From OM182 bacterium MED-G28 (GTDB lineage Bacteria > Pseudomonadota > Gammaproteobacteria > Pseudomonadales > Pseudohongiellaceae): a DNA stretch of 64,000 nt. The translations under genes were made by a program, and so were the position numbers. Shown here in pieces: positions 1 through 64,000 of this stretch. The DNA is taken from contig NTJZ01000012.1 in assembly GCA_002457215.1 (NCBI GenBank), forward strand, positions 1-64,000, in the 5' to 3' direction. Each line of letters starts with the position of its first letter. Positions within the stretch are counted from its first letter, which is position 1. A model generated the notes under the pieces. The model was not told the origin of the DNA, did no database searches, and saw only the letters and a list, made by a program, of their open reading frames with translations.

Positions 1-313
1 TTAATAGCGAGCCTAGGACTGCTGCAAGCAGCAATGCCCGCCCAAGAACGGCTCTTACTTCCTTTTCATTCCCAGACCCTCTAGCTTGTGCAGCAAAACC
101 TGTGGTTCCCATTCGAAGAAAACCGAATCCCCAATAAACAAAGGAAAAGATTAGAGCCCCAAAAGCAATCGCTCCCAAATCCTCAGTTACCCCAAAATTA
201 CCAATGACAGCCGTGTCAACAAACCCCAGCAACGGCACTGATGCGTTAGCAAGAATAATGGGCCACGCTTTATCGAATAGGTGAGTGTAAGTCACCGAAT
301 AATCAGCTTTCAT
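1..313 (-). CDS. MATE family efflux transporter, DinF-like (N-terminal part, cut by window edge)
   Basis: Reading the minus strand from the ATG at 313 gives 104 codons open to the window edge. The product begins MKADYSVTYTHLFDKAWPII and contains the first two predicted membrane helices of a MATE exporter. The stretch FVDTAVIG in helix 1 and the LRMGTTGFAAQA segment after helix 2 are typical of the DinF branch, which exports cationic drugs or metabolites using an H+ or Na+ gradient in the inner membrane. The C-terminal roughly three quarters lies outside the window. It is divergent from the MacA-like adaptor gene at 472, with about 160 bp between the starts. The family is clear; the substrate cannot be inferred. 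Confidence 0.85.
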   Translation of the reverse strand, partial: MKADYSVTYTHLFDKAWPIILANASVPLLGFVDTAVIGNFGVTEDLGAIAFGALIFSFVYWGFGFLRMGTTGFAAQARGSGNEKEVRAVLGRALLLAAVLGSLL

Positions 314-471
314 TAATCAAGCGCCTAGTTTTGAACATCCCACCTCCCAATCTATATAGTTTCAGCTTATTTTCCTTTCGTCTAAACAAAAATATGATAG
401 TCTCCCCGCCGCTAGAACAGTGACTTTCTCCAGTTGACGCGAACCAAGTTCTGCTCTTAAGAAAAAGGAAT

Positions 472-1710
472 ATGAATATCAAAAAACTAATCGTTTTGCT
501 ATTTATAGGAGGAATGGCGGCAGCCCTTCCTTTTACAATACAGACTTTACAGACTTTTTTTGGGCCGGATACCATTGAGGTTGATGTTGATACAGTTTCG
601 CAACGGATTATTAGTCCCTCGATTTTGGCATCTGGCTTTTTGGCTCATGAAGAAGAAGTCATGCTCAGTTCAGAGGTAATCGGAAAAGTCGCTGAATTGA
701 TGATAGAAGAAGGCGATTCCGTAGAAATCGGTGATTTAGTTCTGCGTGTAGATGATAAAAACTTTTTGGCTGGCCTCGAACAGTCCGAGGCCGCAGTGAG
801 AATCAACACGATAGACATCGAGCGACAAGAAATTCGGATACAAAACCTAGAGCGCCAATATAAACGAAGCAAAAGTCTCTATGAAGAAGGTCTAATTGGC
901 GAACAAGAATATGAATCGTTACTTAATCAGCTCGATTTAGCCAAAATAGATTTTTTGTCTTCGAAGGAAAGCTTGACTCAAGCCGAAGCTCAACTCGATC
1001 AAGTACTGGACAATCTCTCAAAAACACAGATCATTTCCCCTATTGAAGGAGTAGTCACAAGCCTTGACATAAAGGTCGGAGAAACAGCAATAGCGAGCTC
1101 AACAAATATTCCTGGATCCTCGTTAATGACTATCGCCAATCCAGCCAGCATCTATACCGAGGTACTTGTAGACGAAGCGGACATTGCTAATATCGAAGTA
1201 GGACAAAGAGCAGAAATCGTTGCAATCGCATACCCGGACCAGCCTATGCAAGGAGTGGTTCGATTCATTGCGAACACCGCAAAGATTGCAACAGGAAGAA
1301 CTGGCTTAAGTTTCGTTGTAAAAATTGATATTACAGACCCAGGTAGCGTGACGCTTCGCCCAGGCATGTCCTGCCGGGCTGAAATATTCACCCAACAAGA
1401 ACAACGCGTAGCGGCAATTCCCGTCGAGGCCGTCATATTCGAAGAGGATCGAGCAGAACTTCGCAGCGAATATTTCATATTCGTTAATGATGACGGCATG
1501 GCAAGAAAGACCAAAGTCGAAGTTGGACTTTCCGATGACGAATATCAAGAACTAGTTAGTGACATAGACAATGATGTAGAGGTTATTGTTGGACCAAACA
1601 GAGAGCTTCGAAATTTAGTCGATGGGGACCTAATCAATGCTGCCTCACAACAACGACCAGATGATACTGGAAACAGTGTGATTTTCTCACGATTCGGCTT
1701 CGGCAATTAG
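472..1710 (+). CDS. HlyD/MacA-type periplasmic adaptor subunit
   Basis: This is the membrane-fusion protein of a tripartite exporter, linking an inner-membrane pump to an outer-membrane channel. A signal anchor spans residues 5-25. One half of the lipoyl domain is near 60-95. A long alternating charged coiled-coil hairpin covers about 100-180 and contains the heptad-rich part near LERQYKRSKSLYEEG. The second lipoyl half follows at TQIISPIEGVVTSLDIKVGE, then a beta-barrel and a membrane-proximal domain. At 412 aa it has normal family length. The ATPase and permease that follow (26 bp gap, then a 1-nt overlap) make it the adaptor of a MacAB-like ABC exporter. No TolC-like gene is in the window. 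The substrate is unknown; macrolides, lipopeptides or signalling molecules are options in this family. Confidence 0.9.
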   Translation: MNIKKLIVLLFIGGMAAALPFTIQTLQTFFGPDTIEVDVDTVSQRIISPSILASGFLAHEEEVMLSSEVIGKVAELMIEEGDSVEIGDLVLRVDDKNFLAGLEQSEAAVRINTIDIERQEIRIQNLERQYKRSKSLYEEGLIGEQEYESLLNQLDLAKIDFLSSKESLTQAEAQLDQVLDNLSKTQIISPIEGVVTSLDIKVGETAIASSTNIPGSSLMTIANPASIYTEVLVDEADIANIEVGQRAEIVAIAYPDQPMQGVVRFIANTAKIATGRTGLSFVVKIDITDPGSVTLRPGMSCRAEIFTQQEQRVAAIPVEAVIFEEDRAELRSEYFIFVNDDGMARKTKVEVGLSDDEYQELVSDIDNDVEVIVGPNRELRNLVDGDLINAASQQRPDDTGNSVIFSRFGFGN

Positions 1711-1735
1711 AGCTTCTGCATTAGTTAAAAGTCGT

Positions 1736-2443
1736 ATGTCACTCATTAACCTCACAAGTATCACCAAACATTATGAAATGGGCTCTCAAGTTGTAAAAGC
1801 CCTTGATGGCATCGATATCACTGTTAATAAAAATGACTATCTCGCCTTTATTGGCTCCTCCGGTTCTGGAAAGTCGACGATGCTAAATATCCTTGGCTGT
1901 CTCGATAAGCCAACTTCGGGCCAATATCATCTTAATGGCAAAAACGTTGAGATACTTGATCAAAATGAACTCTCGGAAATCCGAAACCTGGAAATTGGAT
2001 TTATATTTCAGAGCTTCAATTTACTACCCCGCGCAAATGCCCTTAATAACGTTATGCAACCATTGATATACAGAAGTATCGGGTTTCGTCAACGTAAAGA
2101 GATGGCAATGGACGCATTATCTAGAGTCGGACTTGGAGACAGAGTCGATCATCTGCCAAACCAATTGTCTGGCGGCCAACGACAGCGCGTTGCAATAGCA
2201 AGAGCTCTTGTGACCCATCCCTCTATTTTACTAGCTGATGAACCAACTGGAAATCTGGACTCCAAGACAACAGTGGAAATTATGCAGCTATTCGATGAAC
2301 TTCATAAAGAAGGGCACACTCTAATTGTCGTAACTCATGAAAATGAAATAGCTCAGCATTGTCATCGAATTGTAGAGATGAAAGATGGCAGGATATTCAA
2401 TGATAGCGCGACGGAAAAAGCCACTTTAGGGGTAGCTGTCTAA
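1736..2443 (+). CDS. ABC transporter ATP-binding protein, MacB/LolD type
   Basis: This cytoplasmic ATPase of 235 aa energises the permease encoded next to it. The Walker A motif GSSGSGKST is at residues 40-48, the signature LSGGQRQR near 143, Walker [12 protein letters not shown] near 165 and the H-loop THE near 200. All catalytic motifs are intact. In the MacB/LolD/FtsE class, ATP hydrolysis drives mechanotransmission to the periplasm rather than transport through the membrane domain. Its stop codon overlaps the permease start (TAATG at 2441-2445), so the two are translationally coupled. The ATPase and permease are separate polypeptides here, unlike E. coli MacB. Confidence 0.93.
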
Positions 2444-3669
2444 TGTTTTTTGCGTTTTTAGAAAGCTCCCGTTCAGCACTTGCGGCAATTTTTGCAAACC
2501 GGTTGCGTAGTTTTCTTACAACCCTAGGCATCATCATAGGTGTTGCAAGTGTTATTGCAGTTGTTTCCGTAACCGGAGGCATGAGTGCTTTTATAGGAGA
2601 TTCTTTCGCTTCGCTAGGAGCTAATAGCTTAACGATCCAGTCATACACTCCCTTTGAAGATCTAATGAAGGGAATCCGATCTCGTCTTACCCCAGCAGAT
2701 TTAGAATTAATCGAAAAACGCGGGGAAGGAATCGCATCAATTACTCCCATTCTTGCTGCGAATAGATCAAGCCAAATTAAATATGGTTCGCAAACCGCTT
2801 ATAGCGAAATCATGGGGACTACTTACACCTACCAGGACGTTTCGCAAACCTATACAGAAGTCGGCCGATTCCTTGCCCAATCTGATAACCAGACTCGGCG
2901 ACGCATCGCAGTAATAGGAGAAGACGTTAGAGAAAACCTCAACCTCCCTGAAAATCCAATTAATGAGTACGTCGAATTTAGCGGGGAGTGGTTCAAGATA
3001 GTCGGTTTGCTTGAGCCGATGGGTGATATTATGGGGCAGAGTCGCGATAATCTTGTACTCGTCCCGTATGCCACTATGGTTAGCATTCTGGGAAACCAAG
3101 CACGGACTGATATCGGCATACAACTCAGCCTCACCCCAACGGCTGAGCCAGACGCTGTAATTTCGCAATTAACAAACTTATTACGCAACGCACATGACTT
3201 AAGCAGCAATGAAGACGATGATTTTCGAATCCAAACTGCTGAACAGTTAATGGAACAATTCGATCAAATTCTCGGCACATTGACTATGGTCATTGGCGGT
3301 ATAGTCAGCATCTCATTACTAGTGGGTGGCATAGGCATTATGAATATAATGCTGGTTTCTGTTACAGAGCGCACACGGGAGATAGGGATCTGCAAAGCTA
3401 TAGGTGCAAAGAGTCATCATATTCTTATGCAATTTTTGATTGAAGCATTATTGCTTTCCCTTCTAGGCGGGCTAGTTGGATTGGCGACAGGCTATGGTCT
3501 GGGCATGGTCATAGCCAATAATATCCCAGATTTTCCTTCGGCAAGCGTCCCGCTTTGGGCAGCAGGTTTAGCTCTCGGCTTTTCGGCTTTCGTAGGAGTA
3601 TTATTCGGGATTCTACCAGCAGCAAAAGCAGCAAATCTTGACCCCATAGATGCACTTCGCTACGAATAG
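2443..3669 (+). CDS. ABC transporter permease, MacB/FtsX family
   Basis: This 408-aa inner-membrane protein has the MacB fold. One helix lies near residues 20-42 (LRSFLTTLGIIIGVASVIAV). A large periplasmic MacB-PCD domain covers about 45-280. Three C-terminal helices (about 285-310, 325-355, 370-400) make up the FtsX domain. The cytoplasmic coupling segment reads VTERTREIGICKAIGAK. It follows the ATPase with a 1-nt overlap and completes the adaptor-ATPase-permease set. No key element is missing. The exported substrate is unknown. Confidence 0.92.
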   Translation: MFFAFLESSRSALAAIFANRLRSFLTTLGIIIGVASVIAVVSVTGGMSAFIGDSFASLGANSLTIQSYTPFEDLMKGIRSRLTPADLELIEKRGEGIASITPILAANRSSQIKYGSQTAYSEIMGTTYTYQDVSQTYTEVGRFLAQSDNQTRRRIAVIGEDVRENLNLPENPINEYVEFSGEWFKIVGLLEPMGDIMGQSRDNLVLVPYATMVSILGNQARTDIGIQLSLTPTAEPDAVISQLTNLLRNAHDLSSNEDDDFRIQTAEQLMEQFDQILGTLTMVIGGIVSISLLVGGIGIMNIMLVSVTERTREIGICKAIGAKSHHILMQFLIEALLLSLLGGLVGLATGYGLGMVIANNIPDFPSASVPLWAAGLALGFSAFVGVLFGILPAAKAANLDPIDALRYE

Positions 3670-3802
3670 TTTTCGTTTACAGACTCCTCCCTCAGGAAAC
3701 ATCGGATTGATTTTTAATTGTTCCACAGTTACTGTGGTACTGCGCTTTACCATGTATTTAAAACTCAAACTTTCGTGCAAAACTGTGAGGGAGTGACAAA
3801 TA

Positions 3803-4390
3803 ATGAACCCCAAACTGTCCCGTCGACGATTTATTAAGGGCGTGATTTATTCAAGTGCGGCTGCATCTGCTGGAGCTGGCTACTACCTGGCAACTGCTCA
3901 GGTCAACTCCAATGCTGTTGTTGAACGGCTGCTCTCCTTACACATAAATGGACAAACCCGTTTGGTCGATGTAGCACCTACAGAAACTCTCGCCTTTACC
4001 CTCCGCAACAAATTGGGTCTGACCGGTTTAAAAGTCGCATGTAATCGCGGCGAATGCGGTGCTTGCACTGTCTTACTAGACAACATCTCAAACTACAGTT
4101 GCTCATTACTTACTCACACAATCAAACAGCGGGCTATTACTACAGTCGAAGGCTTACGCTCAGTTGATGGTCGCTTGAGTGCTGTTCAACAAGCATTTAT
4201 AGAAGAGCTAGCCCCTCAATGTGGTTTTTGCACACCTGGTCAAGTTATGGCAGCTACCGCTTTATTAAGAGCAAACTCCAACCCTAGTCGGGAAGAAGCC
4301 AGACAGGCTTTGGCGGGCAACCTTTGCCGTTGTGGTGCCTATGATCACTACTTAAATGGCGTAATGCGCGCCGCGGAGTTATTGTCATGA
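3803..4390 (+). CDS. Tat-exported (2Fe-2S) subunit of a xanthine-dehydrogenase-family molybdoenzyme
   Basis: This is the small iron-sulfur subunit, passing electrons from the molybdenum centre. The N-terminus has a twin-arginine signal (SRRRFIKG, residues 5-12) followed by a hydrophobic stretch, so the folded complex is expected in the periplasm. Residues of the plant-type [2Fe-2S] cluster are in CNRGECGAC (about 78-86) and a later Cys. The second, alpha-helical cluster uses CGFC and CRC near the C-terminus. The product is 195 aa, compared with about 150-170 for cytoplasmic relatives; the excess is the signal. The stop overlaps the large-subunit start by 4 nt (ATGA). No FAD subunit gene is present, as in isoquinoline-oxidoreductase-like (IorAB) or periplasmic aldehyde oxidase systems. 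Confidence 0.92.
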   Translation: MNPKLSRRRFIKGVIYSSAAASAGAGYYLATAQVNSNAVVERLLSLHINGQTRLVDVAPTETLAFTLRNKLGLTGLKVACNRGECGACTVLLDNISNYSCSLLTHTIKQRAITTVEGLRSVDGRLSAVQQAFIEELAPQCGFCTPGQVMAATALLRANSNPSREEARQALAGNLCRCGAYDHYLNGVMRAAELLS

Positions 4391-6822
4391 CGTTTATTCA
4401 TATTGGAAAAGATTTCGTTCCACCAGACGTTGAAGGCAAAGTAACCGGCGACGCAAAATACGTAGAGGATTTTAAACCTGAAGGCTTGGTATACGCACGC
4501 TTGCTTACCAGTCCTCTGCCTAGTGGTCGCGTCACTAGTATCGACGCTTCCGAGGCGCTTCGCATGGATGGTGTACTCGGCGTAATCACCGCCGATGACT
4601 TACCACCTTCCTCCGCACCGGATGATCCGGTCTTGGCTTCCGACGATGTAACTTATATCGGCCAACCAATTGTCGCTATTGCTGCGATTTCTGATGCGAT
4701 TGCAGAAAATGCAATTGATCAAATCAAAATAGAATTTGAACGCCGAAGCTTTGTTACAGATCCCTTAGAAAGCCTTGTTCAATTTGGACCCAACGCTTAT
4801 CCAGATGGTAACGTCTTAAGACAATCGAATTCTTTAGAAGATGAGAATGCGACAATTCGGGGCGGCATTGCCGAAATTAAGTGGCCGGCCACAGAAATTG
4901 AAAAATTTAGAAATGGTCAAGAACCGACCGGTGTCGATTTTGCCGATGGCTGGACTTACGGTGATTTAGATGCAGCTTTTTCTGAGAGCGCCGTTATTGT
5001 CGAAGAATCCTTCGTCACCGCTGGTACTCCGCACCACTGCATGGAGCCGCGCAGCAGCATGGCTTATTGGCAAAATGGAAAATGCTATTTCTATGCGTCG
5101 ACTCAGAGCCAAAGTGCAGTAGTTGAACCACTAGCAGATTTGCTGGGAATAGCTCCGGAAAACGTTTGCATGATTTCCGAAAATACTGGTGGCGGATTTG
5201 GCTCCAAAGGTCGTGTCTACCCCACTATGGCTATCACTGGAAAATTCTCACAATTATTAAATAGACCGGTGCAACTTCGCATTACCCGCGAAGAAGAATA
5301 TTACCTCGGTGTTGGTAGACCCGGCATGCAAGGCTGGGTAAAAACTGGTGTCCGCGCGGACGGAAGCGTAGCCGCAGTTGATGTAATTATTATCAGCGAT
5401 GGCGGACCGACTGGACGAAATAGTGCCTCTTCCTCAGCGCAACATCTCTCAGTCGTATACACTCCCAGCGCCATGCGCCTTCGCAATATTCCAGTGTTTA
5501 CAAATACCGCGCCAAGAGGCGCTCAGCGGGGGCCAGGCCAAAACGAGATGTCAGCCGCCATTGCACCCATAATGGACAAAGCCGCGCGCCAGTTAGGCAT
5601 GGATCGCGCACAATTTCGACGAGTGAATGCGCCTCATAGTGAATCACCTGTGTATGAAAACCAGGGCCCAATTACAAGTGCGTTCATGACAGAAGCAATT
5701 GATAAAGCCTCAGAGATGTTTAACTGGGCTGAACGTGAAGCTGCGCCGCGCCAAAAAAACGGCAGAAAAGTACGCGGCTTAGGAATTGGCTTGGGCTATC
5801 ACTCAGCTGGCGGTAATGGTTATGACGGCCTAGTCAGAATAACACCAGACGGTCGCATTCATTTGCATAGTGGCGTAGGTAATCTGGGAACATATTCTTA
5901 TGCTGGTACCGCACGAGCCGCAGCAGAAGTTCTCAAATGCCGCTGGGAAAGTTGTGAAATTGCTCGCGGCAGCACCGACAGCCATTTACCTCATGCCTCT
6001 ACACAGGGTGGATCAAATACCATTTTTACTCATACTCGGAGCAATTGGGTAGCCGCAGAAGATGCCGTGGTAAAACTTAAAGAAATTGCAGCAATCGAAT
6101 TTGGCGGCAATGTGGAAGACTACAGTATCGGGAACGAGCGTGTATTTAAAACTGAAGATGCAAACCAGGGATTCAGCTACGGCGAGGCAGCAGCAAAAGC
6201 TGTTGAGCTTGGCGGTCGCTTTAGTGGGGAAGAATATCCAGATGACATTCATCCTATTACTCAACGGGCCGTGCAAGGCATCGCCGGATCAGGTTTAGTG
6301 GGTGTTGCCAAAGACAATCTCCCCAAACGAGGTATCGCACCAGGCTTGATGATTAGTATGGCCGAAGTAGAAATTGATCTCGACACCGGAAAATATGAGG
6401 TAATTGATTATATTGGCATTGCTGATTGTGGAACGATAATTCATCCACAAGGTCTGGCGCAGCAAATTAATGGCGGTGCGGTGTGGGGATTTGGTATGGC
6501 AGGTAGTGAACGCCATGTTTATGATCCACAAAATGCCTTGCCGGCAAACATCGGGTTTTATCAAGCAAAGCTCCCTACAATTTTGGATGTACCGAGTAAC
6601 ATGGAAAGTGGAGCGGTCGACATTGCAGATCCATACAATCCTGCGGGCGGTCGTGGCGTAGGCGAACCATCCCAGGGAAGTGCAGTTGCGGCGGTTACTT
6701 CAGCCATCGCTGATGCATTGGGTCACTCATTCAATCGAGTTCCAATAACACCGGACATGATTGTTAATTTCGCCAATAACGACGAGCAGAGCTCAAGCCC
6801 ATTAGCAATAAATACTTTTTAA
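4387..6822 (+). CDS. Xanthine dehydrogenase family molybdopterin-binding subunit (aldehyde or N-heterocycle oxidase type)
   Basis: This 811-aa catalytic subunit would bind the molybdenum cofactor and hydroxylate an aldehyde or aromatic heterocycle. The N-terminal aldehyde-oxidase a/b hammerhead domain covers about 10-120. The cofactor loop GGGFGSKG is near 275. The C-terminal motif GGRGVGEPSQGS, about residues 756-767, carries the Glu that acts as catalytic base in this family. There is no signal peptide of its own, so it probably hitchhikes through Tat with the small subunit translated just before it (4-nt overlap). No maturation factor (XdhC/CoxF) or cytochrome c partner is adjacent. The substrate cannot be deduced from sequence. 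Confidence 0.92.
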   Translation: MTFIHIGKDFVPPDVEGKVTGDAKYVEDFKPEGLVYARLLTSPLPSGRVTSIDASEALRMDGVLGVITADDLPPSSAPDDPVLASDDVTYIGQPIVAIAAISDAIAENAIDQIKIEFERRSFVTDPLESLVQFGPNAYPDGNVLRQSNSLEDENATIRGGIAEIKWPATEIEKFRNGQEPTGVDFADGWTYGDLDAAFSESAVIVEESFVTAGTPHHCMEPRSSMAYWQNGKCYFYASTQSQSAVVEPLADLLGIAPENVCMISENTGGGFGSKGRVYPTMAITGKFSQLLNRPVQLRITREEEYYLGVGRPGMQGWVKTGVRADGSVAAVDVIIISDGGPTGRNSASSSAQHLSVVYTPSAMRLRNIPVFTNTAPRGAQRGPGQNEMSAAIAPIMDKAARQLGMDRAQFRRVNAPHSESPVYENQGPITSAFMTEAIDKASEMFNWAEREAAPRQKNGRKVRGLGIGLGYHSAGGNGYDGLVRITPDGRIHLHSGVGNLGTYSYAGTARAAAEVLKCRWESCEIARGSTDSHLPHASTQGGSNTIFTHTRSNWVAAEDAVVKLKEIAAIEFGGNVEDYSIGNERVFKTEDANQGFSYGEAAAKAVELGGRFSGEEYPDDIHPITQRAVQGIAGSGLVGVAKDNLPKRGIAPGLMISMAEVEIDLDTGKYEVIDYIGIADCGTIIHPQGLAQQINGGAVWGFGMAGSERHVYDPQNALPANIGFYQAKLPTILDVPSNMESGAVDIADPYNPAGGRGVGEPSQGSAVAAVTSAIADALGHSFNRVPITPDMIVNFANNDEQSSSPLAINTF

Positions 6823-7030
6823 GGGATATCACTCCAAAGTAGCTAAAAAAAGATCAATATAGTTAACCCTTTTTCGGCGAGTCCCTATGCACAACTAGTC
6901 AGCTGATACTAATATGTTTTTAGTCTAGGCACTTCATCTATAACTAATTTTAAAAAGTGTCTCTATAAACAGGTTTACTAGGCAGCCAAAACAGTTCAAT
7001 AATGGCTTACTACTAACCAGGAGACGAATT

Positions 7031-7483
7031 GTGGATTTTGCCCTTCTATATTGGCACTGGATTGTATTTGGCATCGGCTTGATGCTTTTGGAAATCTTTC
7101 TAGGCTCATTTTTTATTTTGTGGTTTGGTGCAGCTGCCATCGTCGTGGGTATACTCATGGTACCTCTACCAGCTATGTCTGTTATTGCCCAAGTACTAAT
7201 CTGGGCAATCTCATCGACCGCATTTGCATTCGCATGGTTTAAACTGATCAAACCTTTAAATACCGATAAGACCAAAGCAGGTTTGTCGAGAGAATCCTTG
7301 TTAGGAGAAATTGGTCAGGTATTGCGCGTGCCCAATGGCGAACAAAGAGGAAAGGTAAGATTTCCCGCGCCAGTATTGGGTTCAGATGAATGGCTAATAA
7401 TTTCACAAGAGGATTTAGATATTGGCGACAGGGTCAGTGTTATTGATTTATCTGGAAATGCACTAATCGTCAAAAAAGCCTAA
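7031..7483 (+). CDS. NfeD family membrane protein
   Basis: This 150-aa protein has two to three membrane helices in the first 75 residues and a C-terminal OB-fold domain (about 85-150). That is the short NfeD layout, like E. coli YbbK/QmcA-partner proteins. It starts with GTG, supported by CAGGAGA seven bases upstream. The next gene is an SPFH/stomatin-like protein 32 bp downstream, the classical NfeD-SPFH operon. Partners of this type organise membrane microdomains or regulate membrane proteases. No NfeD serine-protease domain is present. Confidence 0.9.
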   Translation: MDFALLYWHWIVFGIGLMLLEIFLGSFFILWFGAAAIVVGILMVPLPAMSVIAQVLIWAISSTAFAFAWFKLIKPLNTDKTKAGLSRESLLGEIGQVLRVPNGEQRGKVRFPAPVLGSDEWLIISQEDLDIGDRVSVIDLSGNALIVKKA

Positions 7484-7515
7484 TTAATTCTGGCGTTACT
7501 TAAAGGGGTACTGCA

Positions 7516-8391
7516 ATGTCAATGTATCAATTAATAAATGATAATCAAGAAATGATATTGGTAATAGCTGCGTTCATACTTATATTCGTTACCGTAGCAA
7601 AGGGAGTGCGCCAAGTCCCTCAAGGATTTAAATGGGTGGTACAGAGACTTGGTAAATATAATTCCACACTCAACCCAGGCCTTAACTTCATAATACCTTA
7701 TATTGATGTAGTAGAATTTAAAGTTACTACCAAAGACATAGTCCTTGACATCCCTTCGCAAGAAGTAATCACCAAAGACAACGCTGTTTTAATTACCAAC
7801 GCCGTTGCCTACATTAATATCGTTTCACCTGAAAAGGCAGTATACGGTGTAGAAGATTATGTGATAGCGATACAAACTTTAGTTCAGACTTCTCTGCGCT
7901 CAATTGTTGGAGAAATGACTCTTGACGATGCACTATCGTCAAGAGATCACATTAAAGCAAAACTAAAAGCGGCCATTTCGGATGATATATCTGACTGGGG
8001 GATCACGCTAAAAACCGTTGAAATTCAAGATATTAACCCCTCAAGCACGATGCAAGAGGCTATGGAAGAACAAGCTGCCGCGGAGCGTGGGCGTCGTGCT
8101 ACTGTCACCAGAGCCGATGGCGACAAACAAGCAGCTATATTGCAAGCTGAGGGCGAATTAGAAGCTTCAAAGCGTGAAGCCGAAGCCCAGGTTATTTTAG
8201 CTGAAGCAAGTAAACGAGCCATTACCAAAGTTACCGAAGCGATTGGAGAAAAGGAAATGCCAGTAGTTTATTTGCTCGGCGAAAAATATATTTCATCATT
8301 ACAAAATCTTTCAGAATCCGACAATACTAAATTTGTTGTCTTTCCGGCTGACATTCCTGCAGCGATACAAGGAATGATGGGAAAGAAATAA
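7516..8391 (+). CDS. SPFH/band 7 (stomatin-like, QmcA type) membrane protein
   Basis: This 291-aa protein has one N-terminal membrane helix (about 13-32). A band-7/SPFH domain begins at VPQGFKWVVQRLGKYNSTLN and runs to about 195. It is followed by an Ala/Glu-rich coiled-coil (about 190-245, EEQAAAERGRRATVTRADGD region) and a hydrophobic C-terminal part. Such proteins oligomerise into cage-like membrane assemblies that surround proteases such as FtsH, or other membrane complexes. AAAGGGG lies about ten bases before the ATG. It follows the NfeD gene in an apparent two-gene operon. Confidence 0.92.
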   Translation: MSMYQLINDNQEMILVIAAFILIFVTVAKGVRQVPQGFKWVVQRLGKYNSTLNPGLNFIIPYIDVVEFKVTTKDIVLDIPSQEVITKDNAVLITNAVAYINIVSPEKAVYGVEDYVIAIQTLVQTSLRSIVGEMTLDDALSSRDHIKAKLKAAISDDISDWGITLKTVEIQDINPSSTMQEAMEEQAAAERGRRATVTRADGDKQAAILQAEGELEASKREAEAQVILAEASKRAITKVTEAIGEKEMPVVYLLGEKYISSLQNLSESDNTKFVVFPADIPAAIQGMMGKK

Positions 8392-8462
8392 ATTTCACAA
8401 AGAATTAAAGGTGGCTAATGTCCCTTTATTTTCTGCGTTTTTATTTGATCGTTATCTTCTTA

Positions 8463-8912
8463 TTAATTCCCCACTGGTGATGCCAGCAAATACTTCTTAG
8501 TCACAACAAAGCGACAAATAAAATAAAGCACCAGCCCAGTTGGCCCTGCTATAAAAGTGAAGACTAAACAGGGAATCACCAACCAGTGGGAGATTTCCTG
8601 CCTTTGTGCATCCCTTACCTCCCAAGCACCGACAAATAGATCAAAAGCCAAATAATGAATCCATGCTGCCGTCAAAATATAGGAATTACTAAAAGCAATC
8701 ATCAGTGATTGAGTTGACCCAAGACCACCACCTTCAGGAAAATTCCCTAACTGCGAAGCAAACAAGCCTACATAAACAAGACCTAGCACAAAGGGAGTAA
8801 TTACGGCCGAAATCAAAGCCAAAGTCCATTTCCACTTTGGAAATATGATTAGTAATACCCAACCTGGCAGCACAGCATAATTACAAACAGAGAAAATTAG
8901 ATCAGCAGACAT
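8463..8912 (-). CDS. ABA4-like family membrane protein (DUF4281)
   Basis: This 149-aa integral membrane protein has about four predicted helices. The conserved pattern SNSYILTAAWIHYLAFDLF, followed by a charged loop (VGAWEVRDAQRQEISHW) and a P-x-x-V-F-T-F-I-AGPTG-L helix, matches the ABA4-like family. The plant member is required for neoxanthin formation; bacterial members have no assigned reaction that I know. An AGGAGA ribosome site precedes the ATG. No carotenoid gene is nearby, so a pigment role here would be speculation. It is convergent with the SPFH gene. Confidence 0.85.
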   Translation of the reverse strand: MSADLIFSVCNYAVLPGWVLLIIFPKWKWTLALISAVITPFVLGLVYVGLFASQLGNFPEGGGLGSTQSLMIAFSNSYILTAAWIHYLAFDLFVGAWEVRDAQRQEISHWLVIPCLVFTFIAGPTGLVLYFICRFVVTKKYLLASPVGN

Positions 8913-9695
8913 TTTTGATTCTCCTAGCAGATAGATTCTTTAAAAGCAGCACACTCTATTAGTAGTTTTCGAGCAGACTGCAACCAAAATTAGCACGCCC
9001 CCAAAACAGAATATTTTCCTACCAAGCCCTCTTTCAGAAAACAAATTAATGACAATCTTTTAACTAGGCGACCACCTCTGATGGATTATTCCAAGAGGTT
9101 TATCAGAAGTTCTAGCGCCACATATCAAGACTCTATCAGCGGAAGCTTATTTAGTGACAAATAGATGGCCAACACACGAGTATTGGTAATGCCTGTCAGC
9201 TAAAGGAGTTTTAGCACAAAAATAAGAAAAGAAAATCATGTAAGGCCCTTCATCGCCGATCTTTTCTTTAAATATACATAAGCTCACTGCCGATCTCTTT
9301 AAAATAACTGACATACATGAAGTCGCGCCTACCTCAGCAGTTCTTTTTTAATTTATCTAAGCGACTTAGAGACTAAAAATCACCTCCCATGCTTATCAGC
9401 CAATTTTTAATCAAATTCACTATTAAGTGGCATTGCATCTGCGGCGATACTAATATTTGTGTCGTTGTAGGTTAAGTGACACTAAAGCATTGTAATACTG
9501 TAAAAGCAGCTACACAGTGAATAAACTTAGCTAGAATTGCCACCTAAAAGCTGAGGTAGTTTTTCCGACAATTTGATGGGGCAGGATACCTAGAATTGAA
9601 GTCGAGATAATTTTGGGGAAAGCAGCTAGTTACTGATTTATGCGCATTCTCAGAGGTCTGCTCGTAGGTTACACTTAGCCCATGGAAATACCTCT
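8913..9695. other. 783-bp intergenic region without a convincing gene
   Basis: I see no credible reading frame, tRNA-like T-arm or rRNA here. The stretch is AT-rich with many stops in all frames. A short imperfect direct repeat is visible near 9254 and 9288: both copies share GCCGATCT followed within a few bases by CTTTAAA. The region should hold the promoter of the small membrane protein at 9696 and that of the divergent ABA4-like gene. A structured RNA cannot be excluded by eye. Confidence 0.5.
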
Positions 9696-10040
9696 ATGAC
9701 TCAAGCTGACCAACTCACAGAATCCAGAAGTATTGATAACAGGTCTTTCACTCAGCGACTAATCGCTGGAGAATTCGGGCTAGCAATTACCTACTGGGCT
9801 TTATTTTTCCTCGGCGGCTCTTTGTATTTCATCTTCGGTAGCCGCGCTATAGACGCAGAGCTGTGGATACCCTACTTCATTATGGTTGCTGCTCAACTTG
9901 GCTACACCGGTTTACTGTTAGCCGGTATCCGCTCCGCGTACAAAGGACCGCAACTCTGGAAAGTCATGTCTAGAACGTCTTCTATATTCATGATTACTAA
10001 TATACTAGTAGGAATAAGCACTCTCGGATTTATTTATTGA
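9696..10040 (+). CDS. Small hypothetical membrane protein (114 aa)
   Basis: I do not recognise the family. After a polar N-terminus of about 25 residues there are three likely membrane helices: about 32-50 (LAITYWALFFLGGSLYFIF), 60-80 and 95-113. The sequence looks like a genuine protein, with a YWALFFLGGSLYF core, a GIRSAYKG loop and a regular helix-loop pattern. It lies 54 bp upstream of the thioredoxin-domain gene on the same strand, so it may be the first gene of the UGSC selenoprotein cluster. The ribosome site before the ATG is weak. Confidence 0.7.
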   Translation: MTQADQLTESRSIDNRSFTQRLIAGEFGLAITYWALFFLGGSLYFIFGSRAIDAELWIPYFIMVAAQLGYTGLLLAGIRSAYKGPQLWKVMSRTSSIFMITNILVGISTLGFIY

Positions 10041-10094
10041 GACTCCTGACTAGATAGACATTCCTTTATTACGCTAAACTATTCGCTCTAAAAA

Positions 10095-11549
10095 TTGAGA
10101 ACTCCATTGAAAAATTCTTCAACAAATAAACTCACAGTAGTCATTAAGAAAGACTGTCCTACATGCCTGCTTATTGAACCTGTTCTAAATGAATTAGTGG
10201 AAAGTTATCGAGACAAGATTTCTGTCTATGTGCAGGATGATCCTGCTTTTCCTTCCAGTATCAGCAATAAGATCGACGATACTTCATTGGAATTCTCTTA
10301 TCGAAACCAAATCGAGATAGTCCCCACACTGATTTCCTCAAACTCAGAACAAGAAGTTGCCAGGACTGTAGGTTGGGATAAGTCCGAGTGGCAACGATTA
10401 ACCGGGCTCTCCAACTTAGGCACTAATCTAGTTGACTTTAAACCTGGCTGCGGCTCCAAATCCCAAGATCCGGGAATGGAGGAACAGTTAGCGGCTCGCT
10501 TTGATAGCGAAATGCTTTCAGCACGGAAGGTTGAACTGGCAGAATCCGAAGATGAGATAGAAGCTTGTTTTGATCGAGGTTGGAGCGATGGCTTACCAGT
10601 GGTTCCACCAACTAGCCTACGAGTCATACGAATGCTTAAGGGATCCCGAAGAGCTGCGAACGAAATCATAGGTAATATTCCTCCCGACAATCTGCCTTGT
10701 ACAATTGAGAAAGTAGCAATCAATGCAGTGATGGCTGGGTGTAAACCGGAATTTTTCCCGACAGTCCTGGCATCAGTAGAGGCAGCACTGCAGGACAGGT
10801 TTTGCATGCATGGCCTGCTATGCACTACCTACTTCTCGGGGCCAGTGGTGGTTGTTAATGGGCCAGTGATAAAAAGAATTGGTATGAATTGTGGAGTAAA
10901 TGCCCTTGGCCAGGGAAATCGAGCCAATGCTACTATTGGCCGAGCCTTACAATTACTGATTCGCAATGTCGGTGGAGGCTTACCCGGTGGTATTGACCGT
11001 GCAGTCATGGGTAACCCTGGAAAATATACTTACTGTTTTGCCGAAGACGAGTCTGATGAAGATTGGGCAACCCTAGCCCAAGATCGTGGCTTCGATAGAT
11101 CAGATTCGGTGGTCAACCTCTTTGCCGGAGAAGGGTTGCAACCGATTGTCGATCAACAATCACGACAGCCTGAGTCTTTAGCTAAAAATATGGCAAACAG
11201 TTTACAGAGTGTGGTCAATTCGAAACTCTACGGATTAGCGGATGCGATTTTAGTTGTTTGCCCAGAGCACCGGCGTGTATTGAAACAAGGTGGCTGGACA
11301 AAGGCTGATCTAAGACAAGCACTACTAGAGAATTTAATGACACCTGGCGCTGATATTATACGTGGCGCTCAAGGTATTGCAGAAGGCATGCCAGAAAAAT
11401 TTAAAAACAAGACACTAAACAAGTTTCGTGAAGATGGTCTGCATATCACGTCGACCGGAGGCAAAGCAGGCATGTTTTCTGCGATCATTAGTGGCTGGGT
11501 GGCATCCGGCGAAAAGGGCAGTCAACTCGTCTCACAGAAAATTCAATAA
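10095..11549 (+). CDS. Thioredoxin-domain protein of the UGSC selenoprotein cluster
   Basis: This 484-aa protein has two parts. Residues 10-110 form a thioredoxin-like domain with the redox motif CPTC (about 20-23) and a cis-Pro-like VPTL near 78. From about residue 150 a second domain begins with GWSDGLPVVPPT, continues through AINAVMAGCKPEF, GMNCGVNALGQGNRANAT and GNPGKYTYCFAED, and ends near residue 470. I recall this second domain next to UGSC-family (seleno)proteins in other bacteria, but its reaction is unassigned. Conserved Cys residues are scattered through it. No ATG supports the N-terminus; the start is a TTG at 10095 or a second TTG at 10107. The UGSC gene follows after 12 bp, so the two are almost certainly co-expressed. 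Confidence 0.75.
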   Translation: MRTPLKNSSTNKLTVVIKKDCPTCLLIEPVLNELVESYRDKISVYVQDDPAFPSSISNKIDDTSLEFSYRNQIEIVPTLISSNSEQEVARTVGWDKSEWQRLTGLSNLGTNLVDFKPGCGSKSQDPGMEEQLAARFDSEMLSARKVELAESEDEIEACFDRGWSDGLPVVPPTSLRVIRMLKGSRRAANEIIGNIPPDNLPCTIEKVAINAVMAGCKPEFFPTVLASVEAALQDRFCMHGLLCTTYFSGPVVVVNGPVIKRIGMNCGVNALGQGNRANATIGRALQLLIRNVGGGLPGGIDRAVMGNPGKYTYCFAEDESDEDWATLAQDRGFDRSDSVVNLFAGEGLQPIVDQQSRQPESLAKNMANSLQSVVNSKLYGLADAILVVCPEHRRVLKQGGWTKADLRQALLENLMTPGADIIRGAQGIAEGMPEKFKNKTLNKFREDGLHITSTGGKAGMFSAIISGWVASGEKGSQLVSQKIQ

Positions 11550-11561
11550 AAGGAGGACAAC

Positions 11562-12083
11562 ATGACTAGTACAATCATGCTAGATCCAACGGCGGAGCTA
11601 AATCCTGTCGAAAAACAGATACTGCCACGACTAGATTCACTGGCAGGAGCAACTGTTGGTCTACTCGATATTTCCAAACCACGGGGCAAAGAGTTTCTTG
11701 ATGAGGTAGAGAAATATCTTGTAGAAATGGGCGCGACTGTAAAACGCTATATGAAACCTACTTTTGCCCGAGTAGCTCCAAATGAGCTCAATCAAAAGAT
11801 TAGCATCGAGTGCGATGCTGTCATTGAAGGATTAGCTGATTGAGGCTCATGTACCTCGTGCAGTTTGCATGACATCATGGATCTTGAGAGTCGCGGCTTA
11901 CCTTCTGGTTTTATTGCCTCTTGCGAATTTGAGCAGGCTGCCGATGCGCAAGGCAAATCCCTTGGGATTAAGCCTAACCGTGTTTTTGTTCCTCACCCTA
12001 TTCAAGACAGAACAGATGACGAAATGGCAGAGCTAGCAAAATCTAAAGTAATAGAAATAGCGGCATTAATCACAAATAGTTAA
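11562..12083 (+). CDS. UGSC family selenoprotein (UGA at 11841-11843 read as selenocysteine)
   Basis: The frame from the ATG at 11562 meets TGA at 11841, but continues open in the same frame to TAA at 12081-12083, giving 173 residues with Sec at position 94. The text around the TGA reads A-D-U-G-S-C-T-S-C-S-L-H-D, exactly the family hallmark. Upstream are GATVGLLDISKPRGKEFLDE and KRYMKPTFARVAP. Downstream are FIASCEFEQAADAQGKSLG and FVPHPIQDRTDDEMAELAKS, all typical of the family. A near-perfect Shine-Dalgarno (AAAGGAGG) precedes the ATG. A hairpin at 11856-11872 is a candidate bacterial SECIS. A selD gene lies in this window. The function is unknown; the U-x-x-C-x-x-C arrangement suggests redox or metal chemistry. 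A conventional gene caller would split or truncate it. Confidence 0.87.
11856..11872 (+). promoter_or_regulatory. Candidate bacterial SECIS hairpin
   Basis: The sequence TCGTGC-AGTTT-GCATGA folds into a 6-bp stem (one G-U pair) with a five-base loop AGUUU containing GU. It starts 12 nt after the UGA codon. The E. coli fdhF SECIS has an upper stem ending UGC-AGGUCU-GCA beginning about 11 nt after its UGA, so spacing, closing pairs and the GU in the loop agree. It lies within the coding sequence, as bacterial SECIS elements must. Recognition by SelB is inferred, not shown. Confidence 0.6.
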
Positions 12084-12115
12084 ACAGATTTTGAAAACAT
12101 TAATTGGAGAAAGTA

Positions 12116-13300
12116 ATGACTAGAGAAGCAGTAATTGTATCAACGGCTCGTACACCTATCGGAAAAGCTTATAGAGGTGCGTTCAATGATACTGATGCGC
12201 CCACACTCGGAGGTCATGTAATTGCGAGTGCCGTGCAAAAAGCAGGCATTGAACCTGGAGAAGTCGATGATGTAATTATGGGTTGCGCTATGCAGCAAGG
12301 ATCATCTGGTCAAAATATAGGTCGCACCGCCGCCATTGCTGCTGGATTACCAAATACAGTTTCTGGCATGAGCATGGATAGACAATGCTCATCAGGCATG
12401 TTGGCAATTGCTACTGCTGCCAAACAGATTATAAATGATCAAATGCCAATTGTTATTGGCGCAGGCCTTGAGTCCATTAGCTTGGTGCAAAATGAACATC
12501 GCAATGGTTATCGTGCGCAAGATCCTAATGTCATTGCAAAATCTGCAGATGCCTACATGTCGATGTTGGAAACAGCAGAAACAGTTTCTAAACGGTATAA
12601 CGTTTCTCGCGATCAGCAAGATGAATATGGACTACAGAGTCAACAGCGCACCGCCGCTGCGCAAGAAGCTGGAAAATTTGATGACGAAATCGTACCACTC
12701 GCCTCAAAGATGGTATTTGTTGATAAAGAAACTAAACAGCAAAGCGTGCACGATGTAGAACTGAAGAAAGACGAGGGGAATCGTCCCACTACCACATTGG
12801 AGGGGCTTTCAGGATTAAAGCCTGTGTTCGAAGGTGGTGTGATTACAGCGGGTAATGCTAGTCAACTCTCTGATGGTGCGTCTGCATCTGTGTTAATGGA
12901 TAGCAAACTTGCCGAACAAAAAGGCCTTGAGCCCTTGGGTGCCTACCGAGGTGTAGCTGTCGCAGGTCTGGACCCAGACGAAATGGGTATTGGGCCAATC
13001 TATGCCGTCCCAAAACTTCTAGAAAGAAATAATCTAAAGATGGACGATATTGGCCTTTGGGAATTAAACGAAGCTTTTGCTGTGCAAGTGATCTATTGCC
13101 GCGACACGCTTGGCATTCCTAATGACTTACTAAATGTAAATGGTGGCGCAATATCGATTGGGCACCCTTACGGGATGAGTGGTGCGCGGATGGTAGGGCA
13201 TGCCTTAATAGAAGGTAAACGGCGTGGTGCTAAATACGTAGTCTGTACAATGTGTGTAGGTGGGGGCATGGGTGCCGCTGGTCTATTCGAAGTCTACTAA
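12116..13300 (+). CDS. Thiolase family protein, acetyl-CoA acyltransferase
   Basis: This 394-aa cytoplasmic thiolase would interconvert acetyl-CoA plus acyl-CoA with 3-ketoacyl-CoA. The nucleophilic Cys is in DRQCSSGM (about residue 87). The catalytic His is in [10 protein letters not shown], and the second Cys in [10 protein letters not shown] near the C-terminus. The ATG at 12116 is preceded by GGAGAAA at 6-8 nt; the in-frame TTG at 12104 is less likely. It follows the UGSC gene by 32 bp on the same strand and may belong to the same transcript, but nothing in the sequence links it functionally to the selenoprotein. Confidence 0.9.
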
Positions 13301-13834
13301 CTAGATTTCCTGGATACATACCGAATCGATAAAACTTATTATGGCTGCCTCATCAAAAGTTGATGAAGGCAGCTGTAGACTGTTACTAGACACTAATTTC
13401 TCTTCATTAATATTGTCCAATAGAAAGCTGCCAAATTCGTCCACTACTTGGTTCTGAAATTCTTCATCTACTGATAAATATAATTCTACGCGATCATCAA
13501 GATCACGCAAAAAACTGAAACTTAGCTCTGCTTTGTCTTCAATGGTCATCCGCCCATTTTCTGGATTCATATAGAACTGACACATTGGGGAGTCATGATT
13601 AAATTCGTTACTAAATTGATCATAATAATAATCCAACAGTTCAATGAACGCTTCCAGATCAGCACCATCAATTCCAGGATTATTAACTAAGCGCCCAGTA
13701 TTTCGAAATAACTGCAAGGTTGAGGCAATATAACTAAAGCTTGCGTCCGCTCCCGCAATGGTTGATTGAGCACTAGAAGCATTTGCTATAAAAAACAAAA
13801 ATATAAATGCAAAATTAAATCGAATAGCTCTCAC
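13301..13834 (-). CDS. Hypothetical exported protein (177 aa)
   Basis: I do not recognise a family. The N-terminus MRAIRFNFAFIFLFFIANASSAQS is a clear Sec signal peptide with an A-S-S-A cleavage region, so the product is probably periplasmic. The rest is acidic and predicted helical, with FIELLDYYYDQFSNEF and FSFLRDLDDRVELYLSVDEE. Two cysteines (in SPMCQFY and near the C-terminus, SVCIQEI) could form a disulfide. The start is GTG. The gene ends immediately against the thiolase stop in a convergent arrangement. It is probably transcribed alone or with the VOC gene upstream of it. Confidence 0.75.
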   Translation of the reverse strand: MRAIRFNFAFIFLFFIANASSAQSTIAGADASFSYIASTLQLFRNTGRLVNNPGIDGADLEAFIELLDYYYDQFSNEFNHDSPMCQFYMNPENGRMTIEDKAELSFSFLRDLDDRVELYLSVDEEFQNQVVDEFGSFLLDNINEEKLVSSNSLQLPSSTFDEAAIISFIDSVCIQEI

Positions 13835-13859
13835 AGTATAATTACTACTCTCTTAAAGC

Positions 13860-14243
13860 TTATTTTGGTCCTACTATATTGTAGGGGTTTCCATAAAGAT
13901 CTCGAATGATTCCAGAAATTCCCCATAATGCTTCAGTAGGGGGATCGACAATTTCAACGCCCTTACCTTCCATAGCTTTCATCTCTGCAACACAATCATC
14001 CGTCCGTAAAACAGTCATCAAGTTATTACCAACCCGAGACTTATCATCGGCGCTAAGAGCCAACACTAGAACAATTTGGATGGCAGGGTTTTCAATTGGC
14101 GAGACTGTTAACCACCTTAAATTGGGTACAACATCGTTATTATCCATTACAACTTCCATTCCCAACCTATCCACATACCATTTTAATGCCTGATCCTGAT
14201 CCTCAACATAAACAGTGAGATGGGAAATTGCTTGGATTGTCAT
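13860..14243 (-). CDS. VOC family protein (glyoxalase/dioxygenase superfamily)
   Basis: This 127-aa single VOC module begins IQAISHLTVYVEDQDQALKW and shows the two beta-alpha-beta-beta-beta units. The family's usual metal ligands are partly visible: a His near the start (SHLTVYV) and an acidic residue after VEIVDPPTEALW. The C-terminal RDLYGNPYNIVGP is typical. Such proteins bind a divalent metal and may be lyases, isomerases or resistance proteins; the substrate is unknown. It lies between the exported hypothetical gene and arfB on the same strand. Confidence 0.85.
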   Translation of the reverse strand: MTIQAISHLTVYVEDQDQALKWYVDRLGMEVVMDNNDVVPNLRWLTVSPIENPAIQIVLVLALSADDKSRVGNNLMTVLRTDDCVAEMKAMEGKGVEIVDPPTEALWGISGIIRDLYGNPYNIVGPK

Positions 14244-14263
14244 GAGGGATCCATAAAAAAAAC

Positions 14264-14671
14264 TTAGTCATTAATTGATGGTTTAGACCTTAGGCTCTTC
14301 TGAGTTCCTGCTTTCTTCTTTTCATTCATCCGCTTATTACGAGAAGCTTTACTGGGCTTTGTAGGAATTCTTTTCTTTGTCAATTTCGTTACATTGCGAA
14401 TCAGAAGGTTGAGTCTTTGAATTGCATCTTGTTTGTTCTTCTCCTGACTTCTAAACCTTTGCGCTTTAATTAAAACTATTCCATCTTTAGTAATTCTATT
14501 ATCTCTCAATCCTAATAGTCTTTTTTTAGCAAGCGCCGAAAGACTAGACTTGTCAATATCGAATCTAAGCAAAACTGCTGTCTCAACTTTGTTTACATGT
14601 TGTCCACCTGGACCACTAGCTCTTATGGTCTGGAATTCGAATTCTGTGCCGGAAAGAGTATTCTTAGACAT
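14264..14671 (-). CDS. arfB: Alternative ribosome-rescue peptidyl-tRNA hydrolase ArfB
   Basis: This 135-aa protein carries the class-I release-factor GGQ signature in RASGPGGQHVNKVETAV (about residues 17-33). It has a basic C-terminal tail rich in Lys and Arg (KRIPTKPSKASRNKRMNEKK) that, in ArfB/YaeJ, enters the empty mRNA channel of stalled ribosomes. It has no codon-recognition domain, which separates it from PrfA/PrfB. The length matches E. coli ArfB (140 aa). It is divergent from the S1/P1 nuclease gene. Confidence 0.93.
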   Translation of the reverse strand: MSKNTLSGTEFEFQTIRASGPGGQHVNKVETAVLLRFDIDKSSLSALAKKRLLGLRDNRITKDGIVLIKAQRFRSQEKNKQDAIQRLNLLIRNVTKLTKKRIPTKPSKASRNKRMNEKKKAGTQKSLRSKPSIND

Positions 14672-14766
14672 GTCCAGACCAATGATGAAAACTAATTTAT
14701 TGTACTGTCATTATGTCCTTAATTATTACATGCTACGCTACAAAATGCGTCTCAGTAGGTGCTTAC

Positions 14767-15759
14767 ATGATTACTACCCGAATTCTAGTTCCGCTACTTC
14801 TTTTAATTTTTGCTGCGCCTACGCACGCCTGGGATAGGATTGGGCATAGAATCACTAGCGCTGTTGCCCTCCAATTTCTTAGCAAAGAGAAGGGAGACAC
14901 ATTAATAGAAATTCTGGCCTTGCACCCCCGCTACCAACAAGATTTCCTCAATCAAATTCCAGAATTCGTAGATCAGTCAAACAGGCAAGAACTCTCCTCT
15001 TGGTTATTAGGTCAAGCTGCTTACTGGCCTGACATAGCCAGAGGTTTTTCAGGGACGGAGAGGTCGCGCTTTAATCGTCCTGCTTGGCACTTCACCGATG
15101 GCGCTTGGCTGCGGGGAGCAGCACAAACTCAAGGAAACGTGTATCTGGATAGATCCCCCTCTCCCGCTATTGAAGGGGAATCGCCAACTTCAATCTCTTC
15201 CGAATCACAAGCGCACAATGTAGTCACTGCAATTGACTTCAATACTCGAGTGCTTCTAGATCAACAAGAATCTGGCATAGCACGAGCAATTGCCTTGTGC
15301 TGGGTGCTCCATTTAATGGGGGATATTCATCAGCCTTTGCACACTGGATCTCTGTTTACCCCTTTGCTTTTTGCAGACGGCGATCGAGGCGGTAATGGGA
15401 TTCAAACTGAAACTCGTAGCAATCTGCATGCAGACTGGGATCGAGCTTCCAGCAACGGTGGTTTTAACGAAAACTTGCCTTTGGTGCTGAATTCGATTGC
15501 CGGCTATGCAGACTCTTCCATTGCCGGCTTAAGTTCGGATTCAACGGTCTGGATGGCAGAGAGTCGAGAAATTCTGAAACTCGTTGTCTACAGTGACTCA
15601 ATAAAATCTGCTATTCGAGATGCCGAAAAAAACAATAATGAATTAGCCACCCAACAACTTAGTCCTGAGTACCTAGTTGGAATGCAAGGTATTGCCAGAC
15701 AGCGTCTAGGTCTAGCAGGATTGCGCCTTGCTATATTTTTTGAGAATGAATTGCCATAA
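14767..15759 (+). CDS. S1/P1 family zinc nuclease, secreted
   Basis: This periplasmic or secreted nuclease would degrade single-stranded DNA or RNA with three Zn ions. The start is chosen at 14767 because it gives a clean signal peptide ending in THA before WDRIGHRITS. In this family the mature N-terminal Trp itself is a zinc ligand. Other ligands are visible in WPDIARGF, PAWHFTD, HLMGDIHQPLHTG and NLHADWD. An in-frame ATG at 14713 would add 18 residues and spoil the signal. At 330 aa the protein is slightly longer than fungal nuclease P1 (about 270). A role in phosphate or nucleotide scavenging is plausible. Confidence 0.9.
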   Translation: MITTRILVPLLLLIFAAPTHAWDRIGHRITSAVALQFLSKEKGDTLIEILALHPRYQQDFLNQIPEFVDQSNRQELSSWLLGQAAYWPDIARGFSGTERSRFNRPAWHFTDGAWLRGAAQTQGNVYLDRSPSPAIEGESPTSISSESQAHNVVTAIDFNTRVLLDQQESGIARAIALCWVLHLMGDIHQPLHTGSLFTPLLFADGDRGGNGIQTETRSNLHADWDRASSNGGFNENLPLVLNSIAGYADSSIAGLSSDSTVWMAESREILKLVVYSDSIKSAIRDAEKNNNELATQQLSPEYLVGMQGIARQRLGLAGLRLAIFFENELP

Positions 15760-15915
15760 GTTTTGCGCCACTATTCGAAAGAGTTAGCGTTTATAGTCAA
15801 ACAACTTAGCTATTCCGCGACCACTAATACTCAGAAATTGTTTTTATTTAGCGTTACAGAAGAAAATGATTGGCGATATACTTCTCACCAAGATTTATGA
15901 ATTCTGGTATGAAGT

Positions 15916-16563
15916 ATGGCTAATGGAAACAATCAAAAAAGAGACGGACTGCGAATTCTATTCCCCACCCTGATCTACGAAGGCTGGTTCCCAAACTTCT
16001 CTTCAATTCAGCAACAACTTATAGCTTTTAATCGAAAATTGAGAGAAGACGATCTCGCAGGCAGGAAGGAATCATCAAGAGAGTATTCAACTGGGTTTAC
16101 CTCTTATTTTTCTCGCCAAGACCTTTATAAGTTACCGGAACTTCAACCCTTGTCTCAGTTTTTACAACAAAGTGCTAACAACTATGCACAACAACACCAT
16201 TGGGACACTCAAAATTATACCCCAACGATCAATTCCTTATGGGGCAATATCAATTCTCAATACAGTTTTCACCCAGAGCACCTTCATCCCTATTCACACA
16301 TCAGCGGGGTTTTCTATGTAGATACACCAGTAGGAAGCCCACCGATCACATTCAAAGACCCACGAGTAGGGCGCTGGATGATGCCTCCAACAGCCGATGG
16401 CGCCAGACCTGAAAATACTTTCAACGCGGCCGTTGCGCCGGAATCAGGAAAACTTTTAATGTTTCCTTCATGGCTAGAACACGGAGTGGGACAAAATATG
16501 GATGATATAGAACGTATCAGCATGTCCTTCAATTTCGAAATGCGTCAAAAACAAACTTCGTAA
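15916..16563 (+). CDS. Putative 2OG-Fe(II) oxygenase (TIGR02466-like)
   Basis: This 215-aa protein matches the layout of the TIGR02466 oxygenase group. It opens with LRILFPTLIYEGWFPNF. A central metal region follows with EHLHPYSHISGVFYVDTP, a segment giving the cupin-like strand, and FKDPR. The distal His is in MFPSWLEHGVGQN, and the ERISMSFNFE end holds the Arg expected to bind 2-oxoglutarate. The substrate is unknown. It lies between the nuclease and a strong bidirectional terminator, so it is probably the last gene of the plus-strand unit. Confidence 0.82.
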   Translation: MANGNNQKRDGLRILFPTLIYEGWFPNFSSIQQQLIAFNRKLREDDLAGRKESSREYSTGFTSYFSRQDLYKLPELQPLSQFLQQSANNYAQQHHWDTQNYTPTINSLWGNINSQYSFHPEHLHPYSHISGVFYVDTPVGSPPITFKDPRVGRWMMPPTADGARPENTFNAAVAPESGKLLMFPSWLEHGVGQNMDDIERISMSFNFEMRQKQTS

Positions 16564-16703
16564 AAATCTTCTTCGCCAAGAGCTAATTCGCGATGCACAT
16601 GCGAGCCTTTCTTTTTACAGAGCATCGAACTTTAACGCTAGGAAAACGACGCGGACAAAGTTTAGAAATTAAAAAGTAAACTTTCACAAACAACAATCGA
16701 AAA

Positions 16704-16731
16704 AAAACGGCGATGTCACCATCGCCGTTTT
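16704..16731. terminator. Bidirectional rho-independent terminator
   Basis: A perfect 12-bp stem AAAACGGCGATG / CATCGCCGTTTT encloses the loop TCAC. A-runs on the left and T-runs on the right let it act on both strands. It separates the convergent 2OG oxygenase (plus) and TonB-dependent receptor (minus) genes. Confidence 0.85.
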
Positions 16732-16756
16732 CCGTTTTACTGAACTAAATCAGTAA

Positions 16757-19700
16757 TTAGAACCTCCATAATGCTCTGGCATAAATACGTCGACCACGTG
16801 GGTCAAACACCGTTGCATCATAGTTTAGGCCGCCGACTTCACGGTATGGCAAATCCTCATCGAACATATCGAGAACACCAACTGTGAAAACAGTACTACC
16901 CAAAGCTCCATTGTCCCAATCATGGGTATATCGGTATTGGACATCCCAGGTTTGGTAACTATCGATCTTCTTCGTGAGTAGTGATCTAACCAGATCATTG
17001 GCATTGACATAGGCAATATCGTAAGTGAGATCCCTGTAGGAGCCAATGTGGCGGTTGATAAGAGTTAAACCGTGGCGATCCCGTTGCCAACTAAAGGTAA
17101 GGTTACCCTTGTTGTCTGGCAGGGAACGAACATGGTTGCCGTTACCGCTGGTACCGGCAGCATTGAATACTCCAGTATCCAACAAGCCTCGTTCCAGTCC
17201 TGGCACACCGATTAGCTCGTAGTTATGCACGTGGGTGAAATCAGAACTGACGCGGAATCGGCCCAGGTCGGTCTCCCAAGAGTAACCAAGCTTTACGTCA
17301 ACACCTTCAGCCTCAATCTGACCGGCATTGATAGCTGCAAGTGTCAGAGTGATCATAGAGGCATTTTCGCTTCTAAATGCCCGGCTAATGCCAACCCCTT
17401 GCGTCGTATCCGTGTAAAGAGCTGGATTTACCACACAATTTAAACGCTCGTCTGAATCAGCGCCGTACTGGGCCGCCAGATCATTAGGATTACACTTTAT
17501 ATCCAAAACGGGACTATCAGAAGAAATAGAATCATTAAGAATGTAGTTATCAGGATTTCCTACAACCTGCTTGAATCTCTCGATCTCTGGCTGTACCGCG
17601 GAAATAGCTGGCTCGGGTAATACCCGATCCTGCACATCGAATTTCCACATATCCGCCTGCACACTAAGACCGTCTAGATTGCCACCTGGTGTCCAAATGA
17701 AACCAACACTGTAGGTATCAGCAGACTCGTTACCCACATACGGCGCGGGACCACCCAAGGTATAGCTGAATTCCGCTTCACCATTTTCCGGCGTCGGAGG
17801 GATCAAGCCCGCTCTAACCTGCTGATTGGAGATAGGATCATAGAAAACTGTAGAACTCGCTTCCAGCCCTTCCTCAACGATACCAATGTTCGGCGCGCGG
17901 AATGACTGAGAGAACGAACCTCTAACTAAGATATCGTCAGTGGGCCTCCAGCTAATAGCAAACTTAGGCGAAACTTCGCTGCCAATGTTGCCTCCATAAT
18001 CCTCGTACCTAACAGCGATCTGCGTTTCAATGCCTTCCATGAATGGCAAGGCCATCTCAACAAATGCTGCGCGAGTTGATCTCGTATGGTCGAAGTTAAA
18101 AATACACATCGAGCACTCGAAATTGTTATTCACGTAATGATAGTCATTGGGCACGCCAGCCGAGTCATAACCAAGAATCGCATTGAGACCCGGGTAGTTC
18201 ATTGAAGGCGCTCTTGAATGTGCTTGCCTTTCCCGATATTGACCACCGATTGCGATTGCCGCAGGTCCGCCTGCCATATCAAATAACTCACCACCAACAA
18301 CGGCATCTACCACGGACATTTGATTCCGCTTGTCTGCTCTGAGCACAGTTTCGTTTAACCAAGCCATCAATTCAGGCGAGTTGGCCACATTCGGGTTTGT
18401 AAACTGAGTCAGGTAGGGATTGTAAAACTCACATCCACCTTGACCTTGATTGTTACTGGTTAAAGCGTAGGACAGACTCTCACGGGTGGTTAAAACGTAC
18501 CCAGGGAAGAAAGTCTGTGTATAACCATCGCCGTAGTAATCCCAGGCAGTAGGTATAGCACCTCCAAATGGTCCTTTCTGGCCCTGCCAGTCAAAATCCG
18601 GCACACCGTTAGGAGTACAATTTGGACCACCTAAACCATTCGCCGCCATTTCGGTACGCGTACGATTAAAGGTCTGATAGGTCTGCTCATTGCTGGATGA
18701 ACTCCAGGAAAGACCCACGTCGTAGTTCCAAGGTCGATCGTTGTAGGTGAAATCACCACGCAGACCAAGTTGCACGATTGAGGATTCAGATGTGTTGTAA
18801 TTCGATCGATCACCGGTTCTGGGAATGCCGTCGCGGGGATTAATCAAGTGAGAAATGTTCATGCCACCATTCGCCAAAGAAACCGGAGCGTTGGTGATAC
18901 CAGTAGGCCGAGCATTACCAACTGCTGGTGCGTAGTAGCCTAATTCCGAAGGCGCACCAATTGAATAACCACCCCAGGCTGGATTACCGATATAAGAACC
19001 AGGCGTTGCCAACATTACTGTGGGACCGCGAGTCCGGCTAGAACCACCTGTATTGTTAAGGCCGCCACCCTCGAGAAAGATCTCGTTCTCCATGTAGTTA
19101 GCGAAAGAATAAAACTCCGCCGATTCATTGAAGGTATGATCAAAAGCTAGAGCGATACTGGTACGTTCAGTATCCCTGGAGAGGAAATTAAATCGGGAAA
19201 CATCCTCTAAACAGGTACCACCACGTTCACCACGCGTTTCCCTCAGGCTACCGGTAAAAAATGGTATGCCTTCAGCGCTGTTTAGTGATCCGCAAAGAGG
19301 GTCACTATAAACAGGCTCGTTAATACCACCTTGAGAGACGTTGAAGTCTACAATATCCTGAGCCAGGTAAGCCGGATTGATATTGGCCCCGAATGCAGCA
19401 CTGCTTATCCCCGAGCTAATTGAAGATACCGCACCGAGAAACTGCGAGTTCTCATCAATATGATTGCCGTCGAGCACATTAACCGCGTCTCGTTCAAAAC
19501 GCTCAGCCGAGATAACAAAATGGGTGTCGTTGTCGTCGCTGGCCCAACCCCAAATACCACTGATGGTTTCATCGAAAGAATCTCCAGCAGCTTCGATGTT
19601 CTGTATATCACCATAGAGTTCGAAACCTTCGAAATCTGTACGCATGATCACGTTGACCACACCAGCCACCGCATCAGCGCCGTAGAGAGCAGAGCCGCCA

Positions 19701-20152
19701 TCCGTGAGAACTTCGATGCGATCGGTCATAACAACCGGGATTGCATTGATGTCTACGAATTCACCACCGCCTTGGGTAATCGCCGCATAAGGCGAAACAC
19801 GCCTGCCGTTGATTAAGGTCAATGTCGAATTTTCGCCCAGGTTACGCAAGTTAACCTGCGCTGTACCTTCTACCTGTGAACGCTCTCCAGAACCGGAGTT
19901 GGTAAATGATCCCGAATTCACTTCAAGATTCTTTATCACGTCCCAGATGATCGCTGCACCTTGGGCTTCAATGCTCTCACGATCCACTACCTGAACCGGT
20001 GAGGGAGCATCAAGAGGCGTACCACGGATAAATGAACCCGTGACAACGACTTCTTCGATCTCGTCGTCCTGTGCTGCAGCTTGTATCGATAATCCTGCTA
20101 GGATCACGCCTGCCGCAATGGCCTTGCGTCGGCAAGGAAACTTTTTGCGCAT
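16757..20152 (-). CDS. TonB-dependent receptor
   Basis: This 1131-aa outer-membrane transporter would import a large or scarce nutrient using TonB energy. A signal peptide covers residues 1-27 (ending QAAAQD). A TonB-box-like EEVVVTGSFIRG is next, then the plug domain with the conserved TLTLINGRRVSPYA and YGADAVAGVVNVIM. The long beta-barrel ends in RALWRF, with the terminal aromatic needed for assembly. The plug type resembles receptors of marine gammaproteobacteria that import oligosaccharides, lipids or peptides. Without a linked sigma/anti-sigma pair or degradative locus the ligand is unknown. The neighbouring flavin oxidoreductase is divergent. Confidence 0.93.
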   Translation of the reverse strand: MRKKFPCRRKAIAAGVILAGLSIQAAAQDDEIEEVVVTGSFIRGTPLDAPSPVQVVDRESIEAQGAAIIWDVIKNLEVNSGSFTNSGSGERSQVEGTAQVNLRNLGENSTLTLINGRRVSPYAAITQGGGEFVDINAIPVVMTDRIEVLTDGGSALYGADAVAGVVNVIMRTDFEGFELYGDIQNIEAAGDSFDETISGIWGWASDDNDTHFVISAERFERDAVNVLDGNHIDENSQFLGAVSSISSGISSAAFGANINPAYLAQDIVDFNVSQGGINEPVYSDPLCGSLNSAEGIPFFTGSLRETRGERGGTCLEDVSRFNFLSRDTERTSIALAFDHTFNESAEFYSFANYMENEIFLEGGGLNNTGGSSRTRGPTVMLATPGSYIGNPAWGGYSIGAPSELGYYAPAVGNARPTGITNAPVSLANGGMNISHLINPRDGIPRTGDRSNYNTSESSIVQLGLRGDFTYNDRPWNYDVGLSWSSSSNEQTYQTFNRTRTEMAANGLGGPNCTPNGVPDFDWQGQKGPFGGAIPTAWDYYGDGYTQTFFPGYVLTTRESLSYALTSNNQGQGGCEFYNPYLTQFTNPNVANSPELMAWLNETVLRADKRNQMSVVDAVVGGELFDMAGGPAAIAIGGQYRERQAHSRAPSMNYPGLNAILGYDSAGVPNDYHYVNNNFECSMCIFNFDHTRSTRAAFVEMALPFMEGIETQIAVRYEDYGGNIGSEVSPKFAISWRPTDDILVRGSFSQSFRAPNIGIVEEGLEASSTVFYDPISNQQVRAGLIPPTPENGEAEFSYTLGGPAPYVGNESADTYSVGFIWTPGGNLDGLSVQADMWKFDVQDRVLPEPAISAVQPEIERFKQVVGNPDNYILNDSISSDSPVLDIKCNPNDLAAQYGADSDERLNCVVNPALYTDTTQGVGISRAFRSENASMITLTLAAINAGQIEAEGVDVKLGYSWETDLGRFRVSSDFTHVHNYELIGVPGLERGLLDTGVFNAAGTSGNGNHVRSLPDNKGNLTFSWQRDRHGLTLINRHIGSYRDLTYDIAYVNANDLVRSLLTKKIDSYQTWDVQYRYTHDWDNGALGSTVFTVGVLDMFDEDLPYREVGGLNYDATVFDPRGRRIYARALWRF

Positions 20153-20470
20153 TTTTTCTCTCCCCTATTTCTACTAAATTATCAACTTAACTATTTGGGT
20201 ATTGGTGTTCCAGGGGTAAATAACCCCGTAATGACGAATTTTTCAGTCTCGTCGTCTTTTCTGTAAAATGTCACTCAAACTGTGGCATCGCTCCGATCAC
20301 TCACTCAAAATCTGACCTAGGACGATAAAACTGACGAAAAATGGCTCAAACGCAGAGTTTATCGATGGTTTAGCTTCCATGTTACCATCGGTCTCAAAAC
20401 CGAATTCGTATCAAATCGACCCAATTACCGCCAAATTTTCAGCTCAACGCAGTTAGGTAGGTGCAACAAT
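20153..20470. other. Divergent promoter region between TonB receptor and luciferase-like gene
   Basis: There is no gene in this 318-bp stretch. Two inverted repeats stand out. One is GGGGT-AAATA-ACCCC at 20213-20227, about 60 bp upstream of the TonB-receptor start. The other is CGATGGT...ACCATCG at 20363-20369 and 20384-20390. Either could be an operator or a leader hairpin. I could not assign a promoter with confidence. Confidence 0.45.
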
Positions 20471-21463
20471 ATCAGACTCTCAGTCCTAGACCAATCACCA
20501 ATTAAAGCAGGCGGCGATGCATTTGCAGCTTTGCAGGAAACCCTAGAGCTGGCGCGGCTTTGCGACGACCTCGGATATTTCCGCTATTGGCTTGCAGAGC
20601 ATCATGCGTCCGATGCTTTGGCTGGATGCTCACCGGAAGTGCTTTTGGGCCGTCTAGGCGCGGAAACCCACAAAATCCGGATAGGTTCTGGCGGCATCAT
20701 GTTGCCTCACTATAGTCCTTATAAAGTCGCAGAAAATTTTAAAATACTGGAAACGCTTTATCCTGGTCGAATTGACCTCGGAATCGGTCGTGCACCGGGC
20801 ACAGACCCTTTTACGGCGGCAGCAATTCGTTATGGCTCCAGAGTCGGCCCCGAACATTTTCCGAACATGGTTCTAGACCTACAGGCTCTTCTCAATGATA
20901 GCGACCCACACACTCCGGGCATGGAAAATGCGCGGGCTTTTCCCCGCGTCGACACACCACCAGGGTTGTGGATGCTCGGCTCAAGCGAGGACAGTGCCAG
21001 CCTCGCAGCACTTACCGGACTTCCCTACAACTTTGCCTATTTTATTAATCCACAAATCAGACCTGACATATTTGATTACTACAGAAGTCATTTCAAACCT
21101 GGACCTAACTGGGACGAGCCCCACTCTGCCTTAACTCTTTTCACTGTGTGCGCGGAGACTGAAAAAGAAGCACTGGAGCTTTCCAAAAGCAGAGACCTTT
21201 GGTTCATTAGATTGCTTAGCGGAAATCCTGGTCCATTCCCCAGCGTAGAAGAAGCGATGGACTATGATTACAGTGCCGGAGAGATTCGTGCAATTGAAGA
21301 TAATCGAGACCGACGCGCCGTCGGGACTCCGGAACAGGTTTGCGAGAAGCTTGAGTCTTACGTCAAACAATTCGACTTGGACGAAGTAATGATACTTACC
21401 ATAACTCATGACGCAGATGCACGTCGACACTCCTATGAGTTACTGAGTTCTGCCTGGCAATGA
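20471..21463 (+). CDS. LLM-class (luciferase-like) flavin-dependent oxidoreductase, no canonical start codon
   Basis: This TIM-barrel flavin oxidoreductase is of the YhbW type. The conserved opening strand IRLSVLDQSPIKAGGDAFAA is encoded from the ATC at 20471 in frame with the rest. The family signature FRYWLAEHH follows, then GAETHKIRIGSGGIMLPHY and GRIDLGIGRAPGTD. No ATG, GTG or TTG occurs in frame upstream of the TTG at 20531, which would remove the first strand. AGGTAGGTG, a Shine-Dalgarno-like sequence, lies about 8 nt before the ATC. A near-cognate start or a sequence error is therefore likely. Full length from ATC is 330 aa, normal for the family. It presumably uses FMNH2 or F420; the substrate is unknown. 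Confidence 0.85.
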   Translation: MRLSVLDQSPIKAGGDAFAALQETLELARLCDDLGYFRYWLAEHHASDALAGCSPEVLLGRLGAETHKIRIGSGGIMLPHYSPYKVAENFKILETLYPGRIDLGIGRAPGTDPFTAAAIRYGSRVGPEHFPNMVLDLQALLNDSDPHTPGMENARAFPRVDTPPGLWMLGSSEDSASLAALTGLPYNFAYFINPQIRPDIFDYYRSHFKPGPNWDEPHSALTLFTVCAETEKEALELSKSRDLWFIRLLSGNPGPFPSVEEAMDYDYSAGEIRAIEDNRDRRAVGTPEQVCEKLESYVKQFDLDEVMILTITHDADARRHSYELLSSAWQ

Positions 21464-21526
21464 GTGGACGCAAACTGATAAAGCCTTTATGTTAATCTAG
21501 TTTGCCATCTGATAAAGGAGCATAAA

Positions 21527-22327
21527 GTGAAACTACTCTCTTCTCTCTTCATACTTTGTCTAGCCACCTCATCGGCTCATGCCCAACTCGCCACTCCTAA
21601 TGCAAACGGCATCACCTTTGGCCATGTGCATTTAAATGTTTCTGATATCGAGGAGCACAAACGTATATGGGTGGAGCATTTTAATGGCACGATTGTAGAA
21701 CGGGGCCCTCTTACTGTCGCAAAGCTGCCCAATATGATGGTAGCACTTACAGAAAGTGAACCAAGTATGGGGTCTCGAGAGACCAACATGCATCATTTTG
21801 GTTTTAAAGTACGCTCAATGGATAAGTTTCTAGACAAATGGCGAGCGGATGGCCTGGAAGTTGGTAGCATTTTTTTTGGCTCTGAAGGTCAACTAAATGC
21901 TTATGTAATTACACCAGATAATATTGCAGTCGAGATGCAAGAAGACCAAGGGCTACATGAAGAAATTACGGGGTATCACGTACATTGGTTTTTAGATAAC
22001 CCTGAAGAAATTCTGCAGTGGTATGTAGAAATGTTTGATTTAGAAATTCGACCCAGGGGACGTATTACGACAACAACCAATGTACCCGGAATGAATTTGA
22101 GCTTTGGCGCCAATAATAGTGGAAGACAAAATACACAAGGTTCGGCTATTGATCATATAGGCTTCGAAATCGACAACCTTGAAGAGTTTTGTAAGCAACT
22201 AGAAGCCAAAGGTATTGTATTTGATATTCCTTATCGGGAAATTCCTGCAATAGGACTCAATATTGCCTATTTTACTGATCCTTCTGGAGTCTATGTGGAG
22301 CTAACTGAAGGTTATGACGAATATTAG
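21527..22327 (+). CDS. Exported two-module VOC family protein
   Basis: This 266-aa protein has a Sec signal peptide (MKLLSSLFILCLATSSAHAQ) followed by two VOC modules. The first begins GITFGHVHLNVSDIEEHKRI, the second ITGYHVHWFLDNPEEILQWY. Each has the His and Glu positions (GHVHLN...VEMQ; YHVHWF...VELTEG) that bind metal in glyoxalase/extradiol-dioxygenase folds. Secretion of a VOC protein is less common than a cytosolic location. A GTG start is supported by AAGGAG seven bases upstream. It follows the flavin oxidoreductase on the same strand. Its reaction is unknown. Confidence 0.85.
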   Translation: MKLLSSLFILCLATSSAHAQLATPNANGITFGHVHLNVSDIEEHKRIWVEHFNGTIVERGPLTVAKLPNMMVALTESEPSMGSRETNMHHFGFKVRSMDKFLDKWRADGLEVGSIFFGSEGQLNAYVITPDNIAVEMQEDQGLHEEITGYHVHWFLDNPEEILQWYVEMFDLEIRPRGRITTTTNVPGMNLSFGANNSGRQNTQGSAIDHIGFEIDNLEEFCKQLEAKGIVFDIPYREIPAIGLNIAYFTDPSGVYVELTEGYDEY

Positions 22328-22557
22328 ATCAAGGTGGAGTTTGAAATTACCTTGAATAACTTCGGAAGACTTATACCCATGGGCAGAATCAAAATTTTTA
22401 TTTACCGGCGGTAAATAACGAAGATTTTGGAGAACTTAAAACATCACTGAGTTATATGTGATACCTGGCTTTCTATATTTTATGCCGGGTCCTCTAAAAT
22501 TTTTAAAATCATTTAGAGACGCTTTCAAAAGCCAGAATCAGTGGGCTAGCATACAAG

Positions 22558-25065
22558 ATGAAAAATATTTACAAAATCTCAATCAGTGGATTGCTAGTTT
22601 ATTTTTTAGCATTTAGCCTGACAAATCAAACAATGGCGCAATCCTCTAGCCAGCTAATAAGCTTGGAACAAGCTATGGCAGATCCGGATTGGCTAGGCAG
22701 ACAGCCACTCCAGCCATATTGGTCTGATGACAGCGAGTCAATCTACTATCGCCGTAAGAGGCAAGGTGCAGAGCAAACGGATATATTTCGTATTGCTCTT
22801 GATTCGAATACAGAAAATCAGATTCTCCCGGAAGAATTAAACAACATTGATATTGAAGGTAGCATTCTTTCAAGCAACTCACTCTTGAAAGTCTATGAGC
22901 GAGAGGGCGATATTTATGTAAAGGATTTCGGTTCTAGCAACGTCTCCCAACTCACAAGAACATCTGCAATTGAATCAAATCCGAGGTTTACAACCAACAA
23001 CGACAAGATAATTTTTAATCGTGACGGACAAACGTTTGTTCGCGATCTTAATTCTGGCCTAGAAGCTCAGATAGCTGATATCAGACTTGAAAACATCCCC
23101 CCTGAAGACAATAAAAACTATCTAGAAGAACAACAGACAAGACTGTTCGATATTATTCAACTCGACCAAGCAAGAAAGGAGCGCGAAGAAAATTTTAACG
23201 AAGAAAATCAGCGATTAGATGCATCACGGATCGCTCTCCCTTTTTACATGGGTAAAAATAGTGAGCTCTTGCTGTCAGTGTTATCACCCAATGAAAAATG
23301 GTTACTAGTTTCTCTGCGAAATAATACAGAACGCAATCTCGGACGAGCGGGAATAATGCCAAACTATGTTACTTCTTCTGGGTATACAGAAACCCGAGAA
23401 GTTCGGGCTCGCGTAGGGACAACTGATTTTTCAGATCAACAGCTTTACTTGCTCGATCTACAAAATCATCAAGTTGCGAATTTAAATTTAAATCAGCTTC
23501 CTTCAATACAAGTCAATCCTCTGTCAGATCAATCAGAAGATGCATTTCCCGACACGGATCAAGAACAAAAAAATCGCCAACTACAATTTGTCAATCTACA
23601 ATGGACACAGGACGGTAAAAAAGTTTTGTTCCAGGCAATAAGTAGAGACAACAAAGATCGTTGGCTACTTAGCTTGGATACTGAAAATCTTCGATTCGCT
23701 GAGTTAACGACAGATTCAAGTCAAGAAAATAAAGAGGAAACCAGTGACAGCGAGGCAATAATATCGGACCTAATGGCCCCGATCTATCTAGACTCCGATC
23801 ATTTAAGACTAGTTCACCACAATCATGACCCAGCTTGGATTAATCGGCAGTTCATTGGTGCGAACTGGTTGCCAGACAACCAATCTATTTTCTTTCTTAG
23901 CGAGCAAGACGGTTATGGACATCTCTATCTATTCGATGATGAGAATAGAAACGTAAATGCAAGTTCTAAACAAATCACACGGGGAAAATTCGAGATCCGC
24001 GAACCTACTTCCACTCGTGATGGAAAGCAAATCTATTTCCGCAGCAACATTGCCCACCCAACTATCTATAATATCTATCGCCTGAATATAAATAATGAGG
24101 AAATAGAACAGATCACTTCTTTAGGGGGTATGAGCCGGTATCAATTATCACCGGACGAATCAAAACTGCTTGTCGTACACAGCAAGGCGACACGTCCAGA
24201 CGAACTGTATGTAAGTCGCGCACGCCCCAACGCGGAGTCATCTCAAATTACTCACACCATTAGCGATGAATTTAATAACATAGCTTGGGTGGAGCCGGAA
24301 TTTGTAGAAATTGAATCTTCATTCTCAGAAGACCCGATTCATTCCCGCGCTTATACACCAACAGATGATGCCTATGGCAGACCTGCAGTGATTTTCATTC
24401 ATGGTGCGGGTTACTTGCAAAATTCTCATCAAGGATGGTCAGGTTACTTTCGTGAATTCATGTTTCATAGCTTTCTAGTCCAGCAGGGCTATGTGGTGTT
24501 AGATATGGATTATAGAGCTTCCTCAGGCTATGGCCGAGATTGGCGCACAGCCATCTATCAGCAAATGGGGACTCCTGAAGTTCAAGATCTTTCCGACGGC
24601 ATTAACTGGTTAGTTGAAAACAAGAATGTTGATCGAAACAAAGTCTGTACCTACGGCGGATCCTATGGCGGTTTCCTCACACTAATGGCGCTATTCAATG
24701 AACCAGACTTATTCGCTTGCGGCGCTGCACTGCGACCTGTGACGGATTGGGCAGCTTACAATCATGGATATACTTCGAATATTCTTAATATCCCTGAATT
24801 AGATCCAGCCGCCTACGAGCGCAGCTCACCGATTGAGTTCGCCGAAGGTTTGACTAAACCATTACTCATAGCGCACGGTATGCAGGACGATAATGTTTTC
24901 TTCCAGGATTCAGTAAGATTGGCACAACGACTGATCGAACTAGAGAAAGAAAATTGGGAATTAGCCGTGTACCCAATTGAAGCCCACGGTTTTCGCGAAC
25001 CGAGCAGTTGGCTTGATGAGTATCGTCGTATATACAAACTGATAAAGGATACTCTTGATAATTAG
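22558..25065 (+). CDS. S9 family peptidase (prolyl-oligopeptidase/DPP-IV-like), exported
   Basis: This 835-aa serine peptidase would cleave short peptides in the periplasm. A signal peptide lies at residues 1-28 (ending TMAQ). A seven-bladed TolB/WD40-like beta-propeller covers about 60-570, with repeated blade motifs such as RFTTNNDKIIF and SPDESKLLVV. The alpha/beta-hydrolase domain covers about 590-835. Its nucleophile is in the oxyanion-elbow motif GGSYGG (about 700-705), the Asp is near HGMQDDNV (about 776-783) and the His is in EAHGF (about 813). All three catalytic residues are present. It stands alone between the VOC gene and a convergent GDSL hydrolase. Confidence 0.92.
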   Translation: MKNIYKISISGLLVYFLAFSLTNQTMAQSSSQLISLEQAMADPDWLGRQPLQPYWSDDSESIYYRRKRQGAEQTDIFRIALDSNTENQILPEELNNIDIEGSILSSNSLLKVYEREGDIYVKDFGSSNVSQLTRTSAIESNPRFTTNNDKIIFNRDGQTFVRDLNSGLEAQIADIRLENIPPEDNKNYLEEQQTRLFDIIQLDQARKEREENFNEENQRLDASRIALPFYMGKNSELLLSVLSPNEKWLLVSLRNNTERNLGRAGIMPNYVTSSGYTETREVRARVGTTDFSDQQLYLLDLQNHQVANLNLNQLPSIQVNPLSDQSEDAFPDTDQEQKNRQLQFVNLQWTQDGKKVLFQAISRDNKDRWLLSLDTENLRFAELTTDSSQENKEETSDSEAIISDLMAPIYLDSDHLRLVHHNHDPAWINRQFIGANWLPDNQSIFFLSEQDGYGHLYLFDDENRNVNASSKQITRGKFEIREPTSTRDGKQIYFRSNIAHPTIYNIYRLNINNEEIEQITSLGGMSRYQLSPDESKLLVVHSKATRPDELYVSRARPNAESSQITHTISDEFNNIAWVEPEFVEIESSFSEDPIHSRAYTPTDDAYGRPAVIFIHGAGYLQNSHQGWSGYFREFMFHSFLVQQGYVVLDMDYRASSGYGRDWRTAIYQQMGTPEVQDLSDGINWLVENKNVDRNKVCTYGGSYGGFLTLMALFNEPDLFACGAALRPVTDWAAYNHGYTSNILNIPELDPAAYERSSPIEFAEGLTKPLLIAHGMQDDNVFFQDSVRLAQRLIELEKENWELAVYPIEAHGFREPSSWLDEYRRIYKLIKDTLDN

Positions 25066-25136
25066 CTCTTATACGCCAGTCGAAGCACGCAACTTCAAAA
25101 GTGTCTAGAGTATCCGTCTAAATCAGTAACATCGAC

Positions 25137-25844
25137 TTATTCGAAACGTGCTTCCTGCGGCATCAATGCAGCTCTAATAGTGGAGCCCCATATTAGATTA
25201 CCCATAGGATTTAAATGGAGTCCATCTTCAACGAAGATATCAGTCATAACTGTTCCATCTGCTTTTAGAAACGGATTCGCAGAGTCTATGTAATAAACCA
25301 AGGGGTCCTGCTTGGCGATTTCCTTGTAACCCATATTTACCTGCTGAGCATTTTTCCAGACATCAACGCGAAGAGTTGATGGTTTCACAGCCATTACATA
25401 AATTCGCGTATCCGGCAGAGCTTCATGCACCTTTGCTACAATCTGTTCAAACGTTGCGACGATTTCATGCTCCGGAATGCCGTAAGCGGTATCATTGTCG
25501 CCCTCATAGATAAGAATTGCTCTTGGCCTATATTTCAGAGCAACAGCATCAAGATGATGCAGCACATCATTCATTACACTGCCACCAAACCCGCGAGGAA
25601 TGACAGTCAGCGGCGCCAAGGCTTTTTCAGCTTGATCATTCCATCTAGCAATACTCGAGCTGCCGGTAAGCACGATGCCCCCTATCGGTGGAGAGTTCAT
25701 ACGATCTTGTCGTGCGAAGCGTTCCATAGCCTCATTCCAGACACCGGGGTCAGTCCCGCGCTGCGCTGTAGCTGGTAGTGCTAAAAAAACAAAAAGTGCT
25801 GCGATGAAGCCTTTTTGAATTAATCGACTTGTGAGCTTTTTCAT
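25137..25844 (-). CDS. SGNH/GDSL family hydrolase, exported
   Basis: This is a small secreted esterase or acetyl hydrolase of about 235 aa. The signal peptide begins MKKLTSRLIQKGFIAALFVF. Block I reads VLTGSSSIARW; the nucleophilic Ser is in the GSS that replaces the usual GDS. Block II is GFGGSVMNDV, block III is YEGDND and block V is DGLHLNP with the catalytic Asp-His pair. The second ATG (25844) is preferred over 25850 because AAGG sits at the right distance from it. Family members deacetylate carbohydrates or hydrolyse platelet-activating-factor-like lipids; the substrate here is unknown. Confidence 0.88.
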   Translation of the reverse strand: MKKLTSRLIQKGFIAALFVFLALPATAQRGTDPGVWNEAMERFARQDRMNSPPIGGIVLTGSSSIARWNDQAEKALAPLTVIPRGFGGSVMNDVLHHLDAVALKYRPRAILIYEGDNDTAYGIPEHEIVATFEQIVAKVHEALPDTRIYVMAVKPSTLRVDVWKNAQQVNMGYKEIAKQDPLVYYIDSANPFLKADGTVMTDIFVEDGLHLNPMGNLIWGSTIRAALMPQEARFE

Positions 25845-25912
25845 ACCCATACCTTCTTTGTGAAGTTACATTCTAAGAAATACGTGCCTAACTGTAATTT
25901 CGGTCCCTGAGT

Positions 25913-26857
25913 CTAATCCATGCGGCCGCCAAATTCTAACCATTGAGCCAATTCCGGACCACATTCTTTGAGTGCTACTTCAGCATAGGCAGAGTTCTGC
26001 TCATGGCTGAGTACGCCTTGCCAACGTTTATTGGTACCCTTGTGGAAAAAATCACTGGTGTCTTTCCATGCACCCGTCGAACCCCCTGGAGCCATATTCG
26101 TTGCATTTGACTTCATCGAGTCAAAGGAGACACCTTCGACCAGGTCCTGCCAAATATCTTCATTCACCGGAATACCAAGATACTCGGAGATCCTTCGCAT
26201 TTCGCCATCAGTATCTTTTAGTAAATCTTCAAAATGAACCATTAGAATGTTTGGCAGATGTCGATAATTCCACCAGGTTGCCGCATGACGCAAATGAGAC
26301 CAAAAGGGAAAACCGTTACTCTCCCAATGAAAAGGAGATCCATGCAACCAAACATCAAATCCCCCGGCAATATCTTTAATAGCTTCAATAGATTCGTGTG
26401 GAAGCGGAATTGCTGGCCCCTGTCTTCCGGGCGCATTATTCAGTTCATGAATCACTTCTGGTTTCATGTTGTGCCAGTGGTTCCACATAGACATAAAAAC
26501 ATCTCTGCCATCACGACCTACAAAGATATATTTAATTTCATCAAAAAAACGTATTCCATCTAAGGGGAGGTGCGTCTTTATATATCTTCTGTTTGTTAAA
26601 CCTTCCAATTGAGCCAGGACTTCCTCGATCGGGCCAAAATTTGCATCTAGCCAGGGTGACAACTCATCTTGCGGAATAGGCGGTTTAGGTTTTTGAAACA
26701 CAAGCGCAGCGCAGATGCCTTGCATCCAAGTTGTACCCGCTTTATAGGAAGTCGTGATAACAATATCATCGTCTCTCGCCTGGAAATCATCCCAGCGTTC
26801 ACTGTCAAACAAAGCGCTCCGGTACTTCAAGCTGTATTGAGGCTTATCACGATACAT
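25913..26857 (-). CDS. Sulfotransferase domain protein
   Basis: This 314-aa cytosolic sulfotransferase of the Sulfotransfer_1 family would move sulfate from PAPS to an alcohol or amine. The 5'-phosphosulfate-binding loop is TSYKAGTTWMQGI (about 34-46). The catalytic His is in KTHLPLDGI (about 95). The 3'-phosphate region is VGRDGRDVFMSMWNHW (about 112-127). The C-terminal GxxGxWK-like loop appears as APGGSTGAWKD. It is close in style to eukaryotic cytosolic (SULT1-like) enzymes, which occur sporadically in marine bacteria. The acceptor is unknown, and there are no PAPS synthesis genes nearby. Confidence 0.9.
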   Translation of the reverse strand: MYRDKPQYSLKYRSALFDSERWDDFQARDDDIVITTSYKAGTTWMQGICAALVFQKPKPPIPQDELSPWLDANFGPIEEVLAQLEGLTNRRYIKTHLPLDGIRFFDEIKYIFVGRDGRDVFMSMWNHWHNMKPEVIHELNNAPGRQGPAIPLPHESIEAIKDIAGGFDVWLHGSPFHWESNGFPFWSHLRHAATWWNYRHLPNILMVHFEDLLKDTDGEMRRISEYLGIPVNEDIWQDLVEGVSFDSMKSNATNMAPGGSTGAWKDTSDFFHKGTNKRWQGVLSHEQNSAYAEVALKECGPELAQWLEFGGRMD

Positions 26858-27058
26858 GCGAAATAGTTCCTTCTTCTTTAGCTATTGCCAGAGTTTATTG
26901 TAAACCTAATTTGGGTTCCAGTGCCTATATCACCCAATAGAGGTCTCAATCAAAGTACAACAATTGCACTAAGGATGACTCGAAATTCAACTCTAGGCTC
27001 TTTAAACAAATAAACAAATAATTTTATCAATCAGAAAAATAGGAAATACTCTTGGGTT

Positions 27059-27430
27059 TTAGTTTATATCTACAGCGTGTTGCTTGAGTTTGCTGAGATC
27101 GATAATGTCCAATGCTCGCTTATGAGTGCGGGTTAGAAAGACGTTCGGTGCCATTCCCTGCTCGAAGGCTTCAAGCCAACGAGACGCGCACAAACACCAC
27201 CGATCACCCTCGGCAAGACCTGGAAACCCAAAATCTGGCATCGGCGTTGAAAGATCATTCCCTCGGAAGCGAGAGTACTCTAGAAATTCTTGTGTTACTT
27301 GAATACAAACAGTGTGAGAACCAATATCGCCATCGCTGGTATTGCAACACCCGTCTCTGTAGAAACCAGTAATAGGCTCTTCGCTACAAGAAATTAGAGG
27401 CTCGTCAAATACGTTTAGAGAGTCTTCCAC
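27059..27430 (-). CDS. DUF2237 family protein
   Basis: This 123-aa protein matches the DUF2237 family. Typical segments are PITGFYRDGCCNTSDGDIGS, HTVCIQVTQEFLEYSRFRGN and GLAEGDRWCLCASRWLEAF, with an almost invariant set of Cys residues (GCC, VC, WCLCA). The function is unknown. The start is GTG with AAGG nine bases upstream. It lies upstream of the sulfotransferase and downstream of the LOG-family gene, all on the minus strand. The conserved cysteines suggest metal binding, but that is inference. Confidence 0.88.
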   Translation of the reverse strand: MEDSLNVFDEPLISCSEEPITGFYRDGCCNTSDGDIGSHTVCIQVTQEFLEYSRFRGNDLSTPMPDFGFPGLAEGDRWCLCASRWLEAFEQGMAPNVFLTRTHKRALDIIDLSKLKQHAVDIN

Positions 27431-27453
27431 AATTCAACCTTTTTAATTGAAAT

Positions 27454-28035
27454 TTACTGTTCAGTCAGATCAAACCACTTCTTTGTTGTCGGGGGATGGT
27501 AGGAGCTAAATTTACTTAGAATCGTATCGATTTCAGTTTCAACAATTATCATATCTTTGTGTTGCGGTCGAATAAACCGTTCTGTCACTGCATGGTCTAA
27601 ATACTCAAGCAGCTTATTGTAGAAACCATTCACATTAAGAAGACCTACTGGATTTCTATGCAGCCCTAATTGCGCCCAAGTCAAAATTTCAAACAATTCT
27701 TCAATGGTCCCCAGGCCTCCTGGCAAAGCGATAAACCCATCTGAAATTTCAGCCATTTTAGATTTTCTTTCGTGCATAGACTTAACTTCAATTAATTCGG
27801 TTAGACCAGAGTGAGGGACTTCAGCTCGAAATAACCCCTTTGGCAGAACTCCGATTACCGTTCCTCCAGCAGCAAGCACTGCATCAGCAATTGCTCCCAT
27901 CACACCAACTTTAGCCCCGCCATACACAAGTTCAATGCCGCCCTCTACAAAAGCAGCAGCCACCCTCTGCGCCGCGTTAGCATATTCAGGGGAAGCACCA
28001 TCGGCCGAACCACAATACACACAAATCCTTTTCAT
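27454..28035 (-). CDS. LOG family / TIGR00730 Rossmann-fold protein
   Basis: This protein would act as a cytokinin-type nucleoside 5'-monophosphate phosphoribohydrolase, releasing a nucleobase from a 5'-monophosphate. The family motifs are intact: MKRICVYCGSADG at the start, LVYGGAKVGVMG and the signature PGGLGTIEE (about residue 103), with ERKSKM just before it. The ATG at 28035 is preferred because the protein then begins at the conserved first strand; an upstream alternative at 28095 would add 20 residues. At 193 aa it has usual length. The gene follows the zinc peptidase gene on the same strand. Confidence 0.9.
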   Translation of the reverse strand: MKRICVYCGSADGASPEYANAAQRVAAAFVEGGIELVYGGAKVGVMGAIADAVLAAGGTVIGVLPKGLFRAEVPHSGLTELIEVKSMHERKSKMAEISDGFIALPGGLGTIEELFEILTWAQLGLHRNPVGLLNVNGFYNKLLEYLDHAVTERFIRPQHKDMIIVETEIDTILSKFSSYHPPTTKKWFDLTEQ

Positions 28036-28070
28036 CAATTCTCTTTCTGCTCCTATTCTTATCCGTCCAC

Positions 28071-28757
28071 TTAACGCTTTAAAATTAACAACCAACGCCC
28101 TAGATGAAGGACATTGGCAAGCGCTGCTGAGAAATAGGTCAAAGCAGCAGCTTTTAAGATCTTTCGAATGGTAGGAATTTGTTTTTCCTCAACATATTCG
28201 CCGTCCATGAGAATAGGCAGCGCCTTATTAAAACTCGCGTCCCATTCTTCAGGCAAAATAATCAAGTACGCTAAAGCCCCTGCTAGTTGCAACAACAGGC
28301 TCAAACCAATAACAACGCTAACCGCAAAAGGAGAACGCAATATCAGACCAATAACTGGAAAAAGCCACATAATGGCAATCCCTGCTTGGCTCAATGCATG
28401 GGCTGTAGGCAGATACCTACTGCGAAGTTCAAAAATTTTTTCTTTCCGGTGAAACTGAATTGCATGTCCTACTTCGTGTGCGGCAACAGCAACCGCAGTC
28501 AATGACTTGCCATTAAAGTTACTTGGGCTCAGCCTGACCATTTGATCTTTTGGATCAAAATGGTCTCCTAGATCTTTAGTTTCTTCGACCTTTATTCCCT
28601 CTAACTGAAACCGGTCAATTAGATGCTGTGCTAATTCTCCTCCTGTGCCTGCAATTTCTTCTAACTCTTCACCATTTTTTCTCATTACACGACGCACCCA
28701 ATAAGAGGGCACATAAACCAAAATGGCAAGAATTGCTCCGATAATAAGAAAAGGCAT
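28071..28757 (-). CDS. YugP-family zinc metallopeptidase, membrane-bound
   Basis: This 228-aa membrane protein has the zincin motif HEVGHAIQ (about residues 92-99) and an N-terminal hydrophobic helix (LIIGAILAILVYVPSYWVRR). Three further membrane segments span about 125-225. The conserved LSPSNFNGKSLTAVAVAAHE precedes the active site. It is the usual length for the YugP family, whose substrate is not well established. It is the most upstream of the minus-strand run YugP, LOG, DUF2237, sulfotransferase; gaps of 23-35 bp link the first three, and about 200 bp separates the sulfotransferase. Confidence 0.9.
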   Translation of the reverse strand: MPFLIIGAILAILVYVPSYWVRRVMRKNGEELEEIAGTGGELAQHLIDRFQLEGIKVEETKDLGDHFDPKDQMVRLSPSNFNGKSLTAVAVAAHEVGHAIQFHRKEKIFELRSRYLPTAHALSQAGIAIMWLFPVIGLILRSPFAVSVVIGLSLLLQLAGALAYLIILPEEWDASFNKALPILMDGEYVEEKQIPTIRKILKAAALTYFSAALANVLHLGRWLLILKR

Positions 28758-28783
28758 ACGATTTGCCTTCGTGTATTCCTAGG

Positions 28784-29035
28784 TCACACGATTAAATTTA
28801 GGTGAGGTTGATTATTTTTAACGCGGCTACTGAGCAGGCCTAACTTCTTACAACTGCATTTCTCTGCATTAAAAAGCACATCTATTTCTCTGAACTCAAG
28901 AAAACATTCCAACGCATAGACCAAAAGGTCTTCATTGACCTTTCGCCATGTTTTATAAAATTCTCTAACTTTCACTACCATGACTTTCTTCCCGTCCGCC
29001 CAGTCTACTAAAACCCTTTGGCTGCTTACAGTCAC
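28784..29035 (-). CDS. Possible small hypothetical protein (83 aa)
   Basis: This frame fills the gap between the zinc peptidase and an acyl-CoA dehydrogenase on the same strand. It reads VLVDWADGKKVMVVKVREFY near its start and looks protein-like for its first 55 residues. It starts at GTG with no recognisable ribosome site. I know no family for it. It may equally be chance open frame in the 293-bp spacer. Confidence 0.3.
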   Translation of the reverse strand: MTVSSQRVLVDWADGKKVMVVKVREFYKTWRKVNEDLLVYALECFLEFREIDVLFNAEKCSCKKLGLLSSRVKNNQPHLNLIV

Positions 29036-29050
29036 GAATGGGTAAAAAAA

Positions 29051-30199
29051 TTAGAACTTTTTCAAAGTAGCATAGCGATCGCGGTGGAAAGTAGCATCTC
29101 CTAAAAACTGCTGCGCTACTCTGGCGCGCTTAATGAAAAATCCTATATCGAATTCATCAGTCATACCAATACCACCATGCATCTGCACACCTTCATTACT
29201 GACAAGAAAATACACTTCAGATAATTTAGCTTTTGCGATACTCGCAAGTTCAGCAATTTCTATGCGATCTAGATCAGGATTATCCAGTGCCGCCAAGGCA
29301 GCGCGGACTGTAGACTTACAAAGCTCAATCTCGCTATACATAGTTGCAGCACGATGCTGCAAACCTTGAAACGAGCCGATTAACACACCAAATTGTTCCC
29401 GCTGTTTTAGATAGTCAATAATGCGATCAAACAGCTCTTGAATACTACCTAACATTTCAGCTGCTATCCCGATACGAGCAATATCCAAGACTCTATCCAA
29501 AGCTATGAACCCATTACCTTCCTCCCCCAGCATAGCTTCAGAAGGAACCTCTACATCATCGAAATGTACTTGAGCAGAGTTGCGATTATCTACCATTAAG
29601 GTTCTTTTAATTTCCAGCCCTGGTGAATCGCTATCCACCAGAAAAAGAGTAATACCAGCCTCTTTGTCGGTTCCACCGGCAGTTCGCGTCACGACAATCA
29701 GCTTGTCCGCCACATGACCATCGAGCACAAAGGTCTTCTTACCCTGAATCAAATAAGTTTTGTCAGTTTTAGTTGCAGTTGTCGTAATATTTGAAGGAGA
29801 GTGTGTCGCCTGTTCATCTACAGCCAAAGCAAGCAACAGCTCACCCGCTATTATTTTCGGCAGTAGTTCTAGCTTTTGCGACTCTGAGCCGATTTCATTT
29901 ATTGCTGTTGCCCCAATCAACACACTCGGGATCAAAGGTGAACTGGTGAGGGTACGCCCTGACTCTTCCAAAACAACCCCAAGACCACTATATCCAAAAT
30001 TGAAACCGCCATAGGTTTCTGGCACTGCGATACCCGCCCAGCCAAGTGAAAGCATCTGCTGCCAGATTTGCGTATCGAAGCCTATTTCATCATTTGTATC
30101 TCGTAGTTTTCTTAAAACAGATAATGGTGAACTTTGTTGGCAAAAGTTTTTCGCCGAGTCTTTCAACATCTGTTGATCTTCATTTAACACTAACGCCAT
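29051..30199 (-). CDS. Acyl-CoA dehydrogenase, small partner subunit type
   Basis: This 382-aa ACAD has the N-terminal helical domain (ALVLNEDQQMLKDSAKNFCQ), a middle beta domain (DDVEVPSEAMLGEEGNGF) and a C-terminal helical domain ending HGGIGMTDEFDIGFFIKRAR. The YEGTS motif that carries the catalytic Glu in homomeric enzymes is absent. That is typical of one subunit of heteromeric alpha2-beta2 dehydrogenases (for example ChsE-type). The gene directly upstream in the operon encodes a second, longer ACAD, its likely partner. The ATG at 30199 is preferred over the adjacent GTG. A role in alpha,beta-oxidation of a branched or side-chain acyl-CoA is likely. Confidence 0.88.
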   Translation of the reverse strand: MALVLNEDQQMLKDSAKNFCQQSSPLSVLRKLRDTNDEIGFDTQIWQQMLSLGWAGIAVPETYGGFNFGYSGLGVVLEESGRTLTSSPLIPSVLIGATAINEIGSESQKLELLPKIIAGELLLALAVDEQATHSPSNITTTATKTDKTYLIQGKKTFVLDGHVADKLIVVTRTAGGTDKEAGITLFLVDSDSPGLEIKRTLMVDNRNSAQVHFDDVEVPSEAMLGEEGNGFIALDRVLDIARIGIAAEMLGSIQELFDRIIDYLKQREQFGVLIGSFQGLQHRAATMYSEIELCKSTVRAALAALDNPDLDRIEIAELASIAKAKLSEVYFLVSNEGVQMHGGIGMTDEFDIGFFIKRARVAQQFLGDATFHRDRYATLKKF

Positions 30200-30257
30200 C
30201 ACTAAACCCTTAACATTTGATCTATTTTAACCTGGGGTTTTTCTTAGCCTTTCGCTG

Positions 30258-31505
30258 TCACTGATTAGTCTTGCTCATGCTTAAAATATCAGGCAAACCT
30301 AGAACCCGTTTTGCAATAACATTTAGTTGTACTTCCGAGGTGCCACCTTCGATGGAGTTTGCTTTGGAACGTAGCCATTCTCTCGTGACTAACAACTCTT
30401 CGGCGTTAAAGCCCTCACCTTCCCAACCTAGACTTTGACTACCTAATGCCTTCATTAATATTTCATAACGGCGCTTATTTAATTCACAACCATAATTTTT
30501 CAACATCGATGAAGTGGCATTTGGTCCCTGGCCTTGTTTAGATTCTTCAATTGAGCGCTGAGAAGTTAGCATGAAAGCGGTGGAATCGATTTTAAACTGG
30601 GCGATTTCATCCCTTAGAACTAGATCCGAAAGCTTTCCTTTATCTCCTCTATAATGCATCGCTGCACCCTCAAGGCTTGCAACAGTGGACGTCGTTCCTC
30701 CGCGATCAGATTGACCGCTGGCGAGCCCAAAACTAGAGATCATTGTTCGCTCATGTTGCAGCAGGCGTTTTGCAATAGTCCACCCGTCATTAAGCCGGCC
30801 GACCAGGTTGTTCTTTGGCGCTTTCACGTCATCGAAAAATGTTTCACAGAATGGAGATGCTCCACTGATTAACTGAATTGGTTTTGTGGTAATTCCTTCG
30901 CTTGCCATATCAAATAGAATAAAACTGATGCCGGCATGCTTTGGCACATCAAAATCTGTTCTAACTAGACAAAAAATCCAATCGGCTTTGTCAGCATAAG
31001 AGGTCCATATTTTGGATCCGTTAATAAGATAATGATCACCCTGCAATTCAGCTTTCGTTTTTAAACTAGCAAGATCGGACCCAGACCCTGGCTCTGAATA
31101 CCCTTGGCACCATCGAATTTCGCCACGAACGATTTTAGGTAAGTGCTCTAGTTTCTGTTCATGGCTTCCATATTCCAGTAAAACCGGACCTAACATACTA
31201 ATACCAAAACTTGTTAGCCCTGGCCTTGCATTAATCCGCCGAAGCTCTTCATTGAGAATAATAGTTTGTTCTTTACTAAGTCCACCTCCACCGTATTCTT
31301 GAGGCCAAGTTGGGCAGGTCCAGCCTTTTTCTGCCAATCGATCCAACCACACCTTGCTTTCTGGGTTCTCGTAATGCGGCCGACGCCCGCCCCAAACAAT
31401 TTCTTCCTGAACCATTGCAGTGCGCATCGATTGAGGACAATTTTCTTCCAACCAAACGCGTGCTGAAGAGCGAAAATCATCTAGTGCTTGCATCTGACTA
31501 TCCAT
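30258..31505 (-). CDS. Acyl-CoA dehydrogenase, large partner subunit type
   Basis: This is a 415-aa ACAD. The N-terminus is FRSSARVWLEENCPQSMRTA. The substrate/FAD stretch is CQGYSEPGSGSDLASLKTKA (about 135-154), followed by SKIWTSYADKADWIF. The C-terminal motif is EGGTSEVQLN, with the catalytic-Glu position of the YEGTS class shifted or replaced by Gly. It probably pairs with the shorter ACAD 58 bp downstream, since two adjacent half-enzymes are the rule in steroid and bile-acid side-chain systems. Its start is only 3 bp from the alcohol dehydrogenase stop, so it is in the same operon. Confidence 0.9.
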   Translation of the reverse strand: MDSQMQALDDFRSSARVWLEENCPQSMRTAMVQEEIVWGGRRPHYENPESKVWLDRLAEKGWTCPTWPQEYGGGGLSKEQTIILNEELRRINARPGLTSFGISMLGPVLLEYGSHEQKLEHLPKIVRGEIRWCQGYSEPGSGSDLASLKTKAELQGDHYLINGSKIWTSYADKADWIFCLVRTDFDVPKHAGISFILFDMASEGITTKPIQLISGASPFCETFFDDVKAPKNNLVGRLNDGWTIAKRLLQHERTMISSFGLASGQSDRGGTTSTVASLEGAAMHYRGDKGKLSDLVLRDEIAQFKIDSTAFMLTSQRSIEESKQGQGPNATSSMLKNYGCELNKRRYEILMKALGSQSLGWEGEGFNAEELLVTREWLRSKANSIEGGTSEVQLNVIAKRVLGLPDILSMSKTNQ

Positions 31506-31508
31506 AAT

Positions 31509-32546
31509 TTAGCCATTTACCAGGACTTGCCTGCCTTTAACTTTACCTGCTTTAAGATCAATCAGTGCTTCATTAGCCTCAGCTAGTGGTCTTTCTGTAA
31601 TTTCAATCGGTGCGATCTTGCCGTCTCGAACCATGGCCATTAAGTCCGACATGTCTTGCAAGCTGCCAACATAGCTGCCTTGTATGATTCTTGCATTCAT
31701 TGGGATAAAGGGAATTGGCATCGATAAAGCACCACCATAAAGTCCAATAATTATCAGCATCCCACCTTTGCGCAAACAACTTAAACCATAATTGACGCTT
31801 GCTTCTGCACCAACAAAATCTAGCGCCGCATAGACCCCACCGGTACTTTTGCGAATTGCTTTTGCTGTTTGTGCATCTGAAGAATTAAATGTCCGGGTGA
31901 CTCCCAGTTCTTCCGCCGCTGCCAACTTTGCATCGTCAATATCAACTACGATGGGGTCGACTCCCAGCGCATGAGCAATCTGAATTGCCATCATACCAAC
32001 ACCGCCGGCGCCAATGATGACCAGTTCTTCTCCCTCCTGTAGATCACCGACTTTTTTCAGCGCTCCATAGGCTGTCAGACCAGAGCAAGCGTAGGTTGCT
32101 GCCAAAGATTCTGAGGCATCACCTTTATCAAAAAGGTAACGACTGTGTGGCACCAATACATGATCAGAAAAACCTCCTGCGCTCATTATTCCTAATGCGC
32201 GCCCAGGCGTGCAAATGTGCTCTTCACCTCGCTTACAGAAGGAGCACTCACCGCAACCGATCCAAGGAAATACAACTCTGCGATCACCGATCGAAACACC
32301 TTCTGCTTCAGGTCCTTTTGCAATGACCTCGCCAAATATTTCGTGACCTAACACCATCCCTTCACGACCCACTTCCAATTGCTTGCCATCGCCTAACTCA
32401 AACATTCCATCGTGCATGTGAATGTCCGAATGGCAAACTCCGCAGGCAAGAGTTTTGATCAGTACTTCCGCTCCTTGAGGCACCGGTGTGGCGGATTCAA
32501 CTTCAACCAGTGGGGCACCTGGGGCAGCGGTTTGATAAGAAATCAT
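31509..32546 (-). CDS. Zinc-dependent alcohol dehydrogenase (MDR family)
   Basis: This 345-aa medium-chain dehydrogenase would oxidise an alcohol with NAD+. Catalytic zinc ligands are in ACGVCHSDIH (Cys, about residue 36) and GHE (about 67). The structural zinc four-Cys loop is CGECSFCKRGEEHIC (about 97-111). The nucleotide-binding GAGGVGMMA is near 176, followed by VVDIDD; the Asp favours NAD over NADP. The start overlaps the stop of the multifunctional beta-oxidation gene by 4 nt (ATGA), so the two are translationally coupled. In this operon it may oxidise a hydroxyl-bearing intermediate or feed fatty alcohols in. Confidence 0.9.
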   Translation of the reverse strand: MISYQTAAPGAPLVEVESATPVPQGAEVLIKTLACGVCHSDIHMHDGMFELGDGKQLEVGREGMVLGHEIFGEVIAKGPEAEGVSIGDRRVVFPWIGCGECSFCKRGEEHICTPGRALGIMSAGGFSDHVLVPHSRYLFDKGDASESLAATYACSGLTAYGALKKVGDLQEGEELVIIGAGGVGMMAIQIAHALGVDPIVVDIDDAKLAAAEELGVTRTFNSSDAQTAKAIRKSTGGVYAALDFVGAEASVNYGLSCLRKGGMLIIIGLYGGALSMPIPFIPMNARIIQGSYVGSLQDMSDLMAMVRDGKIAPIEITERPLAEANEALIDLKAGKVKGRQVLVNG

Positions 32547-34657
32547 TGCGGTGCACTCCTTTCTTTATCCCACTGAGCGAAAGTTTTACCTTCCTCTGCA
32601 AGTTGCTTGAGCAACGGAGATGGATTCCAATACTGCTCCCCGTACTTATCTCGGAATTCGCATATTTTTTCATGTACATTTTTTAATCCAACTGAATCGG
32701 CATAATGCATGGGTCCGCCCTTAGCGACCGGAAAAGCATAACCATAGATATACACAACGTCGATGTCGCTAGCTCTTTGAGCGATGCCTTCCTCAAGTAT
32801 TTTAGCGCCTTCATTGATTAGAGGATAAAAACAGCGGGCAAGAATTTCATCATCAGATATGTGGGCTTGCTCAACATTGAGCTTGTCCGCTTCTTCCTTT
32901 ATGAGCGCTTCCACTTCCGGGTCAGACATTCGACGGCGAGTCTCTGGGTCATATTGATAAAAACCCGAACCAGTCTTTTGACCATATCTGCCCATTTCAA
33001 CAAGCATCGTTCCCATGCGATAAAGCTTGGGATCATCGGGAAGGTCAGTTCTACCTTGGCGGGCTTTGTAGCCCACGTCCAGACCCGCAAGGTCACTCAT
33101 CGCCAATGGACCCATTGCCATGCCGAAGCCTTCGAGTGCACCATCGACCTGGGCTGGCGTGCAGCCATCTAACAACAGCATTTGGGCTTCGCGACCATAG
33201 CCACCCAACATCCGATTACCAATAAATCCATAGCACACCCGCGACAGCGCGCAAACTTTTCCAATCTTTTTACCAATCTGCATAACCGTAGCAAGCACAT
33301 CGTCGGCAGTCTTCTCCCCGCGAACTACTTCCAATAATTTCATCACATTTGCGGGACTGAAAAAATGCATGCCGACGACGTCCTCCGGCCGAGCTGTTGC
33401 TTCAGCAATTGCATCTACATCCTGATAAGAAGTGTTGGTGGCTAAAATCGCTCCCGGTTTACAAGCTGCATCTAACTTCGCAAAGATTTCTTTCTTTAAA
33501 TCCAGATTTTCAAAAACTGCCTCGATGACTAAATCTACATCACTGATATCACCATAATCAGTAGTTCCAGAAATCAGACCAATACGCTGCTCCATTTTAT
33601 CTGCCGGCAGTTTGCCTTTCTGAACAGTGATAGCGTAATTTTTACGGACAATGCTGAGTCCACGCTCCAAAGCCTCATCGTTAATCTCTACAAGAATTAC
33701 AGGAATACCTACATTCGCAAAACACATAGCGATGCCCCCACCCATGGTACCGCCACCGAGTATAGCAACTGATTTAATCGGTCGCAGCGCGGTATCTTTT
33801 GCCAGATCTTTTATTTTTGCAGCCTGCCTTTCCGCAAAAAAGATATGGCGCATGGCAGCAGATTCCGGTGAGTTTACTAACTCTTTAAACAACTCTCGCT
33901 CTCTAATCAGTCCTTCATCAATAGGCAACTCAACTGCAGCCTGCAAACAAGAGACTATTCTGTCCTGAGCAATCTGCCCCCGTGCTCTTTTCGCAAGTCG
34001 CTCTCGAGCACTCTCAAAAAAACCAGCTTCAATAGTCGAAGAATCTATAGTGATATCGCGAATACGTTTAAGTGGAGCACCTGACTCTATAAGATGTTTG
34101 GTATAGCTAATAGCGCCAGCAAGCAGCTCTTCTCCTTCAACAACTTCATCCACCAATCCCATATCTTTAGCTTTCTGCGCAGGAACTGGATTACCACTAG
34201 TAATCATATCGAGTGCTGCTTGGACACCTGCAATTCTTGGAACACGCTGGGTTCCTCCAGCACCAGGTAATAGGCCTAGTTTAACTTCTGGAAGACCAAC
34301 CTTAGCCGAAGCAACTGCACAGCGATAATGACATGCTAGAGTGACCTCGAATCCACCACCGAGTGCCGTGCCATGGATTGCAGCAACAATTGGTTTAGTT
34401 GAGTTTTCAATTGCAGTTAGCACATCGGGCAAGCCAGGTTCCTTGGGGGGCTTACCAAACTCAGTGATATCAGCGCCAGCAATAAATGTACGCCCATCAC
34501 AGCACAATATAATCGCTTCGGATGCATCTTTCTGCGCAGTGTTAACCGCATTAAGAATACCTTCCCGCACAACTTGAGCAAGTGCATTAACTGGCGGATT
34601 GTTAACTGTAATAATTCCGATATTTGCTTGTAATTCATAGCTAACTACTTGTGACAT
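32543..34657 (-). CDS. Multifunctional beta-oxidation protein: enoyl-CoA hydratase / 3-hydroxyacyl-CoA dehydrogenase
   Basis: This 704-aa bifunctional enzyme performs hydration and then NAD-dependent oxidation in fatty-acid degradation. The N-terminal crotonase domain (about 1-190) has the oxyanion-hole signatures [10 protein letters not shown] and [19 protein letters not shown]. The central Rossmann domain starts at [15 protein letters not shown] (about 298). The C-terminal dehydrogenase domains hold [19 protein letters not shown] and GFIGNRM. It is organised like FadJ and peroxisomal L-bifunctional enzymes. The thiolase lies 66 bp upstream and the alcohol dehydrogenase overlaps downstream, so the operon covers hydration, dehydrogenation and thiolysis. 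AAAGGAAAAA precedes the ATG. Confidence 0.93.
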
Positions 34658-34723
34658 AATTTTTCCTTTCTTAACTTTCCAATATTCTCAAATTCTTAAT
34701 TAGTTATTCTTAATTCACAATTC

Positions 34724-35935
34724 TTAAACGCGCTCAATAATTGCCGCAACGCCCTGTCCTATACCAATACACAAACTTATTACGGCATAGCGACCTTGCA
34801 TTCGTTCAAGCTGACGAGTAGCTGTAATTGCAATTCTGGCACCAGAAGCACCAAGCGGATGTCCAACTGCAATCGCGCCCCCATTAGGATTTACTCTTGC
34901 ATCATTAAAATCCAATTTAAGCATACTCAGACAACCTAGTACTTGCGGTGCAAAAGCTTCATTTATTTCAATGATGTCAATATCACTTAGGGAAAGATCT
35001 GCGCGGGCCAAGGCCTTTTGAATTGCAAACACCGGACCAAAGCCCATAACACGAGGCTCCACTCCAGCTACCGCTCCTGCGATTATTCTAGCTTTGGGAG
35101 CAACGCCATATTTTTCTCCGATAGCCTGATTGCCGACAATTAACGTGGCAGCTCCATCATTTATCCCAGACGCATTTCCAGCAGTCACGACGCCATCTTC
35201 AAACAGAGCCCTTAGGCCTGCCAAGGATTCTGCTGTCGATTGAGGACGGGGATGTTCATCTGCGCCAACCATCACAGGCGACTTCTTCCGGCCCTGAGAG
35301 ACTTCAATAGGAATTATTTCACCGTCAAAAAAACCCTCCACTCTAGCCGTTTCAAATTTCGCTTGAGAAGCTGCGGCGAAAGCATCTGCCTCTTCTCTCG
35401 AAATAGTTAGATCACTGGCTATGTTGTCAGCCGTCTGTGGCATTGTATCGTTGCCGAAAACGGCAGCAAATGCAGGATTGGTAAAACGAGCACCTAATGT
35501 ACTGTCGGCAATCTCCTGGCTACGATCATAAGCGGATTTAGCCTTACTCATCACTATCGGAGCACGACTCATGGATTCTACGCCGCCGGCCAAAAATAAA
35601 TTTCCCTCTCCTACTTTGACAGCCCGCGCCGCATCCAAAGTAGCTGCCAATCCAGAGCCACATAGTCGGTTTACAGTTTGTCCACCTACTTCCACTGGCA
35701 AACCAGCCCGCAATAAAGCAAAGCGCGCTACATTTCGACAGTCTTCACCGGCACCGTTTGTATTTCCCATGATCGCGTCTTCGTAAGCTTCGGCAGGGAA
35801 TTCGTTTCTTTCTACTACCGATTTAATTGTGTGAGCCAAAAGGTCATCCGGCCGGACAGAGGAAAGAGCACCAGCATGGCGCCCGAAGGCAGTTCGTCCG
35901 CCATCATAAATATACGCATCGGATATGTCAGACAT
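34724..35935 (-). CDS. Acetyl-CoA C-acyltransferase (3-ketoacyl-CoA thiolase)
   Basis: This 403-aa thiolase would release acetyl-CoA from 3-ketoacyl-CoA. The nucleophilic Cys is in NRLCGSGLAATLDAA (about residue 90). The His is in GHPLGASGARI, and the second Cys is in SLCIGIGQGVA. The GGVESMSRAP loop is typical. It is the first gene of the minus-strand operon with the multifunctional protein, alcohol dehydrogenase and two ACADs. It diverges from another ACAD at 36164; the 228-bp gap contains an inverted repeat at 36003-36019. It is close to PcaF/PhaD-type thiolases, so an aromatic-ring-derived substrate is also possible. Confidence 0.92.
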   Translation of the reverse strand: MSDISDAYIYDGGRTAFGRHAGALSSVRPDDLLAHTIKSVVERNEFPAEAYEDAIMGNTNGAGEDCRNVARFALLRAGLPVEVGGQTVNRLCGSGLAATLDAARAVKVGEGNLFLAGGVESMSRAPIVMSKAKSAYDRSQEIADSTLGARFTNPAFAAVFGNDTMPQTADNIASDLTISREEADAFAAASQAKFETARVEGFFDGEIIPIEVSQGRKKSPVMVGADEHPRPQSTAESLAGLRALFEDGVVTAGNASGINDGAATLIVGNQAIGEKYGVAPKARIIAGAVAGVEPRVMGFGPVFAIQKALARADLSLSDIDIIEINEAFAPQVLGCLSMLKLDFNDARVNPNGGAIAVGHPLGASGARIAITATRQLERMQGRYAVISLCIGIGQGVAAIIERV

Positions 35936-36002
35936 AGCGTTTCTCGATTAGGTAATTAAACTTATTAAAACATCAGTTCCACTTGCACTCATTACAGTCC
36001 CT

Positions 36003-36019
36003 GTTCGAGTTAGTCGAAC
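36003..36019. promoter_or_regulatory. Inverted repeat, possible operator between divergent beta-oxidation genes
   Basis: A perfect 6-bp inverted repeat GTTCGA-GTTAG-TCGAAC lies in the middle of the 228-bp space between the divergent thiolase and ACAD genes. The size and symmetry fit a TetR- or GntR-type dimer site that could control both operons at once. No regulator gene is adjacent. Functional assignment is inference. Confidence 0.4.
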
Positions 36020-36163
36020 CGAATTTTCCGCCTTTTTTATATGTCGCGTACTGAGAGCGCGAAGCTTCGATGGCAAAACAACAAAGGACCGGCATTCTAT
36101 CATGCCATTCGAAAAAAACGGGAGCTTATGGTAGGTTAGCCGCTCGTTTTTTAGGGGGCAGAC

Positions 36164-37312
36164 ATGATTAGAGATCAGGAAACACTAAATCACCTCATCG
36201 ATTTAATTGACCGTTTTGTGCGAGAGCGTCTAGTACCACGAGAAAAAGAGTTGGAAGAAACAGGTGAGCTTCCTGACGATATCTTGGCAGAGATGAAGGA
36301 GCTTGGATTGTTTGGCCTTACTATACCTGAGCAATATGGAGGATTAGGCCTAACCATGGAAGAAGAGATCCTGATTGCCTTTTCTTTGGGTAGAACTTCT
36401 CCAGCATTTAGATCAGTAATGGGTACAAATAACGGCATCGGCTCGGCGGCTGTTGTTTTTAATGGCACTGAAGAGCAAAAGCAAAAGTATCTGCCTAAAT
36501 ATGCCAGCGGGGAATGGATAAGTTGTTTTTGTTTAACTGAACCGGAAGCCGGCTCCGATGCAGCAGCGCTGAAAACCTCTGCTATTCGTGATGGTGATTG
36601 TTATATCTTAAATGGTACCAAGCGCTACATCACGAATGCCAAAGTAGCCGACACTTTCAATGTAATGGCACGCACTAATCCTTCAATTAAAGGCGCGCGT
36701 GGAATCTCTTCCTTTATAGTTGAACGTGATACTGCAGGTATAACCCTTGGAAAAGTTGATAAGAAAATGGGGCAATCCGGCTCGATGACTTGTGATGTTA
36801 TTTTCGAAGACTGCCGGGTACCCGCTGAAAACATTATTGGTGAAGAGGGCGAAGGATTCATTACTGCCATGAAAGTACTCGATCGTGGCCGCCTGCATAT
36901 CTCCGGAGTCAGTGTCGGAGTTGCAGAACGGCTTATTAATGACGCTCTCGACTATGCAATTCAAAGAAAACAATTTGGCCGACCTATTGCGGACCAGCAA
37001 TTGATACAAGCAATGTTTGCAGATTCACAAACAGAAACTTACGCGGCTAAATGCATGACTCTGGAAACGGCTAGAAAACGCGATGCAGGTGAAGACGTCA
37101 GTACTGAGTCATCTGCATCCAAATTATTTGCAACTGAAATGGTTGGACGGGTTGCTGACCGCTGCGTCCAAATTCATGGTGGCGCAGGTTATATGTCAGA
37201 ATACTCCGTTGAACGCTTCTATCGCGATGTGCGCTTATTTCGTCTCTATGAAGGCACCAGCCAAATTCAACAGCTTATTATCGCGCGCAACATGATCAAG
37301 GGAGCTAACTAA
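36164..37312 (+). CDS. Acyl-CoA dehydrogenase, homomeric type
   Basis: This 382-aa ACAD would introduce the 2,3 double bond into acyl-CoA and pass electrons to ETF. Domain order is normal. FAD/substrate residues are in CFCLTEPEAGSDAAALKT (about 124-141) and YITNAKVADTF. The C-terminal motif LYEGTSQIQQL carries the canonical catalytic Glu. It thus looks complete by itself, unlike the paired ACADs nearby. AGGGGGCAGAC before the ATG is a good ribosome site. The gene is divergent from the thiolase operon and convergent with an esterase. Confidence 0.93.
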   Translation: MIRDQETLNHLIDLIDRFVRERLVPREKELEETGELPDDILAEMKELGLFGLTIPEQYGGLGLTMEEEILIAFSLGRTSPAFRSVMGTNNGIGSAAVVFNGTEEQKQKYLPKYASGEWISCFCLTEPEAGSDAAALKTSAIRDGDCYILNGTKRYITNAKVADTFNVMARTNPSIKGARGISSFIVERDTAGITLGKVDKKMGQSGSMTCDVIFEDCRVPAENIIGEEGEGFITAMKVLDRGRLHISGVSVGVAERLINDALDYAIQRKQFGRPIADQQLIQAMFADSQTETYAAKCMTLETARKRDAGEDVSTESSASKLFATEMVGRVADRCVQIHGGAGYMSEYSVERFYRDVRLFRLYEGTSQIQQLIIARNMIKGAN

Positions 37313-37330
37313 CTAAGATTCACTAAAGCT

Positions 37331-38170
37331 TTAGTTTCCTCTAGTCAGGTGTTGCTGAAACCACGCTACAGAGGCATTGGCAGCCCAAACTGCATCGTCA
37401 CCCCGAAATCCATGCCCGGCACCCGGGATGGTGATAAAATTTGAAACAATAGACTGTTTTTCAAACTCTGCCTGCATAATTTCGGAGTGGCTAATGGGAA
37501 CTAAATCATCAGCATCACCATGAATGAGCAAAGTCGGCGGATCACCAGCATCAGCATGTAGGATAGGAGAAATTGCCGCAGCGTTTGCCTGAGGAAAATC
37601 CAAAGCAGGGAATCGATCATTTGGACCGGCTAACTCTCGCAAATCCACAGGCGGAAAATAAGCAACAATAGCGGCGACGTCATTGCTCTGACGCATTACT
37701 TCTTCCCGCGCGTTCGGATCACCTTGATCAGAATCTAAACCTAACATTAAAGACAAGTGCCCACCAGCGCTGCCACCGGTAACACCAATCCGGTCTGCAT
37801 CGATTCCATGTTGCCCTGCATGCATCTTAATGTGACGTATGGCGCGACTGACATCAGCATAGGCATCTGGCACGTGATATCGAGGAGCACTGCCATGATG
37901 CACAGGGATCAATGTAAATCCAGCATCGAGGAAATGAGAGAATTGTTCAACGCGAGATTCTGGCGGAGACCAACGAGAGTACCAACCACCACTGACCATA
38001 AATACCACAGCAGCGCCGTTTGCATTGTCTGGGGTGATAACATCATAGACCAGTGCCATACCGTCTTTATGCCCATATACAACATCTGCTTTAATGCTTG
38101 TATCCGCCAAGCTCGTGAGGCTTGAAACCATGAAGGTAACAGCCACTAGTAGTTTTATTATTTTCTTCAT
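37331..38170 (-). CDS. Exported alpha/beta hydrolase (esterase/lipase-like)
   Basis: This 279-aa secreted hydrolase has a signal peptide MKKIIKLLVAVTFMVSSLTS. The nucleophile elbow is GVTGGSAGGHLSLML (about residues 142-156), the Asp is in IHGDADDLVP (about 215-224) and the His is in GAGHGFRGDD (about 251-260). Before the elbow, VYDVITPDNANGAAVVFMVSG replaces the HGGG oxyanion loop of hormone-sensitive lipases, so it is nearer to the BD-FAE/dienelactone-hydrolase-like groups. It lies 12 bp after the spermidine-synthase-like gene and probably shares its transcript. The substrate is unknown. Confidence 0.87.
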   Translation of the reverse strand: MKKIIKLLVAVTFMVSSLTSLADTSIKADVVYGHKDGMALVYDVITPDNANGAAVVFMVSGGWYSRWSPPESRVEQFSHFLDAGFTLIPVHHGSAPRYHVPDAYADVSRAIRHIKMHAGQHGIDADRIGVTGGSAGGHLSLMLGLDSDQGDPNAREEVMRQSNDVAAIVAYFPPVDLRELAGPNDRFPALDFPQANAAAISPILHADAGDPPTLLIHGDADDLVPISHSEIMQAEFEKQSIVSNFITIPGAGHGFRGDDAVWAANASVAWFQQHLTRGN

Positions 38171-38182
38171 AAGTAATTCCTA

Positions 38183-39091
38183 TTAATTTTCTCTTAGCAA
38201 GTTACCTGGTGAATACTGATCAGTTAATTCTCGGCGACTCATATCCCAGTCAACTCGAGTGGTCAATCTCCGAGGGTAGTCCGTTAAAGATATTCCAAAT
38301 TTTTCCAAAGAGGGCGCTATGCGCCGTGATGCCTCTACGAGCTCACCGCGAGGCGGCAACGTGTTTAGTGTAGCAATAATAATCCGATTACCAGAAGTTG
38401 GTAATTTGAAATTGTAAAATTCACCAAAAGAGCGCTGATAAGTAACTGATTCATGATCGTACAGGCGCGAAGTAGAAAAAGTATTTGCGACCAAAACACT
38501 ATCTTCAGTCATTATCGTTTTTACTTCTTCAAGAAACTCTCTCGTTAACATGTGTTCAGGAATGTAATCTCCACTAAAGGCATCGAGCACGATGTAATCA
38601 TAAGTTTCACCGCGAATACCCGCCCGCTTAATGAAGGGCCTGCCATCATCCACATGGGCTTTCATATTATCGGTGTCACTATAGTAAAAATACTCTTCAG
38701 CTACGTTTACTACAGCCTCATCAATTTCAATAACATCAATTTTCGCATCCGGATACAACTCTGCAAATGTCATAGGAATTGACCCACCCCCTAAGCCGAT
38801 AACCAAAATACTCTCTGGTTCTGGCTGAAGTAAAAGCCCAACAAAGCTCATTCGAGTGTAATCGAAAACTAGTTGGTCTCGATCGTTCATCATCATGCAG
38901 GTTTGATTGCGATCGCCACGGTGTACATTGAATAACAGGCACCGACGCTCACCGACTTGTGTCACGGTAATATCACGATATTTGGAACGTGCTTCATGAA
39001 TAGTTTCTGCCACAACCGCAGCGGTCATAAAAGCAAAGACTGCCGGCCCAGCTAGAACCTTTAAAATTAGATTAAGCACGTTTTTTCGCAT
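38183..39091 (-). CDS. Spermidine-synthase-like methyltransferase-fold protein (C-terminal half of a split system)
   Basis: This 302-aa protein has an N-terminal hydrophobic segment (about 10-28). It then has a Rossmann methyltransferase domain with the nucleotide-binding loop VIGLGGGSIPM (about 96-106), the acidic residue pair IDVIEIDEAVV and the spermidine-synthase signature DYIVLDAFSGDYIPEHM. In many gammaproteobacteria this domain is fused to six or seven membrane helices. Here the membrane part is a separate upstream gene whose end overlaps this start by 20 nt. True polyamine synthesis is uncertain for this membrane-linked class. Confidence 0.85.
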   Translation of the reverse strand: MRKNVLNLILKVLAGPAVFAFMTAAVVAETIHEARSKYRDITVTQVGERRCLLFNVHRGDRNQTCMMMNDRDQLVFDYTRMSFVGLLLQPEPESILVIGLGGGSIPMTFAELYPDAKIDVIEIDEAVVNVAEEYFYYSDTDNMKAHVDDGRPFIKRAGIRGETYDYIVLDAFSGDYIPEHMLTREFLEEVKTIMTEDSVLVANTFSTSRLYDHESVTYQRSFGEFYNFKLPTSGNRIIIATLNTLPPRGELVEASRRIAPSLEKFGISLTDYPRRLTTRVDWDMSRRELTDQYSPGNLLREN

Positions 39092-39734
39092 GACTAGGAT
39101 TTGAACTCCTTGTATTTAGATTCCGCAAATAATCAGACAGCAAAATAGCACATCCCGCAAAAACTAAAGCAATCACAGAACCCCATAATATCTGATTTAC
39201 TTCAAACCATAGAACGAAATAAAAGCTCGTTCCTAAAGTTCCGGCGGCACTACCAAGCGTAGATATAAAATAAAGCAGTCCAGCCATTTGGCCACTGTCT
39301 TTTTCGCTTTCCACCATCAATCGCACCGAATAAGGCGAGATCATTCCCAATATGCTCGTTGGAATAAAGAAAAGAAATATGGACGCAAATAAAGAACCAT
39401 ATCGTGGATCCTCTATAGCGAGAAAAATAGGCTCCATAATGAAATCGGCAAAAAAGATGACAGGGAGCGAGAAGACGGCAGCGCAGATAAAAAACAAAGC
39501 ATAAGTATTGGCACTGGGGTTGCGGGTCGATAAGCGTCCGCCAAGCAAATACCCTAACGCCAGCGCCAGCATAAAGATGGTAATAATACTTCCCCAAACG
39601 GAGAGGCTACCACCAAAATACGGCGACAGGATTCGGGCGCCCAGCATTTCTATAGTCATTATGCAAAAGCCACTAACAAAGGCCATGCTGGCTATAATTG
39701 CGCGGGGCAATACTCTAGCTTGCTTGTCACTCAC
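39072..39734 (-). CDS. Membrane half of a split spermidine-synthase-like/MFS-like fusion family
   Basis: This 220-aa integral membrane protein has about six helices. It starts ARVLPRAIIASMAFVSGFCIM and contains GARILSPYFGGSLSVWGSI, the characteristic loop of membrane-fused spermidine-synthase-like proteins. It ends with a basic stretch (NTRSSNPSHAKKRA) and overlaps the start of the soluble-domain gene by 20 nt in another frame. The pair probably corresponds to one fused polypeptide elsewhere. A transport or lipid-linked aminopropyl-transfer role has not been settled for the family. Confidence 0.8.
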   Translation of the reverse strand: MSDKQARVLPRAIIASMAFVSGFCIMTIEMLGARILSPYFGGSLSVWGSIITIFMLALALGYLLGGRLSTRNPSANTYALFFICAAVFSLPVIFFADFIMEPIFLAIEDPRYGSLFASIFLFFIPTSILGMISPYSVRLMVESEKDSGQMAGLLYFISTLGSAAGTLGTSFYFVLWFEVNQILWGSVIALVFAGCAILLSDYLRNLNTRSSNPSHAKKRA

Positions 39735-39861
39735 TACCAGTTCTTCATCAGTCTTGTTGTCTGCGAGAGCGCTAAAGTAACATCGTAAGCCACGGATTTA
39801 AATGGCTTTTGGGTCAAAGAAGTAGAGAGTTGTTGCTGCTAGCGAAATTCGGCCTGCGTCT

Positions 39862-40653
39862 CTATTTCTGGCTGGCCCCCAGACTGCGACCACCATCTAG
39901 AGCGATGACTTGACCGGTCATGTATTTAGCGGCACCTGAGGCCAGAAATATCGCGAGTCCAGCCATATCAAACGGGTTTCCGATTCTTCCCAAAGGATTT
40001 TCGCCTTCGATTTTATCGCGGAAATTTTTCAACATATAACCCATCATCTGACTCTCGAATGGACCCGGTGCTATCGCGTTCACAGTAAGTCCTTTCGGTC
40101 CGAAGCGAACAGCTAAATTCTTAGTTAGAAAATGCACTGCAGCCTTACTCGCGCCGTAAGCAAAATTGTCTGTACTGGAAACTCTTAAGCCATCAATCGA
40201 ACCAATATTAATCACCCGGCTAGGATTTTCTTGGGAGGCGTTTTTTAATAACAAAGGCATTAAGTCCCGAGTTAACGTGAAAATCGCTTTTACGTTAATA
40301 TCCATCACTTTGTCATAACCTTCATCAGGGTATTCCTCATAAGCTGCTCCCCAAGCTGCACCTGCATTATTCACCAGAATGTCGAGCTTAGATTCTCGTT
40401 CTTTAATTTCTCCGACAAACAAATCCCGACCTTCCTGGGTAGATAGGTCAGCAGGAAAAGCAATGCATTCACCTTTCTCAGATAGCTCCTCCGCAGTTTC
40501 TCTGCAAGCTTCAGTTTTACGGGAGGATATATAAGTTTTTACACCATTTTCGACATATCCCTGGGCAATCATTTTTCCGATACCGCGGGACCCCCCGGTA
40601 ACGATCGCAATCTTACCTGCAATAGAAAACAAATCGTTCGACTGAAAAGACAT
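39862..40653 (-). CDS. SDR family NAD(P)-dependent oxidoreductase
   Basis: This 263-aa short-chain dehydrogenase has the cofactor motif TGGSRGIGK (about 19-27), NNAGAAWG (about 94-101), and the catalytic Ser near INIGSIDGL with YGASKAA (Tyr and Lys, about 171-177). The C-terminus is GQVIALDGGRSLG. An Arg in the second strand (ISSRKTEA) suggests NADP. It is the last gene of the ACAD/phosphatase/kinase operon (10 bp after the kinase), where it could oxidise a hydroxyacyl-CoA or reduce a ketoacyl-CoA. Confidence 0.92.
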   Translation of the reverse strand: MSFQSNDLFSIAGKIAIVTGGSRGIGKMIAQGYVENGVKTYISSRKTEACRETAEELSEKGECIAFPADLSTQEGRDLFVGEIKERESKLDILVNNAGAAWGAAYEEYPDEGYDKVMDINVKAIFTLTRDLMPLLLKNASQENPSRVINIGSIDGLRVSSTDNFAYGASKAAVHFLTKNLAVRFGPKGLTVNAIAPGPFESQMMGYMLKNFRDKIEGENPLGRIGNPFDMAGLAIFLASGAAKYMTGQVIALDGGRSLGASQK

Positions 40654-40663
40654 TGCGTTCCCC

Positions 40664-41743
40664 TTAATCAGTTATTTTACCAGCAATAATCATTTCGCAC
40701 ATTTTTTGCAACACATGCGCCTTCTCTAGAAACCCAGCGAATCGTTGATCTTTAGTGTACCCATGATAGTACCGGTAATAAATTTGTTGTCCGATGACAC
40801 ATAAGCGAAATAAGCCAAAACAAAAATAAAATGGGAAATGTTCTACTGATAACCCTGTTCGCTCTTGGAAGCGATTTATAATTTCCACTCTTCGCGGCGC
40901 GCCTTCAATATCGGAAGGCATTGTGCGCGCCTCACGAAAAAAATCGGGATCAGATGTCTGAACCCAATAACCCAAGGTACAACCAAGATCCATTAATGGA
41001 TCACCAACTGTCGACATTTCCCAGTCCAATACACCAATAACTTGCAGCGGATCTTCTGCATCGAAAATAACGTTATCTAGTTTGTAGTCATTGTGAATAA
41101 CGCTGGCCTTTTCACTCTCAATAGGCATATGATCATTTAGCCATTTGATAGTGTTATCACAATTCACCGTGTCTGGAGTGACTGCATTCTCCCAGCGACG
41201 ACTCCAACCTTCTACTTGACGTCGAACATAGCCTGCAGGCTTACCGAAGTTATCGAGACCTGCTTCTTTCAGATTAACTGAATGCAAGTCACCCAGCACA
41301 TCAAAGAAGTTTAAAAGTTGTTGTCGAATTTGATCTGGGCTCAAGTTTAGATTAGAAGGGTATTCTCTGCGTATCACTAGTCCTTCAATGTAATTCATCA
41401 AATAAAAATCAGAACCTAACACACTGTGATCATTACAGAAATGAATCGGGGCTGGGCCATAGGAATAAACATTTTTTAGAGCTGAAAGAATTTTGTATTC
41501 ACGAGACATATCATGAGCAGATTTAACTTTGCTTCCAAACGGCGGCCGCCTGAGTACCCATTGCTCATCTCCATTTGATAACAAATAAGTAAGATTTGAG
41601 TGCCCACCTGGAAACTGAGAAATTTCTAGCGCAGAGACATTAGTGCCAAGAATAGGCTCTAAATGTTGCTTCAGTGCATCCAGATTTAATTCTTCCCCGG
41701 CTCTAATGCTTCCCGCTTTATCGACTAATTCGTCCGCGCTCAC
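40664..41743 (-). CDS. ACAD10/11-like phosphotransferase (APH fold kinase)
   Basis: This 359-aa kinase-like protein belongs to the ACAD10/ACAD11 N-terminal-like branch of the aminoglycoside phosphotransferase fold. The glycine loop reads FPGGHSNLTYLLS (about 44-56) and the ATP Lys/Arg region is WVLRRPPFG. The catalytic Brenner-type motif VIHNDYKLDNVIF is at about 216-228, and the metal-binding LDWEMSTVGDPLMDLG at about 239-254. All catalytic residues appear intact. A GTG start has GGAAGG upstream. ACAD10/11 and bacterial LvaA phosphorylate 4-hydroxyacyl-CoAs, so with the adjacent ACADs this kinase probably acts on a hydroxyacyl-CoA. That is inference from family and neighbours. Confidence 0.88.
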   Translation of the reverse strand: MSADELVDKAGSIRAGEELNLDALKQHLEPILGTNVSALEISQFPGGHSNLTYLLSNGDEQWVLRRPPFGSKVKSAHDMSREYKILSALKNVYSYGPAPIHFCNDHSVLGSDFYLMNYIEGLVIRREYPSNLNLSPDQIRQQLLNFFDVLGDLHSVNLKEAGLDNFGKPAGYVRRQVEGWSRRWENAVTPDTVNCDNTIKWLNDHMPIESEKASVIHNDYKLDNVIFDAEDPLQVIGVLDWEMSTVGDPLMDLGCTLGYWVQTSDPDFFREARTMPSDIEGAPRRVEIINRFQERTGLSVEHFPFYFCFGLFRLCVIGQQIYYRYYHGYTKDQRFAGFLEKAHVLQKMCEMIIAGKITD

Positions 41744-41769
41744 TTTACCTTCCTAGTTTCGATAGCCCA

Positions 41770-42468
41770 TTAACGATAGGTCACCAAATGCTGCATGCCT
41801 TTTTTTTCCAAATGCGGCAGGCTATTAAATTGAGTGAGTGAGATCTTACCATTTCCATAGCGTACCCGAGTAACAGAACTATTATGCACCATCCAGTTAG
41901 TAGCGATAACTTGTTCATCTGGAAAACCAAGTACCCTCTGCAGTGCCATGGCGATAACTCCACCAGAAGTAGAAATAAGAGTGCGACTACCACTAGCATG
42001 TCTCGACATTATTTCATCTAAGGCACCGTAGACGCGATTCTGAAAGTTTTGCCAGGCTTCATATTCAGTATCCTGATCCGCGGGTTCAAGTTCATTGCGG
42101 ATCCATTTTGATGTAGCTGCCTCAAAAATTTTCTGAAATACCTTTTCATCCTTGATTGGCAACTCAATGTCATGCTTAGAATTATGGTTTCTCAAAAAAA
42201 TCTTTAAAAGTGGATCTGCATTGTATTCATTCAAGCCACGGTGAGTGTTCGCTTTTTCTGGCTTTCCTTTTATCAGGGTCATGAGCTCTCGAGCGGTTTC
42301 TTGTTGCCGCAGCAAGGATCCACAATAGATGTAGTCAAATTCTTCACCAAGGGATTGCAAATGAAGCGCCAGGATCCGAACCTGTTCTATACCAAGATCA
42401 CTTAACTTATCGTAGGATTTCTGACCGAACGAAGCCTGTCCATGTCGAACAAAAATAAGTTCACTCAT
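41770..42468 (-). CDS. Histidine phosphatase family protein
   Basis: This 232-aa phosphoglycerate-mutase-like phosphatase begins ELIFVRHGQASFG, with the RHG phosphohistidine motif at about residues 7-9. Supporting residues occur at LLRQQETA (second Arg) and LNEYNADP. The second catalytic His expected in SGGVIAMALQR is not obvious: the family usually has SHGG, and here it reads STSGGVI, so that His may be missing. Activity could therefore be reduced or rely on another residue. It sits 29 bp after the ACAD small subunit and 26 bp before the kinase. ACAD10 in animals carries a phosphatase-like domain as well, which makes the placement suggestive. Confidence 0.85.
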   Translation of the reverse strand: MSELIFVRHGQASFGQKSYDKLSDLGIEQVRILALHLQSLGEEFDYIYCGSLLRQQETARELMTLIKGKPEKANTHRGLNEYNADPLLKIFLRNHNSKHDIELPIKDEKVFQKIFEAATSKWIRNELEPADQDTEYEAWQNFQNRVYGALDEIMSRHASGSRTLISTSGGVIAMALQRVLGFPDEQVIATNWMVHNSSVTRVRYGNGKISLTQFNSLPHLEKKGMQHLVTYR

Positions 42469-42497
42469 GACACTGTTCCGATTTAACCAAAATTAGA

Positions 42498-43631
42498 CTA
42501 GAGAGAGGCAAATCGCTCTGTGTGATAGTCAGCATTACCAAACATAATATCCAAAGCAGTAACTCGCTTAAACAAATGCCCCACATCGAGTTCATCTGTC
42601 ATGCCAATCCCACCGTGAATCTGAATTGATTCCTGACCAACTTTACGTATCGCTTCCCCGACTCGACTCTTAGCAGCAGACACTGCTTTGGTTTTTTCCA
42701 AATCACTTTCAGCGCTGTCTAATCTCATTGCAGCCATCACTACAATAGATCGCGCCAACTGACATTCAATAAACATATCAGCCATACGGTGCTGAAGAGC
42801 TTGAAAGGTGCCGATAGAAGTACCAAATTGTTTGCGCGTTTTACTGTACTCTACGGTTTTTTGCAAAAGTAACTCCATTGCACCAACCGCTTCGGCACTT
42901 ACACTGACGGTGGCCCGATCGATGATTTTTTGCAATGCCGATAGCGCACTACCTGCATCACCTAATCGACTGCTAGCCGGCACGCTTACATTTTCTAACA
43001 CTATTTCTGAAGATTTTTTACCATCGATGTTCGTAAATGAATTGATTCCTAAGCCCTCACTGGCAGCATCCACCAAGAAAATCGAAATTCCATCTACGTC
43101 AATGTCCTCTCCAGACTCACGAGCCACCACAAGCAGTTGATCAGCATTCGATCCGTTTAATACGGCGATCTTCTTCCCATTGATAAGAACCTTATCTCCC
43201 TGCACAGTCGCGGTGGTTCCAACTTTAGCGAGATTAAACCGGCTACCCATTTCTGCATAAGCACAGGACAACTGTAGCTTACCTGTCACTAGCTGCTCTA
43301 GCAGCTCTGATTTTCGTGCTCCATCGCCAAGCTCGCTGATTAATCCTCCACTTAATACCGCAGTCGCGATAAAGGGCTCTACGAGGTTCGCTTTACCAAA
43401 CTCCTCCATCATTACGATTAAATCGACGGCAGAGCCGCCGAGACCGCCATCTTCTTCGGAGAATGGCACTGCTAGCCAACCAAGCTCCGCAAACAAGCGC
43501 CAATTCTCTTTGCTATATCCGTCTTCACTCTCAATAATCTTGCTACGCGTTTTGAAGTCATAGCTCTTCTGTACAAATTTTTGTACTGAATCCTGCAGCA
43601 TTTGTTGTACTTCTGAATATGAAAAATCCAC
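42498..43631 (-). CDS. Acyl-CoA dehydrogenase, small partner subunit type
   Basis: This 377-aa ACAD starts MDFSYSEVQQMLQDSVQKFV and ends HGGIGMTDELDVGHLFKRVT, lacking the YEGTS catalytic-Glu motif. In these features it parallels the gene at 29051. The longer ACAD just upstream in the operon (54 bp) is the probable partner, forming a heteromeric enzyme with a shared FAD site. Middle-domain text is LENVSVPASSRLGDAGSALS. It is followed by the phosphatase and kinase genes, suggesting a phosphorylated or hydroxylated acyl-CoA substrate. Confidence 0.88.
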   Translation of the reverse strand: MDFSYSEVQQMLQDSVQKFVQKSYDFKTRSKIIESEDGYSKENWRLFAELGWLAVPFSEEDGGLGGSAVDLIVMMEEFGKANLVEPFIATAVLSGGLISELGDGARKSELLEQLVTGKLQLSCAYAEMGSRFNLAKVGTTATVQGDKVLINGKKIAVLNGSNADQLLVVARESGEDIDVDGISIFLVDAASEGLGINSFTNIDGKKSSEIVLENVSVPASSRLGDAGSALSALQKIIDRATVSVSAEAVGAMELLLQKTVEYSKTRKQFGTSIGTFQALQHRMADMFIECQLARSIVVMAAMRLDSAESDLEKTKAVSAAKSRVGEAIRKVGQESIQIHGGIGMTDELDVGHLFKRVTALDIMFGNADYHTERFASL

Positions 43632-43685
43632 TGTAAAACCTCGTTTATTCCTTGTTCTTCTAGAGCAGTTCGTTTAGCTCTATAC

Positions 43686-44885
43686 CTACAAGCCCAAGAC
43701 CGCTTTGCAAATAATATTGCGTTGAATTTCGTTGGAGCCTCCATAGATGGAAGCTTTTCGGTTATTAAAATAGGTCAGGGCTGCTGCTGCGGAATTTCCA
43801 GGCCCGAGAGGGGTCCCTTGAAATCCGTCTTCAAATTGCTCAGGGACATAAGGCAAGCAATGGTAGCCCGCAAGCTCCACAAAGGTTTTATCAATTCTCT
43901 GAGCCAATTCAGTGCCTACAATTTTCAGAATCGATGATTCAGGTCCCGGTGCCTTGCCCGTAGATATCGACGCTAGCGTCCGCAACTCTGCATACTCGAG
44001 CGCTTGCAACTCTATCTCTATTGACGCTAATTTATTGCGGAAGCCTTGATTATCCATCATGCTATTACCGAAACCATCATCGGTTTCACCGGCAATACGT
44101 TTCAAAGCACGGAGTCGACGCTTGCCTCGAGGCACTCCTGCAATATTTGTCCTCTCGTGGGTTAGCAGTACTTTCGCGTAGGTCCATCCTTTGTTCTCCT
44201 CACCGATCAAATTATCAGCGGGTACGCGCACATCGTCGAAAAACACTTCATTCACTTCTGGTTGACCATCAATTAAATAAATAGGCTTAAGCGTAATGCC
44301 CGGTGACTTCATATCGATGAGAAGGAAACTAATACCTTCTTGTTTTTTGACCGTGTTATCGGTTCTTACTAAACAAAAAATCCAATCGGCATATTGCCCG
44401 TAGGTGTTCCAGGTTTTCGCACCATTCACAACAAAATGATCACCATCGCGCACCGCGGCAGTTTTTAAAGACGCGAGATCAGATCCTGAATTAGGTTCAG
44501 AATAACCCTGACACCACCAAACATTGCTTTCTAAAATGTCCGGCAGAAATCGGGTTTTTTGCTCCTCAGAGCCATAAGCCATGATAATTGGCGCCACCAT
44601 TTTCATACCGAAGGGGACTGGCTCCGGCGCACCGATTAATCCCATTTCCGTCTCAAAAATATGTTTTTGAATCTGCGACCAGCCAGTACCGCCATGTTCA
44701 ACTGGCCACGACGGTGCTGCCCATCCTTTTTTGTATAGTATCTTTTGCCAGTTGACGATCTCTTCTTTGCTCAGGCGCTTGCTCGCATCTATTTTTGCGC
44801 GATATTCCGCAGGGAATTCGCTATCTAGAAAACTTCGAGCTTCATCCTGAAAGGCCAGATCTTCCTCTGTGAAATCTGCATTCAC
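43686..44885 (-). CDS. Acyl-CoA dehydrogenase, large partner subunit type
   Basis: This ACAD of about 399 aa begins NADFTEEDLAFQDEARSFLD and contains CQGYSEPNSGSDLASLKTA. AKTWNTYGQYADWIFCLVRT and the ending IYGGSNEIQRNIICKAVLGL are typical of the large partner in paired ACADs. The GTG at 44885 is preceded by CGGAGAAATACA, a good ribosome site, and is chosen over upstream in-frame codons that would add 13 residues. It is the first gene of a five-gene minus-strand operon: large ACAD, small ACAD, phosphatase, kinase, SDR. A palindrome at 44953-44985 lies in its leader. Confidence 0.9.
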   Translation of the reverse strand: MNADFTEEDLAFQDEARSFLDSEFPAEYRAKIDASKRLSKEEIVNWQKILYKKGWAAPSWPVEHGGTGWSQIQKHIFETEMGLIGAPEPVPFGMKMVAPIIMAYGSEEQKTRFLPDILESNVWWCQGYSEPNSGSDLASLKTAAVRDGDHFVVNGAKTWNTYGQYADWIFCLVRTDNTVKKQEGISFLLIDMKSPGITLKPIYLIDGQPEVNEVFFDDVRVPADNLIGEENKGWTYAKVLLTHERTNIAGVPRGKRRLRALKRIAGETDDGFGNSMMDNQGFRNKLASIEIELQALEYAELRTLASISTGKAPGPESSILKIVGTELAQRIDKTFVELAGYHCLPYVPEQFEDGFQGTPLGPGNSAAAALTYFNNRKASIYGGSNEIQRNIICKAVLGL

Positions 44886-45232
44886 TGTATTTCTCCGATT
44901 CAAGGTCATTCCCCATAACAACAAGGGCTTTGGCGAGTAACAAAAATTCTAGAACTCGACTAGATTTTCAATCTAGTCGCGAGTTTAAACGAGGCGAAAG
45001 ACTATCATCTAATTAGTGAAGAAATAAACAAAAATCGAACGCATGCTCGGCAAATTATAGAGAAAATCAAGATAAAGAATCTTCAATGATTTCAGTAAGC
45101 AAGCCATCGTTTATTGATTACAGCAATTGCATAAGCTCGATGGATTTGGCCTTCCAAATAGGTTATGCTTTTAGTTGATTTTAGCGTACTGTCTTTCTAA
45201 GTTTTCCTTCGTCTTTTTAGGTAGATCCTCAC
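44886..45232. other. Divergent intergenic region, ACAD operon / Pal-like gene
   Basis: This region of about 347 bp holds no convincing gene. It should contain the promoters of the minus-strand ACAD operon and the plus-strand lipoprotein gene. A long near-perfect palindrome lies at 44953-44985 and is listed separately. Nothing else stands out. Confidence 0.5.
44953..44985. promoter_or_regulatory. Long palindrome in the leader of the ACAD/kinase operon
   Basis: CGACTAGATT-TTC-AATCTAGTCG is a perfect 10-bp inverted repeat, extended by AACT/AGTT across a 2-nt bulge. It lies about 70 bp upstream of the GTG of the first ACAD. It could be a dimeric repressor operator or, on the minus strand, an attenuator-like hairpin followed after a few bases by TTTTT. 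I prefer operator because of the near-perfect dyad. Confidence 0.45.
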
Positions 45233-45775
45233 ATGAAAATAAACCGGCTATTTAAAATGATTATGCTCTTACTTATCTTTAGTACTGCAGCAGCCTGCAG
45301 TTCAACGAGTGAAGAAGAGCCAGCAAGCGAAGTCACTGAAGCTAGTGAATCCGGTATTGACGCCACCACACGCCGCGCGCAGGAATTGGAAGAAGAAGCG
45401 CGGGCTCGCGCCGCTGCAGCAGAAGAACGCATGCGCCGCTCAGCATTAGCGAACAGAGTCTTCTATTTTGACTTCGATGTTTCTGATTTTAGGCAAGCAG
45501 ATCGCGACATATTAAATTTTCACGCACAAGATTTGGCGGCAAACCCAAGCAAACGGGTTCGTCTTGAAGGACATGCTGATGAGCGAGGTACTCGTGAATA
45601 TAACCTAGCCCTTGGAGAGCGAAGATCGAACAACATTCTTAACTATTTCGTCGTAAACGGGGCACGCCGTAACCAAATCGAAACAGTTAGTTACGGAGAG
45701 GAACGCCCCGCCGATCGAGCCACTTCTGAAACTGCCTATCAGCGTAATCGCAGAGTTGAAATTGTAGTTCAGTAA
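45233..45775 (+). CDS. Pal-like OmpA-family outer-membrane lipoprotein
   Basis: This 180-aa lipoprotein has a signal peptide ending in the lipobox TAAACSS (Cys about residue 22). An acidic and Ala/Arg-rich helical linker follows (about 25-70), then an OmpA-like peptidoglycan-binding domain (about 75-180). The diaminopimelate-binding signature is GHADERGTREYNLALGERR, and the C-terminus NRRVEIVVQ is typical of Pal. The helical linker is longer than in E. coli Pal. No tol genes are adjacent, so it may be a second Pal-like anchor rather than the Tol-associated one. Confidence 0.9.
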   Translation: MKINRLFKMIMLLLIFSTAAACSSTSEEEPASEVTEASESGIDATTRRAQELEEEARARAAAAEERMRRSALANRVFYFDFDVSDFRQADRDILNFHAQDLAANPSKRVRLEGHADERGTREYNLALGERRSNNILNYFVVNGARRNQIETVSYGEERPADRATSETAYQRNRRVEIVVQ

Positions 45776-45816
45776 GTAGTCTTTAGTTACAGAAAAAATC
45801 CAATATGCGGATCAAA

Positions 45817-46779
45817 CTAAAGAGCTAGCTTTAATTCTTCTGCAATTTGTTCAATGAGTTCCATTCCTGCTGGAATACCTCCAGCAAATGAAATAAACCC
45901 GTGGATCATATCAGTATAGCAAACATGGTTTACCGGCACTCCCTGCTCACTTAAGCGATCCGCAAAAGCCTTACCCTCATCACGCAAAGGATCAAAGCCA
46001 GCAGTAATTAATAACGCTGGAGATAAACCGTGTAAATCACGCTCCAAAAATGAAAGCTCGGGATCAAAGGCTTGTTCTGGAGTTTCTAAATAATGACTAC
46101 GAAACCAGGACATTCCTCTTTTAGTCAAAAAATAACCGCTGGCGAACTCTTCTACAGAAGGAAAATTCATCGGCAGATCGACAGAGGGGTAAATTAACAC
46201 TTGAAAAGCTGGCAACGGATAACTTTCTTTTTTACAAGTTAGCTCTACACCTATTGTTAAATTTCCTCCCGCACTATCACCGCCGACGGCAATGCGTTTA
46301 TTATCGATTCCTAATGTCTCTGAATTTTCGTGAACCCACGCATAAGCATCAAAACCATCACGATGAATACCTTTAATCTTATTATCTGGTGCTAGCAAAT
46401 ACTCCACCGAAACCACTATGCAGCCACTTTTTGCTGCAAAGTGCTGAGCAACGGTGTCATATTGTCGTACGTCCCCTAAAACAAAACCGCCTCCGTGGTA
46501 AAAAACAAACCCGGGCTGCAAAGCTTCTCTCCAACCAAAAGGTTTATAGACTCGAATGGTCAGTGCACCCGAGCTAATAGGAATCTCTAAGTCTTCGATG
46601 ATATCAAGTTCACAGGGTTCTGGAGCGAACGGATTACCTCGTTCGGCCCTAAAAGTGCGAGCAGTCTCAGGTGATCCATTCTCAATTTGGGGTAAGCGCG
46701 TCGACGCATCGGCAACTTTCTGCGCAATCGCATCAAGTACTTCCGCGCTTTTCGCATCTTTACTTCTTAGTTCTATCAT
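45817..46779 (-). CDS. Alpha/beta hydrolase, hormone-sensitive-lipase (type IV) esterase
   Basis: This 320-aa cytosolic esterase has the oxyanion loop YHGGGFVLGDV (about residues 94-104) and the nucleophile elbow VGGDSAGGNLTIG (about 165-177). The Asp is in GFDPLRDEG (about 264-272) and the His in DMIHGFISF (about 292-300). All catalytic residues are visible. Such enzymes hydrolyse short-chain esters. It lies downstream of the DUF4105 gene on the same strand, 11 bp apart, so the two are likely co-transcribed. Confidence 0.92.
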   Translation of the reverse strand: MIELRSKDAKSAEVLDAIAQKVADASTRLPQIENGSPETARTFRAERGNPFAPEPCELDIIEDLEIPISSGALTIRVYKPFGWREALQPGFVFYHGGGFVLGDVRQYDTVAQHFAAKSGCIVVSVEYLLAPDNKIKGIHRDGFDAYAWVHENSETLGIDNKRIAVGGDSAGGNLTIGVELTCKKESYPLPAFQVLIYPSVDLPMNFPSVEEFASGYFLTKRGMSWFRSHYLETPEQAFDPELSFLERDLHGLSPALLITAGFDPLRDEGKAFADRLSEQGVPVNHVCYTDMIHGFISFAGGIPAGMELIEQIAEELKLAL

Positions 46780-46790
46780 TGATGCATCTC

Positions 46791-48197
46791 TTAGAATAAA
46801 TTATTTCTTAATTTTGCTCGCTCGAAACCAACAATCCAGATTAGTAATGTGAACAGTAGAAAGCCTGGAAGCACATATAGTGCAATATTTCCGATGGATT
46901 GGGTCACTAATTCGAGAAATGCGATGGCCGCGTAGACAATCATGGCTATCACATGAGCTAACAAATAGTAATTAATAAAGGGGGCACTATTGTTTGTCAT
47001 AGGCCAAGGTTTGCTGAGGAAGAGCCAACGTAAACCTACAAGCACACCCAATATGTCTGTTGGCCAAAATAACAATAAATTAATGTTGTGATGCGTGTCA
47101 GAGTGGTCAGAAAAAAACCAACTGCCTAACATTAAGATGCCGTAAATACCGCTAAAAAATGCTGTCAACAAGCCAAGCAAACCAAGAATACGAAAATTAA
47201 TGCCTGCTGCTTTAAAACCAATCTGGGAACGGGTCGCATAAAAAGATTTTCGTACGCGCTTTAGCATTAATATTAGCAACAGCACAGGTGAAATTAATAC
47301 TATGGAAGCTATCCGATAAGGATCTGTTTCCTTAGTAGGTGGAGCGAATTCCATTATTACCTGCGGATCTGATAATAACATTAACTGTTCAGAATTCTCC
47401 GCTACATCGGATCGTACGTATTGTAAGCGATCTCTCAAACGCAAAGGTAGAAACATTTCCTCCCATTCAGACATAGCTCTATCGATGTTGCTATTCATTA
47501 ACACATCAAGAGAAAGCGCAATTAATGAAACGGATTGATAATGCGCCTGAACCTGGTGACGAAAACTTATCTCTGTCATTCCTGTGAACTGCTGACTAAT
47601 TCGCCCTGACAACGCCTCATCGAGATAATCCCGCACCTTAGTTGTGCAGTTGTCATAAAAATACTGATAAGGATAGACAATATTTTCTGGTTCGAGATTC
47701 CACATCAGGCGACGATACAAGCGCACCTTTTGCGGATTGGTTAGATTTATACGGTCTTGCCAAACCGTGCGCTCCTGGAACCGATACATCGAAAATTCCT
47801 GGCTAGGTGAGCTAGTGGCCAGCTGATAATTCATAATTCCTTTAAAGAAATCCCAAGAAAATTCTACTGCACCGCTACCAATATCAAAATTACCCCAATT
47901 AAATACCACGTCAGTATTTGAGTTTTCATCAAACACCCGCAAGGCAGTGTGACCAAAGTTATCCCAGACAGCGTCACCCACGTCCACCGTAATTAAATAA
48001 AAATGAACACCACTCATGTCTGCGGGAATAGAATAAATTTCAGGGTTATTAATTCTTTCTTGCGCTACCAGGGACATAGGCAGGGTCTGCAGCCCAACTA
48101 CCAAAAAAGCACTAAACCGAACAACGAGGCATATGACCTGAAATATAGGAAAGCTTTGAGCTTTTGGTCGAATTAACTTGCTACTGCATGTTGTCAT
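46791..48197 (-). CDS. DUF4105 (Lnb N-terminal-like) membrane protein
   Basis: This 468-aa protein has an N-terminal hydrophobic segment (about 18-42). A periplasmic DUF4105 domain follows with the papain-like pattern VWDNFGHTALRVFDEN (His, about 79-94) and the catalytic-type Cys in YFYDNCTTKVRDYLDE (about 179-194). About five C-terminal membrane helices follow. The family includes proteins proposed as lipoprotein N-acyltransferases (Lnb), which I recall but cannot check here; the His/Cys layout fits acyl or peptide transfer. It precedes the esterase gene by 11 bp. Confidence 0.83.
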   Translation of the reverse strand: MTTCSSKLIRPKAQSFPIFQVICLVVRFSAFLVVGLQTLPMSLVAQERINNPEIYSIPADMSGVHFYLITVDVGDAVWDNFGHTALRVFDENSNTDVVFNWGNFDIGSGAVEFSWDFFKGIMNYQLATSSPSQEFSMYRFQERTVWQDRINLTNPQKVRLYRRLMWNLEPENIVYPYQYFYDNCTTKVRDYLDEALSGRISQQFTGMTEISFRHQVQAHYQSVSLIALSLDVLMNSNIDRAMSEWEEMFLPLRLRDRLQYVRSDVAENSEQLMLLSDPQVIMEFAPPTKETDPYRIASIVLISPVLLLILMLKRVRKSFYATRSQIGFKAAGINFRILGLLGLLTAFFSGIYGILMLGSWFFSDHSDTHHNINLLLFWPTDILGVLVGLRWLFLSKPWPMTNNSAPFINYYLLAHVIAMIVYAAIAFLELVTQSIGNIALYVLPGFLLFTLLIWIVGFERAKLRNNLF

Positions 48198-48544
48198 CAG
48201 ATCCTACGGTACATCGCACAGCAATGCCTGTGCGAGCGACAAAAATTAATCATATCAAAGATTTATTTCAGATCAAGAAAGCAAGTTTCTACCCGGGTTT
48301 GCGAAATATAGAAAAGAGCAACAGACGCCTGAATTTACGGCAAGAATACAATATTCCCATTCTCTATCTCCCACGCAGACGAGAAGGGATTTCTGAAAAT
48401 AACATCAAAGATAAACAGAGCTATTAGAAACGAGTTTTGTTATGAGTGCACATTTACCTAATACTTGTGCAAGTTAAAGTGACCCGATTAATTAAGCTTG
48501 AACTGAACATAAAAAAGTAAATTCTTGTCTCAAATTCACTTAAT
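48198..48544. other. Intergenic stretch, nothing convincing
   Basis: This 347-bp gap lies between the DUF4105 start and the epimerase stop. An 87-codon plus-strand frame overlaps it, but its composition is not protein-like and it has no ribosome site. It probably holds the promoter of the DUF4105-esterase pair. Confidence 0.45.
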
Positions 48545-49648
48545 TTAGCGGGGTCGATTTTTCCAAGCCTCAATAATTTCTTGCTCGCGCTCGCGAGTTA
48601 TCCCAGCTTGCCGATTTTGCCGCTCTATTTGGGGTCGAGTTCTGTCCCACATTAGAGTGTCTCGGGCAGTTTGTTCCACAGTTCGGAAGGTTAGGCCTGC
48701 TTCAATTGCCCGCTCAACACTAACAAATGAAAGTGAGTCCCCTGGAATCCACGTAGGCATATCACTCCAAGGTGAAATATTTTGCTGTTGTAGAAATTGC
48801 TCCGAGATCCATGCTAGAGAATAATCACTATCAACTGCTGAACCAATTGCACCAAGCATAGTGCTCATGGTCATACGATAGTTGGGCCCTGTCGCATTGA
48901 AGTCTCCTGCAACTCGCCCCTCAGCAAGTCGAATAATCCATTCGGTAAGATCCCTTTGATCAATAATCTGATTAGCATGATTAGGGTTACCTGGCGCTAA
49001 TATCTCCCCGCCTTCATTAAGACGTACAGGCCAATACGTAAAACGATCTGTTGGGTCGCCCGGACCAACAATTAAACCGGGTCTAACAATCGTACAACGA
49101 CTCGGGAAAACCGCGTGTACAATGTCTTCCGATAATGCTTTCGTTAAGCCATAGGTTGCCTCATCTCCCATCGACCAATCTTCTGGAGGACTGACTCTCG
49201 TAGTCGACTCATTAACCATTGGTTCCCATAGAATGCGCTGCCAGTTTTCATAGCCGAAACCTTCGATGGCATAGGCAGAAATTGATGAAATTAGAATATA
49301 ATGCTCGGCCGCACCTCTAAGTAGCGCTGTACTGGCCTGAACCCATCGATAGTCCCTGGCATTGTTATCGAGCACCACATCCCAGGTTCTGCCAGTTAAT
49401 GCAGAGAGCTCATTGTTGCGATCCCCTACCAGGTATTCGACACCTGGGACATCGAGCTGCTTATTGCCCCGTGTAAATATTGATACTTTATGCCCGCGAG
49501 AAACTGCATATCGAACCATGTGTGGCCCAACAAAACCGGTTCCCCCAAGAATCAAAAGTTTCAAAGGTGATTGTGCCTTTGCCGGGAGTGACACACCCGC
49601 AGCCAACAAGGCACTAAGTCTTATAAATTCCCTTCTAGTTTTGCTCAT
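48545..49648 (-). CDS. Tat-exported NAD-dependent epimerase/dehydratase family protein
   Basis: This 367-aa extended-SDR protein has a twin-arginine signal SKTRREFIRLSALLAAG (residues 2-18). The Rossmann motif LGGTGFVGPHM is near residue 35, and DVVLDNNARDY follows. The usual YxxxK appears as YGLTKALSEDIV (about 168-179). A Tat signal implies export of a folded, cofactor-loaded enzyme, which is unusual for this fold. The substrate is unknown, possibly a sugar nucleotide or a periplasmic metabolite. It stands alone on the minus strand. Confidence 0.87.
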   Translation of the reverse strand: MSKTRREFIRLSALLAAGVSLPAKAQSPLKLLILGGTGFVGPHMVRYAVSRGHKVSIFTRGNKQLDVPGVEYLVGDRNNELSALTGRTWDVVLDNNARDYRWVQASTALLRGAAEHYILISSISAYAIEGFGYENWQRILWEPMVNESTTRVSPPEDWSMGDEATYGLTKALSEDIVHAVFPSRCTIVRPGLIVGPGDPTDRFTYWPVRLNEGGEILAPGNPNHANQIIDQRDLTEWIIRLAEGRVAGDFNATGPNYRMTMSTMLGAIGSAVDSDYSLAWISEQFLQQQNISPWSDMPTWIPGDSLSFVSVERAIEAGLTFRTVEQTARDTLMWDRTRPQIERQNRQAGITREREQEIIEAWKNRPR

Positions 49649-50007
49649 TATATCTCATCTTTTTATACCGCCATCTAAACCAGTGTAGTTACAATTAAAA
49701 GCAAGATGACCAACATAAATCCTTCAGCTTCGATTAAATTTACTCTCGTTATTCCGGTTTATTACCACAACTTACTTGGTGATTATTTTTCAATTTCCGC
49801 CATCTGTTTTGAACTAACCAATTCCACCCATTGCGAGCAGGTAAAACCTTTAGATAAATATCAGTTTGCTGAAGATATTTTTAGTAGCTCAATGGAGTAT
49901 CTCACCAAATATCAATAAGAACTACCAATGCGAACTAACTTTTCCGGGAAGAAATCCGAGACAAAAAAAAGGCCAGCAATGCTGACCTTTTTGTAGAAAC
50001 TCAAAAC
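49649..50007. other. Intergenic region with one terminator
   Basis: About 360 bp lie between the epimerase start and the end of the next minus-strand gene. A 70-codon plus-strand frame (49706-49918) lacks a ribosome site and family likeness and is not called. The only clear element is the terminator at 49967-49992. Confidence 0.5.
49967..49992 (-). terminator. Rho-independent terminator for the exported hypothetical gene
   Basis: Read on the minus strand: AAAAGGTCAGC-ATT-GCTGGCC followed by a run of T. One U-G pair is present in the minus-strand RNA, whereas the plus-strand RNA would have a C-A mismatch, so the element favours minus-strand transcripts. It lies 16 bp after the stop of the gene at 50008. 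Confidence 0.8.
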
Positions 50008-50988
50008 TTACTGGGCAGACTCTGCTTCACGTTGCTCAGTCATTCTTTCACCTCGAAGGATGTTTATCATTCCATAGTTGCCCTCATGACAGGCGTACTC
50101 ATAAAGTTGACCATCAACTTTTGACATAGGAACCATCACAGTAATTTTGTCCTTGAAAGTAGCAGGGTCATCAACTGTAAATTCATACTCAACTGTGTAA
50201 GGCCCAGTACGCGTAAAGAATTCAGTTAATACTTTTTCTTCAGCAGTACCATACACACCGAAGCTCTGAGTAAAACCATTAAAGTTACGAGTCTCAACCA
50301 CCAAAGTATCGCCATCCCAATATCCTCGTGAGTCACCAGTCCAAAGACGAATATCCTCGGTTAAAGGTTCACTGCCAGCGATTGGAACAATACGTGCGTC
50401 ATGAATCATTTCAGTCATGATTACCACAGTATTCTTATTCTGAAAAATCTGCACATTATTGTTATATAGATTAGGAGTAAACGGGGGGCCGGAATTAAAT
50501 CCAACAATGCAGCGCTCAGATAAACCACGGTCTTCAGGTCCATCTTTAGCAATACCACCAACAACCATGCGAACCGGTCTCATTCCGGGTTCATCTGGGC
50601 CGAGACCACCAACCTGAACCGACACGCCTTCCTGCGTTTCAGGAAGCCTGCCGTTGCCTGGGTAGGTGATCAGGGAAGTCCTATTATCGCCAATACCACC
50701 CATTTCAGTCCAAAAAGTGTTGTAACCTCCGACTCCAATATTATTTATTGCTTCTAAACCAGCTTCAGTTTGATTGGCAAGTGCAGCGACCTCTTCTTCA
50801 GTTAAAAATTGCTTATCACCAAAAAATGCTGGACGCTGAAGCGGAATTACAGAACTGAAATTCCAGACCCCTTGTAGGTCTGGCTGGCCCCATTCTGTGG
50901 ATGGTGCCGTGTAATCGTCTTGAGCTAGCGCGAACTCTGCAATTAAAAGTCCTGCAGTTACGAAAGCTAATATTCGTGTTTTCATCAT
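50008..50988 (-). CDS. Exported hypothetical protein of a conserved GQPDLQGVW family
   Basis: This 326-aa protein has a Sec signal peptide ending ALAQ. The mature start APSTEWGQPDLQGVWNFSSV, the RPAFFGDKQFLTEEE stretch, DSRGYWDGDTLVVETRNFNG and GTAEEKVLTEFFTRTG are hallmarks of a large uncharacterised periplasmic family common in marine proteobacteria and Acidobacteria. I know no assigned activity. Two adjacent ATG codons (50988, 50985) are possible starts. It is transcribed alone and ends at a strong terminator. Confidence 0.85.
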   Translation of the reverse strand: MMKTRILAFVTAGLLIAEFALAQDDYTAPSTEWGQPDLQGVWNFSSVIPLQRPAFFGDKQFLTEEEVAALANQTEAGLEAINNIGVGGYNTFWTEMGGIGDNRTSLITYPGNGRLPETQEGVSVQVGGLGPDEPGMRPVRMVVGGIAKDGPEDRGLSERCIVGFNSGPPFTPNLYNNNVQIFQNKNTVVIMTEMIHDARIVPIAGSEPLTEDIRLWTGDSRGYWDGDTLVVETRNFNGFTQSFGVYGTAEEKVLTEFFTRTGPYTVEYEFTVDDPATFKDKITVMVPMSKVDGQLYEYACHEGNYGMINILRGERMTEQREAESAQ

Positions 50989-51144
50989 ATTCCCTAAAAT
51001 CTAAATAAACGAGATAAAGCCTTTGGTAATTTTAGCGCATCTGCAAAGGGATCGCTTGATTAAGTTGAGAAAGAATCGATGAATTGCTGCCTTTACGGAT
51101 AGAAAGATTAACCTTTAAGTTACTATTTCCATTAATTGGCATAT

Positions 51145-51510
51145 TCAGGTTTTGTTCTTTGGTTTTTTCTTAGCGGCTGCTCGAATTGCAGCACCGAATG
51201 CTTTGTTAGCCCACTCACGCATAATTTCGCTATCTTCCATCGCATCTTCAGGAGCTTGCAAATATCCCAGGTTCGTTTTCTTGCCTTGTTTCTCATAGGT
51301 AAATGGTAACAAACCCAGCACTTCAAAATCCTCACGAGATTCTTCATCTACTTTCAGATAATAAACATTTTTTGCGATCAGACCGAACATCAAACCATCG
51401 AGGAAAATTCCAAATCCGCCAAACATACGTTTAGAGTAGACCGGGCCTACCAATTGACTAAGGTCCACGACATACTCTGTAAATTCTCTTTCTTCTTGGG
51501 AAATAGCCAT
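51145..51510 (-). CDS. TfoX/Sxy N-terminal-domain protein
   Basis: This 121-aa protein consists of the TfoX N-terminal domain: VDLSQLVGPVYSKRMFGGFG, then IFLDGLMFGLIAKNVYYLKV and FTYEKQGKKTNLGYLQAPED. It ends in a Lys-rich tail. Standalone TfoX-N proteins are small cytosolic proteins; in Haemophilus and Vibrio longer relatives promote competence with CRP. Without the C-terminal domain a competence role is doubtful. It diverges from the TPP-enzyme gene. Confidence 0.9.
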   Translation of the reverse strand: MAISQEEREFTEYVVDLSQLVGPVYSKRMFGGFGIFLDGLMFGLIAKNVYYLKVDEESREDFEVLGLLPFTYEKQGKKTNLGYLQAPEDAMEDSEIMREWANKAFGAAIRAAAKKKPKNKT

Positions 51511-51586
51511 AGTTGGATGCTATGATATCCAGCTCGAATCTCAGTAAATTATTTTTTAAATTAGTACAACACAGGGAAACAATAGC

Positions 51587-53152
51587 ATGAATGGAGCCAC
51601 CGCACTGATTAACACTCTGGCTGATTGCGGCGTTGAATTTTGTATCGCCAACCCAGGCACCTCCGAAATGCATTTAGTTCAAGGCTTAGACGCAGTTCCC
51701 CGCGTTAAATCTGTGTTGGCTTTATTTGAAGGGGTATGTACTGGCGCTGCTGATGGTGTCGCCAGAATGACCGGCAAACCTGCAGCGACTTTGTTGCATT
51801 TAGGCCCAGGAATGGCGAATGGCATTGCCAATTTACACAATGCAAGACGAGCCAATTCTCCGATGATAAATATCATTGGTAATCATCCAAACTTTCATGT
51901 GGGTTATGATGCACCTCTTACTTCAAATATTGACACCTTAGCCAGAAATTTCTCCTGTTGGATAAAGTCAGAGAGCACTGCGGAGTCATTGGCACAAGAT
52001 GGCGCCGACGCTTACACCGCCAGCTTGCGACAATCTTCTGGCTCAACAGGACAAATCGCTACGCTAATTATGGGAGCAGATGCTGCCTGGGGCGATTCAC
52101 CTGGAGTAGCTAAGCCGAATGCCATTCCCCAAAGAGCCAAAGTTGAAGAGTCTGCAATTGAAGCGTCAGCAAAAGCAATTGAAGCCGGCGGTGATACTGT
52201 AATTTTGCTTGAGCATCATGGAGCAGAGCAGCCTGCCATGGCTGCTGCTAGTAAAATTTCCAGCAAGTTGGGTTGCAGATTATTCAACGGCACTTTCCCA
52301 GCACGAGTGGACGGCGGACCAGGTAGAGTTGCAGTCAGTCGCCTGCCTTATTTTCCCGAACAAGTCCTGGCCACTTTAGATGGGGTTAAAAACCTAATCT
52401 TAGTTGGCGGTGAGATTCCGGTCAGTTTCTTTGCCTACAAAGGTAAACCAGGGCAGCTAGTTCCAGCAGGATGCCAGGTAACTCGCCTTTCAACCGTCGA
52501 AGAAGATTCAATAGATGCACTTAAACGTTTAGCAGATAGACTTGGTGCAAGCGACGAAGCAGTAATTTCTTTTGAGCGCAAAGAAATTGGCAAACCCAGT
52601 GGCGAGTTGAACACCAGCACTATAATTCAATCACTCGCATCAACACTTCCGGAAGATGTCATTGTCTGTACTGATTCCGGTGGCGGCAATGCTGCCTATT
52701 CCTTTTGCCAGAATACTACTCAAAATAGTTGGCTCAGCTTAACCGGCGGCGCCATCGGCCAAGGCGCTCCCTGTTCCGTTGGCGCAGCGCTAGCCTGTCC
52801 TGACCAAAGGGTTCTAGCGATGTTGGGCGACGGTGGTGCAGCTTATACCATTCAAGCTCTGTGGACTCAGGCCCGTGAAAGCCAGAATGTGACTACTGTG
52901 ATCTTCGCTAATAATTCCTATAACATTTTAAATGTTGAGTACGGAAGATTAGGTGTCACCGATGTAGGTACGATTGCCGCCAGTCTTTTCGATATCGGAA
53001 ATCCCGAAGTAGATTGGGTCGCATTGGCGAAAGGATTCGGAGTACCCGGCGGCAAAGCAGAAACCGCTGAAGAGTTATGTGCATTACTTGAGCAAAGTTA
53101 CTCGACACCGGGCCCTTTTCTTATTCAGGCGAGTGGCGAAATTAAGCGATAG
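51587..53152 (+). CDS. Thiamine-pyrophosphate-dependent enzyme, acetolactate-synthase-like
   Basis: This 521-aa enzyme has the three-domain acetohydroxyacid-synthase/benzoylformate-decarboxylase layout. The catalytic Glu lies in NPGTSEMHLVQGLD (about 23-36). The TPP/Mg motif GDGGAAYTIQALWTQARESQ is near 421, with NNSYNIL about 30 residues later. The middle FAD-binding-like domain is short, so a decarboxylase or carboligase other than IlvB is likely. No small regulatory subunit or ilv gene is nearby. AGGGAAAC lies before the ATG. It is convergent with a sodium symporter gene, the stops being 3 bp apart. Confidence 0.87.
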   Translation: MNGATALINTLADCGVEFCIANPGTSEMHLVQGLDAVPRVKSVLALFEGVCTGAADGVARMTGKPAATLLHLGPGMANGIANLHNARRANSPMINIIGNHPNFHVGYDAPLTSNIDTLARNFSCWIKSESTAESLAQDGADAYTASLRQSSGSTGQIATLIMGADAAWGDSPGVAKPNAIPQRAKVEESAIEASAKAIEAGGDTVILLEHHGAEQPAMAAASKISSKLGCRLFNGTFPARVDGGPGRVAVSRLPYFPEQVLATLDGVKNLILVGGEIPVSFFAYKGKPGQLVPAGCQVTRLSTVEEDSIDALKRLADRLGASDEAVISFERKEIGKPSGELNTSTIIQSLASTLPEDVIVCTDSGGGNAAYSFCQNTTQNSWLSLTGGAIGQGAPCSVGAALACPDQRVLAMLGDGGAAYTIQALWTQARESQNVTTVIFANNSYNILNVEYGRLGVTDVGTIAASLFDIGNPEVDWVALAKGFGVPGGKAETAEELCALLEQSYSTPGPFLIQASGEIKR

Positions 53153-53154
53153 CG

Positions 53155-54705
53155 TTACGCTTCAGTTGTCCATTTAAAATTCCGCTGTAGACGTCCCAAT
53201 ATTCCATAAAAGGTATCTTTGTTTTCATCTTCTTTCTCAGTATTCGGAAAGATGATGGTAAACAATGGAACCACTATCATTGGAAAAATAAATGTCGCGA
53301 ACGCAGGATCACTCCAGGCACCAATTTGATTGTAAGTTTCGTGCCACCATTGCGCAAACCCACCAGCCATGGCATTTTCCGGACCGTCGAACAATACGTT
53401 AAACAACCACATGAGTAAGCCACCGAAAAATCCAGACGCCATGCCATAGAAGGCTGCTTTTTCTGAAGTGCGCCTCCAGTAAATCACGAATGCAACCGCA
53501 ACAGCTGGCGGTACTACTAAAGCAAATCCGATAAGTACTAATCCAAGAACAGACGTTATGTTACCTAACCAGGCTACCAAGGCAGCAATTGTGCCGTAGA
53601 TTACAGCTACAACTTTATACCAACGTAATTTTTTCTCTGGCGCAAAGTTTTTTGAAGCAGGTATCCAGTCATTGACAAACATAGTTGAGCTGGCGAGAAG
53701 AATTGGCGCGCCAGATGAAATGACGGCCGCCAGTACCGCAGCCAGAGCAATGCCTCCCAGAATCGGTCCACTGTCTATGGCGAGCTGGGCAATATTCAAA
53801 TAACTACTTAACCCACTATCGGCGCCGTAGGTAGCCAATGTCAATATGCCAATAAATCCAGCCACAATTGGCATCGTTGCAGCGATGACACCTGCGAAGA
53901 AAAATCCTGGAAGCAAATTATCTTCCTTCGCTGCTGAGCTTGCATAATTACAATACACAGATGCGGCCGGCGTATGAATAGTTGCAGAAATAAACATGGC
54001 GATTATCGTAGCAATGCCTATCCCGGTGAAACTCCACCACTTAACTTCATCACCACCTGACAGAGCCAACTGATCGGTAGTTCGCTGCACAACCACGTCC
54101 CAGCCTCCGATATTGTTCATGGCGACTAATCCCACCAACAACAGGCCGAATATTATTACGGAACAATGCACAATGTTTGCGTAAGCAGTACCTTTGAGTC
54201 CGCCAAAAACCGTAAAGGAAATAATTAAAAACGCACCTATAGCGACAGCGATTGGAAATGGAATGCCAGTGAACCCAGATATAATTGTGCCGATTACATA
54301 AGGCTCAATTATATTGACTACCAGATACTCTGCTTGCACACAGAGACTTGTTAGCCATTGACAGCGATACGATCCAAACCTGCGGTCGAATACCTGCCCA
54401 ACACTAACTACTTTCAAGCGTCGATAAGGTATCGCGAAAAACAAACCCACCAGGAACAATGCCGCAAATGAATTTACGCCATACCACATATGGCCGACGC
54501 CCTCGGCAATAACGTCGCCAGCGACACCATAAGTACCCGCGCCACCAATTCGAGTTCCCGCTGCCCCTGCAGCGATCATCAAAATGCCCAGGGTACTGCC
54601 GCCGATTGCCCAATCAGCGGCGCTGCCTTTCTTGCTGTTTAGGTAAATACCAAAAGCAACGAATGCACCAAGGTAAAGAATGATGACGAGCGAGGTTATG
54701 TTCAC
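53155..54705 (-). CDS. Sodium:solute symporter family protein
   Basis: This 516-aa inner-membrane transporter of the SSS family has about 13 helices. It opens with SLVIILYLGAFVAFGIYLNS and the conserved KGSAADWAIGGSTLGILMIA. The LKGTAYANIVHCSVI helix (about 174-188) and the SSGAPILLASSTMFVNDWI segment (about 330-348) are typical. The start is GTG with AGGAG seven bases upstream. Family members import sugars, amino acids, monocarboxylates or vitamins with Na+, which fits a marine setting. The convergent TPP enzyme gives no clear hint of substrate. Confidence 0.9.
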   Translation of the reverse strand: MNITSLVIILYLGAFVAFGIYLNSKKGSAADWAIGGSTLGILMIAAGAAGTRIGGAGTYGVAGDVIAEGVGHMWYGVNSFAALFLVGLFFAIPYRRLKVVSVGQVFDRRFGSYRCQWLTSLCVQAEYLVVNIIEPYVIGTIISGFTGIPFPIAVAIGAFLIISFTVFGGLKGTAYANIVHCSVIIFGLLLVGLVAMNNIGGWDVVVQRTTDQLALSGGDEVKWWSFTGIGIATIIAMFISATIHTPAASVYCNYASSAAKEDNLLPGFFFAGVIAATMPIVAGFIGILTLATYGADSGLSSYLNIAQLAIDSGPILGGIALAAVLAAVISSGAPILLASSTMFVNDWIPASKNFAPEKKLRWYKVVAVIYGTIAALVAWLGNITSVLGLVLIGFALVVPPAVAVAFVIYWRRTSEKAAFYGMASGFFGGLLMWLFNVLFDGPENAMAGGFAQWWHETYNQIGAWSDPAFATFIFPMIVVPLFTIIFPNTEKEDENKDTFYGILGRLQRNFKWTTEA

Positions 54706-54932
54706 GCATAGCTCCTACTTTTTTTTGATATTCTAACAGTCCGGCTATGCCTTGACTTACGTCAAACCTTTGAGAGGGTCCTAATCATACTACAACAATG
54801 AAAGACAAAGTATCTATAGAGATTATTCAACACCTAGAAAAATGGTTCTGAATTTTACTGAAGATGCAAAATATGCGATGTTTTACTTTACAGCAGCCAA
54901 AATTTACTCACTTCAAGGCTAATAAAATTTAT

Positions 54933-55574
54933 ATGCATTTCGATACATTAATCTTCGATTTAGATGGCACGCTTTCAGATCCAAAACTTGGCGTTGTTCG
55001 CTCAATGAATTTTGCTTTAAGTAGTTTTGACTATACACCGCTTTCAGAGCAGGAAATTACTCGGCATATCGGGCCACCACTAGAAGAAACCATTCAGCAG
55101 ATAATTGGTTCTGACGACGGATACCATGTCGATGAAGTTGTAGCAAAATATCGCGAGCGCTATTTCGAGATCGGGTATACAGAGAATAAACTCTACCCAC
55201 ACATTCTGGAAATGCTCTCTAATTTAGCCGAAAGAGATATTCGGATGGGGGTTTGTACCTCCAAGTTCCAGAGTATTGCAGAAAAAATACTGGAAAAATT
55301 CACCGTCAGGCAGTACTTCGAATTCGTTAGCGGCCCAACAAAAAAAATGGTGAAAGCCAAACAATTAGAAAATTTATTAGCAAAAAATATAATTAGCGGC
55401 AATGCCATTATGATTGGTGATCGCGCAATAGACCTAATCGCTGCAAAATCTAATGGACTCGCAAAAGCTGCTGTACTGTGGGGCTATGGAGATGAAAAAG
55501 AGCTGCTGGCAGAAAAACCTGAATTCTTGTTTGCTGACCCACCACAGCTTACTGCTCAATTTATCGGGGCTTGA
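54933..55574 (+). CDS. HAD-superfamily hydrolase, phosphoglycolate-phosphatase-like
   Basis: This 213-aa phosphatase has the nucleophile motif FDLDGTLSD (about residues 7-15). Motif II Thr/Ser is in GVCTSKF. The Lys is in KMVKAKQLE, and motif IV is MIGDRAIDLIAAKSNG. A helical cap domain (about 16-90) makes it a class-I HAD of the Gph/PpaX type. The start at 54933 is preferred because translation then begins at the conserved first strand; upstream in-frame ATGs would add 23 residues of no family likeness. The substrate is unknown; removal of 2-phosphoglycolate is a reasonable guess. Confidence 0.9.
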   Translation: MHFDTLIFDLDGTLSDPKLGVVRSMNFALSSFDYTPLSEQEITRHIGPPLEETIQQIIGSDDGYHVDEVVAKYRERYFEIGYTENKLYPHILEMLSNLAERDIRMGVCTSKFQSIAEKILEKFTVRQYFEFVSGPTKKMVKAKQLENLLAKNIISGNAIMIGDRAIDLIAAKSNGLAKAAVLWGYGDEKELLAEKPEFLFADPPQLTAQFIGA

Positions 55575-55980
55575 TTCGCTTTATTACAGCACTGCTATTT
55601 AGTACAACATTTCCATTTGCACTAAGTTCGCAGCGAGTGAAAACCATAGTTTTCCCCCGCCGGATGATTGTGCATTCGCCCTCTATCAAATCATCTTTGT
55701 AGGCTGGCGCAATGAATTCATTGTTACAGCTAACGGTCACGACACTTTCGCTTTCTCCCATATTTGCACCTATGCACAGCGTATAATCAGCAAACGCCAT
55801 CAATACCCCCCCATGAATAGAATCATGGGCATTGCAATTATATTCCTGAACACGAAAGGCAGTGCGGGGGATTTCCCCATCTAACGTAAAAAAAAATGGA
55901 CCGATATAATCTTCGGCTTTGTCTCCTACCCAATGCTTATAATGGCTGGGAATATCATAGTCTTCTGGCTTAAAACTCAT
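55561..55980 (-). CDS. PaaI-type hotdog-fold thioesterase
   Basis: This 139-aa acyl-CoA thioesterase-like protein has the hotdog core with CNAHDSIHGGVLMAFADYTL (about 49-68), where the HGG motif and following Asp form the active site of PaaI/YbgC-like enzymes. The length is standard. The C-terminal strand is VVLNSSAVIKRIKPR. Its end overlaps the end of the convergent HAD gene by 14 bp. It is the last gene of a minus-strand run that includes the small lipoprotein. Confidence 0.9.
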   Translation of the reverse strand: MSFKPEDYDIPSHYKHWVGDKAEDYIGPFFFTLDGEIPRTAFRVQEYNCNAHDSIHGGVLMAFADYTLCIGANMGESESVVTVSCNNEFIAPAYKDDLIEGECTIIRRGKTMVFTRCELSANGNVVLNSSAVIKRIKPR

Positions 55981-55989
55981 AACTTATTC

Positions 55990-56187
55990 CTAATCATCCG
56001 CATCGTCATCGTCATCGTCATCGTCATCTAAATTGACGGCAGCGCTAACAACTTTAAAAGGAACCTTGGCTACTTCAATCGTGGTATCAACTGCCGCGCC
56101 AACTATAATTCCAACGCAGCTTTGCAGGCTCAAGAAAATTGAGATCACACAAAATAACTTCCAAGGATCTTTGTTGAATTTATTCAC
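55990..56187 (-). CDS. Small lipoprotein with poly-aspartate tail (NF038104-like)
   Basis: This 65-aa protein has a signal peptide with a lipobox SLQSC (Cys at about residue 24). The conserved core VGIIVGAAVDTTIEVAKVPF is followed by a C-terminal run of nine aspartates plus ADD. The core matches a family of very small outer-membrane lipoproteins that I recall as NF038104. The start is GTG, whose bases overlap the stop of a 56-codon frame upstream (GTGA), suggesting coupling. The Asp run is encoded by CATCGT repeats on the plus strand. The function is unknown. Confidence 0.75.
   Translation of the reverse strand: MNKFNKDPWKLFCVISIFLSLQSCVGIIVGAAVDTTIEVAKVPFKVVSAAVNLDDDDDDDDDADD
56001..56028. 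repeat. Hexanucleotide tandem repeat (CATCGT)n inside the lipoprotein gene
   Basis: Four complete copies of CATCGT and a partial fifth copy encode the alternating GAC/GAT codons of the poly-Asp tail on the minus strand. The length is a multiple of three, so slippage would change the tail length without a frameshift. Confidence 0.85.
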
Positions 56188-56354
56188 CCCTTCTTCCTTA
56201 AATTCAATGCTTTCTTCAAAACCCAGCTTTTCATAACGCCATCAGCATATAACAACGCAACAATAACAATTAAAGGATGTATCGGCATCTTATGAGTATC
56301 ATCAATCAGAGATTGTATTGGAAACAGATCATACCTTTTACCAAGAAGACTCAT
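56184..56354 (-). CDS. Possible small ORF or gene remnant (56 codons) coupled to the lipoprotein
   Basis: From the ATG at 56354 the frame reads MSLLGKRYDLFPIQSLIDDT and ends LKKALNLRKKG, with its TGA overlapping the lipoprotein GTG start by 4 nt. The middle (MPIHPLIVIVALLYADGV) is hydrophobic and protein-like. Its start also overlaps a TGA of a preceding frame (ATGA). Because protein-like text continues upstream in other frames, it may be the end of a larger broken gene. I know no family. Confidence 0.4.
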   Translation of the reverse strand: MSLLGKRYDLFPIQSLIDDTHKMPIHPLIVIVALLYADGVMKSWVLKKALNLRKKG

Positions 56355-56610
56355 ATACTCATAACGGCTGGGTTTCCTAAATATCTATAAGCTTCTTGGG
56401 CTTCCCAAGAGCAATCCGAGTATGCGCAAACACCTTCTTGTTCATCCACAGTACCAAAAAAAGATGCACTTGTGCGCTCTTGTTACCCGACTAATCTTTT
56501 CTTCAATCACGAAACTTTCTTCTGGAAAACAGATGATGGCTTCAACATACTAACTATAAATTTGAGCAGTAGCTTGAGTATTATTATCTTTAATTGATTT
56601 GACCAATGAA
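56351..56610 (-). pseudogene. Possible degraded coding region upstream of the small ORF
   Basis: On the minus strand, pieces of protein-like sequence appear in successive frames: EAIICFPEESFVIEEKIS, then after a T-run GTVDEQEGVCAYSDCSWEAQ and EAYRYLGNP, then the small ORF beginning near 56354. The breaks are at a run of seven T and near GGAAACCC. One simple explanation is a gene with frameshifts, real or from sequencing errors in homopolymers. No start codon or family could be assigned. The region otherwise lacks genes. Confidence 0.35.
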
Positions 56611-56625
56611 CTCTTCTGATAGAAA

Positions 56626-57699
56626 TTATCTATCTCTCACAGCAATCGGTTTAATATGACCTAGACCTTCTCCAGTCTCCACAACAAGTTTAAATTCTTC
56701 TGCCAACTCTTCACTCCTTGTGATTACTTCTTGCCATCGCTTTACTCTTTCTGAGTAATCTAAGTTTCTAAAATCTTTGCGGTCAGGGATTTTTTTGCCT
56801 GGCAAGCTTTGAACAAACTCTTTGCTTGGGGCAAGTAATACAACATTCTCAAGATTCTCAGGTTTTACTTTGCGCCACCTGAGCATTTTATCGAACCAGC
56901 CAGGAATGAGCTCTGCACTGAAATGAGGATATAGCACCAAGCCCTCTCCCTCATGGAATTTCCAATCGAAATGATAATCCGTAATTCCTCCATCCCAATA
57001 GTATCCCTGTCTAGCGCCTGCAATATTGCGAACGCCCTCAAGCACAAATGGGATAGAACCACTGGCCAACATCACATCGTGAATATTCTCAGTTGTTAAA
57101 AATGCGGTTGCTGAACTAATGTCATGAAACTTGGCCCAAGGGGATCCCTCTCCTAAATTGCTAAAAATTGATCTTTCAAAAAACAACGATAAAGACTGGC
57201 GAGAAATAAGATTAAAGCCAGCACTTGCAGCCAAGTGAATAGCCTGCAGAAATTTACTATGAGAAGAACCAATACCCTTGCTGCGATCGGCTATAATATG
57301 AGTCCGAAATAAAGAATTATTCACAATTTCAATAGCCCCATGTTCACCCAATATATTCTCTAACATAATTCGAACACTATTGGTTACCTCTTCAACTGTC
57401 GGTGCAGAAGAGTATTTTTCATGACAATAAAAATGCGCTAACCGCTCTACACTAGCTACAGGATCATGAGTGGCCAGACAGCACACACGCCAAGCCCCCA
57501 CCGATGAACCTATAGTAAAAAGTTCAGATGCTCGATTGACGAAGAACGAGCCGAATAAATAACGATCCAAGCCAGCTAAGACGAACCATTTTGGACCCCC
57601 AGAAGCCGCAACCAAGACTTCAAATTGAGACTGGCAAATTCCTTCCTTACGAAGTCGCCTCATTGCGGCAGGTCCTGCATAAATTTCCAGAGAAGCCAT
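56626..57699 (-). CDS. Patatin-like phospholipase family protein
   Basis: This protein of about 357 aa has the serine lipase elbow GSSVGAWR (GxSxG, about residue 69) after EVLVAASGGPKWFVLAGLDR. The catalytic Asp of the dyad lies in the motif YYWDGGITDYHF (DGG, about 230). The first residues MASLEIYAGPAAMRRLRKEG match the family start, so the ATG at 57699 is preferred over the GTG at 57738, which would add 13 residues. Neither has a strong ribosome site. It probably hydrolyses membrane or storage lipids. It diverges from an MFS transporter. Confidence 0.83.
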   Translation of the reverse strand: MASLEIYAGPAAMRRLRKEGICQSQFEVLVAASGGPKWFVLAGLDRYLFGSFFVNRASELFTIGSSVGAWRVCCLATHDPVASVERLAHFYCHEKYSSAPTVEEVTNSVRIMLENILGEHGAIEIVNNSLFRTHIIADRSKGIGSSHSKFLQAIHLAASAGFNLISRQSLSLFFERSIFSNLGEGSPWAKFHDISSATAFLTTENIHDVMLASGSIPFVLEGVRNIAGARQGYYWDGGITDYHFDWKFHEGEGLVLYPHFSAELIPGWFDKMLRWRKVKPENLENVVLLAPSKEFVQSLPGKKIPDRKDFRNLDYSERVKRWQEVITRSEELAEEFKLVVETGEGLGHIKPIAVRDR

Positions 57700-57836
57700 A
57701 GCGAATGAATGATATAATCGTCGCCTCATGCAATCCACTGTGATTGCTCTGACGTCTAAAAAATATTACTAGCGATACTGCTACTATCTGCAGTCTATTC
57801 ATTCCTTATACCGACTGACCCCATAAACATTTATTT

Positions 57837-59042
57837 ATGAAGCTCCCCCCACTGCGAAGTCGCAAAACCTTATTATTCCTACTGGCTATCGGGAATACGA
57901 TTGCATTCGCGACATGGCAGGTATTGCTTAACAATTTTTCAGTAGAAAACGCTAATTTTACTGGTGAAGAAATCGGCATATTACAAAGCTTAAGAGAAGT
58001 CCCTGGCTTTCTAGCCTTCACCGCTATACTAGTGATGCTTTTTATAAGGCAACAAAGTTTCGCTATACTTTCACTGCTTACTCTCGGAATTGGCGTAGCC
58101 ATCACCGCATTTTATCCCACTGCGCTTTGGCTTTACTTGACGACGATACTCATGTCGGCTGGATTTCATTACTTGGAAACACTGCATAACTCGCTCAGCC
58201 TGCAGTGGCTAACTAAAGATGAAGCGCCTAAAGTTTTAGGGCAATTGTTAAGCGCTCGCGCAATGTGCACCTTATTCATCCTAAGTGCTATTTATTTATA
58301 CTTAATGTTTTTTTCTGCTAATTATTTCTTGATATATCTTTTGGCTGGCGGCACCGCAGTTATCATTGGGCTATTTTGTTGGATTTTTATTCCTCATTTT
58401 GAGGATAGTGTGGTACAGAAAAAATCTCTCTTCCTGCGACGGCAATACTCCCTGTACTATCTTCTTACTTTTTTAGCCGGCGCGCGCCGACAGATATTCG
58501 TCGTCTTTGCCGGCTTTTTGATGGTAGAAAAGTTCGGCTTTCCCATTGAGAACGTTGTCTTACTCACTCTGGTAAACGCTGCCTTAACTTTTTGGCTAGC
58601 ACCAAAAATTGGCGCACTTATTAGTTATATTGGAGAGCGTCGCGCATTAACACTCGAATATGTCGGCTTAATCATAATCTTTTTGAGTTATGCTTTCGTT
58701 AATAATGTAGCGGCAGCAATTGTGCTTTACCTCCTTGATCATTTGTTTTTTGCCATGGCTATCGCGATAAAGACTTACTTTCAGAAAATAGCTGATCCTG
58801 CGGATATCGCAGCCACCTCTTCCATCAGCTTTACAATTAATCATATCGCAGCCGTTATTCTGCCTGCGTTACTAGGATTTCTCTGGGTCATTAACCACAG
58901 TGCCGTTTTTCTAGTAGGCGCAACTATAGCCGTCGGATCTCTAGTGGTTACTCAATTTATCCCAGACCAACCAAAGCAAGGGCAGGAAATCCGCTGGCTT
59001 GATCGCAGAAAACTGACTCAACCCTCGCAACTCCCTGATTAG
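57837..59042 (+). CDS. Major facilitator superfamily transporter
   Basis: This 401-aa inner-membrane protein has about 12 helices. The first helix is TLLFLLAIGNTIAFATWQVL. The first cytoplasmic loop region reads GILQSLREVPGFLAF, the central loop is at about 200, and the last helix near 380 is rich in Val and Ala. It lacks the classical sugar-porter motifs, and the substrate is not evident. It stands alone, divergent from the patatin-like gene and convergent with YceI. Confidence 0.87.
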   Translation: MKLPPLRSRKTLLFLLAIGNTIAFATWQVLLNNFSVENANFTGEEIGILQSLREVPGFLAFTAILVMLFIRQQSFAILSLLTLGIGVAITAFYPTALWLYLTTILMSAGFHYLETLHNSLSLQWLTKDEAPKVLGQLLSARAMCTLFILSAIYLYLMFFSANYFLIYLLAGGTAVIIGLFCWIFIPHFEDSVVQKKSLFLRRQYSLYYLLTFLAGARRQIFVVFAGFLMVEKFGFPIENVVLLTLVNAALTFWLAPKIGALISYIGERRALTLEYVGLIIIFLSYAFVNNVAAAIVLYLLDHLFFAMAIAIKTYFQKIADPADIAATSSISFTINHIAAVILPALLGFLWVINHSAVFLVGATIAVGSLVVTQFIPDQPKQGQEIRWLDRRKLTQPSQLPD

Positions 59043-59207
59043 CCATTTGTTAGCATTTTAGTAGTCTCACTGAGCTATTAGAATGTTCCTGAAGTACAAG
59101 TTTTGGCGATCACCCCAATCTTAATTTTTCATGATTATTGCTAAATCAGGAAACTGCATAGGGATCATGAGCTAGTCAAGGATCCCGCTGCAGTTTCAAA
59201 CAAATCT

Positions 59208-59801
59208 CTAGTAGTCTTGTTCAAATACAACGGTAAAAGAAACAGGGACCGCACGACTAATACTGGGTAACCCGGCAACTTCTCTTAAGGCTTCAACACC
59301 AGCAACCAACCCATGAGCGCCAGCAGTAACAACTATAGGCTTTGCTGTGGACGCAACAACACCGCTTTCAGTCCGAGTAATTACCACATCAGCCGCATAA
59401 GATCCCGAAGCACCATGAATATCTAGATCGAAAGACACTTGCATTGATTGCATTGCTCCCGGAGACATAGCCGTAATTGCTTCTAAATCGATACTCCCCG
59501 CTATTGTCGCCTCTGGAAACAGATTTGTTTCAAATAACATAGCTTGCATGCGTTCGTTGCGGATATCGATCATGGTATTAACACTGGCGAGTTCGATGGT
59601 GATTTCAACTGCACCATCATCTTCGATGGTACCAGTGAGATGATCAAAAGTATGAACTTCACCCACATGATCGGCTTTTACTGTGACAAAGCTCAGGGTT
59701 GACGAATCATTATCTAATGACCATTGGGCCTGGGCTGCATTAGTTAGCAAAACTGCAGAAGCACTCAGAACCATGCTTTTTACTAGGGACTTGAGGGTCA
59801 T
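59208..59801 (-). CDS. YceI family periplasmic protein
   Basis: This 197-aa protein has a signal peptide ending AQAQW. The YceI/TT1927 lipocalin-like beta-barrel follows: WSLDNDSSTLSFVTVKADHV, then EITIELASVNTMIDIRNERM and VSFDLDIHGASGSYAADVVI. Such barrels bind long isoprenoid or amphiphilic chains in the periplasm. GGAGAG lies before the ATG. A terminator-like hairpin lies upstream of it at 59862-59890. Confidence 0.9.
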   Translation of the reverse strand: MTLKSLVKSMVLSASAVLLTNAAQAQWSLDNDSSTLSFVTVKADHVGEVHTFDHLTGTIEDDGAVEITIELASVNTMIDIRNERMQAMLFETNLFPEATIAGSIDLEAITAMSPGAMQSMQVSFDLDIHGASGSYAADVVITRTESGVVASTAKPIVVTAGAHGLVAGVEALREVAGLPSISRAVPVSFTVVFEQDY

Positions 59802-59861
59802 CCTCGCTCTCCTTTTTATTAACTTTTAGTTTTTCAGATTGTTGTAGAGGGTAATATTGGC

Positions 59862-59890
59862 GGCCTTAAACAATTTAAGGCCTTATTTTT
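59862..59890 (+). terminator. Terminator-like hairpin in a divergent intergenic region
   Basis: A perfect 9-bp stem GGCCTTAAA-CAA-TTTAAGGCC is followed by TTATTTTT on the plus strand. Its shape is that of a rho-independent terminator, yet no plus-strand gene ends just before it; the nearest plus-strand stop is at 59042. It may end a short untranslated or leader RNA, or act as an operator for yceI. Confidence 0.5.
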
Positions 59891-59988
59891 AAAGGACTAA
59901 GCTTACCTGATAATACCTTTCAGGGTATAGCATGTTTATAATCGATCCTAATTTAAAGAACTCCAGTTAAGCAATAACCGAGACCATA

Positions 59989-60936
59989 ATGTCATTAAAT
60001 ATACCGGTTCTTGATATAAGCCAGGGATTCAGTGATGCCGTTTTTATCAAAGAGTTAACACATGCCTGCACAGAATGGGGGTTTTTCCAAATTACTGGTC
60101 ATGGCATTGACCCCAGGCTGAGGCAAAAACTCTTTAAAAATGTTGAAGATTTTTTCTCTTTGCCAAAATTTCAAAAGCTCAAACTCTCGCGAACCCAAGA
60201 TAATTTCTGGGGTTACTACGACAAAGAATTCACCAAAAACAAAATCGATTCTAAAGAGATTTATGATATCGATGCCACCCGTGAACAGTTTAAACTAGAA
60301 CACCCAGAATTTGCAGTACCTTGGCCTAAGGATCTACCAGAACTAAAACCCGCCGTATTGGAGTGGCTTACAGTGGTTGAATCTTTAAGTCTAAATTTAC
60401 TAGGCTCAATTTGTATCGCGTTGGGAGAACCTTCCGCAACCCTCAACCCATTTTTTCTTAAAAAGCATACTAGTTTCTTGCGGTTTAATTACTATCCAAA
60501 TTTGGTCGAACGAAACATTGAAGAAAAAAATGACGAAAGCTATTTGGGCATTCATCCCCACACTGATGCAGGCGCATTGACTGTGCTAGCCCAAGATACC
60601 GTACCAGGCTTACAAATCAAAAAAGGGGACACCTGGCATACCGTAATACCAATTGACGAGGGACTCATAGTTAATATTGGTGACATGGTGCAAATTTGGT
60701 CGAATGATCGATTTAAAGCACCAGAACACCGTGTACTTGCCAGTGATGATAAAGATCGCTATAGCGCTCCTTATTTCTATAACCCGTCTTATGAAACTAT
60801 CTGTGAGCCTCTTGTTGCTGAGCCAAACGACAGCAAGTATAGGCCTGTCTCGTGGCGTGATTTTCGCAGCGGCAGAGCGGCTGGAGATTACGCTGACAAG
60901 GGCGAAGAAATTCAAATTTCCTGGTTTAAGATCTAA
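59989..60936 (+). CDS. Isopenicillin-N-synthase-like 2OG/Fe(II) dioxygenase
   Basis: This 315-aa soluble dioxygenase opens with IPVLDISQGFSDAVFIKELT, the N-terminal DIOX_N domain, and the ITGHGIDPRLRQ loop. The iron facial triad is in LGIHPHTDAGALTVLAQD (His and Asp, about residues 185-202) and APEHRVLAS (distal His). The cosubstrate-binding Arg is in the RYSAPYF motif. The substrate may be a small molecule or amino-acid derivative. It stands 61 bp before the selD fusion on the same strand, which could put both in one transcript. Confidence 0.92.
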   Translation: MSLNIPVLDISQGFSDAVFIKELTHACTEWGFFQITGHGIDPRLRQKLFKNVEDFFSLPKFQKLKLSRTQDNFWGYYDKEFTKNKIDSKEIYDIDATREQFKLEHPEFAVPWPKDLPELKPAVLEWLTVVESLSLNLLGSICIALGEPSATLNPFFLKKHTSFLRFNYYPNLVERNIEEKNDESYLGIHPHTDAGALTVLAQDTVPGLQIKKGDTWHTVIPIDEGLIVNIGDMVQIWSNDRFKAPEHRVLASDDKDRYSAPYFYNPSYETICEPLVAEPNDSKYRPVSWRDFRSGRAAGDYADKGEEIQISWFKI

Positions 60937-61006
60937 TTTTTTCTCCCAAATTCAGCTTATTAAGAGAATTAAGGTAAACTAGGGTTCTCTAGCTTGTGTG
61001 TGGTTT

Positions 61007-63271
61007 ATGAAAACAAATAGCCCAGTCGTAAAACACTTAGTACTCCTTGGTGGTGGCCACAGTCATCTGGCTGTTCTAAAGCATTTAGGAATGAAGCCTG
61101 TTCCAGGTCTTGCTGTTACGTTGATTAGCCGCGACATTAATACCCCTTATTCCGGATCCCTTCCGGGCTACATCAGTGGAGTTTATGATTATGATGACAT
61201 TCATATTGACCTGAGACCGCTCGCACAATTTGCGAATGCCCGTATTATACAAGAAGAGATTACATCAATTGATTTTGATAGAAAGGAGATTGCACTAACC
61301 GCTCGACCTTCAATTTCATTTGACCTCTTATCACTTAATATTGGCTCCAACCCCGATGCATGTAAAATTCCTGGCGCTGATAGATTTGCTTTAGGGATCA
61401 AACCAATACAAAAGTTTATTAATCATTGGCAAACCCTACTCAAAAAAGCCGTCCATAACATACAGCAGGACAAAGAATACAAAATAATAATAGTTGGTGG
61501 CGGACCTGCCAGCGTTGAGCTTGCTTTTGCTGCTCAGTTTCGTATCCAGAAAGAATTACAACTTAAATCAGCAGATACTTCTCTATTAAAAATAAAAATT
61601 ATAAGCGCCGATACGAATTTACTTTCTTTGCATAATCGTCAAGTTCGTCAATTCGCAAAATCAGAACTAGAGGAACGAGGCGTCGAAGTCATTCTTGATA
61701 CTGCGGTTTCCGCATTCGAAGAAACTATCGTAGTTTGTGAAAATGGCAATAAATACTCTGCAGATTCAATGGTATTCGCGACTGGCGCTAGTATTCCCTC
61801 ATGGCCTGGAGAATGTGGCTTAGCGCTCAGCGAAGATGGATTTATTGAAGTTAATGCATATCTACAATCCACCTCTCATGACTGTGTTTTTGCTGCGGGC
61901 GATGCAGCTACCCTCAAAGGTGAACCGCGACCAAAATCGGGTGTTTATGCAGTTCGTCAAGGATTACCGCTGGCGAAAAATCTCATTCGTTTTGCCACTG
62001 GCAAATCATTGACGCGCTACAAACCTCAGCAACATGCTCTAGCACTTATAAGTATGGGCAACAAAACAGCCATCGCCTCACGTAATAATTTTTTCTTTAA
62101 AGGTCGTAGTGTCTGGTCTATTAAAAATAACATCGATACTGCCTTCATAAGGAAATATTCTGCACTTCCCGAGATGACAACCGAACTAAACATCGCTGAT
62201 GGCTTGGTTGATCAGGAAACCGAACGCCAATTAAAACTACATGCTATGCGATGCGCCGGCTGCGGAGCGAAAATAGCAAGCGATGTCTTGCAGGAAGTAT
62301 TACAACAGCTACCGCAATCGAAGCGCAAAGATATACTGAATCAATCCACAGCCGCAGAAGACGCTTCGCTAATAAAACTAGATGATGGTCGAGTGTTGGT
62401 TCAAAGCATCGACCAAATTAAGTCGTTCGTAAACGATCCCTGGCTATTTGCTCGCATTGCAACTAACCATTGTCTAAGTGACATCTATGCGATGGGTTGC
62501 GAACCTCATTCAGCCTTAGCCATTGTTGGCTTGCCTTTCGCAACTAAAAAGTATGGACGTAGTCAATTAAAAGAGTTGATGCTTTCTTGTAGCGAAGTTT
62601 TGCAAGAACATAAATGTGACTTAGTGGGTGGACATTCTGCAGAAGCAGAGGAATTTCATTTTGGACTTTGTATAAATGGATTCATCGATGAAGAAGACCT
62701 TCTAACAAAAAATGGCATGAATGCTGGCGATATTCTGATTCTTACCAAACCATTAGGCACGGGTACACTTCTTGCAGCGGACATGCGCTTTAGAGCATCC
62801 CACCAATGGATGCAAGAAGCTTTAGGCAACATGGAACAATCGAACAGAGAGGCGGCAGCTTGTTTTCAGAAATTTGGAGCCACCGCTTGTACTGACATAA
62901 CCGGTTTTGGTATTGCAGGGCATCTCTTGGAAATGCTTTCGACAAACAATACAGAAATAGAGCTCAATTTGAGTGATATTCCAGTATTATCCGGTGCACT
63001 TGATACATTAGAGCAAAAAATTTACAGCTCGCTACACAAAGACAACAGTCTGGTCGCTCATAGTGTATTTAATCAAGAGGCTTTCGCTCAAGACCCAAAA
63101 TATGCTCTTCTTTTTGATCCTCAAACAGCTGGCGGTTTGCTGGCATCAGTTCCAGAATCTGTAGCAGAAACCTGCCTCACTCGTTTAAAAGAATCTGGCT
63201 ACTCGCAAGCCAAGGCTATTGGTCGCGTTTCCAAGCTTGAAGCATTGCAACCGGCAATTATATTGCAATAA
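61007..63271 (+). CDS. selD: SelD selenophosphate synthetase fused to an N-terminal NAD(P)/FAD oxidoreductase
   Basis: This two-domain fusion of about 754 aa makes selenophosphate, the donor for selenocysteine and selenouridine. Residues 1-390 form a pyridine-nucleotide-disulfide oxidoreductase of the kind described as Nterm_to_SelD (TIGR03169). It begins VVKHLVLLGGGHSHLAVLKH and has a second Rossmann motif IIIVGGGPASVELAFA and the FAD-binding AAGDAAT. Residues 405-754 are SelD. The catalytic Cys is in MRCAGCGAKIASDVL (Cys at about 419, codon at 62261) with the partner Lys three residues later, followed by DGRVLVQSIDQ, VGGHSAEAEEFHFGL and FDPQTAGGLL. The active residue is Cys, not Sec. The presence of SelD supports selenoprotein synthesis in this genome. 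Confidence 0.93.
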   Translation: MKTNSPVVKHLVLLGGGHSHLAVLKHLGMKPVPGLAVTLISRDINTPYSGSLPGYISGVYDYDDIHIDLRPLAQFANARIIQEEITSIDFDRKEIALTARPSISFDLLSLNIGSNPDACKIPGADRFALGIKPIQKFINHWQTLLKKAVHNIQQDKEYKIIIVGGGPASVELAFAAQFRIQKELQLKSADTSLLKIKIISADTNLLSLHNRQVRQFAKSELEERGVEVILDTAVSAFEETIVVCENGNKYSADSMVFATGASIPSWPGECGLALSEDGFIEVNAYLQSTSHDCVFAAGDAATLKGEPRPKSGVYAVRQGLPLAKNLIRFATGKSLTRYKPQQHALALISMGNKTAIASRNNFFFKGRSVWSIKNNIDTAFIRKYSALPEMTTELNIADGLVDQETERQLKLHAMRCAGCGAKIASDVLQEVLQQLPQSKRKDILNQSTAAEDASLIKLDDGRVLVQSIDQIKSFVNDPWLFARIATNHCLSDIYAMGCEPHSALAIVGLPFATKKYGRSQLKELMLSCSEVLQEHKCDLVGGHSAEAEEFHFGLCINGFIDEEDLLTKNGMNAGDILILTKPLGTGTLLAADMRFRASHQWMQEALGNMEQSNREAAACFQKFGATACTDITGFGIAGHLLEMLSTNNTEIELNLSDIPVLSGALDTLEQKIYSSLHKDNSLVAHSVFNQEAFAQDPKYALLFDPQTAGGLLASVPESVAETCLTRLKESGYSQAKAIGRVSKLEALQPAIILQ

Positions 63272-63408
63272 TTGGCTTAATTAATTTTATAATTTTTATG
63301 CTTGATAGCTTGAGTGACTAAACCTGCCTCATGTGGCACTAAATTAATGCCTAAGGTATAGTATTGCTGTCTTTTCGCCATAGAGCAAAATTATTCCCAA
63401 GGATACTT

Positions 63409-64000
63409 GTGAAAAAAAAACTCAAGGTCTTTCTAAATATATTTGCCTATTCAAGCGTTGTACCGATTTTAATGCTTGGTAGTGACGTGCATGGTCAAAA
63501 TTCTGCAGCTAGCAATGTCCTGGATCGTTATGGCAATCTTAATATTACCCGAGAAGGGCCGACAATCGACGCTGAACTGGCGCAAAAAATGTTCCGCCGC
63601 GGCAATACCTACAGTAATTTACAACGCTATGATGAAGCCATTGAAGAATACCGAAAAGCCATAAGCGCAGACCCTAATTTCTCAAATGCAATTCGCAATC
63701 TGGCCAACACCTATTATTTTCTTGAAAGATACGACGAAGCGAAACCACTCTTAGCCCGTTATATTGAATTGGAAACTTCTACAACTGCAGGTTTGATAGC
63801 AGCAGTATCAACCTTAGGCGAATTAGAACGCCAATCTCAAAATTACGAGAGCTCAATTGCTTACGATCTGCATGCCATCGAATTAAACCCTTCTAATGAT
63901 TCTCAGATACATATCATGGCAAACACTTATAACAATGCTGGCGAAGCGCATAAAGCAATTCTGGTTTATCGCGCTGGCATAAAAGTTATGCCTGATAACG
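63409..64000 (+). CDS. TPR-repeat protein, exported (N-terminal part, cut by window edge)
   Basis: From the GTG at 63409 (AAGG six bases upstream) the frame stays open to the window end, about 197 codons. A hydrophobic signal segment (KLKVFLNIFAYSSVVPILML) is followed by tetratricopeptide repeats. Examples are ELAQKMFRRGNTYSNLQRYD, SNAIRNLANTYYFLERYDEA and SQIHIMANTYNNAGEAHKA. TPR arrays mediate protein contacts in the envelope. The C-terminal part is outside the window, so total size and any extra domain are unknown. Confidence 0.88.
   Translation, partial: MKKKLKVFLNIFAYSSVVPILMLGSDVHGQNSAASNVLDRYGNLNITREGPTIDAELAQKMFRRGNTYSNLQRYDEAIEEYRKAISADPNFSNAIRNLANTYYFLERYDEAKPLLARYIELETSTTAGLIAAVSTLGELERQSQNYESSIAYDLHAIELNPSNDSQIHIMANTYNNAGEAHKAILVYRAGIKVMPDN

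Follow-up and report, generated by a model that had tools for sequence, protein, structure and literature searches.

Judged from its sequence, the segment 11562–12083 of the 64,000-nucleotide stretch of OM182 bacterium MED-G28 analysed here (the window) encodes a UGSC-family selenoprotein, adding a new member to an already known family. The UGA codon at 11841–11843 is almost certainly decoded as selenocysteine (Sec), and the gene product very probably works in partnership with the product of the upstream gene. Both statements taken together are assigned a probability of about 0.83. The following features of the window are involved.

11562–12083, + strand: UGSC-family selenoprotein gene, 173 residues, stop codon TAA at 12081–12083 (PF24696, NF041046)
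11551–11556, + strand: Shine-Dalgarno sequence AGGAGG, 5 nt ahead of the ATG, read from the sequence
11841–11843, + strand: TGA, read as selenocysteine at residue 94 (U94-G95-S96-C97), from column conservation and purifying selection downstream
11856–11872, + strand: candidate SECIS upper hairpin UCGUGC-AGUUU-GCAUGA, from fold, frozen synonymous codons and compensatory changes
10095–11549, + strand: partner gene, 484 aa, with a thioredoxin-like N-terminal domain carrying CPTC, followed by a domain of about 340 aa without a Pfam match
12116–13300, + strand: acyl-CoA acyltransferase (thiolase), from Pfam and NCBIfam; downstream, a UGSC neighbour in part of the family only
60998–63271, + strand: oxidoreductase-SelD fusion (selenophosphate synthetase), 757 aa, TIGR00476 over the cut-off

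Two open reading frames, 11562–11843 (93 aa) and 11865–12083 (72 aa from its first TTG), share a common frame. The pieces 11562–11843 and 11844–12083 are separated by nothing but the TGA, and read-through yields a product of 173 residues with A-D-U-G-S-C-T-S-C at residues 92–100. This product matches PF24696, the UGSC family, with 134.6 bits (5e-39, residues 6–171; cut-off 25) and NF041046 with 139.8 bits against an equivalog cut-off of 125. The curated cut-offs are thus exceeded across the whole domain. In 51 aligned members, the U/C column (U shown as C) and the G, S and C of the motif are invariant; the window protein reads U94-G-S-C97, with Sec at the first position, which is Sec or Cys in the family. 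A preliminary description, made from the sequence alone, had joined the two pieces across the TGA, assigned the product to this family and pointed to a strong Shine-Dalgarno sequence, all of which is borne out. Its expectation of two unrelated proteins in a standard annotation is doubtful, because the NCBI equivalog model NF041046 names a (seleno)protein.

The "UGSC-containing protein" has been in print since 2008, and passages of an ocean survey present it as a major marine selenoprotein and as the fifth most frequent family in the table of prokaryotic selenoproteins, with 255 genes; they assign it no function (PMC2398784). The family also appears in sections of two reviews from 2022 and 2026 (PMC9312934, PMC13188914), and the relevant section of the later one calls the functions of such families largely uncharacterised (PMC13188914). 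The window protein resembles the family, as described in its models and in those survey passages (PF24696; NF041046; PMC2398784), in its whole-length match, Sec column, UxxC motif and occurrence in marine bacteria, with no family-level difference. The present analysis adds the partner gene, the hairpin covariation and the fold model. A search of open-licence PMC papers by the UGSC name returned no title on UGSC function. To our knowledge, no enzyme activity has been assigned to any family member.

The order-wide homologue search covered 293 genomes and gave 36 matches over the cut-off in 25 of them; 35 of the matches have a single internal TGA, and the remaining one has no TGA. From the named genomes, the best 80 of 420 relatives were retained. 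A profile made for this analysis gathered 107 loci from both sets and the window, the duplicates L022 and L024 being dropped. TGA occupies the motif column in 106 of these, including 80 of the 80 named loci, a share that leans toward close relatives because the named loci are the closest of the 420; the exception, L047, carries the Cys codon TGT. A phylum-wide draw of 398 genomes at E 1e-10 found the gene in five genomes, the window's own among them. Five more distant loci from this draw include three with TGA and two with Cys (L176 and L177) at the column; the genome of L176 (G546) is listed with one internal TGA, yet its motif reads Cys. The homologues align across the TGA, so family sequence stands on both flanks, as had been proposed. 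Beyond the TGA, dN is low in eight pairs (0.095–0.218), and dN/dS is 0.07–0.095 in the four of these pairs with unsaturated dS. The family match at 5e-39, the TGA in 106 of 107 loci and the low dN after it mark the observation as more than chance.

Six rows of the order-wide search fell below the UGSC cut-off, five of them with long open frames. Three of these five were read: L052–L054 (498–531 aa) were rejected as UGSC genes, resembling flavoprotein dehydrogenases by eye. The other two measure 513 and 555 aa. Named strains with the gene include Marinobacter bryozoorum DSM 15401 (L134) and Candidatus Litorirhabdus singularis IMCC14734 (L120). The window's genome harbours a second UGSC gene with an in-frame TGA (contig 23, 135869–136363; L021/L024), which has its own partner of 357 aa and adjoins a glucose/sorbosone dehydrogenase-cytochrome gene.

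Bacterial SECIS elements are hairpins located just 3' of the UGA with a G in the apical loop. The window hairpin has this layout: it begins 15 nt past the U of the UGA, and its loop places G-U at 22–23 nt, with the G at 22 nt. Including the lower stem, the predicted fold covers 11842–11885. The energy of the hairpin is unremarkable (z -1.20; 26 of 200 shuffles fold equally well), and it is comparative evidence, not fold energy, that singles it out. Codons +5, +6, +7, +9 and +10 after the TGA show 1.00–1.12 effective codons in 106 sequences (L080 omitted for Ns), compared with an average of 2.74 and a minimum of 1.18 over 48 other conserved columns. Thinning to 24 sequences at 70% non-redundancy leaves +10 as the sole downstream column to pass the filter, at 1.38 versus 2.88 effective codons over 13 others. 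The 21 distinct sequences compared include the Cys gene; all six hairpin pairs form in 15 of the 21 and at least five in 19, whereas synonymous recoding in 300 runs gave means of 2.8 and 8.1 sequences and maxima of 9 and 14, respectively. When the Cys gene is left out, 94.2% of the 120 cells in 20 sequences pair, four cells change on both sides, and slid registers pair at 5–54%. The covariation score was reached in none of 500 shuffles, though shuffles of this kind can be surpassed by sequences that are related. Of the five measures, two stand out less: pairs changed on both sides were matched by 14 and further pair types by 134 of the 500 shuffles.

The compensatory changes include C-G to U-A (L124, L134), C-G to G-C (L055) and U-A to G-U (L048). 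L178 from the phylum-wide draw forms six of six pairs with altered bases, and the paralogue in the same genome shares the hairpin. The frozen synonymous codons and compensatory changes support the candidate SECIS of the preliminary description. A figure legend of the ocean survey mentions a SECIS loop guanosine (PMC2398784). The hairpin is not formed by the distant TGA homologues L038 and L039 (z -0.06 for L039), which may use another SECIS form. The Cys homologues L047, L176 and L177 keep two, four and five of the six pairs, which is no clean loss of the hairpin; the loop G-U at positions 2–3 is absent from all three. Rfam gave no match in the window at gathering scores.

The selD gene reported for the window is present at 60998–63271, fused to a pyridine-nucleotide-disulphide oxidoreductase. 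The fusion exceeds the TIGR00476 cut-off and stays below those of TIGR04369 "fusion_not_SelD" (478 against 700) and PRK00943. A genome search for selA, selB and selC, which had been recommended, recovered the first two: selA with 575 bits, and selB as an N-terminus of 155 aa that runs off a contig end and scores 191.6 bits over profile positions 1–141 of 581, the full-length cut-off being 242. No selC over the cut-off was found in the assembly, which consists of 25 contigs and is 90% complete; ten matches lay below the cut-off, and the eight of these loci inspected carry ordinary tRNA genes (ARAGORN). Both congeners searched possess selC, each beside a homologous gene (49% identical), and one copy of this gene as a query gave no match in the window's assembly. 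An empty assembly search shows nothing by itself. The missing selC fits an assembly gap, since the congeners' selC and its neighbour gene are both not found here.

The comparison of 45 order-mates, 25 with a UGSC match over the cut-off and 20 listed without, concerns related and not independent genomes. Among genomes with a TGA-type gene, selA is present in 24 of 24 and selC in 23 of 24, the miss being the window's genome. The single Cys-type genome has neither, and the 20 genomes without UGSC contain one selA and one selC, both in G011. In 6 of the 24 genomes, which belong to two families, no more than 1.2 kb separates a UGSC gene from selA. The gene order is partner-UGSC-selA-selB-selC in L172 and partner-UGSC-KASIII-like-selA-selB-selC in L173, with SelB recognised by eye in both.

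Other readings of the TGA have to be weighed against this evidence. That a Cys gene acquired the TGA by nonsense mutation or sequencing error, or that the gene is a pseudogene, would agree with the few homologues that have Cys at the column; against it stand the TGA in nearly all loci, the low dN past it, the frozen downstream codons and the co-occurring sel genes, which leave this explanation with a negligible probability. A true stop at the TGA, with a separate short protein on either side and re-initiation for the downstream one, is also very improbable. A TTG start is available for this at 11865, but the Pfam and NCBIfam models span both parts as one domain, and the predicted fold is a single domain enclosing the UGA residue. 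Decoding as Trp or another residue, whether by genome-wide recoding or by near-cognate read-through, is hardly conceivable: TGA terminates 5 of the window's 45 open reading frames that reach 180 aa or more and is therefore not a genome-wide sense codon; those of the homologues read that lack the TGA have Cys in its place, and selA and selC co-occur. Decoding as selenocysteine, as originally claimed, is corroborated by the conserved TGA column, the frozen codons with hairpin covariation, and the co-occurrence with selA and selC.

The partner gene stops 12 nt short of the UGSC start codon. Of the 107 loci, 104 have it next to UGSC in the same orientation (100 upstream and 4 downstream, one of the 4 fused), and L027 has it on the opposite strand; the remaining two loci begin at the UGSC gene, with the upstream side outside the data. 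In L055, UGSC and partner form a fusion in one frame. The N-terminus of the window's partner matches Thioredoxin_2 at E 0.0003, under Pfam's cut-off, and its model (pLDDT 87.9) matches thioredoxins in Foldseek. With duplicates removed, 88 partners exceed 430 aa; 84 of these contain CxTC, and the reads of the other four begin at the edge of the retrieved locus or close to it. The thioredoxin part is missing from the paralogue's partner (L024) and from other distant partners and is therefore not general. The conserved pairing and the fusion make a partnership of the UGSC protein with the upstream-gene product highly probable. A fusion of UGSC to a domain Unknown_1 is reported in one part of the ocean survey (PMC2398784).

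The second domain of the partner has no convincing Pfam family. A PDB sequence search with the partner gave thioredoxins at the N-terminus with E of at least 0.0076 and a few stray chains elsewhere. Similarity of the partner to class I fumarase was rejected as too weak (6mso, E 1.5e-3, TM 0.22, rmsd 17.6; 6uqn). Homology between the partner and the UGSC protein was also dismissed, as the profile comparison gave P 0.066 and a probability of 0.8%; a UGSC match occurs in 1 of 31 partners, at E 0.028.

The model of the UGSC protein was built from 51 sequences, reaches a pLDDT of 95.1 and consists of five strands alternating with helices. Sec94 is placed between strand 86–92 and helix 95–110. A Foldseek search against the PDB returned a flavodoxin first (TM 0.45, a weak match), and lumazine synthases were frequent among the 50 matches shown, which contain no thioredoxin. 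Flavodoxins and lumazine synthases likewise alternate strands and helices, but TM values of 0.34–0.45, identities of 11–18% and other intermixed alpha/beta proteins set the UGSC model apart from them. The thioredoxin fold guessed in print is not what the model displays; it predicts a flavodoxin-like fold instead. Sequence searches of the PDB with the UGSC protein yielded either no match or three chains with E of at least 1.6.

A comparison with selenoprotein B of glycine and proline reductase (GrdB/PrdB, PF07355) provides a tentative lead on kinship, not membership; the hallmark of GrdB/PrdB is the reductive cleavage of glycine, betaine, sarcosine or D-proline, as in clostridial Stickland fermentation. 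PF07355 matches occur in 7 of 26 related genomes, the window's own not among them. GrdB/PrdB-like genes of order-mates (L160–L170) carry an in-frame TGA at UxxC in 11 of 11 read loci, and ten such proteins were aligned (alignment A3, from which L160 was omitted because of Ns). The UGSC profile and A3 align over 76 columns with their Sec positions matched and their Cys positions likewise, at P 0.0014 and a probability of only 17.5%. The score of 28.7 compares with 10.8 for reversed A3; none of 200 column shuffles and one of 200 shuffles in eight-column blocks scored as high. Also in register are an Asp ahead of the strand and, further on, a Gly and a Pro; UGSC proteins are shorter than GrdB/PrdB. 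For 51 UGSC members, the 21 families listed at E up to 5 do not include GRDB/PF07355.

In the proposed mechanism, the UGA would be decoded by the SelA/SelB/SelD system, aided by the hairpin. Within a flavodoxin-like domain, Sec94 and Cys97 would make up a UxxC redox pair where a helix begins after a beta strand. The CPTC thioredoxin-like domain of the partner would probably re-reduce the Sec-Cys pair as electron donor, and the second domain would probably carry substrate specificity. That the UGSC protein is the Sec subunit of a thioredoxin-fed reductase, for which we infer both chemistry and electron flow, is given slightly less than even odds. The wider proposal is considered doubtful: UGSC proteins might be trimmed-down relatives of the Sec domain of the clostridial reductases GrdB and PrdB, forming with their partners two-subunit selenoenzymes of marine bacteria for the reduction or reductive cleavage of small organic molecules, thioredoxin-fed via the fused domain in one branch. 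Paralogous UGSC-partner pairs, two of which exist in the window's genome, may differ in substrate. The conserved thioredoxin-like partner, the confident fold model and the possible GrdB/PrdB link make an old unknown testable as a thioredoxin-driven reductase.

Alternatively, the protein might be a Sec-containing general thiol-disulphide oxidoreductase of the thioredoxin type, the guess made in print, and not half of a substrate-specific reductase. The UxxC motif is in keeping with such a role, but the five-strand alternating alpha/beta model, with flavodoxin as its first (weak) match, speaks against it, and the conservation of the partner points to a dedicated complex. This role is considered unlikely, though well short of negligible.

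The wider neighbourhood is conserved only in part. An open reading frame cluster of the thiolase adjoins UGSC in 54 and a 114-aa gene in 45 of the 80 named loci (best 80 of 420), and the genes beyond the partner in these loci gave no substrate. At 3803–6822, near the UGSC gene, the window contains a molybdopterin hydroxylase pair that is xanthine-dehydrogenase-like and scores under the cut-off for selenium-dependent XDH. G255 (L171, - strand) has a co-directional set of genes for UGSC and its partner, a GrdB-like Sec protein, two GST-like proteins and an alpha/beta hydrolase; as read from the sequence, this gene set suggests the metabolism of an organic compound.
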